Shown here in pieces: positions 1 to 64,000 of a stretch of DNA of 64,000 nucleotides. The stretch is from Lactiplantibacillus plajomi. GTDB lineage: Bacteria; Bacillota; Bacilli; Lactobacillales; Lactobacillaceae. The position numbers and the translations under genes are program-made. The notes below the pieces were generated by a model. The model was not told the origin of the DNA and searched no databases. It worked only from the letters and a program-made list of their open reading frames with translations. The stretch is from contig NZ_BJDZ01000010.1 of assembly GCF_005405405.1 (NCBI RefSeq), positions 1 to 64,000 of the forward strand. Reading direction: 5' to 3'. Every line of letters begins with the position of its first letter. Positions within the stretch are counted from its first letter, which is position 1.

Positions 1-134
1 TCCTAAACACGGTCTCGAAGACCAACATACTTAAACCTGAATTACTAAGAATAATGGCGGTGATCGGTTTGTAATACGGACTTGAAGTCCAAAGGGCATG
101 TTCGATCTTTAGCTCCACATATTCCACTGTAATT

Positions 135-172
135 CAAAAAGCTCTGTAAAACCGGTTTGGTTTTACAGAGCT
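135..172 (-). terminator. Intrinsic terminator of pepX
   Basis: A 14-bp perfect inverted repeat (AGCTCTGTAAAACC and its complement, 5-nt loop) is followed on the minus strand by a run of five T. It lies just beyond the pepX stop codon. The rest of 1-134 shows no gene I can support. Confidence 0.85.
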
Positions 173-197
173 AATCTTAGTATGTTTAACGCTTGTG

Positions 198-2642
198 CTA
201 ATTTTGGTCAACCGGCTTAACGGGAACGTGTAACCGGATATCGTTTAAGTTCAACGAGTACTGTAAATTTTGGTTACCACGGACCGTCATCTTCATATCA
301 GTTGCGTAAATAACTAAACCGATTTGGTGACCGGCGAGTAAGTGGTGGAAAATTGGTTGTAAATCAAGTTCAAAGTCGTAAAATTCGTTAGGCTGAACGG
401 CCTCGGCGTGCCACGGATGGTGCCGATTTTGTAAGTTTAAGTGGCCCTTGGTGATCATTTTGAACGGCGTTGCCGGCGCTAACTTAAAGTCTTTTAAGTC
501 GTCCTCGCGCCAGTGATAGCCGAGGTCTAACGCCTTAGACGCAATCATTTGCGGGCTAACCGTTAAGCGCTTGGCCATCCCGAAGTCGACCAGCATAAAG
601 CTGAGCATACCGTGATTCTGGTTAACGGCCACCGACCCCTTGATGTGTGGCCGGCCAACCAACAGCTGGTCGTGCGGTGCCTGCCACGATTTAAAGAGTA
701 ACCGGTGGTCGTACATCGGATCGGACTTATGTTCACTGAACAGGTCGGCTTGCCAAGCATCTAGGTGGTGCCGGTAGTGGTCGAATAACTTATCCGGTAA
801 GTGATCGCTAAAGTGGGCGGCCCGTTGGTCAACGTCGTGGTCGGCGGGGACCAGTTCTTTATACTGCACCTTAAAGTCTAAGGCCTGGTCGGTATCTTGC
901 CACCAGTTATCGTAACCGTGCCAAGTTTGCGCGGCGGTATTATCTTGAACCAGCACGTTTGGCAGTAAGCTTTCCGCGTGGTTGTCAACGTCGTACAGCT
1001 TGTGGCTTAGCCACAGGTTCATCATATCGGTAAAATCGAGCGACTGTAAGTTATTAATGTAGATGTGCTGGCCCTGATGGAGAATTAGCTTTTTAGTAAC
1101 CGGCACGTTTTGCAATTTATCCCATAAGTTAGCAACGTTACGGGGTTTCACGTTCCAGTCGTTTAATCCGTGGACCATCACGATGTCAGCCTTGATTTTA
1201 TCAACGTTCTTCAGGTAGTTCCGTTCATCCCAGAAACGGTTGTAGTTCCCGGTCGTCCGGTCCTGATCCCGCGTCAACTCGGCTAGTTTCTGATCAAAGA
1301 CCGGTTGAATACGGTGGGCGTCGCCAGCCTTTAAACTGCGTGAAAAGACCTCAGCGGCTAAGACGTCGGTGTCTTCACCCTGGAAGGTATCGGGTGCGAC
1401 GACCAGACCGTTGTCACGGTAGTAGTCATACCAACTGGAAATCGCTGCTTCGGAAATAATGGTTTTAAGACCGTCCACACCGGTCGTGGCAGCGGCAGTT
1501 GCCAAGGTGCCGAGGTAGGAACGACCAGTCATGGCGACCGAACCGTTCGTCCACCACGCCTTAATTGCCACGTTCCCATCACGATTAGTAAAGGCGGTCC
1601 GCTTGCCAGTTAGCCATTCGATAATGGCCACGGTCGAAGTTGTTTCGGCAACGTCACCGGTGGTTGCTAGGCCGTCGGAATCGACCGAACCGATGCCGGC
1701 CGCGTAAACCACGGCGAACCCCCGCGCCAAGAAGTAGTCGTTCAACGTGTAGGATTGTTCACGACTAAAGGTTTCTTCGGCGTCCTTCGTCTCGTGTTCA
1801 ACCGGACGCTTGGCAGGGAGTGCTTGCGCCGTTGGCTGGTAAGCCACGTCGTCGTAGGTGTTGTTATCAGGTTCCTTAGCGGTCAACGGGACGTCAACGT
1901 TATGCATCTGGGCATCGCCAGCGTGACCGTTAATACCTTGATTATAGGGACTTGCCGTGTACAGCACCGGCACTTTTAGCCCGCTTGCGGTTTCCTCTGG
2001 TCGTAAAATTTCGACTTTCAGCAAGTCGCGCTGACCATCGTGATCGGTATCCAGCGGTGCTTCCACGTAAACCACGTCGCGAATTAAATGGTTGGTGTTA
2101 AAAACGGCTTGGGACTTACCGTTGAAGAACAGTGGCTTTTGCGCGTTAGGCAAGTCGTAAAACGGCGCGAAGTAGCCGCGGGTCGTCAAAATTTCAATCA
2201 GTGTCTGGCCCTTCTTACCACGCGTATTTAACAACAGGTACCACGCGTAATAGAGTGCTTCACGGTCAAAAGCACTGTCCGCGACCATTGGTAGGTGGAT
2301 ATCGCGCATCGCAAGTAGCGGGTCGGCCAGGTCAAAATCTTCACCCGGTAAAAAGCCGAGTAGTTGTAACCCAACGTTGTAAAACACCTGGTTATTAACG
2401 ACCGTGGCGTTTTCCAACCAAGCAGCCAAGTCGTGTTGACTAGTCGCCATTAAATTTTTAAATTTATGGGTCAGCCCGGCAGCGGTGTTCACTTCCGGAA
2501 AACTCTTTGCTAGTAGTGCCCGGTAAACGGCGGGCACCGTCGTTAACTTGGACACCTCGTCAGTAATGAAATGAATAGTTTTAAGTTCCGCGATGGCCGC
2601 TTCGGAATCGGTCGGCACGATCGCAAATTGATTATTTATCAT
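198..2642 (-). CDS. pepX: X-prolyl dipeptidyl aminopeptidase
   Basis: Serine peptidase of family S15 that releases X-Pro dipeptides from the N terminus of peptides, a cytoplasmic step in using proline-rich milk or plant peptides. The catalytic serine sits in GRSYLGT, with the acid in HGLNDW and the histidine in LHQGQH, in the expected order; the C-terminal third is the beta-rich jelly-roll typical of the family. I choose the ATG at 2642 ([11 protein letters not shown], 814 residues) because it has an AGAGGA ribosome binding site 8 nt upstream. A start 12 codons earlier would overlap a TATAAT -10 box. Stand-alone gene with its own promoter and terminator; length fits lactobacillar PepX. Confidence 0.96.
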
Positions 2643-2676
2643 GGCAAACGTCCTCTGATAGTTTAGTTTAGTTAAC

Positions 2677-2704
2677 ATTATACCGCTAATTAAGCGCTTA
2701 ACAA
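2677..2704 (-). promoter_or_regulatory. pepX promoter
   Basis: Minus-strand TTGTTA (2699-2704) and TATAAT (2677-2682) are separated by 16 bp and lie upstream of the chosen pepX start. This placement rules out the longer reading-frame start at 2678. Confidence 0.65.
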
Positions 2705-2782
2705 CGCTTGGGACTGACAGTTAGTCGAGAATATGGTAATTTGATTATTGAAGTAACTAACTTGATGAACGGAGTGGTCTCC

Positions 2783-3184
2783 ATGCCCGAATTTCCAACG
2801 TTATACCGTACTCAGGCTGTCAACCAAGATGGTATTCAAGGACGCGCGTACGTCCCCGACGGCCTCAGTGTCGAGATTGCCAGCCCGCTTAGCAAAACGG
2901 TTGGGTCCAACCCCGAACAACTCCTAGGGTTAGCCCTCAGCACCTGCCTTAACGCCACCCTCGAAGCGATTGAAAAGGAACACGACTTTCCCCACCAAAG
3001 CCAAGTCGTTACCACCGTCGAAATGGCCCGTGATCGTTTTGGCTACCAATTTCGCCTCGACGCCCAGGTGACCATTCCCGAAGTCGACACGACAACGGCC
3101 GAACGCTGGCTGGCACTTGCTGAACAGCGCTGCCCAGTCGCCAAACTAATCGGCGCTTCAGCTAACGTCCGAATCCACCTTTAG
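2783..3184 (+). CDS. OsmC/Ohr family peroxiredoxin-like protein
   Basis: A 133-residue protein of the OsmC/Ohr superfamily, thiol-dependent enzymes that reduce organic hydroperoxides in the cytoplasm. Both family cysteines are visible: one in the central helix (LALSTCLNATLEA) and one near the C terminus (QRCPVAKLIGA). The ATG at 2783 (MPEFPTLYRTQ) has a GGAG ribosome binding site 8 nt upstream; the frame is open further upstream but without family similarity. Divergently oriented to pepX, apparently monocistronic. Whether it is Ohr-like or OsmC-like in substrate cannot be decided here. Confidence 0.88.
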   Translation: MPEFPTLYRTQAVNQDGIQGRAYVPDGLSVEIASPLSKTVGSNPEQLLGLALSTCLNATLEAIEKEHDFPHQSQVVTTVEMARDRFGYQFRLDAQVTIPEVDTTTAERWLALAEQRCPVAKLIGASANVRIHL

Positions 3185-3512
3185 GTATATTCGTATAATT
3201 ATTATGATTACACGTTATGGCATGTAGTTAAGCGCGGCAATTGTAGGGTAGATATTTAGAGGAAGAAAATTTAATAATATTTTGCACTTACTTCTTACGA
3301 TTATTTAGTGGTCTTAAGGGAATATTGAAGCTTTTATCACAGTAATGGTTAAATAATAGTCAAATCAGTCCCGGAAATAACTGATTTACTTTGAACCAAG
3401 CGTTAAAGCCCAGTATAATGGGTGTTATTGTAGTGTTGATTATGAAAACAAACTGTTTATTAACTGCGTTTTTGAAGAGTTTTGAAAATTTAAAATTATC
3501 AGGTAGGTGTTT
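3185..3512. other. AT-rich intergenic region
   Basis: No gene seen. It holds the promoter of the following glycosyltransferase gene near its right end. Base composition drops here relative to pepX and osmC, marking the left edge of an AT-rich segment. Confidence 0.6.
3391..3419 (+). promoter_or_regulatory. Promoter of glycosyltransferase gene
   Basis: TTGAAC (3391-3396), 17-bp spacer, TATAAT (3414-3419), followed by a roughly 90-nt leader to the start codon at 3513. Confidence 0.75.
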
Positions 3513-6500
3513 ATGTCAATTATGAAGAAAAAACTACTGACGATTGTGGTAACTTGTTACAATATCCAAGATGAGATTGCCGAGTGTTTAGATTCAATCG
3601 TCAGGACTAATTTTCCAAAAGAGCGATTAGATGTGTTACTTATCGATGATTCTTCCACGGATAAGACTGCGGTGATATTAGATAGTTATGTAGCACGTTA
3701 CGACTTTATACGTGTTTTGCATAAGACTAATAATGAAGGTATCAGTGCGGCTCGTAATTCAGGAATTACGAGCCGCACGTGGTGAATATTTGGCTTTTGT
3801 TGACGATGATGACCTTGTGCCAATTAATGCTTATAGCAAGCTTGTGTATTTAGCTGAATCAAATAATTCAGATGTTGTCATGGGCTTTGTTCGCCGGTTT
3901 GATTCATTACGTGATCGGGGTTCATATTTGCATAAATTTGCAATTACAGGTAATTATGTAAATACAAATTTAGACGAGCATCCTGAATTTCTTTATGACA
4001 CAACGGTGTGGAATAAGGTATACCGATTGTCATTTCTACGTGATAATCGAATTTCTTTCATTGATAATATTATTTATGAAGACATTCCTTTTACTGCTTC
4101 CGTTCACTTAACTTCACGTAAAACAACCGTTACTACGGATGTTGTCTATAAATGGCGCTGGCGTGAATCTGGGAATTCTATTACTCAAAATCGGGATGCG
4201 TTGAATAATTACCGTAGTCGGCTGAGTGCTTTAAATACGATTTATCAATACCTACTCGATGCTGGGTATAAAGAAAATTCCGTATTGATGGATGCGCTAC
4301 GCGTGAAAATCCTGAAATTAGACATTCCAATTTACATCGAGAATATAGCGGATGCGACTGAAGAATATATATATAAGTTGCAGGAAATAACCTTTCAGTT
4401 TTTAACCGATTCAAAGTGGCACTTTTTAGAAGAAAAATATTTAAAATTATTGCCATTAAAAACGCAAGTCCAGTATTTGGCTATTATGCAGGGAAACTTT
4501 GAGTTACTAAAAAAATATTCTTATCAGAAGAATTTTGGCCAATTTAAGCGGCAAAATGGACATTATCACTTTATTGCACCTGGTGTACCCCAATCCGTGT
4601 TAAAAAAACTATACTTCAAAGATAACGTTCTGCCTGTTCGTCAAAAGCTTATGACACTGAAATTTAATCGAGAAAATGGTTTGGTGACAGGAAGTGGAAT
4701 GTTCAGAATTGGCACTATTCCTTTAAAGAAAAAAATTAAATCAAACGACAACAGAGACGAAAAGCTAACGGCTACTCTAGTTAATATAGAAAACAAGAAA
4801 AGCATGCCTATTTCCTTTTGGCGTGCACCAACGCCCCTGTATAAGCGGATATTAAAGTCACGCTCTAGTTGGACCAACGCTCGCTACCAATTTCAATTTA
4901 ATATGAAAGAGGCGCTAACTCAGTTGGACAGCGGTGACTGGAAAATTCAGATTAACGATAATTTGGCGGATACGTACTTGGTCACTCACTATTTAGGTGC
5001 GCCCAAAAAGGCTTCGAAACAAAAAATTAACCATCTAGAAGAAAAAAGTTATACTTTAAGAACGAATTATGATCCATCCTGGAATTTAATCTTTTCTGTC
5101 GACAATTTAACGGAAGATTCCAGCCGAAGTCGAGATGAACTGTTTTTAAGTAATCCACGGATTGAAGCGGAAGAACTTATTTTTGATACTAATATGTCGA
5201 ATAATGAAAAGGCACTGATTCAAATAGATCAGTTAGGCAGCATCAATGGCGTTTTAGATTATACAGTGGATAGTCTGACCAAGTGCGTACGCTTTCCTAT
5301 TCGGACTTTAACTAATGAAACGGGCAATGTAACGGATAAAACAATTAATATCTTAGATTACAATATTACAGGTTTTCCAGAGAACTTATTCGGCCACTTC
5401 ATGAAAGTAACAATTTTAGACGCGGAGACTAATAGCCCAGTCCACTATAAGCGTGGTGAGACAAACGTGGTGGCTTCAATGGCAACTCCTGACGCCCGTG
5501 TAGTGGTTAGCTCAACTGGTGTTTCAACGTATTGGGTAACTAAAGATTATCCGGCGGTTAAATTAGCGCTCTCGAAAAGTTCTGTTAATAATGGGTATTT
5601 ACAGATTAATATTAATTTTTCGCCAGCTGAGTTGGAAACGTGGAGTTCCGCATGTTTAAAACGTTCGAAATTAGAATTAATCAGTACGGATAAAAAGCAT
5701 CGGTATATATTCTCATTCGATGAACTTAGTTTTTATCAAATTGACGACCAAAGCGCTTCGTTGAAAATCCCGCTACTAATTGACCAAAAATTACAACTTT
5801 TATCTGGAACCTATGCATTTAGGTTTTATGTTTTTACTTCAGAAACTTGCGATGCGAAGATTTATGTTGGGGAAGCATCGACTGAGTTTACTGCAAAAAA
5901 TCAAATTGCAACTAAGCTTTTCAGTCTAACTACTAGTACCGGAGAAGCAAATGTATATTGGAAAGTGAGTTCAAATAATTATCCAGAAATTCGGATTACA
6001 CAACCGTTCTCGGGCTTCTTTAATCACTCTATAGGACGGCGAGCAGTTAGCTATTCTGTTTTGTACCCGTTAATGCGTTGGTTACCGATGCGAAAAACAA
6101 TGATGTTTGATGCATACTGGGCTTCAAAATTCGATAGTAACGAAAAAGCAATGTATGAATATCTCGATGAACATCATCCCGAAGTTAAAGCTATCTGGGT
6201 GTTTACTAATGATCAGACAGCGATTACTGGAAACGGTGTCGTGGTCAGAAAAAATACGTTAAGGTATTGGTATTACTTAGCAACTTCTAAGTATCTTATC
6301 CAGAATACGAATTTGCCAAATCAGTATTTAAAACGACGCGGTCAAATTGAAGTTGAAACGTTGCACGGGACATTTTTGAAATATATGGGCTTTGATGAAC
6401 CCTATTTCAGGACGGCGTCTGCTAGAATTCAAAATAATTTTGCACGTAGAATTCGCCGTTGGGATTATATGATTGTACCGTCGAAATACATGGCCGAGAC

Positions 6501-8697
6501 GGCAACTAGTGCTTTTGATTATAAGCAGAAACTCATGGAAACCAACTTTCCACGCAATGACGTTTTAATTAAGTATCGTAATAATACTGATTATCAGAAA
6601 CAGTTAAAAGAAAAGTTGAACATTCCAACTGAAAAGAAAGTTGTCCTATACGCACCAACTTATCGTGGAACAGGGGCTTTTGACTTTCAACTGGATGTCG
6701 AACGATTGCGCTCAAGTTTATCTGATGAGTACGTTTTATTAATTAGATTGCATTATTTGGTAGCAAATACCAATAGTTTTAACGCTTATGGGTCGTTTGT
6801 CTACGATATGAGTGATTATCCGGATATTAATGATCTATATCTAGTTAGTGATGTCCTAATTACAGATTATTCATCAGTTATGTTTGATTATGCGTTGCTG
6901 AAGCGACCAATGATTTTTTATGCCTATGATAAGGATTGGTACTTGGATCCTAAAAATAGGGGAGTATATTTAGACTATGAACGTGAAATGCCCGGACCAA
7001 TTTGTACGACAACGGAAGAATTAATAGATTCTTTACGCCGATACTCAGAGCTAGAACAATTATATGCAACTAAGATTGATGCGTTTAATGATAAGTTTAA
7101 TGACTTTGCAACTTCAAAGGGTAATGCTAGTGCGAAAACCATAGAACAAATTCTAGCCACTAAGGGTGCAGATTTAGATCAGGTTCCGGATAAGGGCGTT
7201 ATATGGAAAAAATTCTGGCATTTGTTTATGATAAAAGACTTTCAATCAAGGTTACTGAACTACTTAGGTCGTAAGTTACCTAAACGTAATATTATTATGT
7301 TTGAAAGTTTCTTTGGACATCAATACTCTGATAATCCAAAAGCTATTTATGAATACATTAAAGCACACTATCCAAAGTACAAGCTTTATTGGAATGTTAA
7401 TAAAGAAAATGTTCAATTCTTTAAAGAAAACAATATTCCGTATATTATCCGTTTTGGATATCGTGGTATTTTTAAGCAGGCTCAAGCTAAATACTGGATT
7501 ACAAATGTGCGACGTCCATTCCGTTGGAAAGTGCCCAAGGGAACGACATTATTGCAAACTTGGCATGGTACACCATTAAAAACAATTGGTACGGATGTTA
7601 ACCTGGTGACTATGCCAGGAAACAACGTTGCTAAATACCATCGTCAAATTGTTAAAGATTCCCGACGCTGGGATTATTTACTTGCTCCTAATCAGTATTC
7701 TGCTGATATTATGAGTCGTGCATTTCGTAAAAATGCAAGTCAAATGATGCTAACTGGTTATCCACGTAATGACGTTCTCGTGAATTATACACCGGACTTA
7801 ATTCAGAAAATTAAGGCTGATTTAGGTATCAGAAACTATCAGCATGTTGTGTTATATGCACCTACCTGGCGAGATAATGAATACGTAAAGGATAGCGAAT
7901 TTACTGCTAAGCTTCATTTGGATTTGGATTTATTGCAAAAGAAATTTGGCGAGAATACTGTCTTTTTAATTCGAACCCATTACATGATTGCAAATTCGCT
8001 TGATTTATCAGGGTATGATAGTGTTCTAAACGTAAGTGATTATGCAGACATTAATGAATTATATTTAATTAGTGATGTTCTAATCACTGATTATTCCTCT
8101 GTAATGTTTGATTACGCGGTTTTGAAACGGCCGATGATTTTCTTTACTTACGATTTGGATGACTATGCCAACGAAATTCGTGGTTTTTATTTTGACTTTC
8201 AGGATCAGGTTCCAGGTGACATTGTTAAAACGAATGAAGAGGTAGTTAGCGCTTTAGAAAAAGTTCTTAATGGCAGTTGGTATCCAGATGAAAAATATCA
8301 GCAATTTGTTGAAACTTACTGTCAATGGATGGATGGACATGCAACTGAGCGAGTTGTAGAAGGTTTGTTTAAAACGGATCTTAAGTATCATTATTTTAGT
8401 CCGGAAGAATTGGGGTTATCTGAAACGGGTGAAATTACTGTTGGTGCTTCTATGTGGTCTGAAAATAAAGACTTCAAAAATAGGCACGACGTCTCCTTCG
8501 TTGGTAACTATGACCCTGAACATAATCAACAGCAGACGGCAGATGGTTTTAAAATTGAAAGAATTATGCAATTAGAATCGTTAGGAACCCACGCGTTGCT
8601 TGGTATGAAGTATGCTAAGCTTAGTTCCATAAAAGACCCGTCAGTACCCGCTTTTTGGGTAGCTTTGGATGATTTTAAAGATACTATGACCTGTTAA
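3513..8697 (+). pseudogene. Frameshifted GT2 / double CDP-glycerol phosphotransferase (TagF-like)
   Basis: One very large gene (about 1,727 codons if repaired) interrupted by a +1 frameshift near 3763-3778. The first 91 codons give a GT2 glycosyltransferase N terminus (LLTIVVTCYNIQDEI, DDSSTDKT, ISAARNSGI), then stop at 3783-3785. The next frame resumes with ARGEYLAFVDDDD, the GT2 DxD region, and stays open to 8697. After a long linker come two CDP-glycerol:glycerophosphotransferase domains (about residues 860-1210 and 1255-1615), each with HGT, YAPT(Y/W)R and ITDYSSVMFDYA motifs, then an unassigned tail of about 110 residues. Such proteins build poly(polyol phosphate) wall polymers at the membrane. 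RBS AGGTAGG precedes ATG 3513. AT-rich, probably acquired. Broken as sequenced; a sequencing error is possible. Confidence 0.85.
3745..3778. repeat. Perfect 16-bp inverted repeat at the frameshift
   Basis: GTGCGGCTCGTAATTC (3745-3760), 2-nt spacer AG, then its exact complement (3763-3778). Deleting one C from AGCCGCAC would restore both the reading frame (GIT-S-ARGEYL) and an imperfect palindrome. Confidence 0.95.
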
Positions 8698-8734
8698 ATA
8701 GAATTTAATGTGTTAATCATAGCGTATTTAACTA

Positions 8735-8770
8735 GAGGACCAGTCAGTTTTTTTCAGATTGGTTCTTTTT
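8735..8770 (+). terminator. Probable terminator after glycosyltransferase gene
   Basis: Imperfect hairpin (GACCAGTCAG with CAGATTGGTTC) followed by TTTTT, 40-70 nt after the stop codon. The stem contains wobble pairs. Confidence 0.55.
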
Positions 8771-8873
8771 CTAATATTAAAAAATGTAAAGTTTACATTT
8801 TAGTTGTAGATAGGATTGTAGTTTAATAATATTTTTTAGCAAACTGTTTTAGTTAAATTTTTAAATTTAAATC

Positions 8874-8902
8874 AAAAAGCTGACCATTTTGGCCAGCTTT
8901 TT
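8874..8902 (-). terminator. Terminator of thioredoxin-like gene
   Basis: AAAAAGCTG(A)CC / GG(C)CAGCTTTTT hairpin with a T run on both strands, directly downstream of the minus-strand thioredoxin gene; could work bidirectionally. Confidence 0.8.
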
Positions 8903-8911
8903 CGGTTGAAA

Positions 8912-9232
8912 TTATTTGAGGTGTCGGATCCAGTTCTCGATTTGTGGTTGGGTCTTCAGATCGCCGTTGACGAAGCGGCCACTTTCTTCGCCGTTATGAA
9001 AACCGATGAAGCTGGGGAGACCGCGGACGTTGAGGTCGAGGCAGAGTTGGGTGTTTTCGTCGCGGTCGGCCTTTAAGAATTTATAACCCGGGAAATTATT
9101 TTCAATGGCGGGGAGTTTTGGCCGAATGTATTGGCATTCGCGGCACCAGTCCGCGCCGAAGTAGACAATGTAGTTGCCTTCTTGAATGCGGTCGAAGAAG
9201 GCGTCTTTTGTGAGTTCTGGTAAACGTTCCAT
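8912..9232 (-). CDS. Thioredoxin family protein
   Basis: A 106-residue protein with a single thioredoxin fold. The active site is WCREC (Cys30 and Cys33), a variant of the usual WCGPC, and a cis-proline loop is visible as GLPSF. There is no signal peptide, so it should act in the cytoplasm as a thiol-disulfide reductant or electron donor. It starts 20 bp downstream of the oppA-like gene on the same strand and may be cotranscribed with it. The non-GP dipeptide between the cysteines suggests a specialised partner rather than the main thioredoxin; I cannot name one. Confidence 0.85.
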   Translation of the reverse strand: MERLPELTKDAFFDRIQEGNYIVYFGADWCRECQYIRPKLPAIENNFPGYKFLKADRDENTQLCLDLNVRGLPSFIGFHNGEESGRFVNGDLKTQPQIENWIRHLK

Positions 9233-9252
9233 GATTAAATTCCTCCAATTGA

Positions 9253-10878
9253 TTAGTTAAAATGGGCGCGGGTGTAGTCGGCTTCGCCGGCAACGTGGTA
9301 TTGCACGCCCTTGAGATTGCTATGAACAAGGTGAGTTTCCCGGACGTAGTAGAGTGGGATCAAGCCGGCTTGATTTTGAAGCCGACGTTGCGCTTGCCGT
9401 AGTGATTGCCAATAAACGTTTTGATCATTGGTTTGGTTAGCTTTTTCAAGCAGTTGGTCGAACTGCTTGTCGTTGAAACGACCACTGTTCATGCTATTTT
9501 GTGATTGTACGACGCCGAGGTAGTTGACGGGGTCGGCGAAGTCGGCGAGCCAGTACCACTGGCTCAACGAGAATTTACCGGTGTTCTTTAAGTTTTGCAA
9601 CCCCTTGTCGGGAACGTTGCGGATGCTGACCTGGACGTGGTCAAGGTTTTGCTCGATTTGTTTTTGAACGAATTGGGCGACGTTCTTGGTTACGTCCTGG
9701 TCGTCACCAACTAGGCTTAGTTTGACGGTCCCCGTCAGCTTGGCTTCTTTCAAACCGGCCGCCCAGAGCTGCTGGGCCTTTTTGACGTTAGCCGCCGTGG
9801 AAAAACTGGTTTCTTTACTGAAATCTTTGCCAGTCGTCGGGTCGGTTGCGGTACCCGGGCTAGTAAAGCTGGAGGCCGGCTGAGACCCGTCGGCTAACAC
9901 GTTTTCCGTCAGTTGCTTGCGGTTGATAACTAGCGATAAGGCTTGCCGTAGTTTGGCGTTGGCCAACGGTTGCCCCGACCGCTGGTTGACTTGTAAGTAG
10001 TAGGTCCAAGCCTTATCGACGTGCTTAACGTTTTGATCTTTCTGCAAGCTTTTTGCGGTGACGCCGGAAATGGTGGCATCATCCAACTTGTTATCGCTGA
10101 AGAGGTTATGGGCCGTGTTGGAATCCTTGACGGTCGTGTATTTGATTTGCTTCAAGTGAATAGATTTTTGATTCCAGTAATACTGATTGCGGGCAAGCGT
10201 GTAACTGTCATTGGTCCCAGTCCAGCCGGTGACTTTAAACGGCCCGTTTGACAGGGTGTTCTTAGCGTTGGTACCGTATTTTTGGGGACCGACCTTTTTG
10301 ACGAACGACTCGTTTTGCGGTAAGAAGACCGGTACCGTGACTAACTTGTTAAAGTAGGGCATCGGGTGGTCCAACGTGATTTTAAGCGTTCGCTTACCGG
10401 TTGCATCAATACCTAGTGATTGGTAGGACTTGGTTTCTTTATTGATGGCATCGGCGTTTTTGATGCCACTGAAAATGTACGTGTAAACCGGTTTGTTTGC
10501 CGGGTTCATTGCCCGTTTCCAAGCGTATTCGAAGTCCCGAGCAAGTACCGGCTCGCCGTTACTCCACTTAGCGTTTTTGCGAATGTGGAAAACGTACTCG
10601 GTTCCGTTCTTAGTGGGTTTGACGATTTTAGTCGCCATGGCCGGTTCCGGCTGGTCCTTGGCGTTAAGGCGGTAAAGCCCCTCCGACGTGTTGACGAGCG
10701 TGTTGAATTCCGGCAAGGTAGCTTGGTTGGTGCTATCCAGACTCGTTAGTGCCGACGTTTGCATTAAATTCAGGGTGGTTTTAGCGCCCTTGTCTGCCGG
10801 TGTTGATTGGCCACAACTTGCAAGGAGCGGTAGCGTGACCCCCAGTGTGATTGCGATTCCTAGTACTCCTTTTTTCAT
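9253..10878 (-). CDS. OppA-like peptide-binding lipoprotein
   Basis: Substrate-binding protein of the SBP_bac_5 (DppA/OppA) family, 541 residues. The N terminus is a lipoprotein signal ending LLASC, with Cys22 as the lipidated residue, so the mature protein is anchored outside the membrane and delivers oligopeptides to an ABC permease. Family landmarks are FHIRKNAKWSNGEPVLARDFEYAWKR, LSNGPFKVTGW and LRQALSLVINR. No permease or ATPase gene is adjacent, so it is an orphan binding protein. Expression appears controlled by the T-box leader upstream, which ties peptide uptake to amino acid starvation. Confidence 0.93.
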   Translation of the reverse strand: MKKGVLGIAITLGVTLPLLASCGQSTPADKGAKTTLNLMQTSALTSLDSTNQATLPEFNTLVNTSEGLYRLNAKDQPEPAMATKIVKPTKNGTEYVFHIRKNAKWSNGEPVLARDFEYAWKRAMNPANKPVYTYIFSGIKNADAINKETKSYQSLGIDATGKRTLKITLDHPMPYFNKLVTVPVFLPQNESFVKKVGPQKYGTNAKNTLSNGPFKVTGWTGTNDSYTLARNQYYWNQKSIHLKQIKYTTVKDSNTAHNLFSDNKLDDATISGVTAKSLQKDQNVKHVDKAWTYYLQVNQRSGQPLANAKLRQALSLVINRKQLTENVLADGSQPASSFTSPGTATDPTTGKDFSKETSFSTAANVKKAQQLWAAGLKEAKLTGTVKLSLVGDDQDVTKNVAQFVQKQIEQNLDHVQVSIRNVPDKGLQNLKNTGKFSLSQWYWLADFADPVNYLGVVQSQNSMNSGRFNDKQFDQLLEKANQTNDQNVYWQSLRQAQRRLQNQAGLIPLYYVRETHLVHSNLKGVQYHVAGEADYTRAHFN

Positions 10879-10898
10879 CCAAAAACTCCTCTCTTAAT

Positions 10899-11119
10899 AA
10901 AAAAACTCGTCCTAATGATTAATCATTAAGGACGAGTTTCCCCGCGGTTCCACCTTAAGTTGGCTACCTGACGTAACCCGCTTAGTAGTCGATAACGCGA
11001 CTAACCGTGACTGCAGCTTGCACCGCAACCGTTGCTCCGAGCGCACTTTCGCGTACCTTCTAACCATGCTTACACTATCCATGGTCGCTACTTTAAAAAA
11101 ATACGTTACTCTTCTCATC
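10899..11119 (-). promoter_or_regulatory. T-box riboswitch upstream of oppA-like gene
   Basis: Minus-strand leader with the T-box core GGTGGAACCGCGG (10942-10954) and an upstream AGAAGAGTAA motif typical of the stem I specifier region. The terminator stem AAACTCGTCCT...AGGACGAGTTT (10899-10939) ends in a run of seven T just before the oppA ribosome binding site. T-boxes sense uncharged tRNA and antiterminate. The specifier is not certain: reading the 3' side of the loop as CGAAAGTGCG gives GUG (Val) as my best, weak guess; UGC or AGU are alternatives. Confidence 0.92.
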
Positions 11120-11189
11120 AAAGCTTAATTATTATGGTTATATCTTAATCAAGTGAGGAATAAAAAGCAATTAAGTTGTTTCGGTCGCA

Positions 11190-11504
11190 CTAGTGGCGCC
11201 GTAACGGGTTCGGTAGGTGGTGACTCGCTTTGAATTTGGCTAGTGGTGACGGGCAGCAAACTTTTTTCGGCCCAGGGTGGACGTTGCCCATATGTTGTAA
11301 GGCGGCCTGCTTAGTTTTTTCACGCTCAATTTTTAGTTTGAGCCGGAGTTCGCTACTCTTCCAGAATCCTTTAACGCCAATAACAACCGGTACGAGGTGC
11401 AGGGCCGTTAAGCTGGGAATCAGCCAGGGCTCCTGCGCCAAAATTTCAAGAAATTGCTCGTGATGAGCACTAATGTCGGTATGGATCTTTTTGGGGGTTA
11501 ACAT
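11190..11504 (-). CDS. Hypothetical small protein
   Basis: A 104-residue open frame I do not recognise. The ATG at 11504 follows an AAGGAG ribosome binding site; a GTG three codons earlier is too close to it. Visible features are one moderately hydrophobic stretch (LIPSLTALHLVPVVIGVKGFW) and a charged helix (ELRLKLKIEREKTKQ). The C-terminal 30 residues are basic, with a CC pair. It sits alone between the T-box promoter region and the permease. It could be a peripheral or single-pass membrane protein; function unknown. Confidence 0.55.
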   Translation of the reverse strand: MLTPKKIHTDISAHHEQFLEILAQEPWLIPSLTALHLVPVVIGVKGFWKSSELRLKLKIEREKTKQAALQHMGNVHPGPKKVCCPSPLAKFKASHHLPNPLRRH

Positions 11505-11618
11505 AGAAACCACGCTCCTTTAAGTTACTTTCATCATACTCGAAGTTGAAACCGTTGTCATGAATTCGCATTAAAAAACAAGCTGGTGAACGGCGCACCG
11601 TTCGTCAGCTTGTTAGGG

Positions 11619-13016
11619 TTAATTTTCAGTTTGGTTCATTTTACTATGGTGGACGCCGTAGCTAAAGTAGATGATCAGCCCTAGGACGAACCAGACGAGT
11701 GAGGCAACCCAGGTTTCCAACGATAACTGGGTCATCATGAACAGGCACAACAATCCGGAAATGATTGGTAGGACTGGGTAAAACGGTACGCGGAAGCCCT
11801 TGATCTGGTTGAGCTTCGGGTTACGCCGTAGTAATAAGATGCCGAAAGAAACGAAGGTAAAGGCAATCAGCGTCCCGATATTGACTAGGTTCGCCAGTTG
11901 TCCCAGTGGGATGAACCCACCGAGAATGGAAATGACGATTGTAACGGTGATCATCGCGTGTTTCGGGGCGTGGTGCTTGTCGATTTTACCTAAGAAAGCG
12001 GGCAAGAGACCGTCACGGCCGATCGAGTAGAGTAGCCGTGAACTACTGTAGATCATGGTGACCATCATGGTAAACATTCCGGCGAGCGCCCCAATCGAAA
12101 CGATTCCGGCGACGAAGTTTTGGTGAACGAGTTGCAAGGCGAAGGTGACCGCGTCATCCACGTTTAGTAAGCGGTAGGAAACCATCCCGGTTAACACGCC
12201 CGATACCAAAATGTAGAAGACCGTGCAGACGACCAGCGTCCCGATAATGCCAATTGGCATGTTGCGTTTGGCGTTTTTAACTTCGGCCGCTGATGATGAA
12301 ACAGCGTCAAAGCCAAGGTAGGCGAAGAAAACGACCGCGGCGCCCTGGAAAATCCCCTTAACGCCAAATGGTGCGAACGGAGTCCAGTTACTTGGTTTGA
12401 CGTAGAAGGCCCCGACTAATAGGAAAATGATAATGATGGTGAGTTTAACGGCCACGATAATGTTGTTTAAACGTACGGACGTCTTTAAGCCTTCGTCGAT
12501 AATCCAGGCAATGATACAAACAATAATGATGGCAACCAGGTTAACGTAGGTGCCGTGGGCCGGATCGAATGAACCGGTGACGGCTTTCGGTAGGTGCAAC
12601 CCGAAACCGGCGATAAACGAATTAAAGTAGGCGGCCCAACCGACCGCCACGGCAGCGACGGCCAAAACGTACTCTAGGACGAGTGCCCAGCCAATGATCC
12701 AGCCGATCATTTCACCGTAGACGATGTTACCGTATGAGTAGGCCGAGCCGGCAACCGGCAGGACCGATGCAAATTCGGCGTAGCACATGGCCGCCACGGC
12801 ACAGACGATTGCTGCGATGACGAATGACAAAATAATCCCCGGACCAGCCTTAGTTGCCGCAACCGTTCCCGGTAAAATGAAAATCCCGGTCCCGATGACG
12901 GCACCAATCCCGAGTGCAATTAAATCGACGGCACTCAGTGTTCGTTCAAACTGACTGTCCTTTTGTAAATAGCGTTCCAAATGTTCTTTTTGGAAAATAC
13001 GCTGACGAATCCCCAT
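11619..13016 (-). CDS. APC-family amino acid permease (YfnA/CAT-like)
   Basis: A 465-residue integral membrane protein of the amino acid-polyamine-organocation family with about 12-13 predicted helices. The TM1 signature LIALGIGAVIGTGIFILPG and the following GPGIILSFVIAAIVCAVAAMCYAEF are typical of the cationic amino acid transporter/YfnA subgroup, which imports amino acids with protons. The ATG at 13016 has an AAAGGTGG site 8 nt upstream; the in-frame GTG at 13028 falls inside that site. It diverges from the pyridoxal kinase-like gene. The substrate cannot be read from sequence. Confidence 0.9.
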   Translation of the reverse strand: MGIRQRIFQKEHLERYLQKDSQFERTLSAVDLIALGIGAVIGTGIFILPGTVAATKAGPGIILSFVIAAIVCAVAAMCYAEFASVLPVAGSAYSYGNIVYGEMIGWIIGWALVLEYVLAVAAVAVGWAAYFNSFIAGFGLHLPKAVTGSFDPAHGTYVNLVAIIIVCIIAWIIDEGLKTSVRLNNIIVAVKLTIIIIFLLVGAFYVKPSNWTPFAPFGVKGIFQGAAVVFFAYLGFDAVSSSAAEVKNAKRNMPIGIIGTLVVCTVFYILVSGVLTGMVSYRLLNVDDAVTFALQLVHQNFVAGIVSIGALAGMFTMMVTMIYSSSRLLYSIGRDGLLPAFLGKIDKHHAPKHAMITVTIVISILGGFIPLGQLANLVNIGTLIAFTFVSFGILLLRRNPKLNQIKGFRVPFYPVLPIISGLLCLFMMTQLSLETWVASLVWFVLGLIIYFSYGVHHSKMNQTEN

Positions 13017-13271
13017 ACCTTGAACCACCTTTTTGGTTATTAATCACAATTAATTGTCGTAATTTAACAAATTAACATGTTAATATGATAACGTGAACAT
13101 TTATTAAAAGTCAATTAGAATCGGCTTTTGATTGTTAAGAAACCATATTAGGGGACTTGGCGCCCATTTGGCAATCAAATGCCGGTAGGTTACAGTTGGC
13201 GTGGATTCTGATAAAATGTGGGTTAAGCTTAGCCCAATACATAGAATTTAATGATTTGAGGAGGAATGATT

Positions 13272-14090
13272 TTGGCTGCAATTTTAGTCGCTCAGGACCT
13301 TTCGGCGGTTGGTGGTATCTCGTTAAGTGCTGCGGTACCGGTACTGACCGCCATGCAGTACGAAGTGGCGGCGTTGCCGACCAGTTTACTATCGACCCAT
13401 ACTAGTGGTTACGGCAAGCCGGCGGTCGTTGACCTATCTAGCTGGTTACCAGCCGTTTTTGACCACTGGACCCGTGCTGATCTGCAATTTGACGCGGCGT
13501 TGATCGGTTACGTGGGGTCGGTCCAGCTTTGCCAGCAATTGACCCAGTATTTATCCCGTCAGCCGTTAGACTTATTGGTGGTCGACCCGGTATTGGGGGA
13601 TTTAGGTGAACTTTACAGCGGATTTGACCAGCAATACGTGGAAGCCATGCGCGATTTGGTTAAAACGGCCGACGTGATTTTACCGAACGTTACCGAGGCT
13701 GCGTTGTTGACCGGCCGGCCGTACCAACCGGTGCCGGATTTGCGGGCAACTCTCACGGCCCTACAAGCGGGGCTTAAGCCCGGTGCCCACGCGGTCATTA
13801 CCGACGTGACGCGGGAGGACCGGATCGGCTGTGCCTGGCTTGATGAGCGCGGCGCCGTTCAGTTTGTCGGTGAACCGCGGCTGCCTGGGCATTATAATGG
13901 TACCGGCGACACGCTGGCCGCTGCCATTGCCGGATTATTGGGACGGGGTTTTTCGTTGACCCGCAGCCTTGAATTAGCCAACCAGTGGATGCACTTAGCG
14001 GTGGCGGAAACCTTGGCTGAACGGCGAACCGACCCACGTCAGGGCATCGCTTTAGCCCAAATGTTACGGGCGATTCTCTCATTGAATTAG
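13272..14090 (+). CDS. Pyridoxal/pyridoxamine kinase-like protein (PfkB fold)
   Basis: A 272-residue ribokinase-superfamily protein resembling PdxY/PdxK, which phosphorylate B6 vitamers. Landmarks are an N-terminal AILVAQDLSAVGGISL (substrate side), VDPVLGD in the centre, ILPNVTEAALLTG, and the anion-hole/catalytic motif HYNGTGDTLAAA near residue 209. The likely start is TTG 13272: GAGGAGG lies 7 nt upstream, whereas the in-frame ATG at 13266 is too close to it. The Nudix gene follows after 38 bp. Specificity for pyridoxal versus another small alcohol is inferred from family resemblance only. Confidence 0.82.
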   Translation: MAAILVAQDLSAVGGISLSAAVPVLTAMQYEVAALPTSLLSTHTSGYGKPAVVDLSSWLPAVFDHWTRADLQFDAALIGYVGSVQLCQQLTQYLSRQPLDLLVVDPVLGDLGELYSGFDQQYVEAMRDLVKTADVILPNVTEAALLTGRPYQPVPDLRATLTALQAGLKPGAHAVITDVTREDRIGCAWLDERGAVQFVGEPRLPGHYNGTGDTLAAAIAGLLGRGFSLTRSLELANQWMHLAVAETLAERRTDPRQGIALAQMLRAILSLN

Positions 14091-14128
14091 AACATGGTAT
14101 ACTAGGAACGAGTAACGAGGAGGATCGG

Positions 14129-14551
14129 ATGATGAGTACAGAAGTAGCGAGTGGGGCCGTCGTCTATCAGCAACGTGACGGTCACCCGGCTTATTTATTA
14201 TTACAAAGCGCCACTAGTGATTTCTGGGGCTTCCCTAAGGGCCACTTAGAGGGTCACGAAACCTTAGCTGAAACGGCGGTACGTGAAATTCGAGAAGAAA
14301 CCCAGCTCGACGTGCAGGTCGATACGGCTTTTAAAGCCTACACCGAATACCAGCTACCCAACGGTAACTTAAAGCAGGTGACGCTGTTTGTGAGTGAGGT
14401 TCCCGCGGGTGTTGCCGTAACGCGACAAAGGGAAGAAATCAGCGCGGTGGGGTGGTTTGACTACGCAACGGCGCGTAAGCGTTTGAGCTACGACAACTTA
14501 AAGACAATGTTGGATCAAGCCAACACGTACATTGAAGCCCATCTAAATTAA
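14129..14551 (+). CDS. Nudix hydrolase, Ap4A-hydrolase-like
   Basis: A 140-residue Nudix protein. The Nudix box is GHLEGHETLAETAVREIREETQLD, with all metal-binding glutamates of the REEXEE-type core present. FWGFPKGHLE immediately before it is characteristic of asymmetric diadenosine tetraphosphatases, which cleave Ap4A to ATP and AMP. The start is ATG 14129 behind GAGGAGG. A terminator follows directly, so it probably closes a two-gene unit with the kinase-like gene. Confidence 0.88.
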   Translation: MMSTEVASGAVVYQQRDGHPAYLLLQSATSDFWGFPKGHLEGHETLAETAVREIREETQLDVQVDTAFKAYTEYQLPNGNLKQVTLFVSEVPAGVAVTRQREEISAVGWFDYATARKRLSYDNLKTMLDQANTYIEAHLN

Positions 14552-14556
14552 GCAAA

Positions 14557-14600
14557 AAAAATTACTGGCACCGTCGCATAAGCGGTGACCAGTAATTTTT
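14557..14600 (+). terminator. Terminator after Nudix gene
   Basis: ATTACTGGCACCG / CGGTGACCAGTAAT hairpin with A run on one side and TTTTT on the other; it can serve both the Nudix gene and the small minus-strand gene that ends nearby. Confidence 0.88.
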
Positions 14601-14633
14601 AATCAATTAAAGTTTGTTTTTGAGTTAAACGCG

Positions 14634-14783
14634 CTAGGCTTGAGTTTTTAAGTTTGCAACTGCATCTTCGATTGTTACGCCTTCAGCGGACAATTCTGGA
14701 TGAAGTTTGTCAGTTGCAACAAATAATTGGCGTTGCGTGTCCAACACAATGGTGAACCAGCTGTTCGTTGTTTTGAATTTCAT
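14634..14783 (-). CDS. 49-residue HicB-like small protein
   Basis: A short gene on the minus strand between the Nudix and guanylate kinase-like genes. It begins MKFKTTNSWFTIV and ends EDAVANLKTQA. The ATG at 14783 has a GGGAG ribosome binding site 9 nt upstream, good evidence that it is translated. The pattern of a beta strand (FTIVLDTQRQLFVATD), then PELSAEGVTIEDAVANLK, recalls the HicB/UPF0150 fold, in which an E(D/E)A(L/V) helix follows a G-x-T turn. No HicA toxin partner is adjacent and the protein is shorter than full HicB antitoxins. The assignment to HicB-like is tentative. Confidence 0.6.
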   Translation of the reverse strand: MKFKTTNSWFTIVLDTQRQLFVATDKLHPELSAEGVTIEDAVANLKTQA

Positions 14784-14945
14784 TTGACAAAACTCCCTTC
14801 ATGAAAATTGTTTGGTTGTGCTACGAGATGCTTTCATCATCTTGAACCTTACAATTTCTACACTATACTCGGTTTGCCGGTCTAACGCAAATGAAAAGCT
14901 TTACAAAAAGTTGAAAATAATCAGATTATAAGGAGATTTTTACTA

Positions 14946-15524
14946 ATGACGACTAACCAAGTCATCGTGATTACCGGACCCACGGGCAGTGGTAAAACGA
15001 CCGTCAGTCACTACTTAAAAGACCACTTTAATATTCCGCAGGTGATCACCCATACGACCCGGGCGCCCCGTGATGGGGAAGTCGACGGCCGCGATTATTA
15101 TTTTGAAACGCCGGCAAGCTTTGCAACTAAGCATTACTTAGAGCACGTGACTTATAGCGGTAACCAGTACGGGTCGTCACGTGAAGGGCTGGCGGCCGGC
15201 TGGTCGAAATCACCGTTGGTCAGCATCGTTCTCGATACGGCCGGCGCCATCACGTACGCTCGTGAACTGGGCCGACAAGCTGTGATTATTTATCTGGAAG
15301 TGCCGGATAACCGTGCGTTAGTGGAACGGTTAGCTAAACGCGGTGACCACCCGGAACGAATCAAAAAGCGGGTTGCGAGTCAGGAATATCAACGTGATCA
15401 GCAGCTACCGGCCGGGTTAGTTGGCCACGCGACGGCGCTAGTTAACGATGATTGGACCCAGACGCGCGCTAAGCTGGACGCGTTAGTTCATCATTATCAG
15501 CAAGTGAGTGATTCGGCAAATTAA
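14946..15524 (+). CDS. Guanylate kinase-like protein
   Basis: A 192-residue P-loop kinase: GPTGSGKT at residues 11-18, then TRAPRDGEVDGRDYYFET, the GMP-binding segment of guanylate kinases, and a lid region around VERLAKRGDHPERIKKRV. Guanylate kinase converts GMP to GDP with ATP. It is a little short, and its surroundings (Fur-family gene downstream) are not those of the canonical gmk, so it is probably a second, diverged copy. Start ATG 14946 has AGGAG 10 nt upstream. Function as a true guanylate kinase is inference. Confidence 0.8.
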   Translation: MTTNQVIVITGPTGSGKTTVSHYLKDHFNIPQVITHTTRAPRDGEVDGRDYYFETPASFATKHYLEHVTYSGNQYGSSREGLAAGWSKSPLVSIVLDTAGAITYARELGRQAVIIYLEVPDNRALVERLAKRGDHPERIKKRVASQEYQRDQQLPAGLVGHATALVNDDWTQTRAKLDALVHHYQQVSDSAN

Positions 15525-15552
15525 TTCACTTTCGGTAGTCGGTATGCTAAAG

Positions 15553-15575
15553 TAAATAGTAATGATTATGATTTA
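15553..15575 (+). promoter_or_regulatory. Zur-like operator
   Basis: A 23-bp near-palindrome: TAAATAGTAAT, central G, ATTATGATTTA. Its arms match at 9 of 11 positions. It closely resembles the known Bacillus Zur box (AAATCGTAAT-N-ATTACGATTT), with two differences over those 21 positions. It lies about 40 bp upstream of the Fur-family start, suggesting autoregulation. Confidence 0.65.
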
Positions 15576-15612
15576 GCAAGAGGCTGCTAAATTTGGAAAG
15601 GTGGGGAGCCAG

Positions 15613-16062
15613 ATGAACCCAACGATTGAACAGGCCGTGGCGATTTTGCGCCGTAACCAGCTTAAAATAACCAAGCAACGGCAGGCCCTGATCGACTACC
15701 TAGTGACGTATCAGGACCACTACGTTGCGATTGCTGAAGTCGACGAGCACATGCGGGGACTCTTTCCCGGGATGAGCCACAACACCATCTACCGGAACGT
15801 CAAGGAATTTGAGGCGTTGGGACTGCTCGAGCTGAAAGCCCAAGCAAAGCAGACGCTGGTCAAATATCAGTGTGACTTTAAGCACCAGCACCACCACCAC
15901 TTTATTTGTTCAAACTGTGGTAAGGTCCAGGAGCTCGAAGCGTGCCCACTGGATGCTTTTGAAGACCAGTTACCGGGTTGCACGATTACCGGGCACCGGA
16001 TTGAGTTTTACGGGTTGTGTGCTGATTGTACGGCCGAGTTGAAGCCGCAGTCGGCCAAGTAG
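15613..16062 (+). CDS. zur: Fur-family metalloregulator, probably Zur
   Basis: A 149-residue Fur superfamily repressor. The winged-helix N-terminal half includes KITKQRQALIDYL and SHNTIYRNVKEFEALGLL (recognition helix); the C-terminal half has the metal site HHHHFIC and two CxxC pairs (CSNCG and CADC) for structural zinc. Start ATG 15613 follows AAAGGTGG by 8 nt; an upstream in-frame GTG overlaps that site. The family cannot be split safely by eye into Fur, PerR and Zur. I favour Zur because the operator upstream matches the 9-1-9 Zur box better than the shorter PerR or Fur consensus. Confidence 0.8.
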   Translation: MNPTIEQAVAILRRNQLKITKQRQALIDYLVTYQDHYVAIAEVDEHMRGLFPGMSHNTIYRNVKEFEALGLLELKAQAKQTLVKYQCDFKHQHHHHFICSNCGKVQELEACPLDAFEDQLPGCTITGHRIEFYGLCADCTAELKPQSAK

Positions 16063-16092
16063 ATCAGTTTTTAGTAACTGGTCTATTTTTTA
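16061..16092 (+). terminator. Terminator after zur-like gene
   Basis: AGATCAGTT / AACTGGTCT hairpin followed by six T, overlapping the stop codon region. Confidence 0.75.
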
Positions 16093-16268
16093 TTTACTGA
16101 TATAATGGGCTTATATTCTTAAAATAAAAAATTGGTACGGGTTGAAACTAACCGATTATCATAAAGACTTTCTTAATTTAACCGTTAATTAATGCACGTT
16201 GTGTCGGGACGTGGTTTAATGGGAGGTTGAGAAAGCCAACCGGCATGACAGGGAAGGAAATGATACTG

Positions 16269-16757
16269 ATGGCATACCGAACACCACCATTTATTTCACC
16301 ATTTGCAATTGTTTCGATCGTTTTGGCACTTGGTGCGACCAACGTGGTTGTGAACAAGACGACTAACACCGTTAACGGTGCCCCGGCAAGTAGTAAATCT
16401 AGCCGGGTCGTTTCATCGTCGTCAAGTAGTTCTGACAAAAATAATGACGAAGATAAAAATTCTAGTGATGAAGATGCTTCGGACAAACAGAGCAGTAATA
16501 GTTCCAGTGATGCGGATTCGTCCAGCGCAACCAGCAGTTCGACGACTGACTCGGAAAGTAGCAGTGCGACTAGCAGTGATACCGAGAGTAGCTCGGCGAC
16601 GACGACCAGCTCTAGTGAGACCGAAAGTTCGGCGGCTAGTTCTTCAACCGATGATAGTGATTCAACGACGGATGACGATACGTCAAGTACGACGTCGTCC
16701 AGTGCCACGACTACGACGCAGTCCGCGGCGGATACGACCGATGATGGGGGCGAATAG
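16269..16757 (+). CDS. Ser/Asp/Thr-rich single-TM surface protein
   Basis: A 162-residue protein with an N-terminal hydrophobic segment (FAIVSIVLALGATNVVV) and then about 120 residues made almost wholly of Ser, Thr, Asp, Glu and Ala, beginning with SSKSSRVVSSSSSSSD. There is no sorting motif, so it is likely anchored by its N-terminal helix with a disordered, acidic outer tail. Start ATG 16269 is placed 9-10 nt after GGAAGGA. It ends 3 bp before the next gene, so the two are cotranscribed. Function unknown; the low complexity makes homology searches unreliable. Confidence 0.7.
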   Translation: MAYRTPPFISPFAIVSIVLALGATNVVVNKTTNTVNGAPASSKSSRVVSSSSSSSDKNNDEDKNSSDEDASDKQSSNSSSDADSSSATSSSTTDSESSSATSSDTESSSATTTSSSETESSAASSSTDDSDSTTDDDTSSTTSSSATTTTQSAADTTDDGGE

Positions 16758-16760
16758 TGA

Positions 16761-17570
16761 ATGTTTAGTATTTTAGATATGATCAACCACGCCCTGGGTT
16801 ACGTGAACGTGAACGTTAAGATCAAGAACCAAATCTATACGGGAATCGGCATTGCCGGGAACCTCTATTTGGGCTACGTCGCGATTCGGTTGATGCAAAA
16901 CGGCGCCTGGGTGCGGGGATTACTGTACCTGCTAGTCTTCTTAGCCTTAATTTATTTTATCGTGTTAAACGTGATTTATTACTTTACTAATAAGACGGCA
17001 AAGTATGACTTGTCGCCTAAAATTGAAAAATTACTGGGTGGTAAACCCAAGGAAGCCGTGGCGGCTGAACAGGCTGCAACGGCCATGCCGGGCTACGTGC
17101 CCGCTAACGGTATTTTTGACGGTCAGGATTTATTACCAGCAACCATTAAGACGTCGCGCGAAGAGCAAACCAACCTACACCAAATCGTGGACCAATTGCA
17201 GGCGGCGAACGTCATCAAACTCGATTATGGTGGCAAGAGTGATAAGGAAATCATGCGCGATTTAAAGGCTAGTGGCGAGGCCGTTTATGCCATCGGTCAG
17301 GGTGCCCAGCTACCATTTTCACAATTAAAATTGGAAAATCACCGCTTAGTGGTTTACGCGGGCTTGAACCAGTTGGACCAGTTGCCGGTCGGTCACGTGA
17401 CGCGGGTCGGTTTAACGGCGGTACACGACGCCCACGAAGATTACAAATTATACTTGGCAACCGCCGTGATCACTGGCGGGATGTCGAAGACGGCGGGCCG
17501 GAATTCAACGATTGAGCAGCCCGGCGACTACCAGGTAGCGGCGCAGGTGGCGTATAAGGATAGAGTGTGA
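16761..17570 (+). CDS. Two-TM protein of unknown function (DUF6681-like)
   Basis: A 269-residue protein with two N-terminal membrane helices (IYTGIGIAGNLYLGYVAIRLM and GLLYLLVFLALIYFIVLNVIYYF), followed by a soluble domain of about 200 residues containing PGYVPANGIFDGQDLLPA. I recall this architecture as a lactobacillar conserved protein, DUF6681-like, but cannot confirm it. The domain topology suggests a cytoplasmic domain after two helices. It follows the Ser-rich gene with no gap, which suggests a joint envelope role. Four copies of an intergenic repeat lie directly downstream. Confidence 0.65.
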   Translation: MFSILDMINHALGYVNVNVKIKNQIYTGIGIAGNLYLGYVAIRLMQNGAWVRGLLYLLVFLALIYFIVLNVIYYFTNKTAKYDLSPKIEKLLGGKPKEAVAAEQAATAMPGYVPANGIFDGQDLLPATIKTSREEQTNLHQIVDQLQAANVIKLDYGGKSDKEIMRDLKASGEAVYAIGQGAQLPFSQLKLENHRLVVYAGLNQLDQLPVGHVTRVGLTAVHDAHEDYKLYLATAVITGGMSKTAGRNSTIEQPGDYQVAAQVAYKDRV

Positions 17571-17602
17571 GGGGAAGCGGGTTGACACCGAGCATTGCCT
17601 AG

Positions 17603-17639
17603 CTAAGCAGTTATTGCGGTTTTTGCAATGGCTGCTTAG
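17603..17639. repeat. Hairpin at start of intergenic repeat block
   Basis: CTAAGCAG...ATTGC / GCAAT...CTGCTTAG stem-loop with no T run, immediately before the first repeat unit. Confidence 0.7.
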
Positions 17640-17875
17640 CGTAGCAAGCACAGGTGTCAGCTTCCTCGAACACGTTTCGGCAAGACTGCCAAGTAGCGTA
17701 GCAAGCACAGGTGTTAGCTTCCCCGAGCACGTTTCGGCTATGCTGCCAAATGCGGGCTTTGCAGTTGCCGGTTAGCGTAGCAAGCGCAGGAAGTTGCCCC
17801 GCCGAACACGTTTCGGCAAGACTGCCAAGTAGCGTAACAAGCACAGGTGTCAGCTTCCCCGAACACGTTTCGGCC
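17637..17875. repeat. Four imperfect tandem intergenic repeats
   Basis: Units begin near 17637, 17695, 17772 and 17830 with TAGCGTAGCAAGC(A/G)CAGG and contain CGAACACGTTTCGGC. Unit spacing is 58-78 bp; unit 2 has an extra GC-rich insert. Both strands have short open frames, but the frame differs between units. They appear as Cys-rich peptides only by chance. It looks like a non-coding repeat family. Confidence 0.75.
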
Positions 17876-17892
17876 ATACGACTAAAAATAAA

Positions 17893-17937
17893 CTACCCCG
17901 CTTTTCCAACTATTCGGAAAAGCGGGGTAGCTTTAAT
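17893..17937. terminator. Bidirectional terminator
   Basis: Perfect 15-bp stem CTACCCCGCTTTTCC / GGAAAAGCGGGGTAG, between convergent genes (two-TM protein and HAD phosphatase). Confidence 0.85.
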
Positions 17938-17948
17938 TTACGTTAAGT

Positions 17949-18578
17949 TTAGTGATACAGGGCGGCAATGTCCGCGGGGTGCTCAAAGTGGTGCGCAACC
18001 GTTTGATGACTGGCGTTAGGATCCATACCCCAACCGGCCAAACCAAAGTCGACGTTGGCCGCGGCCGCGGTTTTCTCATCACTGAGAGAATCGCCGACGA
18101 ACAGGGCGTTTTCCGGTGTGACGTTGACCCGTTTTAAAGCGGTCAATAGGGGGAGCGGGTCGGGCTTGCGTTTCGGGGTATCGTCGGCGCCAATCGTTAC
18201 GTCCATGTGGGCCATAACCGGTGCGTGCGGCGCCATGACGGTGTCCATTTCGTTACGACGTTGGGAAGTAACGATTCCTAACTTGACGTCGCTAGGTAGC
18301 TGGGCCATCATCGTTTCGATACCGGGGAACAACTTAATGTCGGTAAAGTGGTCGGCCATGACCGCTTCGTAGCGGACTTGGAACCGGTCGACCTCGTCGG
18401 CTTCAATGCCGAGGTGGGCGAGCGCCTGTTCGGCCGCCATTGGAAACGTTAGTTGGGCATCGTCGTCAGAAAAGTCGCGGCCAAATTCTTTCAGTACGGC
18501 GCGCATGACGGTGGTGTAAACGGGTTGACTGTTGGTCAGGGTCCCGTCGATATCAAACATAATTGCCTGGTAAGTCAA
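17949..18578 (-). CDS. HAD-superfamily hydrolase, phosphoglycolate phosphatase-like
   Basis: A 209-residue HAD subfamily IA phosphatase. Motif I is FDIDGTLTNS, motif II is IVTSQRRNE, the motif III lysine is in KRKPDPLPL, and motif IV is FVGDSLSDEKTA. A helical cap lies between motifs I and II (about residues 15-85). Such enzymes dephosphorylate small phosphorylated metabolites such as phosphoglycolate, or pyrophosphate, in the cytoplasm. The substrate cannot be assigned from sequence. Single gene, divergent from the aromatic leader region. Confidence 0.88.
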   Translation of the reverse strand: MTYQAIMFDIDGTLTNSQPVYTTVMRAVLKEFGRDFSDDDAQLTFPMAAEQALAHLGIEADEVDRFQVRYEAVMADHFTDIKLFPGIETMMAQLPSDVKLGIVTSQRRNEMDTVMAPHAPVMAHMDVTIGADDTPKRKPDPLPLLTALKRVNVTPENALFVGDSLSDEKTAAAANVDFGLAGWGMDPNASHQTVAHHFEHPADIAALYH

Positions 18579-18630
18579 ATTACATCATCCCTTCTTAATC
18601 ACTACACTAACAGTATATCAAAATTAGGTA

Positions 18631-18659
18631 TTGACAGTGATTATTTGAATCGTTATAGT
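18631..18659 (+). promoter_or_regulatory. Promoter of aromatic leader/aminotransferase operon
   Basis: Consensus TTGACA (18631-18636), exact 17-bp spacer, TATAGT (18654-18659). The transcript would start about 18666, some 25 nt before the leader peptide. Confidence 0.88.
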
Positions 18660-18689
18660 TAGATTAACAATTGATGAGGAGCTAATGTT

Positions 18690-18752
18690 ATGTCATTACC
18701 GTTGAATCACGTTAAAACTTCAACTAGTTTTTACTTTTGGTATTTTCGCTAG
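18690..18752 (+). CDS. Aromatic leader peptide (attenuation), 20 residues
   Basis: A 20-codon open frame starting MSLPLNHVKTS and ending FYFWYFR, with six consecutive aromatic codons (TTT TAC TTT TGG TAT TTT) before the penultimate CGC and a TAG stop. GAGGAG lies 8 nt upstream of the ATG at 18690. An alternative ATG at 18685 is only 3 nt from that site and gives a six-residue frame. The position after a consensus promoter and before a terminator, upstream of an aminotransferase operon, is the layout of a ribosome-sensing leader such as pheL, but that function is inferred. Confidence 0.85.
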   Translation: MSLPLNHVKTSTSFYFWYFR

Positions 18753-18923
18753 TGTTTGTGCCGGCTGCTTAGGTGCAAACACGAATCCGATGTTTGCATC
18801 GATGCGGTTGCCAAAAGCTTTTTGTGATTGAACGGCGCCCATGGATGTTTGAAAATTCCAAGGGTGGCTAAAATAGTTTTTTCAGTGACACACCCTTTGA
18901 ATTTTCAAGGGGTGTGTTTTTTT
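18752..18923 (+). promoter_or_regulatory. Attenuator with alternative RNA folds
   Basis: Segment A GTGTTTGTGC (18752-18761) can pair with B GTGCAAACAC (18773-18782), while TGCAAACA within B can instead pair with TGTTTGCA (18791-18798). Downstream, TTGAAAATTC plus AAGGGTG (18849-18866) can pair with CACCCTT plus GAATTTTCAA (18891-18908), an 18-position antiterminator with one mismatch. The competing terminator is ACACACCCTTTGAA / TTCAAGGGGTGTGT (18888-18917), followed by T run to 18923. A ribosome stalled on the aromatic codons would cover A. How the B/C switch feeds the antiterminator needs folding. Confidence 0.8.
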
Positions 18924-18974
18924 ACGCCCACCACGTGCCGCCCGCACCAACTAATTAAAATTGGAGGAACCAAT

Positions 18975-20168
18975 ATGTCAATTAGTCCAGCAACCTTAGT
19001 CCAACAAATGAATCATGAAATCGGTGCGATTCAACCGTCCGATATTTTAGCGTTCAATGCTGAAATTGCTAACATTCCGGGGATTGTCCGCCTAACCCTT
19101 GGTGAACCGGATTTCAATACCCCCGAACACGTGAAGCAAGCGGCCATTAAAAGTATCGAAAATAACGAAAGCCACTACGCACCGTCAAACGGGACGTTGG
19201 CATTGCGGACGGCAGCAGCCGATTTCTTGGCAAAGAAGTACGACGTCCATTACAATCCGAAAAGTGAAGTCATTATCACGGCTGGTGCGACTGGCGGGAT
19301 CTACACCGCGCTCAGTTCGATTTTAAATCCCGGTGACGAAGTCTTGATTCCGACCCCGATTTTCCCACTTTACATCGCGATTGCGAAGTTGAACGGCGCA
19401 ACGCCGGTCTTCATGGATACGTCTAAAAATGACTTCGTGTTGTCACCGGAGATGCTCAGCGAAACCTTAGCTGCTCACCCGAAAACTAAGGCGGTGGTGT
19501 TAAACTTCCCGTCCAACCCAACTGGTGTGACCTACCGTAAGGACGACTTGAAGGCGTTGGCAGCCGTTTTAGCTGATAAACCGATTTTCGTGTTATCCGA
19601 CGAAATTTACAGTGAGTTGACGTACGGTGACGCCCACGTGTCAATTGCTAGCTACTTACCCGAACAGACCATTTTACTTAACGGGGTTTCCAAGTCGCAC
19701 GCCATGACCGGGTGGAGAATCGGGATTATGTGTGCACCGAAAGAAATTACCGCGCAGCTGGGTAAAATTCACCAGTTTACGGTCACCTCAACGACCACCA
19801 ACGCGCAAGCGGCCGCGGCCGAAGCGCTCAGCAACGGCATCGATGACGGCCAGACGATGAAGCAGGAGTACCAGCAACGGCGTGATTACCTTTACGCGGC
19901 GTTAAACAAGATCGGCTTCAAGTCGGCGAAACCAGAAGGGGCCTTTTACCTGTTCAGTAAAATTCCGGCGGGCTTGCCGCAAGATAGCATGGCATTCTGC
20001 CGTGAATTAGCACACGAAGCGCGGGTCGCGTTAATTCCTGGCAGCTCATTTGGCCCTGGTGGTGACGGGTACGTCCGCATTAGTTACGCGGCGTCGATGG
20101 CCGATTTGAAGACGGCGGTTGAACGGATGAGCGAATACGTGGCAAAAAAATCAGCGGAGGCAAAGTAA
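18975..20168 (+). CDS. araT: Class I aminotransferase, probably aromatic
   Basis: A 397-residue PLP-dependent aminotransferase of fold type I. Landmarks are LTLGEPDFNTPEHV, ITAGATGGIYTAL, NFPSNPTGVTY, LSDEIYSELTY and the PLP lysine motif GVSKSHAMTGWRIG. These enzymes swap an amino group between an amino acid and a 2-oxo acid in the cytoplasm. The start is ATG 18975 behind GGAGGA; the frame is open further upstream, but that would read through the terminator hairpin. The aromatic leader peptide points to phenylalanine, tyrosine or tryptophan as substrate. It overlaps the dehydrogenase gene by one base. Confidence 0.88.
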   Translation: MSISPATLVQQMNHEIGAIQPSDILAFNAEIANIPGIVRLTLGEPDFNTPEHVKQAAIKSIENNESHYAPSNGTLALRTAAADFLAKKYDVHYNPKSEVIITAGATGGIYTALSSILNPGDEVLIPTPIFPLYIAIAKLNGATPVFMDTSKNDFVLSPEMLSETLAAHPKTKAVVLNFPSNPTGVTYRKDDLKALAAVLADKPIFVLSDEIYSELTYGDAHVSIASYLPEQTILLNGVSKSHAMTGWRIGIMCAPKEITAQLGKIHQFTVTSTTTNAQAAAAEALSNGIDDGQTMKQEYQQRRDYLYAALNKIGFKSAKPEGAFYLFSKIPAGLPQDSMAFCRELAHEARVALIPGSSFGPGGDGYVRISYAASMADLKTAVERMSEYVAKKSAEAK

Positions 20169-21163
20169 TGACAAAAATTTTAATGTACAGTGTACGTGAT
20201 GACGAACAAGCAGCAATCAAAGCGTGGGCGCAGGCTAATGACGTCCAGGTCGATACCAACGACTTGGAATTTCACCCGCAAACGGCCGACCTGGCTAAGG
20301 GTTATGACGGCCTCGTCATTCAGCAACGGAGTGCGATCGGTGACGACCCGAGCGTTTACCAAAAGTTGGCTGATATGGGGCTCAAACAGTTAACCAGTCG
20401 GACGGCCGGGGTCGACACGATCGATATTCCAGCCGCCAAGGCTGCCGGGTTAACGGTGACCAACGTGCCGGCATACTCGCCCAACTCAGTGGCTGAAATG
20501 GCGGTTGCCCAAACGATGCGCCTGATTCGCAACCTTGAGTTGTTCGATAGTCGGATTGGCCAACAAAACTTCCAGTGGGCCGGGTTACAAGCACGTGAAA
20601 TCCGCTCGCTCACCGTTGGAATCATTGGTGCCGGCCGGATTGGTGGTACCGCGGCGCGCTTATTCCACGGTCTGGGTGCTAAGGTGATTGCCTATGACGT
20701 GGTGCGCCATCCCGAATTAGAAGACGTGCTGACTTACGTTGACACCAAGGAAGACTTGTTGAAGCAGGCAGACGTTGTTGACTTACACGTTGACTTGAAC
20801 GAGACTTCCAAAGGCTTGATCGACGGACCGGCGTTGAAATTAATGAAATCCGACGCCTTCATCGTCAACGCTTCACGTGGGCCGGTCATCGTCACCGACG
20901 CACTGGTTGCCGCTTTAAAGGCCGGTGAAATTGCCGGGGCTGCCCTGGATACGGTTGAAGGCGAACAGGCGCTCTTCAACCAGAATCACCAGGGGGAAGT
21001 GTTGCAGGATACCAACGTGGCTCAGTTGATGCAGATGCCGAACGTGATTATCACGCCGCACGTGGGCTTCTACACGAACTTAGCCGTTAAGAACATGGTC
21101 GATATTAGTTTAGACGACGTGTTGACGATTATTAAGGGTGGTCAGACCGACCACGCGTTCTAA
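20168..21163 (+). CDS. D-2-hydroxyacid dehydrogenase (D-LDH family)
   Basis: A 331-residue NAD-dependent D-2-hydroxyacid dehydrogenase. The nucleotide site is GIIGAGRIGGTAARL; the catalytic trio is Arg in NASRGPV, Glu in LDTVEGE and His in TPHVGFYT. The family reduces 2-oxo acids to D-2-hydroxy acids. Translationally coupled to the aminotransferase (ATG shares the last base of its stop), so the pair could turn aromatic amino acids into D-phenyllactate-type acids via the oxo acids. It may be D-lactate or D-hydroxyisocaproate dehydrogenase rather than aromatic-specific. Confidence 0.88.
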   Translation: MTKILMYSVRDDEQAAIKAWAQANDVQVDTNDLEFHPQTADLAKGYDGLVIQQRSAIGDDPSVYQKLADMGLKQLTSRTAGVDTIDIPAAKAAGLTVTNVPAYSPNSVAEMAVAQTMRLIRNLELFDSRIGQQNFQWAGLQAREIRSLTVGIIGAGRIGGTAARLFHGLGAKVIAYDVVRHPELEDVLTYVDTKEDLLKQADVVDLHVDLNETSKGLIDGPALKLMKSDAFIVNASRGPVIVTDALVAALKAGEIAGAALDTVEGEQALFNQNHQGEVLQDTNVAQLMQMPNVIITPHVGFYTNLAVKNMVDISLDDVLTIIKGGQTDHAF

Positions 21164-21214
21164 ATCTTCCTGAGTGGGCCAGGAAAAACTGAAGTGAAGT
21201 ACAACTAATTTAAT

Positions 21215-21258
21215 CGGAGCACGACGTACACGGATACGTCGTGCTCCGATTTTTTTTT
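21215..21258 (+). terminator. Terminator of aminotransferase operon
   Basis: Perfect 14-bp stem CGGAGCACGACGTA / TACGTCGTGCTCCG, 6-nt loop, A then eight T. Confidence 0.95.
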
Positions 21259-21656
21259 GTGGGCAGGTGGGCTTTTGCAAAGGCGTTAGTGGTGGTCGGT
21301 TAAGAAAGTAACGTGATTTGGGGATTAGACTAAAGAAAATAACCAAAACGAGCTCGAAAATTAAAAACTTTCTCATTTATTTTTAATACTTAAATATGAA
21401 AGATTAGAGATTACAACTAAAAATAATTCGAAAAATCAGCCTGATTTAGGTAATTTTAACCAAAATCGTTCTGAACTTAGCTGATGATTTTGGCTGTTAC
21501 GAACAATAAAACCGTGACTTTTGACATATTTACTAATTTTATATTAAACTATTTAGAACGCATTAACGAATGATAAAGATATTTTAATTTTTATTATTAA
21601 TGCCATAATTCTCATTTACCAGTCCATTACTGGTTTAGAAAGCGAAGGTGACAGCC
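21259..21656. other. AT-rich intergenic region before gln operon
   Basis: No gene that I can support. It contains several A/T runs and the promoter described at 21531. No riboswitch fold was recognised. Confidence 0.5.
21531..21547 (+). promoter_or_regulatory. Probable promoter of glutamine ABC operon
   Basis: Consensus TTGACA at 21531-21536 followed by an AT-rich TATTAA/TTAAAC region. The exact -10 is ambiguous. Confidence 0.5.
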
Positions 21657-22397
21657 ATGTCAATGATCGAATTTCACAACGTGGAGAAGTACTACGGGGA
21701 CTTCCACGCTTTAAAAAATATTAATTTGACCATCAACGAGGGCGAAAAAGTGGTTTTAATCGGCCCCTCGGGTTCCGGTAAGAGTACCCTGATTCGAACC
21801 GTCAACGGTTTGGAACGGGTGCAGTCCGGCCAGCTACTGGTCAACGGTTTTGATTTGGCCGACCGTAAGACCGATATGAATAAGATTCGTAAAAACGTTG
21901 GCATGGTCTTTCAACATTTCAACCTGTACGCCAACAAGTCGGTTTTAGAAAATATCATGATTGCGCCGCGGCTCGTGCTGAAACGGCCGGAAGCGGAAAA
22001 CAAGCAGCTGGCGATGGCGCTACTCGATAGTGTCGGTTTAGCGGATAAGGCCAACAATTTACCCAGTCAGCTCTCCGGTGGCCAGGCGCAACGCATCGCG
22101 ATTGCCCGCTCACTGGCGATGAAGCCAAAGTGCTTGTTGTTTGACGAACCGACTTCGGCACTGGATCCGGAAATGATCGACGACGTGTTAAACGTAATGA
22201 AGACCGTCGCGGAGGATTCCAGTATGACGATGCTGGTCGTGACCCACGAAATGGGCTTTGCCCGTGAAGTAGCCGACCGGGTGATCTTCATGGCGGACGG
22301 TGAAATTTTGGAAGACGATGCCAAGTCGACCTTCTTTGACGGTCAGCCAGCCAACGAGCGGGCCCGGCAATTTTTAGGCAAAATTATTACGCACTAG
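21657..22397 (+). CDS. glnQ: Polar amino acid ABC transporter ATPase
   Basis: A 246-residue ABC ATPase of the GlnQ/HisP type that energises uptake of polar amino acids. Walker A is GPSGSGKST (residues 36-44), Q-loop in MVFQHFNLYANKSV, signature LSGGQAQRIAIARSL, Walker B LLFDEPTSALDP, and switch His in VVTHEMGF. The start is ATG 21657 with AAGGTG upstream; an in-frame GTG at 21648 is inside that site. First gene of a four-gene operon with the binding protein and two permeases. Confidence 0.95.
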   Translation: MSMIEFHNVEKYYGDFHALKNINLTINEGEKVVLIGPSGSGKSTLIRTVNGLERVQSGQLLVNGFDLADRKTDMNKIRKNVGMVFQHFNLYANKSVLENIMIAPRLVLKRPEAENKQLAMALLDSVGLADKANNLPSQLSGGQAQRIAIARSLAMKPKCLLFDEPTSALDPEMIDDVLNVMKTVAEDSSMTMLVVTHEMGFAREVADRVIFMADGEILEDDAKSTFFDGQPANERARQFLGKIITH

Positions 22398-22416
22398 CGG
22401 ATAGGGAGGAAAGCTG

Positions 22417-23256
22417 ATGATAAAAAAAGTAACCCGACTGGTGCGTTTACTGGCACTGTTCGGCATCGTGACCGTGTTCTTAACGGCTTGCGGTCAGCGC
22501 CAGTCCCTGTCCAAGCAGGACGTGCTTCAAAACGACCGTGCCAGTAACACGATCACCTGGGGTGTTAAAGCCGATACCAAGCTGTTCGGTTTAATGGACG
22601 TCAAGGATAACCAGGTCAAGGGCTTCGACGTGGACATCGCTAAGGCCATCACCAAGCGTATCTTGGGGGAAAACGGGCGGGCAAAGTTCGTCCAAGTCAC
22701 TAGTCAAACGCGGATTCCGTTGCTTAAGAATGGCAATATCGACGCCATTATCGCCACGATGACGATTACGCCGGAACGTGAAAAGCAAGTTGATTTTTCG
22801 AAGTCGTACTTTGACGCCGGTCAGTCACTGTTAGTGAAGAAGGGCAGTCCGGTCAAATCGGTTAAGGATCTCGATAAGGCTGGGACGAAGGTGCTCGGCG
22901 TGACCGGGGCCAACTCGGTTGCTAACATTAAAAAGTCGGCCCCCAAGGCGCGGGTGTTAGAATTATCCGACTACGCGCAGGCCATGACCGCCTTGAAATC
23001 CGGCCAGGGCGCCGCGCTGACCACTGATAACGGTATTTTATACGGGATGGCGACCCAAAATCCCGGATACGAAGTTGTGGGCGGAACCTTTACGAAGGAA
23101 CCCTACGGCATTGCGATTAATAAGGGCCAGACGCCGTTTAAGAAGAGCGTCAACCAGGCTCTGGCAGAAATTGAAGCTGACGGAACGTATAACCGCATTT
23201 TAAAGAAGTGGTTCGGCAATGTTGCTGGTTTCGACTATAAGGAGGCGGCTCGCTAA
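22417..23256 (+). CDS. glnH: Glutamine-type ABC binding lipoprotein
   Basis: A 279-residue SBP_bac_3 family solute-binding protein. The signal peptide ends LTACGQ with the lipidated Cys at residue 25, so it is membrane-anchored outside the cell. VKGFDVDIAKAI, TMTITPEREKQVDFS and NYF/YDAGQSLLV-type segments match amino acid-binding proteins. A GGGAGG site lies before ATG 22417. The stop codon overlaps the next start by one base, indicating translational coupling. Ligand is glutamine, glutamate or another polar amino acid by family; not resolvable here. Confidence 0.93.
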   Translation: MIKKVTRLVRLLALFGIVTVFLTACGQRQSLSKQDVLQNDRASNTITWGVKADTKLFGLMDVKDNQVKGFDVDIAKAITKRILGENGRAKFVQVTSQTRIPLLKNGNIDAIIATMTITPEREKQVDFSKSYFDAGQSLLVKKGSPVKSVKDLDKAGTKVLGVTGANSVANIKKSAPKARVLELSDYAQAMTALKSGQGAALTTDNGILYGMATQNPGYEVVGGTFTKEPYGIAINKGQTPFKKSVNQALAEIEADGTYNRILKKWFGNVAGFDYKEAAR

Positions 23257-23897
23257 TGATAACTATTTTGACGCACTACTGGTCCGAGCTGGTTCAAGGA
23301 CTCGGTTACACGTTATTATCCAGCCTGATTGCCCTGATTTTCAGTACGATGATCGGCACGATGTTCGCCATCTTCGAAGTATTGCCGAACCGGCTGATGC
23401 GGGTGATTGGCCGGGTCTACATTGAGATTTTTCGAAATATCCCGTTACTGGTAATTGCGATGTTTTTCTACGTGATTATTCCGCTCTACGTTGCAAAAAT
23501 TGATGGCTTTACTGCCGGGACGATTGGCCTAACCATCTATACGTCGTCGTTTATCGCCGAAACGGTCCGTGCGGGGATTCAGTCGGTTGACCCGGGGCAG
23601 ATGGAAGGTGCCCGCGCTAACGGGATGACGTATTGGCAGGCGATGAGTAAGATCGTGCTCCCACAGGCCTTCAAAATTGTGATCCCACCCCTGGGCAATC
23701 AGTTCATTAACCTGGTGAAAAATTCGTCGGTATTGGCGTTCGTCGCCGGCTTTGACCTGATGTACCAGGCCAATTCAATTGCGTCGTTATCGCTGGACAC
23801 GATCAACAGTTACATGGTCGTCGGTGGGTTTTACCTCGTGATTACGCTACCGCTGAGTTATTACATGCGGCATTTAGAAAAACAACTTGCCAAGTAA
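23256..23897 (+). CDS. glnM: Amino acid ABC permease 1
   Basis: A 213-residue permease of the HisMQ type with about five helices. The EAA loop that docks the ATPase is GQMEGARANGMTYWQAMSKIVLPQAFKIVIPPLGNQ-like (about residues 125-160). GLGYTLLSSLIALIFSTMIGT at the N terminus is typical. It pairs with the second permease to form the heterodimeric membrane channel. Starts on the last base of the binding-protein stop codon. Confidence 0.92.
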   Translation: MITILTHYWSELVQGLGYTLLSSLIALIFSTMIGTMFAIFEVLPNRLMRVIGRVYIEIFRNIPLLVIAMFFYVIIPLYVAKIDGFTAGTIGLTIYTSSFIAETVRAGIQSVDPGQMEGARANGMTYWQAMSKIVLPQAFKIVIPPLGNQFINLVKNSSVLAFVAGFDLMYQANSIASLSLDTINSYMVVGGFYLVITLPLSYYMRHLEKQLAK

Positions 23898-23909
23898 GGA
23901 GGCTTTCGC

Positions 23910-24563
23910 ATGCAAAATTTTATTGACGCTTATTCCTGGGTCAACCTGCGTTTCTTGCTGGAAGGCCTGTGGGTCACCGTGGAAGTTTCGGTGGTCTCAA
24001 TTATTGCCAGTTTTATTATCGGTTCGGTGTTGGGGGTGCTGCGCTACGTCAAAATCAAGTACTTGTCGGCCGTCGTTGGTTTCGTCGTTGACATTATCCG
24101 TAACTTACCGCTGATTCTGATTATTTTCTTTACCTACTTTGGGCTACCGCACCTAGGATTTAAACCCGGTATTCTGTTTGCCACCATCTTGGCGATGACG
24201 ATTTTTGAATCCGCGATGTTGGCGGAAATCATTCGTTCGGGAATTTTGGCCGTTGATTCCGGTCAGATGGAAGGTGCCCGTGCTAACGGGATGACCTACG
24301 TCCAGGCGTTGTGGCACATTGTGTTCCCACAGGCCATCAAGAAGACGATTCCGACGATTGTTAGTCAGTTTATCTCACTGATAAAGGATACATCGTTAGC
24401 CACGATCATCGTGTTACCGGAGCTGTTGAACCACGCCCAGATAATTTACGGGCAAAATTCAGCTTACATTATTCCGATGTTCCTGATGATCGCGTTAATG
24501 TACTTTATTATTTGTTACGCACTGTCGGTATTGTCACGAGTTTTAGACAAGCGCTTAGCGTAA
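23910..24563 (+). CDS. glnP: Amino acid ABC permease 2
   Basis: A 217-residue HisMQ-type permease, partner of the previous one. Its EAA loop, GQMEGARANGMTYVQALWHIV, nearly repeats that of the neighbour, showing a duplication origin. Typical N-terminal GLWVTVEVSVVSIIASFIIG segment and about five helices. A GGAGG ribosome binding site precedes ATG 23910. Last gene of the operon. Confidence 0.92.
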   Translation: MQNFIDAYSWVNLRFLLEGLWVTVEVSVVSIIASFIIGSVLGVLRYVKIKYLSAVVGFVVDIIRNLPLILIIFFTYFGLPHLGFKPGILFATILAMTIFESAMLAEIIRSGILAVDSGQMEGARANGMTYVQALWHIVFPQAIKKTIPTIVSQFISLIKDTSLATIIVLPELLNHAQIIYGQNSAYIIPMFLMIALMYFIICYALSVLSRVLDKRLA

Positions 24564-24582
24564 AAAGTCAGTAATCAATGCA

Positions 24583-24619
24583 GCGCCCACCCCGGCTTCG
24601 GTCAAGGTTGGGCGTTTTT
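24583..24619 (+). terminator. Terminator of gln operon
   Basis: CGCCCACCCCGG / GGTTGGGCG imperfect hairpin followed by TTTTT. Confidence 0.65.
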
Positions 24620-24855
24620 GGTATTACGAGATGGTTGAGCCTAGTTATAAATATAATTAAGTGGTGTTAGTTAATAATTGAGTGACGTCGGGTGCGGTCA
24701 AGTGCGGGTACTGTTGAAAAGAAAGCCTTTTAAGCGGGAAGTGAGATTGAGCGTTAAGTTAATAATAAAATAAAGTGCTGTTTCCAGTATAATAACCGTA
24801 ATTATTGGGTGAATTCGCGGGCCACTCACTAAAATAGAACCTTTGGGGGATGAAA

Positions 24856-25722
24856 ATGAAACGTAAACCAATTGATACGGTCGTCTTTCTCGGCATGCTA
24901 GTCGTCTTGGCCTATCAGTACACCTTGTTATATTTAAGTGTCATCGGGGGCTCGTGGGTGAATTTTAGCATTGTCGCGGGCACCTTTTTATTAGGCTTAC
25001 TGTTGGGGCGGACGACCTACTTGATCTTAGGGGCGGTCCTGGCGTTTGTCAGCATGAGCGTTGGCGGGCTGCTACTGGCGATGAGTTATACGCGTGACCT
25101 GTATTTATGGGGGAGTGTCGCGCTACTGACGGTAACGCCGGTGACGACCTACTTTATGTATATTTTGGACCACCGCTTGTTAAAACGGCGGGCGGTGGCC
25201 GACACGCTGACTGATTTACGGCAAGCTAAGCCGGACATGGAAATTGTGACCGGCGCCTTGAACCGCACGGCACTGGAGCGGGCAGTTGAACGGGAACTGT
25301 TACTGGTGTTTTACCACGAACGCGATTACCGTTTTACCCTGACGTTAGTCAAAATCGACTTTTTGGAAAACGTCGTCAACTTCTTGGGCAGTGAGCGGCT
25401 CAACGTACTGTTAAAGACGACGGCCGACCACGTTGCCACCTTGCTCTTTAAGGAAGACCGTTTATTTTATGTCGGTAACGGTAAGTTTATTATCCTATCG
25501 CCGATGTTGAACCAGGTCAAGGCACCGTTGTTACGGCAAAAATTGAAGCAGCGCTTGGACCGACTGGCCGTTGAGTTGGGATTGGAGCAGACGGCGTTAG
25601 TCCTGCGTACGGGGCAGCTGACGGTGGCAACGCCGGAACACGCCCGCGACTGTACGCTAGCCAGTGCGTTAGCGCAGCTGGAACGTAACGCGGAGACGGA
25701 TATTGTTAAGGAATACGTATAG
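24856..25722 (+). CDS. Membrane protein with degenerate GGDEF domain
   Basis: A 288-residue protein: about four or five N-terminal membrane helices (residues 5-95) and a C-terminal GGDEF-like domain. The position of the catalytic GGDEF loop reads VGNGKFIIL, so the two Gly-Gly-Asp-Glu catalytic residues are lost and it should not make c-di-GMP. Such domains often serve as c-di-GMP receptors or scaffolds. ATG 24856 is 6 nt after GGGGG. It starts an operon with a small membrane protein, a BcsA-like glycosyltransferase and a GH8 hydrolase, suggesting it controls exopolysaccharide synthesis. Confidence 0.8.
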   Translation: MKRKPIDTVVFLGMLVVLAYQYTLLYLSVIGGSWVNFSIVAGTFLLGLLLGRTTYLILGAVLAFVSMSVGGLLLAMSYTRDLYLWGSVALLTVTPVTTYFMYILDHRLLKRRAVADTLTDLRQAKPDMEIVTGALNRTALERAVERELLLVFYHERDYRFTLTLVKIDFLENVVNFLGSERLNVLLKTTADHVATLLFKEDRLFYVGNGKFIILSPMLNQVKAPLLRQKLKQRLDRLAVELGLEQTALVLRTGQLTVATPEHARDCTLASALAQLERNAETDIVKEYV

Positions 25723-25731
25723 GGGGATGGG

Positions 25732-25884
25732 ATGGTTTTAGCAAATTTTGCGTGGCTGATGCCGGTCAGCTGGCTAGTGACGCTACTGCTGGCCGTAAGT
25801 GTGAGTGTGCTGGGCCTATTTTGGTGGCACATTTTCATTAAAACGGTGCGGCGGTTTAATTCGGAGGATGAGGCCGGTGATTAA
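25732..25884 (+). CDS. 50-residue membrane protein in EPS operon
   Basis: A small gene between the GGDEF-like and glycosyltransferase genes. It begins MVLANFAWLMPVSW, has one hydrophobic helix (LVTLLLAVSVSVLGLFWWHIF) and ends with a charged tail, RRFNSEDEAGD. An AGGGGG site lies 5 nt upstream of the ATG, and its end overlaps the next gene by 8 bp, a sign of translational coupling. I do not recognise the family; an accessory subunit of the synthase complex is a guess from context. Confidence 0.75.
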   Translation: MVLANFAWLMPVSWLVTLLLAVSVSVLGLFWWHIFIKTVRRFNSEDEAGD

Positions 25885-27175
25885 TTATCTCTACATTGCG
25901 GCCATCATCAGTATTTGGCTCTCGCTGTTAATAACTATTGTAACGGTTATTGGCGGGGTTAGCTTCATTGTAAAGCAGTTACGGTCGAAACGCCTGAGTA
26001 ACTTAGTGCCGTTAGCTACGACGCCGTCAGTCACGGTCGTCGTTCCGGCTCATAACGAAGAAAAGGTGATCCAAGCCACCGTCCGCGCCATTTTAAACAT
26101 GGCCTACCCGCACGCAGCGGTGGAAGTATTGGTCTACGCGGATAATTGTACGGACCAGACGGCGGCGCGCGTGCGGGCATTGCAAACCCAACCGGAATTT
26201 CAAAACCGGTGCTTACGGGTGATTGAGCGGCGGGGGACTGGTGGTAAGGCCGGGGTGCTGAACGACGCGTTGAAGGTGGCGCGGGGCGACTATCTCTGCG
26301 TGTTTGACGCTGACGCGGCCCCGGAGCGGCGGGCACTGTATTTCTTAGTGCAAAAGGTCTTGGAAAATCCCGAACGCTACGCCGCCGCGTTCGGCCGCAA
26401 CAAAACCCGGAACTATCAACAAAACTTTTTGACCCGTTGTATTAATTTAGAAATCATTTGTACGCAGCGAATTCAGCATACCGGCATGTGGCAACTGTTC
26501 AAGATTGGCCGGATTCCAGGAACGAACTTCATCATTAATAGACGGATGGTAACCGAACTGGGCGGTTGGCAAAACGGTGCGCTGACGGAGGATACCGACT
26601 TATCGTTTCGGTTGATGCGCGCCGGCAAGTTAATCGCGTTAGCGCACCGTGCGGAGGCCTTTCAGCAGGAACCGGAAACCTTGTTTGCGTATTATCATCA
26701 GCGCAAGCGCTGGGCGCGCGGTAACTATGTCGTGATTCTTAAAAATCTGGGTCATTTATTTGATCACACACCGTGGCGGGTCAAGTTAGAGTTGGTGTAC
26801 TACCTCTGCGTGTACTTTTGGTTTAGCGTGGCGATTGTCTGTTCGAACGTTCTATTCGTGATCAATACCGGCTTGCTCGGTCTTCACTGGGCGGTGCCGC
26901 AAGTGGGTAGCCTGGTATCACTGAACGGACCGTTAGCCTACCTGTTCCTGATCAACTGGATTTTGATGTTTTATTTATACTTATTGCAAATGAACATTGC
27001 GTTGGCGAGTGATTACGGTCAGGCAACTGTAACCAACTTTATTTACACCGTCGTCGCTTATTTTACTTACGCCCAGCTATTTATCGTTGTTTCGGTAATG
27101 GCGCTGGTTGATATGGTGCGGGATCGCCTGAGTGGTCACCACCAGACGAAGTGGTATAAGACGGAACGCTTCTAA
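25877..27175 (+). CDS. BcsA-like processive GT2 glycosyltransferase
   Basis: A 432-residue membrane glycosyltransferase. An N-terminal helix is followed by the GT-A domain with VVVPAHNEEKVI, VFDADAAP (DxD), TEDTDLSFRL (acceptor/catalytic Asp) and QRKRWARGN (QxxRW), the hallmark of processive beta-glycan synthases such as cellulose and hyaluronan synthase. Four or more C-terminal helices form the channel. No PilZ domain follows. I choose GTG 25877: GGAGG lies 9 nt upstream, while the in-frame ATG at 25868 overlaps it. The product is a secreted polysaccharide; its sugar is unknown. Confidence 0.87.
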   Translation: MINYLYIAAIISIWLSLLITIVTVIGGVSFIVKQLRSKRLSNLVPLATTPSVTVVVPAHNEEKVIQATVRAILNMAYPHAAVEVLVYADNCTDQTAARVRALQTQPEFQNRCLRVIERRGTGGKAGVLNDALKVARGDYLCVFDADAAPERRALYFLVQKVLENPERYAAAFGRNKTRNYQQNFLTRCINLEIICTQRIQHTGMWQLFKIGRIPGTNFIINRRMVTELGGWQNGALTEDTDLSFRLMRAGKLIALAHRAEAFQQEPETLFAYYHQRKRWARGNYVVILKNLGHLFDHTPWRVKLELVYYLCVYFWFSVAIVCSNVLFVINTGLLGLHWAVPQVGSLVSLNGPLAYLFLINWILMFYLYLLQMNIALASDYGQATVTNFIYTVVAYFTYAQLFIVVSVMALVDMVRDRLSGHHQTKWYKTERF

Positions 27176-27193
27176 GCAAGCAGGAGGGAAAAT

Positions 27194-28363
27194 GTGAAAC
27201 GGCATCGGTATCAATGGCTAATAGCTGGGCTCATCTTAATCGTGACGGCGGTCATCGGCGGGGTCGTTTGGGTCAACCAACCCCCGAAAGCGACCGAAAC
27301 GGTTAAGCACCGGATGGTCAAGACCCACTATCATAATTGGAAAAAGACGTATTTGAAGGGGAGCGACCAGGCCAAGTTCGTGGTCACCAACGGCGCCGAA
27401 CGGCACTACCAGACCTTATCGGAAGCGCAGGGGTACGGTATGTTGATTGCGGTATTCGCCGCCCAACAAGATTTGGATGACCGGCGGACCTTTGACCAGT
27501 TGACCCGCTACTACTTGGCGCACCGCATTAGCGCGGATAACCCGTTGATGGCCTGGCGCCAATCCCGGCACGGTAACGAGATGGTGAGTGGGCGCAGTGA
27601 GCAATCCAGTGCGACCGATGGCGATTTGGACATCGCCTACGCGCTTATTCTGGCGGACGAGTTGTGGGGTAGTGACGGCGCGTTGAATTACGCTAAGCTG
27701 GCCCGCAAGTTGATTGCGGCCATTGGTGAACGGGAAATTAACCCGGTCACGAAGTTGCCACAAGTCGGTGACTGGGCCGCCAAGTCTGGTTTTCGCGACT
27801 TATTACGTCCGTCCGACCTGATCACGGCTTATTTCCGTAAATTTGCGGCGTTTACCAAGGATGGTAGTTGGACGCGGGTTGCCCAAAATAGCCAGCGGGC
27901 CCTCAAACAACTCAGTAGTCAACACGCCAGTGGGCTAATGGCCGACTTCGTCACCGTGTCGGGTCCGCAACTCAAATTCGGGACGGTCGAACCCAAGCAG
28001 GTCGATTCCGAGTACGATCACCAGTACGGCTTCAACGCCTGCCGGATTCCGTGGCGGGTCGCCTACGACTATCAAATGAGTCAAAGCCCAGTCAGTTACG
28101 AAATCGTGAAGAAGATGCTGCGGTTCTTTAAACATGAAAAACAGTTAGGAACCGTGTATTCGTTGACCGGCCAGCCGCTGGAAAGCTACGATAACGCCGC
28201 GTTTACCACGCCGTTAGCCTACGCCGCCTACGCGACCAATGACCACCAATTGAGTGAACGCTACGCGCCGGAACTCAGCAAGAAGTTGGTTAAGCAGGGC
28301 TATTACCCGGCGACGATTCACATGGTGACCCTCCTGACAAGCGGTTCAATCAATACCAAGTAA
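27194..28363 (+). CDS. Glycoside hydrolase family 8 enzyme
   Basis: A 389-residue GH8 protein (BcsZ-like endoglucanase/chitosanase family). One N-terminal helix (WLIAGLILIVTAVIGGVVWV) anchors it outside the membrane. The catalytic acid Glu lies in TLSEAQGYGM and the catalytic region ATDGDLDIAYALILADELWG is clear. GTG 27194 follows GGAGGG. In cellulose-type operons the hydrolase trims or releases the growing glycan; its presence next to a BcsA-like synthase supports a secreted beta-glucan-like polymer. Last gene before a strong terminator. Confidence 0.88.
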   Translation: MKRHRYQWLIAGLILIVTAVIGGVVWVNQPPKATETVKHRMVKTHYHNWKKTYLKGSDQAKFVVTNGAERHYQTLSEAQGYGMLIAVFAAQQDLDDRRTFDQLTRYYLAHRISADNPLMAWRQSRHGNEMVSGRSEQSSATDGDLDIAYALILADELWGSDGALNYAKLARKLIAAIGEREINPVTKLPQVGDWAAKSGFRDLLRPSDLITAYFRKFAAFTKDGSWTRVAQNSQRALKQLSSQHASGLMADFVTVSGPQLKFGTVEPKQVDSEYDHQYGFNACRIPWRVAYDYQMSQSPVSYEIVKKMLRFFKHEKQLGTVYSLTGQPLESYDNAAFTTPLAYAAYATNDHQLSERYAPELSKKLVKQGYYPATIHMVTLLTSGSINTK

Positions 28364-28439
28364 AGCGCGTGCGCTCAACGTCGGTTAGTTGGCGCACGGC
28401 GCAATGATTAATTTGCGGAGAAGCAAGCATATTAAGCGT

Positions 28440-28476
28440 AGTCCTGTAAAATCAAACTGATTTTACAGGACTTTTT
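28440..28476 (+). terminator. Terminator of EPS operon
   Basis: Perfect 14-bp stem AGTCCTGTAAAATC / GATTTTACAGGACT, 5-nt loop, then TTTT. Confidence 0.92.
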
Positions 28477-28727
28477 GAAATTGAGAGTCTGTTCGCTAAT
28501 AATTAAACGTAGACTTTTGGACTTCGAATGTGACAGGCAAGCTAAAAAAGACCGATTATGACTGAACAGTTCCCGTTAACCAGCAATGATACCAAAGCGC
28601 ATTATTGATTATGATGACAGATCAAAAGAGGGACTTGGCTTAAAGTCGTGTCCGCCACGTTCCAGCTGCTTTAGGACCAACCGGCAAGGCGGAAAGCCTT
28701 CCACAATCGGGGCTTGAATGATTACAA
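28477..28727. other. Intergenic region with possible coding remnant
   Basis: No intact gene. The minus strand from about 28727 to a stop at 28609 reads as a plausible protein fragment (VIIQAPIVEGFPPCRL, then LKQLERGGHDFK) without a start or ribosome binding site. It may be the tail of a decayed gene; I do not recognise it. Confidence 0.35.
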
Positions 28728-28761
28728 AACAGCGTCTGTGACTTGAATCACAGACGCTGTT
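28728..28761 (-). terminator. Terminator of steT-like gene
   Basis: Perfect stem AACAGCGTCTGTGA / TCACAGACGCTGTT with 6-nt loop and T run on the minus strand. Confidence 0.9.
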
Positions 28762-28772
28762 GATTGTTCTAA

Positions 28773-30098
28773 CTAATTACTTGTGCGGCTCTTCCAATAG
28801 TACACCGGAATCCCGATGGCCACGATGACTAGCGAGAGGGCGACCCCAGGGAGGTCGGAGCCGATTTCACTGATAATCACGAAGAGGGCGCCGAGAATTG
28901 CAATCAGTGGGGTGACCGGGAAACCCGGGGTTGAGAACGGTCGCGTTAAGTCGCGGTTGCGCCGGCGTAATAGGAAGACGCCGACGAAGGTTGCCACGTA
29001 GAAGCAGTAAACGGTGAAGATACAAAGGTCCGATAGGCGATCGGGGTTGAAGAAGAGGATCATGATGCTGGCGTAAACCAGAATCACGAGGGTGGCCACA
29101 ATCGGTTCGTGCGACTTTTTGTTCAGGTAGCTTAATTGTTTTGAAAATGGGAGTTGGTTACGTTCCGCCATCGCGTAGACGATCCGCGGGAAGGTCATGA
29201 TTTTCCCGTTCAAACAGCCGACCATCGAGACGATGATCCCGATGTTTAATAGCCGTCCACCAATCGTACCGAACGCCGCGTTGGCGAAGTAAACGGTCGT
29301 TTGCTGACCGAGCCGGTGAATCGTGTTGGCGTCCACGAAGTGCAAGATACCGTACGAAACTAAGGTGTAGGCAATTAAGACGAGCGAAATACCTAAAATA
29401 ATGGCTTGCGGTAATAGCTTTTGCGGGTTCTTGATTTCGCCCCCCAAGTTTGCGACCAGGCTCCAGCCGTCGTAGGCGAATAACGTGGCCAGCACCGCCA
29501 CCCCGAAACTACCGGTCGACTGACTGACCGTTTTTAAGGATTGGCCGAACGCGTCCTGGTCACCGTAGAACAGGCCAAAAATGATGATGGCGGCAATCGG
29601 GAGTAACTTACCGAGGGTCGTTGCGATTTGAAAGGCGGCGCCCCAGCGATTTTCAAACATGTTCAAAATCCCGATGAGTACAATGACGCCAATTGCGAGC
29701 GGTGCTTGCCAGACCCCGTTGAGGTTGAAAAAGCCAACCAGCAAAATGCCAAGGTAAGCGGCAATCGACGCAATAATGGCCGGTCCGTAAACCGCGATTT
29801 GCATCCAACCGGACAAAAAGCCCCAAAGTTTCCCGTAGATTTCCTCCATGTACACGTAAAGGCCACCGGTGTGTGGCATCTGTGCGCCGACTTCGGCGAT
29901 GGTTAAGCCAGCTGTCAGGGTAATCAAGCCCCCTAAAAGCCAAGCGAGTAGCGCCATGCCGGTCGAACCGGCACTGTCGAGGACGGATGACTGCTTGAAA
30001 AAGATTCCGGAACCGATAACCGTTCCAACGACGAGTGATAGTGCTGACCAGAAGCCGAGCGAACGGTTCAAGGTCGTTTCTTGAGTTGCTTTTTGCAT
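28773..30098 (-). CDS. APC-family amino acid permease (SteT-like)
   Basis: A 441-residue, roughly 12-helix permease. The TM1 signature SLVVGTVIGSGIFF, GGLYVYMEEIYGKLWGFLSGW and FAYDGWSLVANLGGEI are typical of the LAT/SteT branch, whose Bacillus member exchanges serine and threonine. It lies alone with its own promoter and terminator. Exchange activity and substrate are inferred from family only. Confidence 0.88.
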   Translation of the reverse strand: MQKATQETTLNRSLGFWSALSLVVGTVIGSGIFFKQSSVLDSAGSTGMALLAWLLGGLITLTAGLTIAEVGAQMPHTGGLYVYMEEIYGKLWGFLSGWMQIAVYGPAIIASIAAYLGILLVGFFNLNGVWQAPLAIGVIVLIGILNMFENRWGAAFQIATTLGKLLPIAAIIIFGLFYGDQDAFGQSLKTVSQSTGSFGVAVLATLFAYDGWSLVANLGGEIKNPQKLLPQAIILGISLVLIAYTLVSYGILHFVDANTIHRLGQQTTVYFANAAFGTIGGRLLNIGIIVSMVGCLNGKIMTFPRIVYAMAERNQLPFSKQLSYLNKKSHEPIVATLVILVYASIMILFFNPDRLSDLCIFTVYCFYVATFVGVFLLRRRNRDLTRPFSTPGFPVTPLIAILGALFVIISEIGSDLPGVALSLVIVAIGIPVYYWKSRTSN

Positions 30099-30143
30099 GA
30101 AAATTGGTCCTCGCTTTCAAATGGCGCAAAAATAATTGGTTTT

Positions 30144-30172
30144 AGCATAGCAGAGATTAGAGGGGTTGACAA
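30144..30172 (-). promoter_or_regulatory. Promoter of steT-like gene
   Basis: Minus-strand TTGTCA (30167-30172), 17-bp spacer, TATGCT (30144-30149), about 45 bp upstream of the start codon. Confidence 0.7.
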
Positions 30173-30337
30173 TTATATTTAGCGCTTTTTTCGGTGTTTT
30201 CTAATTAAAACACGAACTAATTAAAATCTTATCGTTAAATAGTTCGCTAAAACAGCTATAACGGATTGTCTTGATTAAGATTCGTTCGACTTTTATAAAT
30301 ATAGTTATAAAAGCAATGAAAAGTGCGTGAAAAATCG

Positions 30338-30366
30338 TTGGTGTTAGTGCCAAAGGCGTGTATAAT
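30338..30366 (+). promoter_or_regulatory. Promoter of TauE/SafE gene
   Basis: TTGGTG (30338-30343), 17-bp spacer, TATAAT (30361-30366), 33 bp before the start codon. Confidence 0.75.
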
Positions 30367-30398
30367 GCAACGGTACGCTTAAGAGAGCGAGGGATTTT

Positions 30399-31277
30399 AT
30401 GGTACTAGCAATTTCAATCATCCTAGTGATGATTAGTTGCGGATTATTCTTGTTATTAGTAAGAGGCGCAAAACGACAAGCGGTGCGGTTAGTGGACGCC
30501 AGTTTTGGCTGGGGGCTTGGAATCGGGGCGTTAACCGACTTCTTGGACACACTCGGAATCGGTAGTTTTGTGACTTCCACCGCGATTTTTCAAGTCAGTC
30601 ACTACCTGGACGACGAACGCCGGTTACCGGGAACGCTAAATACGATGCACGCGATTCCCACGGCGGTCGAAGCGTTGTTCTTCGTGACCGCGGTGCGGGT
30701 CGATCCGTTGACGCTAGTCGCGTTAGTGGCAGCTGCAACGGTTGGTGCGCTACTCGGTAGTGAAGTCATGACGAAACTTGATCAGCGTCGCATTCAAGTG
30801 ATTATGGCGGTGGCCCTGGTGTTAACGGCGCTGTTGATGGCCGCCAAACTGTTAGGCTGGACAACTTTACTTGGTGCGACCAACCAGGCGACCGGCCTGC
30901 GGGGGTGGGCGCTGGTGATCGGGACCGTTGGTAATTTTATTTTAGGTTTACTGATGGCGGCCGGGGTCGGGTTGTACGCCCCCTGCATGGTAATGATGTA
31001 TTTTCTGGGCTTAACGCCGATTGCCGCCTTCCCGATTATGATGCTTTCCTGTGCGCTGTTAATGCCGGTGTCGGCGGTCAATTTTATTCGCCACGATCGC
31101 GTGGCTTACCGCGGCCTTTTCGGGATCATCCTCGGTGGCATCATTGGTGTGATCATTGCGGCGACGGTAGTGCGTTCGCTATCACTCAACGCGCTGAGTT
31201 GGCTGATCGTGCTCGTGAGTTTATGGACGGCCGGGTCACTCGCCAAGGCAGCGGTGCGGCGTAAACATCAACTGTAA
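30399..31277 (+). CDS. TauE/SafE-family membrane permease
   Basis: A 292-residue protein with about eight membrane helices, resembling the TSUP (TauE/SafE, sulfite exporter-like) family. The first repeat has GWGLGIGALTDFLDTLGIGSF and the second has AAGVGLYAPCMVMMYFLGL, the internal duplication of the family. Members move sulfur- or carboxyl-containing organic anions. A GAGGG site precedes ATG 30399. Monocistronic, ending in a strong terminator. Substrate unknown. Confidence 0.78.
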   Translation: MVLAISIILVMISCGLFLLLVRGAKRQAVRLVDASFGWGLGIGALTDFLDTLGIGSFVTSTAIFQVSHYLDDERRLPGTLNTMHAIPTAVEALFFVTAVRVDPLTLVALVAAATVGALLGSEVMTKLDQRRIQVIMAVALVLTALLMAAKLLGWTTLLGATNQATGLRGWALVIGTVGNFILGLLMAAGVGLYAPCMVMMYFLGLTPIAAFPIMMLSCALLMPVSAVNFIRHDRVAYRGLFGIILGGIIGVIIAATVVRSLSLNALSWLIVLVSLWTAGSLAKAAVRRKHQL

Positions 31278-31283
31278 AATAGC

Positions 31284-31321
31284 AAAAAACGCTGTCAGAA
31301 TCGCATTCTGACAGCGTTTTT
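31284..31321. terminator. Bidirectional terminator between TSUP and hflX
   Basis: AAAAACGCTGTCAGAAT / ATTCTGACAGCGTTTTT perfect hairpin with a 3-nt loop, between convergent genes. Confidence 0.95.
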
Positions 31322-31329
31322 ATTTACGT

Positions 31330-32625
31330 TTATGCTGGGGTAACTTCGTACTTGGCGTACCGCTGTGCGTCGACGCTGTTCAACTCAACTTTGAGTTGGG
31401 TCCCGTCGGCGAGGTAGTCGGTTTTGAGGATGTTGGCGTGGTCGTTTAAGTAGGCCACCACGTCCCCGTCACTGAACGGGATCAGCAGGGTGGTCGTGAC
31501 GTAGTCCTTAAAGACCTTGGCCTTGATCATCTTGGTGAGGGCTTGCAAGGACGCTTCGTCCTTGGCCGCGTAAATCAACTGATCTTCCTGTTGGTTCGGG
31601 TAGTCGGCCTCGGTTAAATCGGCTTTGTTAAAGGCGTAGATCATCGGTACGTCGTGAACGCCGATTTCCTTTAAGGTCTTTTCAGTGGTTGCCATCATTT
31701 CCTTGTAGTGCGGGTCGGCGTAGTCGATGACCTGAATTAACAGGTCGGCGTTGGCCGCTTCCGATAAGGTCGAGCGAAACGCATTGATCAGGTTATGTGG
31801 CAGGTCGCTGACGAATCCGACGGTATCACTTAGTAGTAGTTGCTTGTTGTCGGGGAACGTTAACTGGCGAATACTGGTATCGAGGGTCGCGAATAGCATG
31901 TCCTTTTCAAAGACCTGCTTGTCTTCACCCTTACCGAATAATTTGACTAGCCCGTTCATGGTCGTCGACTTACCCGAGTTGGTGTAACCGACCAGGGCCA
32001 CGTTTGGTAACCCGGCGCGGTCGCGTTGGGCGCGCCGAACCTCTTCATCCTTATTCAATTCCTTCAATTCGTGCTTTGCGTGACTAATGCGGTCCTGAAT
32101 CGTCCGCCGGTTCAATTCAAGCTGGGTTTCACCTGAACCACGGTTGGTAAAGCCACCGCCACCACCGGCTGCCGCGCCGGCCTGTTGGTCTAACCGGTTC
32201 GAAATACTGGTCCGTAATCGCGGAAGTTGGTATTGCAACTGGGCAATTTTAACTTGTAACTTGGCTTCCTTGCTGCGGGCCCGGTTACCGAAAATTTCCA
32301 AAATTAGACCGGTGCGATCAATAATTTGCACCCCGGTTTGTTCTTCCAAGTTGCGGACCTGACTCGGCGTTAAGTCGGCGTTGATCACCATGACGTTTAG
32401 GTCGTGGCTTTCAGCCAATTCCTTGATTTCAACCACTTTCCCCTTACCGAAGAAAGTGGCCGGGTTGGGTTTTTCAAGCCCCTGGTCAATTCGTAAAGCG
32501 GCGTGCATGTTATTGGCTTCCACGAGTGCTTCCAATTCGGACATGGCGTACGCGTAATTGGGCACCGTTTTAGACATGCCGGCGATAATAACTTCTTGAA
32601 CGTGACTAGCGTTAGTTTCGGACAT
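31330..32625 (-). CDS. hflX: Ribosome-associated GTPase HflX
   Basis: A 431-residue GTPase. The N-terminal HflX domain (MHAALRIDQGLEKPNPATFFGKGKV; NADLTPSQVRNLEEQTGVQIIDRTGLIL) is followed by the glycine-rich GGGGGFTNRGSGETQLE linker and the G domain: G1 GYTNSGKS, G3 DTVGF, G4 NKAD. HflX splits stalled or heat-damaged ribosomes. Start ATG 32625 has AGGAGT upstream. It diverges from the second Nudix gene. Confidence 0.97.
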   Translation of the reverse strand: MSETNASHVQEVIIAGMSKTVPNYAYAMSELEALVEANNMHAALRIDQGLEKPNPATFFGKGKVVEIKELAESHDLNVMVINADLTPSQVRNLEEQTGVQIIDRTGLILEIFGNRARSKEAKLQVKIAQLQYQLPRLRTSISNRLDQQAGAAAGGGGGFTNRGSGETQLELNRRTIQDRISHAKHELKELNKDEEVRRAQRDRAGLPNVALVGYTNSGKSTTMNGLVKLFGKGEDKQVFEKDMLFATLDTSIRQLTFPDNKQLLLSDTVGFVSDLPHNLINAFRSTLSEAANADLLIQVIDYADPHYKEMMATTEKTLKEIGVHDVPMIYAFNKADLTEADYPNQQEDQLIYAAKDEASLQALTKMIKAKVFKDYVTTTLLIPFSDGDVVAYLNDHANILKTDYLADGTQLKVELNSVDAQRYAKYEVTPA

Positions 32626-32712
32626 TCAATCACTCCTGACGTGTTATAGTTATGCTAAGTATAACATGTGAGTACTAAAGATTGCGCTTTAGCGCACTAG
32701 GGGGACGGATAA

Positions 32713-33150
32713 ATGGGATACGTATTGAAATTACGGCAACTGGTTGGTCACCAACCGCTAGTGGTTGCCGGGGCGGCCATCATGGCGCAAAATTCGACTG
32801 GTCAAGTGTTGCTCGTTTATCGGACGGATAATCACTGCTGGGGTTTACCGGCGGGGTCGACCGAACCGGGAGAAAGTGTTCAGCAAACCGCCCGGCGCGA
32901 GCTAAAGGAAGAGACCGGCTTAACGGTCGGCGACCTGACGCTGATCGATGTCTTTAGCGGTCCCAAGATGCACTACCAGTACCCGAACGGCGACGTCATC
33001 GATAGCGTGACTACCCTGTACCGGGCGACCACCCGCGGCGGTAAGTTGGTACAAGCGACTGACGAGACTAGCACGGCTAAGTTCTTTGACTTGGCCGCAT
33101 TGCCGGAACCACTGACCCCGTTGACCCGCTGGATGTTACTAGGCCGCTAA
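32713..33150 (+). CDS. Nudix hydrolase
   Basis: A 145-residue Nudix protein with box AGSTEPGESVQQTARRELKEETGL, complete in its acidic residues. NSTGQVLLVYRTDNHCWGLPAGSTE marks the usual strand before the box. Family members hydrolyse nucleoside diphosphates linked to another moiety; the substrate is not evident. Start ATG 32713 with GGGGG upstream. Together with the Ap4A-like and GrpB-fused proteins it is one of three Nudix domains in this window. Confidence 0.85.
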   Translation: MGYVLKLRQLVGHQPLVVAGAAIMAQNSTGQVLLVYRTDNHCWGLPAGSTEPGESVQQTARRELKEETGLTVGDLTLIDVFSGPKMHYQYPNGDVIDSVTTLYRATTRGGKLVQATDETSTAKFFDLAALPEPLTPLTRWMLLGR

Positions 33151-33206
33151 CTTGACGGTCAAGGTGGGATTTGTTACAGTGGGTGCCGTTGAATAAAAAA
33201 TTGTCG

Positions 33207-33271
33207 CCGGACAACGTGTGTCCGCTTCCTTAGGTCTTAGTGGGAGCGGGTATCCGTTGGCCGGTTTTTTT
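33207..33271 (+). terminator. Long hairpin with T run in the leader of SMR gene
   Basis: Outer stem CCGG(A)CAACG / CGTTG(G)CCGG and inner stem CCGCTTCC / GGGAGCGG, followed by seven T and then directly AGGAGG of the SMR gene. It either terminates the Nudix transcript or regulates the exporter by attenuation. I did not recognise a known riboswitch class. Confidence 0.7.
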
Positions 33272-33285
33272 AGGAGGAACTGGAC

Positions 33286-33606
33286 ATGACGTGGATTTAT
33301 TTGGTTATTGCCGGAATTTTTGAAGTGGTTTGGGCGACGATGATGAAACTAAGTAACGGGTTCAGTCATTTCGGCTACGCGGTGGCCACCGTGGTTGGGA
33401 TGATTTTGAGTTTCGGCTTTCTGGCGCTGGCAACGAAGCACTTACCGTTAAGCATTGCTTACCCAATTTGGACCGGCATCGGCGCGGTCGGCGCAATTTT
33501 AGTCGGCTTAGTTTTCTTTAAGGAACCGATTGCACCGCTGACCTGGGTATTCATTAGTTTGCTAGTCATCGGCATCGTTGGCATTAAGCTGACGACGAGT
33601 AATTAA
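33286..33606 (+). CDS. SMR-family efflux protein (Gdx/SugE-like)
   Basis: A 106-residue, four-helix small multidrug resistance protein. The essential Glu is in GIFEVVWATMMKLSNG, and the TM3 signature AYPIWTGIGAVGAILVG is conserved. The WAxxMK arrangement after the Glu leans to the Gdx (guanidinium exporter) subgroup rather than the quaternary-ammonium pumps. It works as a dimer at the membrane by proton exchange. AGGAGG precedes ATG 33286. Some SMR proteins pair as heterodimers, but only one gene is here. Confidence 0.8.
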   Translation: MTWIYLVIAGIFEVVWATMMKLSNGFSHFGYAVATVVGMILSFGFLALATKHLPLSIAYPIWTGIGAVGAILVGLVFFKEPIAPLTWVFISLLVIGIVGIKLTTSN

Positions 33607-33627
33607 ACCGGCCTCGAGAGATGTTAA

Positions 33628-33664
33628 AAGCGCAGCTAACCGACTTTTCGGTTAGCTGCGCTTC
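33628..33664. terminator. Bidirectional terminator
   Basis: AAGCGCAGCTAACCGA / TCGGTTAGCTGCGCTT perfect hairpin between convergent SMR and phosphatase genes. Confidence 0.95.
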
Positions 33665-33681
33665 TGTTTGTTCAATAATGA

Positions 33682-34359
33682 TTATGAGTGGGCGTTGGCC
33701 ACCGTTGGGACGAGTTCCTTGGCGTAGGTCACCAGCTTGATTTGGTCGCCGTCAACGTCGAGCCGGGTCAGGCTACCATTTTTCGGCCCGCGACTGATGT
33801 CTAAGTTGGGGGCGAAGTGGGCGGCGATACTGCGGATGGTCGTGCCGTGCGATACGACCAGGACCTTTTCGTGATGATCATGGTGGGCCTTGAGGTAGTC
33901 AAAGCCGGCGTCCAGCCGTTGCCAGAAGGCCACGTTGTCTTCAGCTTCGTGCCACGGGTCGATGGTCTTCATCAGGTCCCGGGTTTCCTCGATGTTGATC
34001 TTCGTGAGTAAGGTGTGCAGGCTGTTAACGCCGTACTGGCGACCGACTAACGACCAGGTGCGGCTGGAGTCGCCACCTTCAAAATAGCCGTAGAAGACTT
34101 CGCGGAAGTTCATCAGGGTGTTGAACGGCACGTTCGGTTGGCCGGCAGCTTCCTGAATCAGCCGGGCGGTGTCAACCGCCCGTTTGGAATCACTGGCGTA
34201 AACCGCGTCGAACGGCACGGCTTGCAGTGCTTCACCAACCTGCGTGGCAATCTGCTTACCGTAGTCGGTCAACGGGGAGTCCGACCAGCCCTGCATCCGG
34301 TTAAACAAGTTGAAATAGGTTTGGCCGTGGCGAATAAAGTAAATGGAAAATTGGGACAT
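33682..34359 (-). CDS. Histidine phosphatase (phosphoglycerate mutase-like) 1
   Basis: A 225-residue protein of the histidine phosphatase superfamily. The catalytic motif is YFIRHGQTYFN, with the second His in VVSHGTTIRS and the acid near REVFYGYFEGGD. True dPGM proteins have longer insertions, so this is probably a phosphatase with a small phosphorylated substrate. It is a near neighbour and paralog of the next gene (18 bp apart, same strand), clearly a tandem duplication. Confidence 0.87.
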   Translation of the reverse strand: MSQFSIYFIRHGQTYFNLFNRMQGWSDSPLTDYGKQIATQVGEALQAVPFDAVYASDSKRAVDTARLIQEAAGQPNVPFNTLMNFREVFYGYFEGGDSSRTWSLVGRQYGVNSLHTLLTKINIEETRDLMKTIDPWHEAEDNVAFWQRLDAGFDYLKAHHDHHEKVLVVSHGTTIRSIAAHFAPNLDISRGPKNGSLTRLDVDGDQIKLVTYAKELVPTVANAHS

Positions 34360-34377
34360 GTTGAATACGCTCCTTCG

Positions 34378-35034
34378 TTAGGCGAGGTGGTCTTTGCGGC
34401 CGATGTAATCAAGCTGAACGGCATCGTCACTAATCGTAAACTTGGTGACGCTGCCGTTTTGCGGCCGTTCCGGCGACGTTAGTTCAGCAAAGCGGGCGGC
34501 GATACTATAGATCGTGTTCCCGTGGCTAACGACTAACACTTTGTCACCGTCTTGCTGGTTGGCGCGCAGCGTATCCAGGCCACCGTTGACCCGCTGCCAA
34601 AATTCAGCGTTATTTTCGGCTTGGTGGAACGGATCGGCAGCCTTACAGAAGTCCTTAGCCTTTTCGATACCGTAAGTCGCAATGATGTCCGACAGGGTCG
34701 GGGCTTGGTGCGGCGCCCCGACTTCGAACCAGGTCTGCGAGGTGTCGTCACCTTCGAAGTAGCCGTAAAAGGCTTCTCGGAAGGCGGCTAACGGTTGGAC
34801 GGTCAGGTCGGCGTTGCCGCTGGCCGGCAGCATTAATTCAGCGGTCCGCACGGCGCGGGTCATGTCGCTGGAATAAACGGCGTCGAAGTGAATGCCGTTC
34901 AGCATCTTACCCGCGTTACGGGCGTCGGCTTCCCCAACGGCAGTCAGTGGTGAATCACACCAGCCCTGCATCCGGCGGTACTTATTAAAGTAGGTTTGGC
35001 CGTGGCGAATCATATAAACGGAAAAAGTTGCCAT
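34378..35034 (-). CDS. Histidine phosphatase (phosphoglycerate mutase-like) 2
   Basis: A 218-residue paralog of the downstream gene: YMIRHGQTYFNKYRRMQGWCDSPLT and VVSHGNTIYSIAARFAE match almost position by position. A GAGGAGA site precedes ATG 35034. The two copies probably arose by duplication and are likely cotranscribed. Same broad role as its partner; substrate unknown. Confidence 0.87.
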   Translation of the reverse strand: MATFSVYMIRHGQTYFNKYRRMQGWCDSPLTAVGEADARNAGKMLNGIHFDAVYSSDMTRAVRTAELMLPASGNADLTVQPLAAFREAFYGYFEGDDTSQTWFEVGAPHQAPTLSDIIATYGIEKAKDFCKAADPFHQAENNAEFWQRVNGGLDTLRANQQDGDKVLVVSHGNTIYSIAARFAELTSPERPQNGSVTKFTISDDAVQLDYIGRKDHLA

Positions 35035-35101
35035 TCGAAATCTCCTCTATCTTTCTTGACTAAATCGCAATGCAACCATTTTACCATAAAACGCGCGGCA
35101 A

Positions 35102-36958
35102 TCAGTTCGCCGTTGCTAACGCTTGCCGGATGCGCGGTGCGTCCTGCTTGGAACCGGTAAAAATTAAGCGGTCGCCGTACATGATGGTCGTGTTGCCGTT
35201 TGGGACGATCAACTTGCGGTTACGGATGACCTGACTGATGGTAATGTCCTGGGCAAAGCTGAGGTTCTTGATTTGAACGTTGGTGTAACGGTGGTTCAAG
35301 ACCCGGACTTCGTAAATGCTATTTTCGGTATCGTTGAGCATCAGCATCGTCGACGGAGATTCGATCAACGCCCGCAACAGCGTAATGTTGGCTTCGGGGG
35401 TGTTATAAACTTCGATACCGAGTTGTTTGAGTTCGTCTTCGTGTTCGTTTAGCACGTTGCGGTCTTCAAAGCGGACGATGATCCGCTTAACCCCGTAATC
35501 GTGGGCAACTTTAGCCAACTCGTAGTTACGTTCCGCGTCAATGTGCCCCAGCACTAGGATGTCGGTATCGAAGACTTCGGCGTCTTGAAGGTCCGCCGCG
35601 GAAAAGTCTTCCATTAACGTGACCGGCACTTGTGAGTGGTAGGTGCGGTAATTTTGTTCGTGGTTGGTGTACATCTGAACGTTGAACCAGCCCTTGGTTA
35701 GTTGTTGCGCGACCGGCACGGTACTTAAGTTGGCGCCAATAAAGTGGACCGAAGTCTTGACCAGGTCCTCTTTTTCGGCCGAGTAGCGTTGGTTGAAAAT
35801 CATCGGTGAGACGATGCACGTCAGCAGGGCTGCCAACAGGAAGGCCCCGGACTGGTCGGCCGTAATGGTATTCATTGATTTAGCGACCCTTAAAACGGCT
35901 AGGACCATCGTCATCGTGGTTGCACTTAACGCGGTGCCGGCGAGGGCGTTCGCGGTTTTAAAGCGTAACTTGAGTACCCAGAAAACGGCGGCCTTGGCAA
36001 CCATGTACGCTAAGAAAAATAGTGGAATCAAGATCAGCGTTTTACCGCTGGTCAGCAGGGTCCGCAGGTTCAAATCGACCCCGGTCGTGATGAAGAAAAT
36101 CGGGATAAAGAACCCGTAGCCGATCGAGTCGAGCCGCTCGCGGGTCGTTTCACTGGGCTGGAGGAGTTTCAAAACAATGCCGGCAACGAAGGCTCCGAGA
36201 ATGTTTTCCGCGCCGACCGATTCGGCGACGGTCACCATTGTGACGATTAGAAAAAAGGCCAGCCGGATGTCCAACTGCGTGGTCGATTTATTGATGTTTT
36301 GGTAAAAGCGAAAGAACGGTTTGAACCGTAAGAGTAACAGGGCGGCGACCGCTAAAATTAATAATAATAGCCATAAGCTTTTAGAGTCACTACCGTAAAC
36401 CGAAGCGTACAGCGTTAGCCCCATCATTGGCACCAGTTCACCGAAGACCCCGATTAGGAGGATGGTTTGGCCAAATGCCTTACTAAGCAGTTCCTTCTCC
36501 TTTAGGGCGGCGATGACGATTCCGAGTGAAATCGTGCCGAAGAGAATCGTGGCCAACCAGAAATCGCTGAATAACCCACTGACTTTAAAGGCGGCGGCTA
36601 ACAGTAACGATAAGATGACAATCGTTCCGTAGGCGTAGACGGATAGCCGAACCGGCGAATATTTCGGTAGGTTGGCCGCGTTCTTTTGTTCGAGTGGCGT
36701 CATGGCGGTGCGCCGTTTCTTGAACAGGCTAAAGTCGATTTCTAACCCGCTCAGAAACAGCAGGACGATCACCCCGATGGTGGACAATTCCGAAATGGCG
36801 GTTGTCGTACTGACGACCCCGAAAATACTGGGGCCGAGTGCAATCCCGATAATGATTTCCATCACCGCAGTCGGTAGGCTGCTGATTTTGAATTTGGCCA
36901 TGACCAGTGGAACCAGCAGGGCGGCAAATAAAATAATAACGAGTGAGACTTGATCCAT
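35102..36958 (-). CDS. CPA2-family cation/proton antiporter with RCK domains
   Basis: A 618-residue protein. The N-terminal 380 residues form a roughly 12-helix Na+/H+ (or K+/H+) exchanger domain; the C-terminal part has a TrkA_N-like domain, with VHFIGANLSTVPVAQQL where the Rossmann GxGxxG loop would be, so nucleotide binding may be altered. A TrkA_C-like domain ends the protein (YTNVQIKNLSFAQDITISQVIRN...GDRLIFTG). The domain order is that of KefB/KefC-like potassium efflux systems. Its transported ion is unknown. Separate gene 17 bp from the GrpB-Nudix gene. Confidence 0.87.
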   Translation of the reverse strand: MDQVSLVIILFAALLVPLVMAKFKISSLPTAVMEIIIGIALGPSIFGVVSTTTAISELSTIGVIVLLFLSGLEIDFSLFKKRRTAMTPLEQKNAANLPKYSPVRLSVYAYGTIVILSLLLAAAFKVSGLFSDFWLATILFGTISLGIVIAALKEKELLSKAFGQTILLIGVFGELVPMMGLTLYASVYGSDSKSLWLLLLILAVAALLLLRFKPFFRFYQNINKSTTQLDIRLAFFLIVTMVTVAESVGAENILGAFVAGIVLKLLQPSETTRERLDSIGYGFFIPIFFITTGVDLNLRTLLTSGKTLILIPLFFLAYMVAKAAVFWVLKLRFKTANALAGTALSATTMTMVLAVLRVAKSMNTITADQSGAFLLAALLTCIVSPMIFNQRYSAEKEDLVKTSVHFIGANLSTVPVAQQLTKGWFNVQMYTNHEQNYRTYHSQVPVTLMEDFSAADLQDAEVFDTDILVLGHIDAERNYELAKVAHDYGVKRIIVRFEDRNVLNEHEDELKQLGIEVYNTPEANITLLRALIESPSTMLMLNDTENSIYEVRVLNHRYTNVQIKNLSFAQDITISQVIRNRKLIVPNGNTTIMYGDRLIFTGSKQDAPRIRQALATAN

Positions 36959-36975
36959 AAAATTACCTCGATTCT

Positions 36976-37917
36976 TTAATAAACGCGTAACTGCGTATCG
37001 TCAAAGCCCCAGAAGGCCTCGCTGGCGGCGGGATCGGTCAGTACTTTGAGCATTTCAGCCACACCCGGTGCGAGTTTGTCAGCGGTCAGTGCACTGAGCG
37101 GCTTCCAACTAATGGCGCCTTCGTACGATCCGGGCAGCAACTGGCCGGAAAAGTCACTGGTGGTGTACAGTGTTCCCAGTGAAACGTCGCCAGCAGCGTT
37201 TTCCACCCAGGTGACGGTGCCGACCAGCTTTAATTGGTGGACAGTTAATCCGGTTTCTTCCAAGACTTCCCGTTTGATGGCCGCAACCTGCGACTCCCCG
37301 GGGTCCACGTGACCGCCGGGAAAGGTCAGTCCCTGCCACTGGGCGTCGATTTTATTTTCAACGACGACCTTGCCGGTTTGCGGGTCGCTGATCAGGCACA
37401 TGTTGACCAGTTCGGCGCGGACGGTGCGATCGTGGTGCTCGTGTTGATCCTTGGTGGCTAGCCAATCCTGCGCTTTGTCGTTAATCCCGGCCATAAAGGC
37501 GGCTTTGGTTTGTAAATAAGCTGCCGGTGTGGCGGCCGCGGTCTGGCGGATGGCGGTGTACTTTCGGCCGTCCGTCCGGTGGGCGTTCAGGTAGTCACGA
37601 AAGGCAATCAGCTGGTCATAATCGGCCTGCCGGGTCGTCAAAATCAGCTGAAGCGGGTGACCGTGACTCACCGTCGTAAAAGTTTGATTGGTCCCCTTGA
37701 CGGGCTTGAGCGCCAGTTGTGTCCGCACCGTGTCAACGTCGGTGACGCGTAACGCCAGGTCAATCGTTGGCCGGGCTAAGACGTGCGGCATGGCGGTACT
37801 GCCGACGTGGTCGCTAGCGAGCAGTAAGTCACCGAGCTGGTTAGCTAGGTCAGTTTCGGCCTGCGTAGCCCAGTCGCGCCAGACGGATTGGTACGGGGTA
37901 AGTTCGATAGTTTGCAT
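36976..37917 (-). CDS. GrpB (UPF0157)-Nudix fusion protein
   Basis: A 313-residue fusion. Residues about 1-165 are a GrpB/UPF0157 nucleotidyltransferase-fold domain (SDHVGSTAMPHVLARPTIDLALRV is diagnostic). Residues about 175-313 are a Nudix hydrolase with box GGHVDPGESQVAAIKREVLEETGL, resembling 8-oxo-dGTP-type MutT proteins. Start ATG 37917 has GAGG 7 nt upstream; the frame continues 12 codons further upstream without support. The functional link between the two halves is not established. Confidence 0.82.
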   Translation of the reverse strand: MQTIELTPYQSVWRDWATQAETDLANQLGDLLLASDHVGSTAMPHVLARPTIDLALRVTDVDTVRTQLALKPVKGTNQTFTTVSHGHPLQLILTTRQADYDQLIAFRDYLNAHRTDGRKYTAIRQTAAATPAAYLQTKAAFMAGINDKAQDWLATKDQHEHHDRTVRAELVNMCLISDPQTGKVVVENKIDAQWQGLTFPGGHVDPGESQVAAIKREVLEETGLTVHQLKLVGTVTWVENAAGDVSLGTLYTTSDFSGQLLPGSYEGAISWKPLSALTADKLAPGVAEMLKVLTDPAASEAFWGFDDTQLRVY

Positions 37918-38068
37918 AGTGTTCCTCCCAAGTATTCCAAAGAAAGGGTACACTTTTTCACCGTTTTTGAAAAGAAATAACTCACCGCTAAATCCATTTT
38001 GATTGACCTAGGCTGGGTGAGTGAGTTGCGGTATATTATAGGAAACACCGTGGAAGGGGGCGAAAGCG

Positions 38069-38182
38069 GTGCGTCGGAATCGTGAATGGTACTACTGGAT
38101 CGACCGCATCATGTTATTATTTTGCGGGCTACTAGTCGCGACGATTGCCGTATCCTGGCTGTTGAGCTTAGGTTACGAGTAA
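38069..38182 (+). CDS. 37-residue membrane protein
   Basis: A small gene starting GTG (38069), with GGAAGGGGG 8 nt upstream. It reads MRRNREWYYWIDRIM, then one hydrophobic helix (LLFCGLLVATIAVSWLLSL) and ends GYE. The positive-inside rule puts the basic N terminus in the cytoplasm. A strong terminator follows 13 bp after its stop, which supports it as a real transcript end. I do not recognise a family. Confidence 0.65.
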   Translation: MRRNREWYYWIDRIMLLFCGLLVATIAVSWLLSLGYE

Positions 38183-38195
38183 CTACATAGGTTAA

Positions 38196-38238
38196 AAAGC
38201 GTGGACCCAAAGTTGGCTGACTTTGGGTCCACGCTTTG
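38196..38238 (+). terminator. Terminator of small membrane protein gene
   Basis: AAAGCGTGGACCCAAAGT / ACTTTGGGTCCACGCTTT, 18-bp perfect stem. Confidence 0.95.
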
Positions 38239-38260
38239 ACTATTAGTATATGGAAACGTA

Positions 38261-38289
38261 AAAACGGCCGGTATTTGCCGACTGTTTTT
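38261..38289 (-). terminator. Terminator of dedA
   Basis: AAAACGGCCGG / CCGACTGTTTT hairpin with wobble and mismatch, T run on the minus strand, just after dedA. Confidence 0.6.
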
Positions 38290-38303
38290 GTGTAGTTTCA
38301 TTG

Positions 38304-38939
38304 TTAAGCGACCCGCCGGCGAATCAGCTTGACTAACGCAATCAGGCTAGCCGGAATTAACGCGGCTGCCATGATGGCCAAGAAGCAGAGTGATAGGTGA
38401 CTTTGCACGAACGGAATTGATCCGAAGAAGTAGCCGAGTGAACAGCCGACTGCGACCCAGATGCCAACTCCTATTAAGTTCCAGCGGGCAAATGACCGTT
38501 GTGGCATGTTCGCCGCGCCGGCACTCAGTGGGACGAAGGTCCGAATTAACGGGACGAAACGGCCGAACATAACGGCTTTAGCCCCGTACTTGGTAAAGAA
38601 GTCGTGGGCTAGCCGTTGCTTATCGGCGGGTAGGCGGCGCTGCAACCACGGTAAGCGAATCAGGTGCCGGCCGATTTCAAAGTTAACGGTGTCGCCGATG
38701 ACCGACGCCACGAAGAAGACTGGGACTAAGATTTGAATATTGAGGGTCGCCCCGTGGCTGGCCGCCATGGTACTGGCTAGAAAAATTAGGGATTCGCCGG
38801 GGAGAAACGGAAAAACGACCATGCCGGTTTCCAAGAAAATAACGGCGAATAGCAAGATGTAACTCCAGCTACCCAGGGTGGTTAGCAGCGGGACAATCAG
38901 TTGTTCTAAGTGGGTTAACGTGGTAATCAATGCGGCCAT
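38304..38939 (-). CDS. DedA-family membrane protein
   Basis: A 211-residue DedA/SNARE-associated family protein, about five helices. Conserved GESLIFLAST (FLPGES), GxxxNFEIGRHLIRL and FxxRFVPLIRTFVPLSAG motifs are clear. DedA proteins flip lipids such as undecaprenyl phosphate or phosphatidylethanolamine across the membrane. I use the ATG at 38939, GGAGG 7 nt upstream; the frame is open six codons further but without an RBS. Single gene with its own terminator. Confidence 0.9.
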   Translation of the reverse strand: MAALITTLTHLEQLIVPLLTTLGSWSYILLFAVIFLETGMVVFPFLPGESLIFLASTMAASHGATLNIQILVPVFFVASVIGDTVNFEIGRHLIRLPWLQRRLPADKQRLAHDFFTKYGAKAVMFGRFVPLIRTFVPLSAGAANMPQRSFARWNLIGVGIWVAVGCSLGYFFGSIPFVQSHLSLCFLAIMAAALIPASLIALVKLIRRRVA

Positions 38940-39179
38940 CCGGACACCTCCAAACAAGTTGGGTTCATTCTAGTCGCCTTGCGCGTTGAAAACTAGTGAT
39001 TTTGGCTTTTCAGCCGAAACTTAAACGAATTGCAACCTTAATTACTGAATGCTAACCGAATATTCAAACAATCTTTACACTTAAACATTGAAAGCGATTT
39101 GCTAAACGGGTTATTGATTGAGTCACGCTCGCGATAGTGATAAAATTATTGTTCGATATTTAAGAATGGAGGGCGTTAC

Positions 39180-41483
39180 ATGGCTAAGTCAATTAAGGCT
39201 TCGGAACAGGAGCACTTAGATCACGTGGTTGCAAAAATTAAGGTGGCACAAGACGAACAAAGCGCCACCATTGAACGGTCGGAGAAGGACCAGGCGGACA
39301 TTAAAACCAACTTTTATAACGACGTCAACATTAAGACCGATAGTTATGAAGGCATGATGGAAACCGGGCTCTCCGTGCGTCAACAACAACAAATGCTGGA
39401 TGAACGGCAGAACAGTTGGCAACACGCGACTAAGCAGTTATCGACGCTGAAAAAGCTCGAAAAGAACGCCTACTTTGCCCGGCTGGACTTTCACGAAGCC
39501 GGCGAACCGAAGACCGAAACGATTTACATCGGGCTAAGTTCGTTTTCCGACTCACCGGACCACTTTTTGATTTATGACTGGCGGGCGCCCATCTCCAGTA
39601 TTTATTACGACGGTGGCTTGGGTCAGGTGACGTACCAGACGCCGGACGGTCCCCAGAAGGTCGACGTGAAGTTAAAGCGGCAGTTGATGATCGAAGACGG
39701 GACCATCGTAACGGTCTACGATACCGACGAAGCGGTCGGCGACTCGATGTTACTCGAAGTGCTGGACGAAAAGTCCTCTACTAAGATGAAGAGTATCGTG
39801 ACGACCATTCAAAAGGAACAAAATACGATTATCCGCGATACCAGTTCCGACCTATTATTTGTCCAGGGGGCGGCCGGTTCCGGGAAAACGTCGTCGGTCC
39901 TGCAACGGGTGGCGTACTTGCTGTACCGTTACCGCGGCAATTTAAGTGCTGGGCAGGTCATTTTATTTTCACCGAACCAATTGTTTAACGACTATATTAA
40001 CCAAGTGTTGCCCGAACTGGGTGAACAAAACATGGTCCAGATGACGTATTACCAGTACGCTTCGTACCGGTTGCCACGAATGCAGGTCGAAACCTTGCAG
40101 CAGCGCTTTGAAACCGAAAATACGCCGGCAATGGCCAAAATCACTCAATTGGAGGGCAGCCTAGCCTTCTTCAACGCGGTCACCACCTATGGCCGCCACT
40201 TGGAACGGGCCGACATGCGCTTCCGTAACATTACGCTCGACGGCGACGTGTTGATTCCGCGGGAAAAAATCAAGTCGATCTACTACTCATTTAACGAAAA
40301 CTATCACTTGGGAAACCGGTTATCGGCAACTAAGGAAGCCTTGATCAAAATCTTGAATCGTAAGGTCGAAGCGGAAATGCGGACTAAGTGGGTCGAAGAA
40401 GCGGTTCAGGACTTGTCGCGTGAAGAAATCAACCAGTTATACGGTAACCAGCCGCGTGAATTTAAGAACGGTGACCAGGAATTCCGGTTCCTGGCGCGGA
40501 AAATCGTCATTCAACGGCTGGGAAAGGCCCGTACCCAGATTGTGCGCAACCGTTTCTTGAGCATTAACCTGCAGTACGCCCACTTCCTGCGGGAAGTCCC
40601 GAAAATTTTGGACTTGCGGCGCTTTAACATTAGTCAGGACGAGTGGGTCGCCGCGGTTGAAGCAAAGTTGGATCGGATTAAGCAACGGCAAGTTTCGTTA
40701 ACCACCGTTTCGGCTTACATGTACCTGCACGACTTGATGACTGGCAAGAAGGGCCAGCGCGATATCCGCTTTGTCTTCCTTGATGAAATTCAGGATTACA
40801 ACGCCTTTCAGTTGGCCTTCTTGAAATTTAGCTTTCCGCGGGCCCGCTTTACCATGCTGGGTGATTTAAATCAGGCGATTTTTACTAAGGAAAACAGCCA
40901 CACCTTGATGGGCGAGCTGGAGACGATGTTCGATCCCGATAAGACGCGGGTCGTTCAGTTAACGAAGTCCTACCGCTCAACCCAACAGATTACCGATTTC
41001 ACCAAGGAAATTCTGGTTAACGGTGAGGCGGTCACCGCCTTTGATCGTCAGGGGGACTTGCCCAACATCACGGTGGCGGCGGACTTCGACACGGCGGTTG
41101 ACCAGGTTGTCGACCAGTTAGCCGTTAACGATTCGGACCGCGATACCACCGCGATTATTGGCAAAACGCTGGCGGAATGCGAGCGCTTGACGCAAGCCCT
41201 AAAGGCTCGTGGCGAGAAGGTCACCTTAATTCGCACGGAAAACCAACGTTTAGCACCGGGCGTCATCGTGGTCCCGTCATTTTTAGCCAAGGGGCTGGAA
41301 TTCGACGCGGTCATCGTCTGGAACGCCAACCGCGATCATTACCATCGTGAGGACGAACGCCAACTGTTATACACGATTTGCTCACGGGCGATGCACGAAC
41401 TGACCATCGTGGCGGTCGGTGAATTGACACCGTTGCTCGACCGTGTGCAACCGCAACGGTACGTGATCGAACAAGCGGTTTAA
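39180..41483 (+). CDS. helD: HelD-like RNA polymerase-recycling ATPase
   Basis: A 767-residue SF1 UvrD-like protein of the HelD group. The N terminus is a long coiled-coil arm (SEQEHLDHVVAKIKVAQDEQ...); Walker A is GAAGSGKTSSV; downstream are FLDEIQDYN, the helicase motif LGDLNQAIF, TKSYRSTQQI and the motif VI-like LYTICSRAMHEL. HelD removes stalled RNA polymerase from DNA. Start ATG 39180 has GGAGG upstream. Stand-alone gene. Confidence 0.9.
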   Translation: MAKSIKASEQEHLDHVVAKIKVAQDEQSATIERSEKDQADIKTNFYNDVNIKTDSYEGMMETGLSVRQQQQMLDERQNSWQHATKQLSTLKKLEKNAYFARLDFHEAGEPKTETIYIGLSSFSDSPDHFLIYDWRAPISSIYYDGGLGQVTYQTPDGPQKVDVKLKRQLMIEDGTIVTVYDTDEAVGDSMLLEVLDEKSSTKMKSIVTTIQKEQNTIIRDTSSDLLFVQGAAGSGKTSSVLQRVAYLLYRYRGNLSAGQVILFSPNQLFNDYINQVLPELGEQNMVQMTYYQYASYRLPRMQVETLQQRFETENTPAMAKITQLEGSLAFFNAVTTYGRHLERADMRFRNITLDGDVLIPREKIKSIYYSFNENYHLGNRLSATKEALIKILNRKVEAEMRTKWVEEAVQDLSREEINQLYGNQPREFKNGDQEFRFLARKIVIQRLGKARTQIVRNRFLSINLQYAHFLREVPKILDLRRFNISQDEWVAAVEAKLDRIKQRQVSLTTVSAYMYLHDLMTGKKGQRDIRFVFLDEIQDYNAFQLAFLKFSFPRARFTMLGDLNQAIFTKENSHTLMGELETMFDPDKTRVVQLTKSYRSTQQITDFTKEILVNGEAVTAFDRQGDLPNITVAADFDTAVDQVVDQLAVNDSDRDTTAIIGKTLAECERLTQALKARGEKVTLIRTENQRLAPGVIVVPSFLAKGLEFDAVIVWNANRDHYHREDERQLLYTICSRAMHELTIVAVGELTPLLDRVQPQRYVIEQAV

Positions 41484-41504
41484 AGAACATGATTAATGAA
41501 ACGA

Positions 41505-41532
41505 ACACCCTGGGGCTTCCCAGGGTGTTTTT
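41505..41532 (+). terminator. Terminator of helD
   Basis: ACACCCTGGG / CCCAGGGTGT with GCTT loop and TTTTT. Confidence 0.95.
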
Positions 41533-41752
41533 GCGGTTATAATGTTCATTTAAATAACCGAAACGGCCATTGATCGTTTAAACAATATATTTATAATTAA
41601 ATTAGTTGACCGGGATGACAATCTCCAGTATGGTTTAGTTATCATTAGGTTTAGGGAGTCAACTAAACCGGGACGGCAGACGGAGAAAATGGAGTTGGCA
41701 ATCGAATCGTTCGTTCACTTTTTTGACGCATATTAACACGGGGGTGGCAATT

Positions 41753-44700
41753 ATGCGGATGGTAGTTAATGAAAAACGGCATTATAAGATGTACAAAAAG
41801 GGGCGCCTGTGGGTCATTGCGGGAATCACCGTCGCAACGGTCGGGGCGGGTAAGCTGACTGCCCAAGCAGCGGCGGCTGCACCAGTTGATTCAGCGGCTC
41901 AGGCGGGCCAGACTGACGGTGGCAGTGTGGCTCAGCCTAAGCAGGTGACGCTGACGGCGCCAAAAGTCGTTACGGAAAATAAAAGCGCTAACACGGACTC
42001 CTCGACACCCGTAACACCGGCAACTGCGGCACCGGATGAGTCCGCTACTGCACCGAACGACGCCACGGTGACTGAACCGTCAAGCGCACCGGCTTCACCA
42101 ACTAGCGCGGTAACGCCAACTAGCAGCACCGCACCGAGTCAGGCTGATTCCGGGGCGCCGACGCAATCGCAGTCGGTCGGCTCAGCGGGCGCAACCAGTG
42201 CGCCCGAAACGGACCAGTCGGCCGCACCCACTAACGTTGCACCGGCAAGTAAGCCGGCCGCGGCCGCTAACAAAGTCGCACCCGCTCAACCAGTGGCGAC
42301 TAAGGCAAGTGTTCGTGCAGTTGAAGCGGATACCGGTGACGAAGACGTTAGCGGCCAGTTTGAGGACGCTAATTTGTTGGCAGCCGTGCGTAAGGGATTA
42401 AAGTTAGCGGATGACCAGGTGCTGACGGTTAACGTGATTAAGGAACAAAAATCTTCAATATCAGTATCAATAAAAGATGGGGATGATTATTTACCGGTTA
42501 AGTCGCTTAAAGGGCTGCAGTTACTGGGTAATTTGAATGACGGGGTGTACGTTAACGTTGATTTGGAATTGGGATCGACACCGGAGGAACTGCGGGCAAT
42601 TGATTTATCCCCATTGCAGGCACTTAAGTTGAACGGCCTACATTTAATTACCGATTATTGGCGGTATGCGACTGATGACCAGTTGAAGTTGATTGCGGGG
42701 CTTGATACCTCGGCAATTACATGGTGCGACGTTTACCCGTGCTAATACGCTCCAGGCCAATAATACCGGACTGAATAATCATCAGTTTGCAATTTTAGCA
42801 CCGTTTATTCAAGGGGTATTTGAAGCTAACACACCTGTTTGGTCTGTCGTTGTCAGTGTTGCGGGCAATAATATTACCGATTTTAGTCCGCTGAAAAATA
42901 TCTCACCACAGAAACGTGGTGGTATGTTAACGGCGTGGTTCCAATATGGTTGGAATGTTGATCCGATTCCGATTAAGGCTGGAGAAACGATGATTGTCAC
43001 GTCGCCACTAACCGATATTTATGGTGACTCGATCAATTACAATGTCCGGTACTATCAAGATGATGGGACCGAAAATGGAAAACTCGTTGTTGCGGATGCG
43101 TTTCAAGAGGAAGCGACAACTGACGATGGTGCCACCCGCATGGTTTGGAAATATAAATTGGTCAATCCTAAAATTACGAATGGGATGGTGCGGTACGGCC
43201 AGTGGGGGACGGGTGACGTTGCAAGACCCGAATATACCACTGATAGCCAGGGTAACCCGATGAAATCTTTTCAGTTGAACACCGGGATGCACGTCATTCA
43301 ATACGTAACCGAGTCTCAAGCTAGCCTGACCTTTAACCCGAGCGAGGTCGTTATGGGGCCGGACGCTAGCTGGAACTACGTGGATCACATTAACACGGCG
43401 ACCGACTACGATGGCAATCCGATTGACGCTAGCCAGTGGCCTAATCTGAATATTCAGCAAGTTTCGCCGCTTGACCTAGCTAGTGCCGGACAGCAGACTG
43501 TCAGGTTTGCATATACCGATGAGCAGAATAACGTCTTCTACGTTGACGCCGTGGTCGACGTTGTTGCGAGTCAAGCCACGATTACCGCGGCCGCCGACCA
43601 GATTGTTTGGCCAAGTGAAGTCAGTGGCTTAACGGCCGCTGACTTGGTGGCCAGTGTCACCGACGCGACCGGTCAGGCGCTGACGGACTTTAGTGCGGTC
43701 ACTATGACGGCGGTTGACCCGGCTAAAGCTGGGGCACAGCCAGTCACTTTAAGCTATACCGACGTTGCGGGTAACGTGGTGACGGCTACCGCCTACGTAA
43801 CGGTCGACCTTGCCAGTTTGACGACCACCGCGACCGAAGTGGTTGCTGGGCCGAACGCTAGCTGGGATTACCTGACCGCAATCACGGCGGCAACCGACAG
43901 TAACGGTCAGACCATCGATGGCCACAACGCCGACGTGCAGGTCGTCACGCCACCGGATCTGAGCACGGCTAAAGTTGGTGTCCCACAAACGGTGGTCTTA
44001 GCGTATACGGATAACCTGGGACGGACCCAAACCGTGAACGCTACCGTCACCACGCTTAAATCCCAGGCGATTTTGGCGGGCACCGACCTGACCCTGATTG
44101 CCGGGCCAAACGCCACTTGGCAGTTGGCAGATAGTGTGGACCTGGCGCATAGCTTGGATGCTAGTGGGCAGCCGTTGACCACTGCCGACCTGACTAAAAT
44201 TACGGCGGATACGCGGCCGGACGTGCAAACACCGGGCGACTACCCGCTGACGTTGCGGTACGTGGACGCTGCTGGCAACTTGATTATCGGTAACGCCAGC
44301 GTAACGGTAGTGGCCTCCAAGGCCGCGATTAAGGTTACGGACAGTCGGTTAACGACCGGCGCAACTTGGCAACCGGCGGATAACTTCGTTAGTGCCACCG
44401 CGGCAGCCGGCCAACCGTTAGCGCTGACTGACCTAACCGTGACTGGCAAGGTGACGACGAACCGGCCGGGCACTTACCAGGTCACCTACCAGTATACGGA
44501 TGCCATCGGGAACGTGGTGACGGCTACCGCAACCGTGACCGTGGTCGACCCTGAAACACCAATTGAACCGGAAAATCCGGAAAAACCAAAGGAACCGGAA
44601 CAACTCGGTGAGGTCGATGGTATTCAGGATGGTGACAATCAGCAAAATGGCACTGGGACGGGCCAGGAGACGACGGCCGATGGTGACCAGGTAGATGGTC

Positions 44701-44918
44701 AAAGTTCAACGACTAGCCAAAGCGAAAAATCAGAGGTGCTGACACCGGACGCGCCGAAAACCGTGCAACCGGCCAGTGCGAAGGCTCAGGCCAGCGCGAC
44801 ATCTTTGCCGCAAACCGACGAAACGTCGCGGAGTGCGCTGACGGTATTGGCTGGCGTTCTCGGATTAAGTAGTTTGGTCGCGGGGGTTGGGGCAACCCGC
44901 CGCCGTCGTGACCGGTAA
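41753..44918 (+). pseudogene. LPQTDE-anchored LRR/Ig-like surface protein, frameshifted
   Basis: Repaired length about 1,055 codons. The N-terminal KxYKxGxxW-type signal (HYKMYKKGRLWVIAG) is followed by a Ala/Ser/Thr/Pro-rich stretch, then an LRR-like region (STPEELRAIDLSPLQALKLNGL, and NNTGLNNHQFAILAPF after the break). About five Ig-like repeats of 75-85 residues follow (GPxASWxY...GVxxTV...AYTD), then a Pro/Asp-rich spacer and LPQTDE, a hydrophobic helix and RRRRDR, a sortase signal. A single +1 shift near 42,700-42,745 splits it: the first frame ends CDVYPC at 42745, the second continues FTRANTLQANN. ATG 41753 follows GGGGGTGG. Broken or sequencing error. Confidence 0.85.
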
Positions 44919-44930
44919 TTTTAGACTTTT

Positions 44931-44969
44931 AAACGTTTCTACCAGATTCGGTGGTGGAAACGTTTTTTT
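44931..44969 (+). terminator. Terminator of surface protein gene
   Basis: AAACGTTTC(T)ACCA / TGGT(G)GAAACGTTT hairpin followed by seven T. Confidence 0.92.
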
Positions 44970-45127
44970 GAATCGTGAAAATTATAATTATTATTGAAAA
45001 GTAATTAAAAAATGGCATATTTTGATAAACTGCCGGGTGGTGCCAACTATTTCGCCAAGCCGGCGTTCGGGGGCCGGTTGGATGTGCTATAATCAACCCA
45101 TTAATTAACTAATGGTGGCAGACAACG

Positions 45128-46051
45128 ATGAAAGAGCAGATGAACTATTACCGGTTTTCACGTGACCAGTGGAAACGGTTTTACCGTAACGGACACGTCC
45201 CGTTAACGGCCGAAAATTTACACGAAATCAAAGCGTTCAACGACCAAATTAGCTTGGAAGATGTCCGCGAAATTTATTTGCCGGTTACGCATTTATTGCA
45301 GGCCAAGTTCGAACATTACTTATCTTGGCGGGCGGCGGAATCGTCCTTTTTGCAACAAAAAAATAAGCAGTCCCCGTTCATTATTGGGGTCTCTGGGAGC
45401 GTTGCGGTGGGAAAATCGACGACCGCTCGGTTATTAGAAATTTTATTTAAATATCTTTACCCGAATCGGCGGACCCAGTTGATCACGACCGACGGTTTCC
45501 TCTATTCGAACGCCGAGTTGAAGAAGATGCAGTTGATGGAACGCAAGGGCTTTCCGGAAAGCTACAATATGCCGCGACTGATTGAATTCTTGAACGACGT
45601 TAAGAGCGGTCAGCCGTTAGCCAAGGCACCGATGTATTCGCACCAGACGTACGACGTGGTGCCGAACCGCTTTGACGTTATTACCCACCCGGACATTTTG
45701 ATTATTGAAGGGATTAACGTGCTACAGTTACCGACCAATCAGCACATCTACATTAGCGATTTTACCGATTTTTCGGTTTACGTGGATGCCGATGCCGACC
45801 TGATTGAAACCTGGTACCTGGAACGCTTTAAAGCGTTAATGAAGACCGCTTTCCAAGACCCGTTGAACTACTTTTATCCGTGGGCGATTGGTGATCCGGA
45901 AGCGGCAATTAAGATGGCAAAGGGCGTTTGGCACGACGTGGACTTGAAAAACTTGAATGATTATATCCTGCCAACGCGGAATCGTGCGGATTTGATTTTA
46001 CACAAAGTCGCGCACCACCTGATTGATGCGGTTTACTTTCGTAAGTATTAG
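45128..46051 (+). CDS. coaA: Pantothenate kinase (type I)
   Basis: A 307-residue type I pantothenate kinase. The P-loop GVSGSVAVGKST is near residue 80, and TTDGFLYSN, RKGFPESYN and the pantothenate-binding DFTDFSVYVDA follow in family order. It phosphorylates pantothenate with ATP, the first step of coenzyme A synthesis. ATG 45128 has a moderate RBS. A TATAAT at 45088-45093 is a candidate -10. It lies 94 bp upstream of guaA. Confidence 0.96.
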   Translation: MKEQMNYYRFSRDQWKRFYRNGHVPLTAENLHEIKAFNDQISLEDVREIYLPVTHLLQAKFEHYLSWRAAESSFLQQKNKQSPFIIGVSGSVAVGKSTTARLLEILFKYLYPNRRTQLITTDGFLYSNAELKKMQLMERKGFPESYNMPRLIEFLNDVKSGQPLAKAPMYSHQTYDVVPNRFDVITHPDILIIEGINVLQLPTNQHIYISDFTDFSVYVDADADLIETWYLERFKALMKTAFQDPLNYFYPWAIGDPEAAIKMAKGVWHDVDLKNLNDYILPTRNRADLILHKVAHHLIDAVYFRKY

Positions 46052-46145
46052 CCGCTAAGAAATTTCTCATATTTATTGACCGAACGTTCCGGAATCAGTA
46101 TGATAGACCTATTGAGCATTAATTAATCCAAAAGGAGTGAACAAC

Positions 46146-47702
46146 TTGGCAAAAACGGACACCGCGTCATTCGACTCAATTCTTGTGTTGGATTTTGGGA
46201 GTCAATATAACCAATTGATTACCCGGCGCATTCGTGATTTCGGTGTTTATTCGGAATTGCTTCCAAATACGATTTCCGCTGAAGAAATCAAAGCCCGCCA
46301 CCCCAAGGGGATTATTTTCTCCGGTGGCCCTAACAGTGTTTACGATGATGGCGCCTTTCGGGTTGATCCCGAGATTTTCAACTTAGGCTTACCTATCTTG
46401 GGAATCTGTTACGGGATGCAGTTGATGACTTACACGCTGCCTGGCGGTAAGGTCGAATCAGCTGACAACCGTGAATACGGCAAGGCGAACATCCAAGTGA
46501 CCAGCGACGCGTCGACTTTATTTGACGATACGCCGAAGGAACAGTCGGTTTGGATGAGCCACGGTGACTTAGTGACCGCGGCTCCGGACGGCTTTGACGT
46601 GGTTGCAACGTCGAAGAACTGCCCAATCGCGGCCATTCAAAACGTGGATAAGAAGTTCTACGGTATTCAATTCCACGCCGAAGTTCGCAATACGGACTAC
46701 GGTAACGATATTTTGAAGCACTTTGCGTTTGACGTTTGCCAAGCGGAAGCTAACTGGTCGATGGACGATTTCATCGATATGCAAATCGAAAAGATTCGTG
46801 CCGAAGTTGGCGATAAGAAGGTCCTGCTCGGGCTATCCGGTGGGGTCGACTCCAGTGTCGTTGGTGTGTTATTACACAAAGCCATCGGGACGCAATTAAC
46901 CAGTATTTTCGTGGACCACGGGCTGCTCCGGAAGGGCGAAGCCGAACAAGTGATGGCGAGTCTGGAAGGCAAGTTTGGGCTGAACATCATTAAAGTGGAT
47001 GCCAAGGACCGTTTCTTAAGCAAACTCGCCGGGGTCAGTGATCCTGAAAAGAAACGGAAGATTATTGGTAACGAATTTATCCAAGTCTTTGACGAAGAAG
47101 CCACGAAACTGAACGGGATGGAATTCCTGGCGCAGGGGACGTTGTACACCGACGTCATCGAAAGTGGGACTTCCACCGCACAAACCATTAAGTCCCACCA
47201 TAACGTTGGGGGCTTACCAGAAGACATGCAGTTCAAGCTGATTGAACCGTTGCGGACACTCTTTAAGGATGAAGCCCGTGAATTGGGTGAAAAGCTGGGC
47301 ATGCCTTCCGACCTCGTTTGGCGGCAACCGTTCCCAGGTCCCGGTCTCGGGATTCGGGTCATCGGTGAAATTACCGAAGACAAGTTAGAAATCGTCCGCG
47401 ACAGTGATTACATCCTGCGTGACGAAATTAAGAAGGCCGGCCTCGACCGCGATATCTGGCAATACTTCACCGTCTTACCAGGGATTCGCTCCGTTGGGGT
47501 CATGGGTGACGGCCGGACTTACGATTATACGGTCGGGATCCGCGCCGTGACGTCGATCGACGGCATGACCGCCGACTTCGCCCGGATTCCGTGGGACGTC
47601 TTGCAAAAGATTTCCGTGCGGATCGTAAACGAAGTCGACCACGTGAACCGCATCGTGTACGATGTGACGAGCAAGCCGCCTTCGACCATTGAATGGGAAT
47701 AA
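46146..47702 (+). CDS. guaA: GMP synthase (glutamine-hydrolysing)
   Basis: A 518-residue GMP synthase, converting XMP plus glutamine to GMP. The N-terminal glutaminase has GICYGMQLM (Cys) and IQFHAEV (His/Glu); the ATP-pyrophosphatase motif is [11 protein letters not shown]; the C-terminal dimerisation region has [18 protein letters not shown] and ends PPSTIEWE. Start is TTG 46146 with AAGGAG 8 nt upstream; an in-frame GTG at 46137 overlaps the RBS. The last codons form one arm of the element's 13-bp direct repeat, so integration here keeps the guaA product intact. Confidence 0.97.
47689..47701. repeat. attL core, 13-bp direct repeat
   Basis: TTGAATGGGAATA spanning the last four guaA codons and most of the stop codon. 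Identical to 59911-59923; flanking bases differ on both sides. Confidence 0.88.
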
Positions 47703-47769
47703 AAGGTACATGTAAATTGAACCCGGAATGTTGATTTAGCGGCATTTTCGGAAGATACAAAGGATACGA

Positions 47770-47844
47770 TTGGCGGGGATATTGTTACGTTCCCCGCCAA
47801 AATCCCCGCCAAGTTTGGGCCGAATGAGGGCTGATTGGCGGGGA
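47770..47844. repeat. Left integrase arm-type sites (candidate)
   Basis: TTGGCGGGGA at 47770-47779 and 47835-47844, complement TCCCCGCCAA at 47791-47800 and 47803-47812. The middle pair is spaced 12 bp apart, the same as at the right end. As RNA these form hairpins, one followed by TTTTT, so they may also stop guaA transcription. Confidence 0.6.
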
Positions 47845-48038
47845 TTTTTGTTAACCAGTCATTAACGATCAGGCCATCTCATGTCATGCGACCAGAATTC
47901 GGAAGTTAAGCGTTCTGTAAAAACATAAGGCGTGAGAGCACTCAAATATTTGTTGAGTGAAAGATTACGTAAGGACGAATATTCACTGAACAAATCGAGT
48001 AAAATGAAACTAATAAGAATCCATTGGAGGATAAGCTG
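47845..48038. other. Upstream region of hsdM
   Basis: No gene seen. It contains ACTCAA...TTGAGT inverted repeat (near 47938-47956) and an AT-rich stretch upstream of the hsdM RBS, so it probably includes the hsdM promoter, but I cannot fix the -10 and -35. Confidence 0.4.
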
Positions 48039-49565
48039 ATGCCAGCCAAAAGCAATGAACTGAAAATCGAGGATAAGCTCTGGGAAGCTTGTGATAAGTT
48101 ACGGGGGTCGATGGATCAGTCTACTTACCGAAACGTTGTGTTAGGGCTGATTTTTTTGAAGTATGTGTCCGATACATTCGAAGAACGACACGCTGAACTT
48201 GAGGCTACTGAATATCCAGAGGATGCGGAAGATCGTGATTTTTACGATGCCGAAAACATCTTCTGGTTGCCTGAGAATGCACGTTGGTCTATCATTGCTG
48301 CGGCTGCCAAAACGCCAGATGTCGGAACCATCATTGATGCTGCCATGACCTCGATTGAAAACGAGAATGACAGCATCAAAGGTGTGTTGCCTAAGAACTA
48401 TGCTTCTGACGATCTATCTAAGGAACGACTCGGTGAAGTTATTGATCTGTTTACCGATGTGCGGGTAGGGGATGAAGAATCGCGGAAGAATGACGTGCTA
48501 GGGCGCGTCTACGAGTTCTTCTTGCGTAAGTTTGCAACCAATGGTGATGGTGAGTTCTATACACCGCGCTCGATTGTTCGAACTCTGGTAGACATGATTC
48601 AACCGTTCAGTGGCAAGATCTATGATCCGTGCTGCGGTTCAGGAGGCATGTTTGTTCAGTCTGAAGAGTTTGTGAGTGAACATCAGGGGAATATCCTTGA
48701 CCTTTCTGTATATGGCCAAGAATGGAATCCAACGACTTGGCGCTTGGCAAAGATGAACTTGGCAATTCATGGTATTGACAACAATCTTGGTCCACATAAT
48801 GCAAACACGCTGCTAGATGATCAGCATCGTGGTGAACGGTTTGATTATGCGCTGGCAAACCCACCATTCAACGTCAAGGATTGGGGTGCGGATAAGGTCA
48901 CTGACGACGCCCGTTGGAAATGGGGCATGCCGGGAAACAGCAATGCCAACTATGCTTGGATTGAACATATTTTGAGTAAGCTGGCGCCTGATGGTAAAGC
49001 GGGGATTTTCCTTGCTAACGGTGCACTGTCTACGTCAAGCAAGGATGAGCTTGCTATCCGTAAGGCTCTGCTTGAAGATCATAAGGTGGACGCAATTGTT
49101 GCGATGCCAACGCAGATGTTTTATTCGGTTTCAATTCCCGTCGCCGTTTGGATTTTTGATATGGACCAGGCAAGTGAAGGGGAACGTGATAGAACGGGTG
49201 AAACGCTATTTATTGACGCTCGAGAACTAGGAAAGATGACCGATCGAACCCATCGAGAATTCACACGAGAAGATATTGACAAAATTGCTAGTGTTTACCA
49301 CGCCTACAATGGTACGTCCGGTGAGATATATAAGGATGTTCTGGGGTTTTGTAAGGCCGTTCAACTTAAAGAAATTAAGACTAATGATTATGTCCTAACG
49401 CCTGGCCGATATGTTGGTTTGGCTCATCAAGAACAGATGAGTGATGAAGACTATGACGTTGAGATGAACAAGATCAGTGCTGACTTACAAGACCAATTTA
49501 AGCAAGGTAACATTCTTCAGCAACGAATCCTGAAAAATCTGCGAGGAATTGGTTATGGAAAATAG
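48039..49565 (+). CDS. hsdM: Type I restriction-modification methyltransferase
   Basis: A 508-residue N6-adenine methyltransferase subunit. N-terminal HsdM_N helices (EDKLWEACDKLRGSMDQSTYRNVVLGLIFLKYVSD) precede the catalytic domain with YDPCCGSGGMF (SAM binding) and ANPPFNVKDW (NPPF catalytic motif). With HsdS it methylates the recognition sequence; with HsdR it forms the restriction complex. ATG 48039 has GGAGG 7 nt upstream. The stop overlaps the hsdS start by 11 bp, so they are translationally coupled. Confidence 0.97.
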   Translation: MPAKSNELKIEDKLWEACDKLRGSMDQSTYRNVVLGLIFLKYVSDTFEERHAELEATEYPEDAEDRDFYDAENIFWLPENARWSIIAAAAKTPDVGTIIDAAMTSIENENDSIKGVLPKNYASDDLSKERLGEVIDLFTDVRVGDEESRKNDVLGRVYEFFLRKFATNGDGEFYTPRSIVRTLVDMIQPFSGKIYDPCCGSGGMFVQSEEFVSEHQGNILDLSVYGQEWNPTTWRLAKMNLAIHGIDNNLGPHNANTLLDDQHRGERFDYALANPPFNVKDWGADKVTDDARWKWGMPGNSNANYAWIEHILSKLAPDGKAGIFLANGALSTSSKDELAIRKALLEDHKVDAIVAMPTQMFYSVSIPVAVWIFDMDQASEGERDRTGETLFIDARELGKMTDRTHREFTREDIDKIASVYHAYNGTSGEIYKDVLGFCKAVQLKEIKTNDYVLTPGRYVGLAHQEQMSDEDYDVEMNKISADLQDQFKQGNILQQRILKNLRGIGYGK

Positions 49566-50685
49566 AATTGTAAGATTGGGCGATGTGATTACAGCAAATT
49601 ATGGAAGAGCTTTACCGAAGAAAAATCGGGTTTCTGGAAAAATTCCTGTATATGGATCTTCTGGAGTCACCGACTATCATAATCGTTCAATTGTTGACGG
49701 TCCGGCAATAATTATTGGACGGAAGGGGAATATTGGATCTGTTTTTTTGACAGAGAATTCATTTTATCCTATTGACACGACTTACTATGTTACGCGAGAA
49801 GACTTAAAAGATCTTGATATATATTTTGCGTATTATTTGTTGCAATTTTTACCACTTCAGGAAATGAATACTGATAGTGCAGTTCCGGGCCTTAATCGCA
49901 ACAATCTGTATTCTATTCCAGTAAAAATTCCGGATTTGGCCACTCAGGTAACTGTTGCTAATATATTGCAAACAATTGACAAAAAAATTCAACTTAATCA
50001 ACAAATTGACAAGAATTTATTGAAGTTAATTGATGGCATGTTTAATAGAGTGTACTTAGGTAGTGACCTGGTCAAAAATGCCAGTAAGGTGAAGCTGTCG
50101 AGCATAATACGAACAAAGTCAGGTACGTTTAATCCCAAGAAAAGTAGTGAGGTCTTTGTTAACCATTTTAGTATGCCCGCATTTGATGCCACTAGATTTC
50201 CAATTGTTGATGCTGCTTCAGATATCAAGAGCAATAAAAATGTAGTTGAGCCATTTTCAATTTTAGTATCTAAGATGAATCCAGATGTAAAGAGAGTGTG
50301 GTTGCCAAACACGTCTAAGGAGTTACTAAATGTTGCCTCAACCGAGTTTCTAACATTTAATGCTGATGTACCTGAAATGCAAGCATTTGTGTACGCTGTT
50401 GTGAATGATAAAAGGTATCAGACGTATCTTGAATCCAATACAACAGGGTCGACAAATTCACGCCAGCGAGTATTGCCTAGAGTAGCGTACTCATACGAAA
50501 TTCCTTACGTCAAAGAAGTTGCTCAACAATTTGGATTCCAAATAATGGATATTATTGACATGATCAAGCTGAACAAAGAGCAGAACCAGCATTTGATCAG
50601 GCTTCGCAACGTACTCTTGCCTAAACTGCTTGCTGGTGACATAGATCTGTCAAACATCGAAACGGTGATGAATAATAATGCCTAA
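49555..50685 (+). CDS. hsdS: Type I restriction-modification specificity subunit
   Basis: A 376-residue HsdS with two target recognition domains (about residues 5-155 and 175-340), each ending in a conserved coiled coil; ATQVTVANILQTIDKKIQLNQQIDKNLLKL follows the first. It sets the bipartite DNA target, which cannot be read from sequence. ATG 49555 follows GAGGAA. It overlaps both neighbours. TRDs are the variable part of such systems. Confidence 0.93.
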   Translation: MENRIVRLGDVITANYGRALPKKNRVSGKIPVYGSSGVTDYHNRSIVDGPAIIIGRKGNIGSVFLTENSFYPIDTTYYVTREDLKDLDIYFAYYLLQFLPLQEMNTDSAVPGLNRNNLYSIPVKIPDLATQVTVANILQTIDKKIQLNQQIDKNLLKLIDGMFNRVYLGSDLVKNASKVKLSSIIRTKSGTFNPKKSSEVFVNHFSMPAFDATRFPIVDAASDIKSNKNVVEPFSILVSKMNPDVKRVWLPNTSKELLNVASTEFLTFNADVPEMQAFVYAVVNDKRYQTYLESNTTGSTNSRQRVLPRVAYSYEIPYVKEVAQQFGFQIMDIIDMIKLNKEQNQHLIRLRNVLLPKLLAGDIDLSNIETVMNNNA

Positions 50686-53600
50686 CACCAAATCATTTAC
50701 AAACGAACAGGATGTTGAGCTGGAGGCAATTGATGCGCTGGTATCCTTGGGGTATCAAGATTACCGAAGTGAAAGCTATAAAGACCCCAATGATGTCATT
50801 GACGCCGAGCGTAATAATGACCACAAGCGGGTGATTTTGCACCAGCGTTTACGTGACGCATTGGAACATAATACACCAGGACTGAAGGATGCTATCTATA
50901 AGGAGGCAGTCCGCCAGTTTTATTTGGTGACGGATGGCCCTGACTTGATGGCAAACAACCATCAACTACACAAGCTAATCATTGAGGGTGCGAAGGTTAA
51001 AGTTACTGAAGATGGGCAAGACCACACCTATGTACTTAAACCAATCGATTTCGATAATGTGGATGCCAATGATTTTGTAGTGACCAACCAGTTTACGATG
51101 GCGCAAGGTGACCGTCAACGGCGCCCGGATATTACGATATTTATCAATGGGTTGCCACTTGTGACGTTTGAACTGAAGAACCAGGCCAATGCCAATGTGG
51201 GAATTGAAGACGCGTTTAACCAATTACAGACCTACAAGCAAGATATTTCTGACTACATGGCCTACAACGAAATTCTTGTCATTAGTGACGGGGTAAATGC
51301 GCAGACGGGTTCCCTGTCTGCTGGCTTTGACCGCTTCATGCAATGGCGTTCACCTGAGCAGCGTGATGACAAACAGTTGGATGTCTATGCAATGGAGACG
51401 CTAATCAATAATATGATGAAGCGTGACGTTGTATTGGACTTGATTCAGAACTTCATCATTTTTGAGACCGATGGGGCGAAGACCTTCAAGATTCTCGCCG
51501 CTTACCATCAATACTACATGGTCAACAAGGCTGTTGAAGCCGCGGCTAAGACACTCCAAGATCCTGATAGCAATCGTATCGGGGTGGTTTGGCATACGCA
51601 AGGTTCTGGCAAATCCCTTTCAATGGTGTTCTTCTCAGGTATTGTCAGTCGTAAGCTGGGCAATCCGACGATTCTGGTTGTGAATGACCGTAATGATCTT
51701 GATGACCAATTAGGACAGACTTTTGCCGCGGCACATGATTATCTTCGGCAGACGCCAACACAAGCAAAATCGCGTACGGAAGTCCGTGATTTGTTGGAAC
51801 GCAAGGGCGGCGGTATTGTCTTTTCCACCATCCAAAAGTTCGCGCCAGAAGAAAACGAGGATAGAATGCCGGTTCTCAATACACGGTCTGACATCATTGT
51901 GATCTCTGACGAAGCCCACCGTTCGCAGTATGGGTTGAAAGCGAAATTCACCAAGAATGGGGTGAAGTATGGTTATGCGCAGTACATGCGAGAAGCATTA
52001 CCTAACGCTTCCTTCATCGGTTTTACTGGTACGCCGATTGACTTCAGTGATAAGTCGACACGTGGTGTATTTGGTGACTACATCGATGTATACGATATGT
52101 CTGCCGCGGTGCGTGACCACGCAACCGTGCGGATTTACTATGAGAACCACATCATCCCGCTAGATCTCGATCCACAGGTACAGCATAAGTACGAAATGGT
52201 GATGGAAGAAGCTGGGGTTTACAATGCAGGCGAACAGACCGAAGAACAGAAACGCCGCGCTGAGTTTACCAAGCTGGAGCGACTGGCTGGTACGAAAGGA
52301 CGCTTAGAAGTTCTGGCGAAGCACTTTGTAAAGCATTTTGAGGCGCGTCAAGCGCAGGAGTTCGGCAAGTCAATTATCGTTGAAATGTCGCGTCGAAATG
52401 CGGTGAAGCTCTATGATGAGATTATCAAGTTACGTCCAGATTGGCATTCTGACGATTTGATGAAGGGCAAAATAAAGGTCATCATGACGTCCGACGCTGC
52501 CTCTGATGGGCCGGAGCTTGCGAAACATCACACGAATGCAGCGGATCGTCGCAATCTTCAACAGCGAATGAAGGACGATCAAGATGAACTTCAAGTAGTC
52601 ATTGTGGTAGACATGTGGCTGACTGGATTTGATGCGCCAGCAGTGAATACAATGTACATCGACAAGCCAATGCACGGTTACAACCTGATGCAAGCCATCG
52701 CCCGTGTCAACCGGGTCTTCAAAGATAAAGATGGTGGCTTAATCGTTGATTATATCGGGATTGCTGACAGTCTAAAGGCGGCGTTGCAACAATACTCTGA
52801 TTCTGACCAAGAGCAGACTGGAATTAACGTGGACAAAGCCATCATGTTGATGAAGGAAAAATACGACATCATCACTAACGACTACTTGTATCATGTTGAT
52901 TACAGTGACTTCACCAGTGATGATCGTAAGAAGAGTCAAAAGGCGTTCCGCACGGCGCTAAACGCTGTCGCAATGTTGCAACCTGATCAGCAGCGCAAGT
53001 TTGCCGATATCGTTGTTCAACTTCAGAAAGCACATGCGTTAGTCGTCACGACGGATCAAGCCGTCGCCATTGCCGGTGAGGTAGGCTTCTTTGTTGCAGT
53101 TAAGAATGCGTTGATTAAGCTGATGCAAACCGCCAGTGATTCGCGGCGCAAGATTGGCAACAGCCAGTTAAACCTGAAGCTCGATCAACTTGTTAATCAA
53201 TCTGTGTTGGCAGAGAAACCTATTGATCTGTACGAAGAGCTAGGATTAGAGCGGCCGGAGCTAAGCTTGCTATCCGAAGATTTTTTGGATAGCGTTGGGC
53301 AGATGCCGGAGAAGAGTCTGGCGATGAAGTTGCTTGAACGGTTACTCAAAGGCAAAATCAGAGCGATGACCAAGGTAAACTTAGTTCAGTCGCGTAAGTT
53401 CGGCGATATGTTGGAAGCGTCATTGGACGCGTACAACCAACGTGGCGTGACCACCGAATTAGTGATTCGTAAGCTCATTGAACTTGCTAAGACCATGCAG
53501 GCTGCAGAGACTGATGGCCAAGATTTGGGCCTGTCCGTTGAAGAAAAAGCGTTCTATGACGCACTAGCGGATGAAAAACGTGCGGCTGAGGAACTGGGTG

Positions 53601-53827
53601 CTGACAAGCTACAAGAGATTGCTAAAGCTCTAGTTAAAGAAGTGCGCGATTCTGCTCAAAGAACAGATTGGGTACAGCGTGAGTCAGCTCGGGCAAGCAT
53701 GCGAATCGCTGTTAAGAGATTGTTGCGCAAGTATGGGTATCCGCCTGATTTTACTAAGTCTGCGGTGGAGACTGTTGTTGAGCAGGCTGAGAAGATGGCG
53801 TTCAACGAAACTGGTGCCAATTTATAA
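50678..53827 (+). CDS. hsdR: Type I restriction endonuclease subunit
   Basis: A 1,049-residue HsdR. The N-terminal PD-(D/E)xK nuclease motif is at RPDITIFINGLPLVTFELKN (around residue 150); Walker A is THTQGSGKSLSM (around residue 305); DEAHRSQYG is motif II and FIGFTGTP motif III; GFDAPAVNTMYIDKPMHGYNLMQAIARVNRV is motif VI. It translocates and cuts unmodified DNA. ATG 50678 overlaps the end of hsdS by 8 bp. Full length, no visible damage. Confidence 0.95.
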   Translation: MPNTKSFTNEQDVELEAIDALVSLGYQDYRSESYKDPNDVIDAERNNDHKRVILHQRLRDALEHNTPGLKDAIYKEAVRQFYLVTDGPDLMANNHQLHKLIIEGAKVKVTEDGQDHTYVLKPIDFDNVDANDFVVTNQFTMAQGDRQRRPDITIFINGLPLVTFELKNQANANVGIEDAFNQLQTYKQDISDYMAYNEILVISDGVNAQTGSLSAGFDRFMQWRSPEQRDDKQLDVYAMETLINNMMKRDVVLDLIQNFIIFETDGAKTFKILAAYHQYYMVNKAVEAAAKTLQDPDSNRIGVVWHTQGSGKSLSMVFFSGIVSRKLGNPTILVVNDRNDLDDQLGQTFAAAHDYLRQTPTQAKSRTEVRDLLERKGGGIVFSTIQKFAPEENEDRMPVLNTRSDIIVISDEAHRSQYGLKAKFTKNGVKYGYAQYMREALPNASFIGFTGTPIDFSDKSTRGVFGDYIDVYDMSAAVRDHATVRIYYENHIIPLDLDPQVQHKYEMVMEEAGVYNAGEQTEEQKRRAEFTKLERLAGTKGRLEVLAKHFVKHFEARQAQEFGKSIIVEMSRRNAVKLYDEIIKLRPDWHSDDLMKGKIKVIMTSDAASDGPELAKHHTNAADRRNLQQRMKDDQDELQVVIVVDMWLTGFDAPAVNTMYIDKPMHGYNLMQAIARVNRVFKDKDGGLIVDYIGIADSLKAALQQYSDSDQEQTGINVDKAIMLMKEKYDIITNDYLYHVDYSDFTSDDRKKSQKAFRTALNAVAMLQPDQQRKFADIVVQLQKAHALVVTTDQAVAIAGEVGFFVAVKNALIKLMQTASDSRRKIGNSQLNLKLDQLVNQSVLAEKPIDLYEELGLERPELSLLSEDFLDSVGQMPEKSLAMKLLERLLKGKIRAMTKVNLVQSRKFGDMLEASLDAYNQRGVTTELVIRKLIELAKTMQAAETDGQDLGLSVEEKAFYDALADEKRAAEELGADKLQEIAKALVKEVRDSAQRTDWVQRESARASMRIAVKRLLRKYGYPPDFTKSAVETVVEQAEKMAFNETGANL

Positions 53828-53880
53828 GTGCAAGCACAATATATAGCGTACAAACACAGGTTCCCGTACTCTTATTGTGT

Positions 53881-53886
53881 TATAAT
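53881..53886 (+). promoter_or_regulatory. -10 box of CBASS operon
   Basis: TATAAT about 40 bp before the CD-NTase start; no good -35 at 16-18 bp, so expression may need an activator or be weak. Confidence 0.5.
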
Positions 53887-53927
53887 TAATTCCGAATGAC
53901 GTAATAATTTGAATTGGAGGAGTTAAT

Positions 53928-55091
53928 GTGATTAATCCTGGAAAGCAGTTGGAAGATATAGAGTTAACGAAAACCCAACGTGAACGTGCCGTTACTCTAT
54001 ACACACATTTGTGTGAGGGAATACAAGCCAGGGGGCTTAATATCAGTTTCTATCCCCAGGGATCGTTTGCCTTAAAAACGGCTGTTCGTCCATTCGCAAA
54101 AGGTAAAGAGCAAGCCTACGATGTAGATGTGATTTGTAATTTCGATGATTATTCAAAAGATGAATTAGATAGTGGACAACTTATGCTGCTTCTAAGACAG
54201 ACAGCTCGAGAAGTTTGTAAAGAACGCTCGCTGGAGATTGATTATTATGAGCGTTGTGTAACAGTACACTATGCAGATGATCCTTCGGGCGTTTCTTTTT
54301 CCATTGATCTAATTCCAGCGGTTCGGGAATCGGAATTAAAATTGGCGGTCTTAAGAGCTAAAACAGAAGAATCCGAATTGGTTGAAACCTCGATAGCAAT
54401 CGATAGTCTTTCAAGAGGGTGGATTACTAATAATCCACAAGGGTATCGTAAGTGGTTTGAGGAGAAAGCTGATCAATTTGATAGTAGATTCATTCAAGAG
54501 AGCCGGGGAGTGTTTGCTTCTGTTGAGGAACTTCCCGATGATGACACACCAAGTAGTCGCCTTAGGCAATCAATCAAATTACTAAAGCGTCTTAGGGATG
54601 TCTACTACGACGAAATTGATGCGAAGACTTCTTCTCCTTCAGTGATTATCACAACGATTGTAACAAAGCTTGCGCAAAGTATAAGCCCAAGCGTAACCAG
54701 TCTTGAGCTACTGGATGCAATTATTCTGGAGCTTAACCAGGTGTTCCTATTACATGAAAGGGGGGAAGCATACGCCACAACCTATCAAACGATGCCTATC
54801 GCCAAAATTGTAATGAGAGAAAACGGAAAGTGGGTTCTGAGAAATCCCACCAATTGGGAAGATAATGTTCTGAGCTCATGGAACGAAACCGGAGCGGTTG
54901 CCTCAAAGGAATTCTTTGGGTGGATTAAAAGTTTGCAGGTTATTACCAAGGATTACAAGAAACGTGGGCAAAGTGATCTGGAGTTTGAACAACAGTTTAG
55001 GGGATTACTACTCATAAACAAAAAGTCCCCAAATATGCCTCGCTTTAATGTGAATAGCTCTAATGGCGTTAAGCCTTGGAAGAAACAATGA
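53928..55091 (+). CDS. CD-NTase (cyclic oligonucleotide synthase) of CBASS
   Basis: A 387-residue cGAS/DncV-like nucleotidyltransferase. Catalytic features are GS at residues 45-46 in FYPQGSFALKTA, two metal Asp at 65 and 67 (YDVDVICNF), and a third at 127 (FSIDLIPA). In CBASS, phage infection triggers it to make a cyclic di- or trinucleotide second messenger. GTG 53928 is behind GGAGGA. Next gene overlaps by 4 bp. The messenger type is not readable from sequence. Confidence 0.92.
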   Translation: MINPGKQLEDIELTKTQRERAVTLYTHLCEGIQARGLNISFYPQGSFALKTAVRPFAKGKEQAYDVDVICNFDDYSKDELDSGQLMLLLRQTAREVCKERSLEIDYYERCVTVHYADDPSGVSFSIDLIPAVRESELKLAVLRAKTEESELVETSIAIDSLSRGWITNNPQGYRKWFEEKADQFDSRFIQESRGVFASVEELPDDDTPSSRLRQSIKLLKRLRDVYYDEIDAKTSSPSVIITTIVTKLAQSISPSVTSLELLDAIILELNQVFLLHERGEAYATTYQTMPIAKIVMRENGKWVLRNPTNWEDNVLSSWNETGAVASKEFFGWIKSLQVITKDYKKRGQSDLEFEQQFRGLLLINKKSPNMPRFNVNSSNGVKPWKKQ

Positions 55092-55834
55092 TTAGCTCAG
55101 CGACAGTTAGGAATGCCGTTAGTCAAAATTCATTCTTTGAAGAATTAGAATGTCGTGATCAAAATGGGTCTATTGTGATAAAGGTCCATATTAAGGGAAT
55201 AGTTAATGCGGGACGGATACCATTATGGCTTAACTATAATATTGGCATTTTGATTTCGAAGAAGTTCCCAAAGGATTTACCGTTGGTTATTGATTATGAA
55301 AAGTTGTTAGACGTTCATTTTGAGCACATCAATCCTGATAGGACACTCTGTCTAGCAACCCCCATTGAATTGCGAAACAAGCTGGTAGGTCTACACCCCG
55401 AAAAGGTGCTGTTAGAGTTGATCTTAGGCTATATGACGCAATATGCATACTGGCAGCAATTTTCGTGCTATTTGATTGAACCGCAGCAGCATGGACTTGC
55501 GGGTATTCTTGCAGATTATGGTAATCGACTGGGAGTCGAAAAATTAGCTACAATCGTAGATTTTCTGAAGTGCATTCAGAACCCAAAGGTTAACGCGAAT
55601 AAACCGTGTCCATGTAGATCAGGTCGTTCTCTTAGAGCCTGTCACATGAGAACGTTATCCAGTTTGTGCCCCACGGTTGATGCATGGATGCAGATGAAAA
55701 CTGATTTGGAGGAACTATCAAGTTGGCAAGCAACGATTCGTCAAAAAATACAATATGGACGAGACAAAACACCGATGATGCCCTTATCGTGCAGGCAGCT
55801 AGTAGATGGTTTTACAATACCGCAGATTGGTTGA
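55088..55834 (+). CDS. E2-like protein with SEC-C zinc motif (CBASS Cap2-short-like)
   Basis: A 248-residue protein with an E2 ubiquitin-conjugating-like fold: FPKDLPLVID, then HINPDRTLCLATP with a candidate catalytic Cys at residue 88 and His at 80. No E1 or JAB domain genes are present, matching the short type II CBASS layout. The C-terminal part holds PCPCRSGRSLRACH (CxCx8CH), a SEC-C-type zinc motif. In type II systems E2 domains condition the CD-NTase for full activity. ATG 55088 is chosen by a GGAAG site. It overlaps the next gene by 112 bp. Confidence 0.85.
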   Translation: MISSATVRNAVSQNSFFEELECRDQNGSIVIKVHIKGIVNAGRIPLWLNYNIGILISKKFPKDLPLVIDYEKLLDVHFEHINPDRTLCLATPIELRNKLVGLHPEKVLLELILGYMTQYAYWQQFSCYLIEPQQHGLAGILADYGNRLGVEKLATIVDFLKCIQNPKVNANKPCPCRSGRSLRACHMRTLSSLCPTVDAWMQMKTDLEELSSWQATIRQKIQYGRDKTPMMPLSCRQLVDGFTIPQIG

Positions 55835-56568
55835 ATCTGATAAATTGGACGGGAATGGTAATCCTTGCCATCGTAGGAACAATTAAGCTTGAAACGTTTG
55901 TGGTGGTGATGCAAATAATATGGTTTTTCGTTGGTTTTTACTTAGATTGTGTGGTTACACGAAACATTGAGAAAGGCACAGGCTTCAGAACGGAATTTGA
56001 TCATTATGTGTTTGGCTGGTCATCTAAATTGCCAGACTCAACTGTTCGACAAGCAAAACTGGCGATGTCTACGCACCCAAAATGGGTAGTTACTCAGACT
56101 ACTCACAATGGCAGTAATCCACAGAAGGGCGGCGTAAAAGATTGGTACTACAATAAACCCGCGTGGGATAGGTTACAGGCAACAAAAAATGCTATGTTGG
56201 AAAATACAGGTTTTGATAAGCGCGTTAATCATATGGTGTGTTTGGAAGTAGTGCTGGTTCTTGTCGGCATTATCACGATCGGAGTGATTAATAAAGAAAG
56301 CTTATTCAAGATGCTGGTTGCAATGTTTGTTGTTTTTTCTGTTCCAGTTCGTAAGTTGGGAGATACCATAATGAATGTGCTGGAAGTTCAGAATGAAAAT
56401 TCACAACTTGAGCGAGATATAGAAAAAGCCACTAGTGTTAGCGAGTTAGTAGATGCTCAAAATAAGATCAATAAAAAGAGACTGATTCCAAATACTAGCC
56501 CAATGTTTGCATACTGGCTGCTTAGAAGAAGAGTGGATAAAATTTTTCATAATACGACATTGTCTTGA
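55723..56568 (+). CDS. S-4TM-type CBASS effector
   Basis: A 281-residue membrane protein with two pairs of helices (about residues 37-57 and 60-81; 165-187 and 192-210) and a soluble middle containing GVKDWYYNKPAW, then a C-terminal charged coiled region (ERDIEKATSVSELVDAQNK). This is the SMODS-associating 4TM effector pattern: on binding the cyclic nucleotide it is thought to disrupt the inner membrane. TTG 55723 has GGAGGA 9-10 nt upstream and lies inside the E2-like gene in another frame. Start choice is supported only by that RBS. Confidence 0.85.
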   Translation: MASNDSSKNTIWTRQNTDDALIVQAASRWFYNTADWLNLINWTGMVILAIVGTIKLETFVVVMQIIWFFVGFYLDCVVTRNIEKGTGFRTEFDHYVFGWSSKLPDSTVRQAKLAMSTHPKWVVTQTTHNGSNPQKGGVKDWYYNKPAWDRLQATKNAMLENTGFDKRVNHMVCLEVVLVLVGIITIGVINKESLFKMLVAMFVVFSVPVRKLGDTIMNVLEVQNENSQLERDIEKATSVSELVDAQNKINKKRLIPNTSPMFAYWLLRRRVDKIFHNTTLS

Positions 56569-57037
56569 TTTTTAATCTCATGTTTCTTGTGAGTGATGAT
56601 GCATGTTTATAACTCCGTATCATGACGATCCTTGTCGATGATACGGTTTTTTATTGGATATCGATCCTGTTGCCAATAATTCCGGTTATAAAAATGTCAG
56701 TCTGACGGATCGTTAACATTAAGAGTTTGTTACAGTACCAGCTTTTGTTTCAAAACGTGTCCCACAAACTGTCTGTATATGTTGAGAGCGAAAGTTCTCG
56801 CAGACCTTCCGGAGGGGTCTTGCAACGTACGCCGCCGTGCGCGGCGTGCAGCGCGAAAGCCGCTAGCGCGAGCGGCGGCGGTCGGCGTTAGCCGGCCGCC
56901 ACAAGCCCCCGGTCTCTAATAGGGGGGCAAATATTAGAGACAAAATACACGTAAGTAGGACGAAAGCGCCGGTGGCAAGCCACTTTGCGTAAGCAGAAAG
57001 AAGGCTTTGCTGTCAGGTCGCTTCGAAAGGAGCTAAC
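56569..57037. other. Hairpin-rich candidate origin (dso/oriT) upstream of rep
   Basis: No gene. From 56859 the sequence is very GC-rich and packed with inverted repeats: GCCGCT/AGCGGC (56859-56876), GGCGGTCGGC/GCCGGCCGCC (56877-56900), and a perfect 10-bp GTCTCTAATA/TATTAGAGAC with a 10-nt loop (56912-56941). Placement directly before the Rep_trans gene suggests replication or mobilization origin. Confidence 0.6.
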
Positions 57038-58318
57038 ATGCTGAAAGATTTGAACTTAGTCGGCGGGATGACGAATACCGACTGGCTAAACCAGTTTCAT
57101 GATGAGATGCGCACGCACAAGATCACTCAGGGCCAATTAGCGAAGACGGCTGATTACAGTCGATCGCATTTGAACCAGCTGCTGACGGGAAACAAGCCGA
57201 TTAACCAACAAGCGCGGTTGCGATTGACGTTGGCACTGCGGTCGTTGACCGGCCAGAACAACGTTGACGTCTGTATTGATTACTTGGGCGTTACCTTCAA
57301 GTCGCACGACTATGAAGAACTGGTGACCGAACTGTTCCAGATTAACCTGAATCACTTTAATCTCAAAGAAGGGGCGCGATACGGGTACGCGGCGACCTTC
57401 AAATGTGGTGAAATCGATGTGTTGCTGTCGCCGTATCAAGATGTGAATGCAGACGGTTATGATCCAAGCGAAGACAGTGGCACAATGATTGAACTGAAGG
57501 GCCAAGGCTGCCGCTATGTTGAATCGTATTTGCGCCAGCAGAATCGCACCTGGTACGACTTCCTAGAGACGTGCATTGCGCTTGACGGTCATTTCACCCG
57601 AGTTGACCTCGCCATCAATGATCGCAATGGCTTGCTTGACGTACCAACCTTGATTGAGAAGTGTGACCGTGATGAATTCACCTCACGTTTTCATGGTTTC
57701 CGAGATAATCGCACCAAGCAGTGGAAGGTATCGGGCAGAACCTTGTATCTGGGGTCGCCGCAAAGTGAAGTGTACTTCTGTATTTACGACAAGGCTTTTG
57801 AGCAACACCAGAAGCACCCTGAGATTGCGATTGAAGATCAGCCGATACGGACACGCTTTGAAGTCCGGTTACGTCGCAAACGCGCCGCTGCGGCAATTAA
57901 GAATTTGTTGGCAGAGCATGATCCAGAGAAAGTTGTGTTCGGCATCATCAACCGCTACCTGCGTTTTTTGACGCCGAGTCACAAAGCGAAGAGTCAGTGG
58001 GCGACAGATCCGCGCTGGGATGCTTTCATCGGCAATTATCGCGACAAGCTGCGACTTTCTACCAATCCTGAACCATTGAGTTACGCGCACATTACCCGTT
58101 GGCTCAAGAAGCAGGTCGCGCCGTCGCTGAAGATGTTGCAGCTGATTGATCAGTACAATGGCACTACTGAGCTGAAGGCGATTATTGACGGCGGCAAGTT
58201 GACGCAACGCCACTGGGACTTGATTCACCACTATCAGCATCACCGCAACGGCGTTTTGACGGATTCAGAACCGAGTGAGACATCAAAAAAGAGCGACTAT
58301 GCCGACCAAAGCAAGTAG
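57038..58318 (+). CDS. HTH-Rep_trans replication initiator / relaxase
   Basis: A 426-residue protein. Residues 1-75 are a helix-turn-helix (KITQGQLAKTADYSRSHLNQLLTG); the rest matches the Rep_trans family of rolling-circle initiators, related to pT181 RepC and Tn916 Orf20. LTRVDLAINDRNG-type segment (HFTRVDLAIND) and YDKAFEQ (Tyr near residue 249), a likely catalytic Tyr, are present. It would nick the origin and can mobilize the element in trans. AGGAG precedes ATG 57038. GC-balanced, unlike the CBASS genes. Confidence 0.82.
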   Translation: MLKDLNLVGGMTNTDWLNQFHDEMRTHKITQGQLAKTADYSRSHLNQLLTGNKPINQQARLRLTLALRSLTGQNNVDVCIDYLGVTFKSHDYEELVTELFQINLNHFNLKEGARYGYAATFKCGEIDVLLSPYQDVNADGYDPSEDSGTMIELKGQGCRYVESYLRQQNRTWYDFLETCIALDGHFTRVDLAINDRNGLLDVPTLIEKCDRDEFTSRFHGFRDNRTKQWKVSGRTLYLGSPQSEVYFCIYDKAFEQHQKHPEIAIEDQPIRTRFEVRLRRKRAAAAIKNLLAEHDPEKVVFGIINRYLRFLTPSHKAKSQWATDPRWDAFIGNYRDKLRLSTNPEPLSYAHITRWLKKQVAPSLKMLQLIDQYNGTTELKAIIDGGKLTQRHWDLIHHYQHHRNGVLTDSEPSETSKKSDYADQSK

Positions 58319-58395
58319 TCACCCTTCACAGATAAGATTTGGGTCCTATCTGGTTTGATTATCTCACTTCAATCAATGAGAAGGAAGTGACGTAA

Positions 58396-58602
58396 TTGGA
58401 TAAGAGTTTTGTCTGCTATCAAGATCTGATGGCATTAGGTTTTAAGCAGCACACCGCGCGCAATATTATTAGACAAGCGAAGCAAAGGATGGTACAAAAG
58501 GGTTATCCCTTGTATCTCAACCGAAACTTAGGGCGCGTGCCGCGTTCTGTCGTTGAGTCCATTCTCGGGTCACCGATGAATGGAGCTGTTGAGAATGAGT
58601 AA
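58396..58602 (+). CDS. DUF3173/excisionase-like small protein
   Basis: A 68-residue basic protein (YQDLMALGFKQHTARNIIRQAKQRMV, then GRVPRSVVESILG), resembling the DUF3173 family found next to Tn916-type integrases, possibly an excisionase. TTG 58396 has GAAGGAAG upstream. Its 3' end overlaps the integrase start region by 8 bp. Confidence 0.75.
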   Translation: MDKSFVCYQDLMALGFKQHTARNIIRQAKQRMVQKGYPLYLNRNLGRVPRSVVESILGSPMNGAVENE

Positions 58603-59869
58603 AACCAAATATCCAGGCGTATTCATAGACGCCAAAGGTAACTTCTACTATGAAACCGAGTTGGGCACCGATAAGATGAGTGGCAAGCGCGTCCGCAAGA
58701 AAGGGCGGAAGGACAGTCAAGGAATGCCATTCAACACTGCGTTTGCGGCGAACAAGGAACTTACGCGGGTGAAGCGTGAATATCATGAGGCGCATGGGTT
58801 TACGAACTTTCGCATGACCTACCGCCAGTTCATGAAAGACGCGTATATCCCAGCGTACAAAACCGACGTGGAGGAAAGCACCTTCGCTGTCCGTAATCGC
58901 AGCTTTGATATCTGTATCGCCCGCTTTGGCGACCAGCTGTTGCGCGATATCGATATCACCGACGTGCAGAACTTCCGCACGTGGCTGCTCACGGATGAAA
59001 AAGACGGCGGTGCGGGCTACTCGCAAGGCTATGCTGGTTTGGTGTTCGGCTGCTTCCGCAAGTCCCTTGACCATGCGATGCAGATGCAGTACCTGTCCAG
59101 CAATGTGTCGAAGCGGGTCAAGGCGATTCCTAAGGCCAAAAGCAGCGTGCCGTTCTGGACGAAAGCTGAGTTTGAACAAGTCATCGCGCAAATCTGCATT
59201 GATGACATTTACGGTCACCTGAACTTCGTGATGTTGTGGCTGTACTTCCTGACTGGCGTGCGCGTCAACGAAGGCACGGCGCTGTGGTGGCGAGATGTTG
59301 ATCTCGCCAAGAAGCAGCTACACGTTGACCACATGCTGGTGATGAAGAACCGGCATGACTGGGAGCGCCACGACTACACGAAGACAGACAGCGGCAAGCG
59401 CATCTTGACGCTTGATGATGACACCGTGGCAATTCTACGGCGCTGGCGCGAGGTGCAGCATAGTTTCGGTCTGGGTGGGGTAGATGATTTCGTCATGACC
59501 TACGATGGCTTGCCGATGACCAAGTCCACGATCTCGCGGATTATCCACCGCTACGCCAAGTTGGCGCAGGTGCACCCAGTCGAAGGCAAAGGGCTGCGCC
59601 ACAGTCATGCGTCGTATCTCATCAATGAGTTCAACGTCTCCGTACTGGTGTTGTCCAAGCGCTTAGGCCATTCGTCACCTGAGATCACGCTGAAGCACTA
59701 CTCGCACTTATGGGGCGGACTGGATGCAGATATCGCCGAACAGATTGCGGGTAACATCACGATCAAGACGGCGGGTCAGAATCAGGTGCGGTTCGTGGGG
59801 AATCAGGCGGTAAAGTACGATCAACTAAGCCCCGCCAAACTCCCCGCCAAAACAGCAGTTGAGGCATAG
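58595..59869 (+). CDS. int: Tyrosine recombinase/integrase
   Basis: A 424-residue Tn916-type integrase. N-terminal arm-binding domain (KYPGVFIDAKGNFYYETELGTDKMSGKR), core-binding domain, and C-terminal catalytic domain with TGVRVNEG (Arg), HSHASYL (His-x-x-Arg variant), RLGHSS and LKHYSHLW (Tyr near residue 369). It excises and inserts the element at the end of guaA. ATG 58595 follows GGAG by 9 nt. The last codons carry two copies of the arm-site repeat. Confidence 0.93.
   Translation: MSKTKYPGVFIDAKGNFYYETELGTDKMSGKRVRKKGRKDSQGMPFNTAFAANKELTRVKREYHEAHGFTNFRMTYRQFMKDAYIPAYKTDVEESTFAVRNRSFDICIARFGDQLLRDIDITDVQNFRTWLLTDEKDGGAGYSQGYAGLVFGCFRKSLDHAMQMQYLSSNVSKRVKAIPKAKSSVPFWTKAEFEQVIAQICIDDIYGHLNFVMLWLYFLTGVRVNEGTALWWRDVDLAKKQLHVDHMLVMKNRHDWERHDYTKTDSGKRILTLDDDTVAILRRWREVQHSFGLGGVDDFVMTYDGLPMTKSTISRIIHRYAKLAQVHPVEGKGLRHSHASYLINEFNVSVLVLSKRLGHSSPEITLKHYSHLWGGLDADIAEQIAGNITIKTAGQNQVRFVGNQAVKYDQLSPAKLPAKTAVEA
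59829..59850. repeat. Right integrase arm-type sites (candidate)
   Basis: GCCCCGCCAA (59829-59838) and TCCCCGCCAA (59841-59850), 12 bp apart, inside the 3' end of int. The pair matches the left-end pair at 47791-47812. Confidence 0.6.
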
Positions 59870-59910
59870 AAAGCTAGTGGTGGCGCGGGTTAGCGCCGCT
59901 GAAAATACGC

Positions 59911-59923
59911 TTGAATGGGAATA
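59911..59923. repeat. attR core, 13-bp direct repeat
   Basis: TTGAATGGGAATA, identical to the guaA end. The original guaA downstream sequence resumes after it, with a terminator at 59983. Confidence 0.88.
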
Positions 59924-59982
59924 GATCGCGGCTGGGATAACTGGTTGTGATTGAGAACCATTCGAATTAAATAGCGATTAAG

Positions 59983-60017
59983 AAAGCACGATTACCGTAA
60001 TGGTAGTCGTGCTTTTT
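59983..60017 (+). terminator. Terminator downstream of attR (native guaA terminator)
   Basis: AAGCACGATTACC / GGTAGTCGTGCTT hairpin with T run. In an excised state it would be the guaA terminator. Confidence 0.88.
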
Positions 60018-60140
60018 GACGTGGCATTGTAACTTCATATAGTTAAGATATATAATAATAATTGTTTGATAAACATTTTATAATGGTATGGTTTTAGTAG
60101 AAACAAACCATTATAAGGGAACATGGTTGGAGGGAGTAAG

Positions 60141-61161
60141 ATGCAAAGAAAGCGTCACTTATGGATTTGGGTTATTATCGTTGCTTTACTGATTGGTCTA
60201 GGGGCCTGGTTAGTGGTTAAGAATAAGTCTAGTAATACACAACGAGCCGATCAGGTTGAGTCAAGCTCGAATCGTTCATCAGCAACTAAAAGAAAAACGG
60301 TCGTACAAAGTCAATCGAAAAAGGAAGCAAATTAATAGCATAACGCCCGAAGAAACGGCGTTGGTAATTGCTTATTACGGCGCAAAAAACTTTAACGATA
60401 GTGATGGTTGGTCGTCCGTTTACAATCAATTGAGCAACGGCACCTTAAAATTGATGCTGAGTAGCAAGTATAATAAAGAGTTAGCTAAACCGGGAACGGG
60501 GGTACAATATGTTTTCGTTAAAAAGCAGTCGGACACTAGTAAATTGACGATAAGAAACGCCCCTAGTTATACACTTGAAAATGATCAGACGGTTAACTTT
60601 TATCAGCCTTACAATTATGAAAATACAATTCAACGAGTTGGTTTAGAGGAAATCATTGATTTTGGGAATGAACATGAAATCGCTGGGCAGATTAAGCAGC
60701 GTGAAAAAAACGTTACGTTGACGGATGTGCGTAAAACTGAAACCAATAATACACTAACTGAAAATGACTTGAATGATGATCCAAACTACCTTTTTGAAAA
60801 GGCTTTAGTCTTCTACGGTACCCAACGTGGAACATCTGATGAATGGAAGTCGTTGAAAAAGATGATTGCGGAAGAGACGGTTAAACTGGAGTTTTCGGGT
60901 AGTGCTTCAGAGGGAACGCAGATTGTCTTGCAACAAGCGGGAAGTACCGGAGCGTTGATTTTTTATGAAAGTGCAAGTACGGGGCATCCCGCACTTTATA
61001 ATTTTGGGCATCTTACGGGTACCGATGAAGATGATTACAAATTTGGTGATACGGGGAATTCAAACGTTGGTTACACCGTTAAGGAACTATTACCCTATAT
61101 CAATTCACACGGTGGTCGGGCTGCGGTTGAAAAGATGCCAATTGACCAATATTTACCGTAA
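60141..61161 (+). pseudogene. Frameshifted membrane-anchored protein of unknown function
   Basis: The first part encodes MQRKRHLWIWVIIVALLIG, an N-terminal membrane helix, then a Ser/Lys-rich linker ending KKEAN at 60335. A +1 shift near 60315-60330 (an AAAAAGG tract) leads into the second frame, open to 61161, with SITPEETALVIAYYGAKN and a second, similar module starting YLFEKALVFYGTQRG: two related domains of about 130 residues, suggesting an internal duplication. I do not recognise the family. ATG 60141 is behind GGAGGGAG. Broken, or a sequencing error in the homopolymer. Confidence 0.65.
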
Positions 61162-61242
61162 TAAATGTTATTCATCTGTGGCAAAAAAATTAAGCTACGT
61201 AGAGTAAGTGACTCGATTCTAAAATTATCAGAAGTAGACTAA

Positions 61243-61275
61243 CAGCACGATTACCAGTCATGGCAATCGTGCTGT
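61243..61275 (+). terminator. Terminator of duplicated-domain gene
   Basis: CAGCACGATTACC / GGCAATCGTGCTG hairpin; its stem sequence closely resembles the terminator at 59983. Confidence 0.8.
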
Positions 61276-61324
61276 TGGTATATTCGGAGACTATTTTGAT
61301 TTAAGAGGGGAGTTTATCTGAGAA

Positions 61325-61792
61325 CTACCCTAGCTTAGTTAAATGCTCAACAATAATCCTTGCATTCGTTCGCTGCCACGGCTGGCGCCAAATGAACTTA
61401 GTTACGGTGGCTTTTAACTTACCAGAGATGGTTTCGATAATAAGAAAATAAGTTAAGCCGTGGTTTTTAACCTGCACCCGGGTCATTTCGGCAAAGGGGA
61501 TGAAGCCATTTTCACCAGTAAACTGGCTGTGTAGGTCCAAGCCCAAAACTAACAGACCGTCTTTTTCCAAACTCAGGTCAAAGTACGCTTGTGATAGGGC
61601 GCTAAGCGGACCAAATCCAGGTAAATTTTGAAAATAGCCGTAAACGTACGGGGCTTCACCGGTAAAGCCAATTTGATGCCGATAAGCCATAATGCGTTCG
61701 GGTGAAGAGTCTTGCACTTTGGCGACGGGGTGAGGTGGTTGAACGGTTAGCTGAATCTTAGGCTGGTCATGAGTACCGGTTGGTTGGGTCAA
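61325..61792 (-). CDS. Hypothetical protein
   Basis: A 155-residue protein, unrecognised. TTG 61792 has GGAGG 7 nt upstream on the minus strand. The middle and C-terminal parts are beta-rich (GLLVLGLDLHSQF, FIPFAEMTRVQVKNHGLTYFLIIETISGKLKATV), reminiscent of a PH-like fold, with an unstructured Pro/Gln-rich N terminus. Monocistronic. No signal peptide or membrane helix seen. Function unknown. Confidence 0.7.
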   Translation of the reverse strand: MTQPTGTHDQPKIQLTVQPPHPVAKVQDSSPERIMAYRHQIGFTGEAPYVYGYFQNLPGFGPLSALSQAYFDLSLEKDGLLVLGLDLHSQFTGENGFIPFAEMTRVQVKNHGLTYFLIIETISGKLKATVTKFIWRQPWQRTNARIIVEHLTKLG

Positions 61793-62049
61793 AATTGAAC
61801 CTCCAAAAATATTTTAAATGACGGTGCCATAAGCGTTAAATTCATCGTGTCAAGTGTGGTGATGAGCCTAGCGACGGCAAATTAATCAGTTTAATTATAA
61901 GTGATGATTAAGTAATTATAAATATATTAATTAAAACGGGTGAAGTTTCGGTCGCGGGTAGCTTTTGACTGCCTGAGTTCATTCACCGCGATGGCATAAT
62001 TGCAACGGATGCTTTAAGCTTAAAGTATAACAAAAACGGTGGTGGGAAA
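61793..62049. other. Intergenic region before the helicase-like gene
   Basis: Contains a TATAAC -10-like box near 62025 and an imperfect RBS GGTGGG; otherwise AT-rich with nothing else recognised. Confidence 0.4.
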
Positions 62050-64000
62050 ATGCAGGATCTACTAGTGAAGCGCGTCTTTCAGGCGTGGCAACTTGCCGAC
62101 AGTATTGATGGCGGTGAAGTCGACGTGAGAAACGCGAAGGCGCTGCGGCAACAGTTCGATGAGATTGAAGCGGCCTTTAGTGATGAAACGGCGCGTAAAA
62201 AGGGGACTAACTCGTTAGTTTACCTAGGGGAATATAACAAGCAGGCGTTGCGTCACGAAATTCAGCAGACGCTTTTTCATGATGATCAGCCGATCGAAAA
62301 TGAAGATCCGGCGGTCGGTTACAGCGTCGGCTTAATCATGGGAGCGGACTGGCAGCTACAAAGTATCTTTATCCCGAAAGTGGCTTACTTTTACTTACAG
62401 TTACGGGGGAACCACGTTAAACGGGCGGCGGATGATAAGCAGTACCGCGATTATTGTGATTATTTCGAGAAATACTTACGCCGTGAAATGGAAAATCAAC
62501 CAATCGACGTTGCGTTGCAAAAAGCTAGTCGGTTGGTCGACCAGGAATTTAAGTTAAAACGGGTAAACGAAGCCCGGCTCCGCGGCATTTTAAATTACAC
62601 GGAGCATCAGGAACCGGCACTATTAAATAGTTTTTACGGTGATGATTTAGCCCGGATATTAGCAGCGGACGACGATGCCCTGTTGACCGCCTACGTCCAC
62701 GGTCGTCAGCAGCAACACGAAGATATTGATAAGAATTGGGCGAAAATCGACCAAATTTTACAACCGGCCAACTTACCGGACGGGCGCTGGCCTAGCCCGG
62801 ACGCCTTCTTCCAATCGCTGATGCAGCAAGTTTCCATCAACGTTTTGCGGGAGCGCGGTGGCCTTAAAGCCGATTTGCAGACCGTTAACGGGCCACCCGG
62901 TACCGGTAAGACCACCTTGTTAAAGGACGTGTTTGCGGACATGGTGGTGGAACAGGCCAAGGCGATGGCTAAATTGGATAAGCCCAGCGACGGGTTTAAG
63001 AAAATTGATCAAATTGTGTTATATCAAAAAATTAAGTTTAATTGTTTTGAGCTGATTCCCGAACTACGTGGCTTTGGCGTGGTGGTGTCGAGTAATAATA
63101 ATTCGGCGGTGGCGAACATCGCTAAGGATTTTCCAAATAAAAAGGAGATTCAGCAGTTTCCGGATAACCACCAAAACGATTACCTCGACCAATTGGCGAA
63201 GATTGATTACTTTACCGACATCGCGAAGTCGGCCTTGCAAAGTGAGCAGGCGTGGGGCCTGTTTGCCGTGCAGATGGGGAGTCAGAAAAATCAACAGCGG
63301 GTGGTGGACGCCGTGATTAAAAGTGCCAAGGGAACCACGCCGTTTAAGGTGGCGGTAGCCCAAGGACGTTCAGCCGATACTTGGCAGGCCGCCCGCAAAA
63401 ACTTCCAGCAACGGCTAGCAGCCGTGCGGACCGCAAAAAAGGACGTCGCTGCCAAAATCAAGCGGGTTCGCGCCTACGATCCGGCTAAGTTGGCGGACCT
63501 CGAAAGCCAGCTGGCGGCGACGACCCCGCAACCGTTATTAAACGAGATTCAGCAACTGCGGGCCGGGGTCACCGAACAGCAACGGGCGGTCGACGCCATT
63601 CCGAAGCGTGGTGGGTTACTGTTCTGGTTACCGAGTCAACGCCAACGCGCACGGTTGGCTAGTCAGCTGGCCGAGTTGCATACACAAATTGCGGCCAAGC
63701 AAACGGCATTGACCAATTTACAGCAGCAAATTGACGGTCTAAAGCAGCGGATTGCCACCATCAAACGGGAACGCCAACGAATCGAAACGTTGAAACGGGA
63801 ACTTAATGCCGACCAGACGTACGGCGTCACGCTGGATTATTGGCAACAAACCAGTGCCGATAAGTTACAGATTCAAGTGCCGTACAACAGTAAACGGTTG
63901 CAGGCGGCCCGTGCCGAACTGTTCATTGCGGCAATGCGGTTGCGTAAGCAATTTATTTGCGAAGCGGAAAAACCGGTTTCGAACGCCTGGCACGTTTTCA
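62050..64000 (+). CDS. Large P-loop (SF1 helicase-like) protein, partial
   Basis: The frame is open from ATG 62050 to the window end (about 650 residues seen) and continues beyond. It starts MQDLLVKRVFQAWQLADSID. Walker A is NGPPGTGKTTLLKDVF near residue 285, as in Upf1-type SF1 helicases and AAA ATPases. After it comes SSNNNSAVANI (a helicase motif Ia-like stretch), then a long coiled-coil region (about residues 455-600) with many Gln/Arg repeats. Whether it is a defence or DNA repair helicase cannot be decided without the C terminus. Confidence 0.7.
   Translation, partial: MQDLLVKRVFQAWQLADSIDGGEVDVRNAKALRQQFDEIEAAFSDETARKKGTNSLVYLGEYNKQALRHEIQQTLFHDDQPIENEDPAVGYSVGLIMGADWQLQSIFIPKVAYFYLQLRGNHVKRAADDKQYRDYCDYFEKYLRREMENQPIDVALQKASRLVDQEFKLKRVNEARLRGILNYTEHQEPALLNSFYGDDLARILAADDDALLTAYVHGRQQQHEDIDKNWAKIDQILQPANLPDGRWPSPDAFFQSLMQQVSINVLRERGGLKADLQTVNGPPGTGKTTLLKDVFADMVVEQAKAMAKLDKPSDGFKKIDQIVLYQKIKFNCFELIPELRGFGVVVSSNNNSAVANIAKDFPNKKEIQQFPDNHQNDYLDQLAKIDYFTDIAKSALQSEQAWGLFAVQMGSQKNQQRVVDAVIKSAKGTTPFKVAVAQGRSADTWQAARKNFQQRLAAVRTAKKDVAAKIKRVRAYDPAKLADLESQLAATTPQPLLNEIQQLRAGVTEQQRAVDAIPKRGGLLFWLPSQRQRARLASQLAELHTQIAAKQTALTNLQQQIDGLKQRIATIKRERQRIETLKRELNADQTYGVTLDYWQQTSADKLQIQVPYNSKRLQAARAELFIAAMRLRKQFICEAEKPVSNAWHVF

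Follow-up and report, generated by a model that had tools for sequence, protein, structure and literature searches.

Leader region of the aminotransferase-dehydrogenase operon

What controls an operon encoding a class I aminotransferase (AT) and a D-2-hydroxyacid dehydrogenase (DH), and to which signal it responds, is the question raised by a leader region in the 64,000-nucleotide stretch of DNA analysed here (the window). The region lies between a divergent HAD-type hydrolase gene and the AT gene that follows it. The source genome (2.76 Mb) is close to Lactiplantibacillus, and AT is 94% identical to its L. garii counterpart. Against PRK07309, which we take to be a model of aromatic aminotransferases, AT scores 571.6 bits, just below the cut-off of 576, and its closest solved structures are 4my5 ('putative amino acid aminotransferase') and 1dju ('aromatic aminotransferase'). 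DH is closest to 4xkj (E 5e-126), identified in passages of one paper as the D-LDH of Sporolactobacillus inulinus CASD and as the template for modelling D-LDH1, an enzyme with a strong phenylpyruvate preference (PMC9618312). An aromatic role for the AT-DH pair is likely.

A short open reading frame with a ribosome-binding site, a run of aromatic codons and an intrinsic terminator are all present ahead of the operon (Table 1). The near-consensus promoter described in the initial annotation is confirmed, with TTGACA and TTATAGTT unchanged across 14 aligned leaders. That annotation also described a 20-codon frame, preceded by a strong ribosome-binding site, that ends in six aromatic codons; frame, binding site and codons are as described, except that one Arg codon separates the run from the stop. 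The 222 nt between leader stop and AT hold several hairpins and a T-run terminator. Only 1 of 23 SD-preceded short ORFs in the window has six consecutive aromatic codons, and none of ~6,571 such ORFs in 100 first-order Markov simulations does.

Table 1. Features of the AT-DH operon and its leader (window coordinates)
Feature	Coordinates	Strand	Evidence
Sigma-70 type promoter, TTGACA-17 nt-TATAGT	18631..18659	+	11/12 consensus matches
Leader Shine-Dalgarno, GAGGAG	18676..18681	+	unchanged across 14 aligned leaders
Leader peptide MSLPLNHVKTSTSFYFWYFR*, 20 codons	18690..18752	+	leaders at 60/63 AT-DH loci
Control codons Phe Tyr Phe Trp Tyr Phe (six aromatic)	18729..18746	+	residue counts, 70 unique leaders
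Segment 1 (codons Y-F-W), partner 1'	18733..18741	+	covariation
Segment 2, pairs with C if ribosome-free	18752..18762	+	duplex energy, covariation
Segment C, pairs with 2 or D	18772..18783	+	duplex energy, covariation
Segment D, pairs with C or (putatively) 2'	18788..18807	+	covariation for C:D
Segment 1', pairs with aromatic codons	18810..18818	+	covariation
Segment 2' (CGCCCATGGATG), anti-antiterminator 5' strand	18836..18847	+	unchanged in 14 aligned leaders
Segment 3', antiterminator 5' strand	18849..18866	+	17/18 pairs with 18891-18908
Intrinsic terminator	18887..18923	+	14-pair stem (hairpin 18887-18918) + T run
Class I aminotransferase (AT), PRK07309-like, PF00155	18975..20168	+	profile + structure comparison
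D-2-hydroxyacid / D-lactate dehydrogenase (DH)	20168..21163	+	profile + structure comparison
Terminator 3' of operon	21212..21251	+	17-pair stem + T run

Conservation of the leader at aminotransferase loci

In the initial annotation, a lack of conservation of peptide or pairings in relatives was to speak against attenuation; both are kept, and the helices covary. The leader is present at all of the first 13 relative loci, ending in FWYFR* at 12 and in LWYFR* at L016. Across 89 Lactobacillaceae AT loci, which were given or picked from the top of a match list with 235 of 301 family genomes matching, it occurs at 60 of 63 loci with DH downstream versus 8 of 26 without DH; L033, L107 and L142 were hand-added to this count after the leader-collecting pattern had missed them, as it missed L016. 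At 6 of the 8 leader-bearing loci without DH, by eye, an EIIC-like membrane protein gene adjoins AT. The AT-DH loci lacking the leader are L039, L040 and L132; in the first two (genus g27) a membrane-protein gene appears by eye to lie directly 5' of AT with no leader between. A looser scan of leaderless AT loci in the family found no aromatic run, and outside the family neither leader nor DH was found at any of 26 AT loci. An 8-residue TTG frame at one of the outside loci (L158) was considered as an AT leader and taken as chance.

The collecting pattern kept 78 regions (70 unique) from 16 genera. Because it accepted only Phe at position 3 of the run and only aromatic residues at position 6, and limited other positions, residue counts over the 70 unique leaders are conditional on it: Tyr occupies position 2 in 64, Trp position 4 in 54 and Phe position 6 in 69, and where Trp is missing from position 4 the residue is Arg (8), Tyr (4), Lys (3) or Leu (1). 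The L016/L033 leader (RFALWYFR) has Leu at position 3. The run is aromatic at all six positions in 51 leaders, at five in 16 and at four in 3; outside it 29 of 1,016 leader residues are aromatic, 22 of these immediately before the run. Each of the 70 unique regions was assigned a terminator, 66 by script (6 of them re-trimmed by hand) and 4 by hand. A 25-base DNA pattern, with 3 mismatches allowed, matched 2 of 61 family genomes: conservation of the RNA sequence itself is limited to two Levilactobacillus and to genomes near the window's genus. The codon pattern TWYTWYTTYTGGTWYTTY, found in 201 of 397 genomes, was set aside as an estimate of prevalence because many of 30 loci lie in the rpoB 5' region or have no leader frame. 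The aromatic codon pattern of L065-L082 (genus g4), for instance, falls mostly in the rpoB 5' region, outside leader frames. At L048 and L087 imperfect inverted-repeat insertions (CCTAGAGCTAAG...), twice in L087, separate leader and AT, and by eye they resemble small mobile repeats.

Alternative pairings and covariation

The RNA of positions 18666-18930 folds 6.7 sd below dinucleotide shuffles, with 0 of 200 shuffles as good. Its helices form a chain, 1:1', 2:C, C:D, D:2', 2':3', 3':4 and 4:5, with duplex energies of -11.1, -15.7, -15.3, -11.3, -15.6, -17.2 and -22.6 kcal/mol, respectively. Among these, D:2' is a putative pairing suggested by its duplex energy and by comparison by eye. The structures named in the initial annotation are recovered here: two overlapping hairpins (18752-18762 with 18772-18782, and 18772-18783 with 18788-18800, the latter with its core at 18774-18781 and 18791-18798), an 18-position antiterminator with one mismatch, and a T-run terminator (Table 1).

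The aromatic codons double as a helix strand: Y-F-W is base-paired to a strand further downstream, 1' (ACTTTTGGT with GCCAAAAGC or similar), which lies 0-12 nt past the stop in a short form of the element and 49-66 nt past it in a long form, the best match lying elsewhere at L048, L109, L114 and L121. In the Trp-codon columns of 1:1', TA changes to CG or AT, and GC to AT, TA or CG. In leaders with Arg, Lys, Leu or Tyr in place of Trp, strand 1' has usually altered along with the codon, giving compensated pairs such as TTTCGT with ACGAAAG, TTTAAG with CTTAAGG, TTTTAT with ATAAGAG and TTTTTG with CAAAGAG. The signal at a single locus is weak, a shuffled codon strand reaching the observed score in a median 8% of shuffles, and what counts for 1:1' is therefore that its position is constant and that the alignments support it.

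In the short form (16 rows hand-chosen from 37 leaders), 1:1' plus 2':3' is paired in 97.6% of cells with 14 two-sided changes, and the excluding helix 2:2' in 94.3% with 5; in each case 0 of 500 shuffles did as well, and slid registers gave 21-52% paired. In the long form, for which 11 of 33 leaders and 4 aro sites were hand-chosen as the 15 rows, 1:1' plus 2:C is paired in 96.4% of cells with 20 two-sided changes, and the excluding C:D in 87.5% with 5, again with 0 of 500 shuffles as good in each case and 27-53% paired in slid registers. By the measure of further pair types, 2:2' and C:D do not stand out from shuffles, 86 and 46 of 500 shuffles, respectively, reaching the observed value, as compared with 6 and 4 of 500 for 1:1' plus 2':3' and 1:1' plus 2:C. 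These counts are tempered by the kinship of the rows, because of which they are not independent events, and by the naming of the helices from the same alignments that were used to score them. The short-form alignment omits, among others, leaders of genera g8, g17, g19 and g20, whose post-stop strands differ by eye, and the long-form alignment omits L125 and most near relatives of the window; in g8, g17 and g19 a third helix arrangement seems, by eye, to exist. Mutually exclusive helices have been kept in evolution in both the short and the long form.

Known RNA families at and around the site

When the whole window was compared with 4227 Rfam families, the amino-acid operon leaders of the E. 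coli type went unmatched, and the only match was to rli38, elsewhere. That match, to a Listeria sRNA, lies at 47688-47851 (+) with 62.9 bits against a gathering score of 49, and a T-box match at 10925-11130 (-) scores 89.4 bits, just under the 93-bit cut-off. At the loci of 20 relatives no Rfam family reached its cut-off anywhere. Two low-scoring hits at the terminator, to a PyrR site (25.5 bits, cut-off 54) and to a piece of rliD (19.5 bits, cut-off 50), were taken as chance hairpin matches.

The strand CCAAGGGTGGC resembles part of what we take to be the T-box motif, yet this T-like stretch varies among relatives (AGGGTGG, AGGGCGG, GGGGTGT), and common as T-boxes are in the same genome (33 matches, 12 over the cut-off), none of the 33 falls here. 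Identity with the T-box family (RF00230) was rejected because its model gave no match at the site, where no other Rfam family reaches its cut-off either. That the element is a T-box, or some other tRNA- or metabolite-binding riboswitch, we regard as extremely improbable, even though the TrpX operon of S. suis is described as T-box controlled in parts of PMC9382623.

Distribution and downstream genes

Two covariance models were used to follow the element through other genomes. R1, built from the short form only and with no Lactiplantibacillus row, matches the window's own genome once, at the site in question (E 1.4e-4), and 83 of 301 family genomes. R2, built from the long form with the window row included, likewise gives a single own-genome match, even with the E limit relaxed to 10, and has matches in 147 of 301 family genomes, which belong to 23 of 40 genera. 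The initial annotation knew of few leader-peptide attenuators in this family; by the R2 count this element is not rare there. Nor is it confined to the family, a notion overturned by R2 matches elsewhere in Lactobacillales: across the order 104 of 198 genomes match, 95 of them listed outside the family, with matches listed in families f2, f3, f4, f5, f7 and f9 and none listed in f6 or f8. Since the models contain the codons, the aromatic content of their matches is partly built in.

Forty further family matches were chosen by hand rather than at random, and one of them, L210, stands before AT. Of the remainder, 12 lie ahead of shikimate operons led by transketolase, aroE or DAHP synthase, 11 ahead of a TrpX-like ABC transporter, 7 ahead of a gene for a PF13303 membrane protein and 5 ahead of an MFS gene with chorismate synthase behind it; two more precede an APC permease, one a prephenate-dehydratase-like gene and one a D-2-hydroxyacid dehydrogenase gene on its own. 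In all, 29 of these 39 stand before shikimate, chorismate-synthase or prephenate-dehydratase-like genes or the TrpX-like transporter. When representatives were checked against profiles, DAHP synthase, AroB and AroC each exceeded the cut-off; AroE and transketolase were recognised by Pfam domains on 90-residue starts, the TrpX-like representative scored 313.9 bits (below the cut-off of 390), the prephenate-dehydratase-like one matched its profile weakly, and the permease was nearest to a branched-chain transporter model, below its cut-off. The remaining downstream genes were assigned by likeness of their sequence starts. No aromatic role is known for the PF13303 protein or the permeases; both are tied to aromatics via the leader and, in the case of PF13303, also via the position of its gene next to AT at six loci. 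At 17 loci outside the family the element precedes, by eye, an ABC transporter (14), aroE (2) or chorismate synthase (1), with leaders such as QLNNFYFSYFR.

The codons vary with the downstream gene. All 12 leaders before common-shikimate genes contain codons for Phe, Tyr and Trp, and none of the 11 before the TrpX-like transporter contains a Trp codon; elsewhere Trp codons occur in 1 of 4 leaders before MFS genes, 5 of 7 before PF13303, 0 of 2 before APC permeases and 55 of 70 before AT (counts that leave out L217, L221, which by eye has no Trp codon, and L234). The codon sets thus follow the pathway product and therefore speak for codon reading. Two further observations concern individual loci. 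At L231 (624-2096, +) an MFS transporter with a C-terminal chorismate mutase type II domain (PF07690 + PF01817) is encoded directly 5' of chorismate synthase, behind a Phe/Tyr leader. In the TrpX-like ABC operons of L227-L230, L233, L236 and L237 the leader has no aromatic codons except those for Phe (FAFSFFFR), and this suggests that the substrate is Phe, not Trp (the profile was run on L227 only).

One Rfam family does coincide with the element. In a second set of 20 loci, RF02863 (sRNA_2410) exceeds its gathering score at L255, L259, L264 and L265, coinciding at all four with the R2 element and aligning in register with the window, although the window itself scores 20.8 bits, below the gathering score of 61. 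At L265 (1408-1589, -) and L264 (1508-1684, +) the coinciding element stands before a TrpX-like operon, and at L265 the match begins within the last codons of the leader. The family differs in being classed as an sRNA. Parts of PMC5593968 describe its RNA in E. faecium, detected by RNA-seq and Northern blot, as 195 nt long with two transcripts. An RNA visible on Northern blots is what would be expected of a terminated transcript, and it could also belong to a mainly trans-acting small RNA in which the leader frame is incidental. We think the latter very improbable: SD-preceded leader frames occur at 39 of 40 fetched family matches (19/20 and 20/20) and at 15 of 17 outside, most downstream genes belong to one pathway, and the folds are mutually exclusive. 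Rather than an sRNA, RF02863 probably represents a leader that regulates in cis, and we read its RNA as an attenuator transcript in terminated form.

Folding with the ribosome in place

The effect of a ribosome on the leader was modelled by removing the RNA beneath it, with its edge set 12 nt past the first base of the A-site codon. For the short form (37 leaders), the antiterminator has a mean probability of 0.73-0.75 while the A-site is on any of run positions 1-5, the Trp codon giving 0.75. The mean is 0.58 with no ribosome, 0.52 with the ribosome at the stop and 0.57 when it stands four codons ahead of the run. The Trp-codon state exceeds the stop state by more than 0.05 in 22 of the 37 and is lower in 1. 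L049 shows the contrast clearly, with a value of 0.62 without a ribosome, 0.11 and 0.39 with the ribosome upstream, 0.76 on the codons and 0.03 at the stop.

Under equilibrium folding the long form of the window showed no switch: wherever the ribosome was placed, C:D dominated. Across the 33 long-form leaders, too, placing the ribosome on the Trp codon or at the stop makes no difference (7 up, 6 down; p=0.52). With 2:C locked, which assumes ordered folding, the antiterminator lies above the stop state in 16 of 33 and below it in none; at L094, L095, L098 and L103 the script held another helix than the one intended. Modelling of the long form is the weakest part of the attenuation case. The full-length terminator is favoured in nearly all ribosome states (means 0.90-0.93), so the outcome depends on kinetics.

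Proposed regulation

Leader conservation, covarying exclusive folds and aromatic gene contexts support the ribosome-mediated attenuation proposed in the initial annotation, and the element is very probably a transcription attenuator read through its aromatic codons. We infer the following order of events. When charged tRNA-Phe, -Tyr or -Trp runs short, a ribosome translating the leader would stall on the control codons (18729-18746), covering segment 1 and leaving 2 free to pair with C. Formation of 2:C would free D for 2', which would release 3' to pair with the terminator arm 4, and with this antiterminator formed RNA polymerase would read through into the AT-DH operon. With sufficient aromatic amino acids, the ribosome would reach the stop and cover 2, so that C:D could form, 2' would hold 3' and the terminator would form. 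Without translation 1:1' would form, and the default would also be off. In the short form of other genera, which is without C and D, segment 2 would pair directly with 2'; C and D would insert two steps, and the sign of the response would therefore be kept. Phe and Tyr are likelier than Trp to be the common signal because Trp is often replaced by a non-aromatic codon (54 of 70 leaders keep Trp).

Induction by excess, through a nascent peptide that arrests in the tunnel on sensing a free aromatic amino acid or a keto/hydroxy acid, strikes us as improbable. A QLN-like stretch is kept in many leaders via synonymous codon changes, which codon reading alone does not demand, and an AT-DH pair could be catabolic, but by eye no residue is invariant over the gene classes (FAFSFFFR, FYYYWFV, FSYYWSM, YYFGFYYFR), and the same element stands ahead of biosynthetic shikimate genes. 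In addition, TnaC-like arrest of the ribosome on the stop codon would make the antiterminator of the short form less probable.

Under attenuation by codon reading, the AT-DH operon would be one member of an aromatic-amino-acid supply regulon. The earlier suggestion that the aminotransferase serves aromatic amino acid supply fits with the occurrence of the same element before shikimate-pathway genes. The window's own genome has no match to the DAHP synthase family PF00793, which is present in 11 of 14 control genomes, so that the species is probably unable to make chorismate by this route, and its AT-DH operon may serve salvage or interconversion rather than de-novo synthesis. We tentatively entertain, as possible rather than probable, a broader reading in which one attenuator class with domino-like helices and product-tuned codons operates across Lactobacillales beside T-boxes, and in which the AT-DH operon of this genome salvages imported keto and D-hydroxy acids. 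The salvage part of that joint reading is offered with the same reserve: Phe, Tyr or Trp would be made from keto acids and from D-hydroxy acids such as phenyllactate, reversing the usual phenyllactate-forming view.

If these readings are true, many food and gut bacteria whose sensing of amino acid supply is ascribed mainly to T-boxes also have widespread aromatic leader-peptide attenuators, leader codons predict substrates (a TrpX-like ABC transporter behind a Phe-only leader probably not being a Trp transporter), and an Rfam 'sRNA' is re-read as an attenuator. They would also give a handle on phenyllactate and indolelactate metabolism, which is relevant to food preservation and gut health.

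Comparison with known systems

Our searches of open-licence PMC papers turned up no description of an aromatic leader-peptide regulon in Lactobacillales. Passages of PMC9382623 describe a Trp T-box at trpXYZ of S. suis, which is alike in that a TrpX-type ABC operon is regulated by tRNA charging and differs in being a T-box RNA without a leader peptide; the 25 TrpX-like operons found here (11 in the family, 14 outside) have leaders with aromatic codons and, by eye, without Trp. Leader-peptide attenuation in Firmicutes is represented by His leader peptides, described in portions of PMC9413887 and PMC2965389 as standing in place of T-boxes, which concern histidine genes in other lineages. The uORFC-13-1 motif of Acholeplasma is likened here by description: as set out in part of PMC8632094, a Phe-containing uORF precedes a terminator and the aromatic-pathway gene aroF (DAHP synthase), and attenuation was proposed; it differs in lineage, in comprising 24 sequences, and in a U run that codes for at least one Phe.

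The E. coli trp and pheA attenuators combine a short translated leader, control codons, and an alternative antiterminator and terminator. The window element likewise has a leader, control codons and an alternative antiterminator and terminator; unlike those systems, it mixes Phe, Tyr and Trp codons, its control codons double as a helix strand, and its long form adds two more helices. The mechanism is known in kind; the multi-step chain, the codon strand that doubles as a helix strand and the breadth of occurrence set this variant apart.
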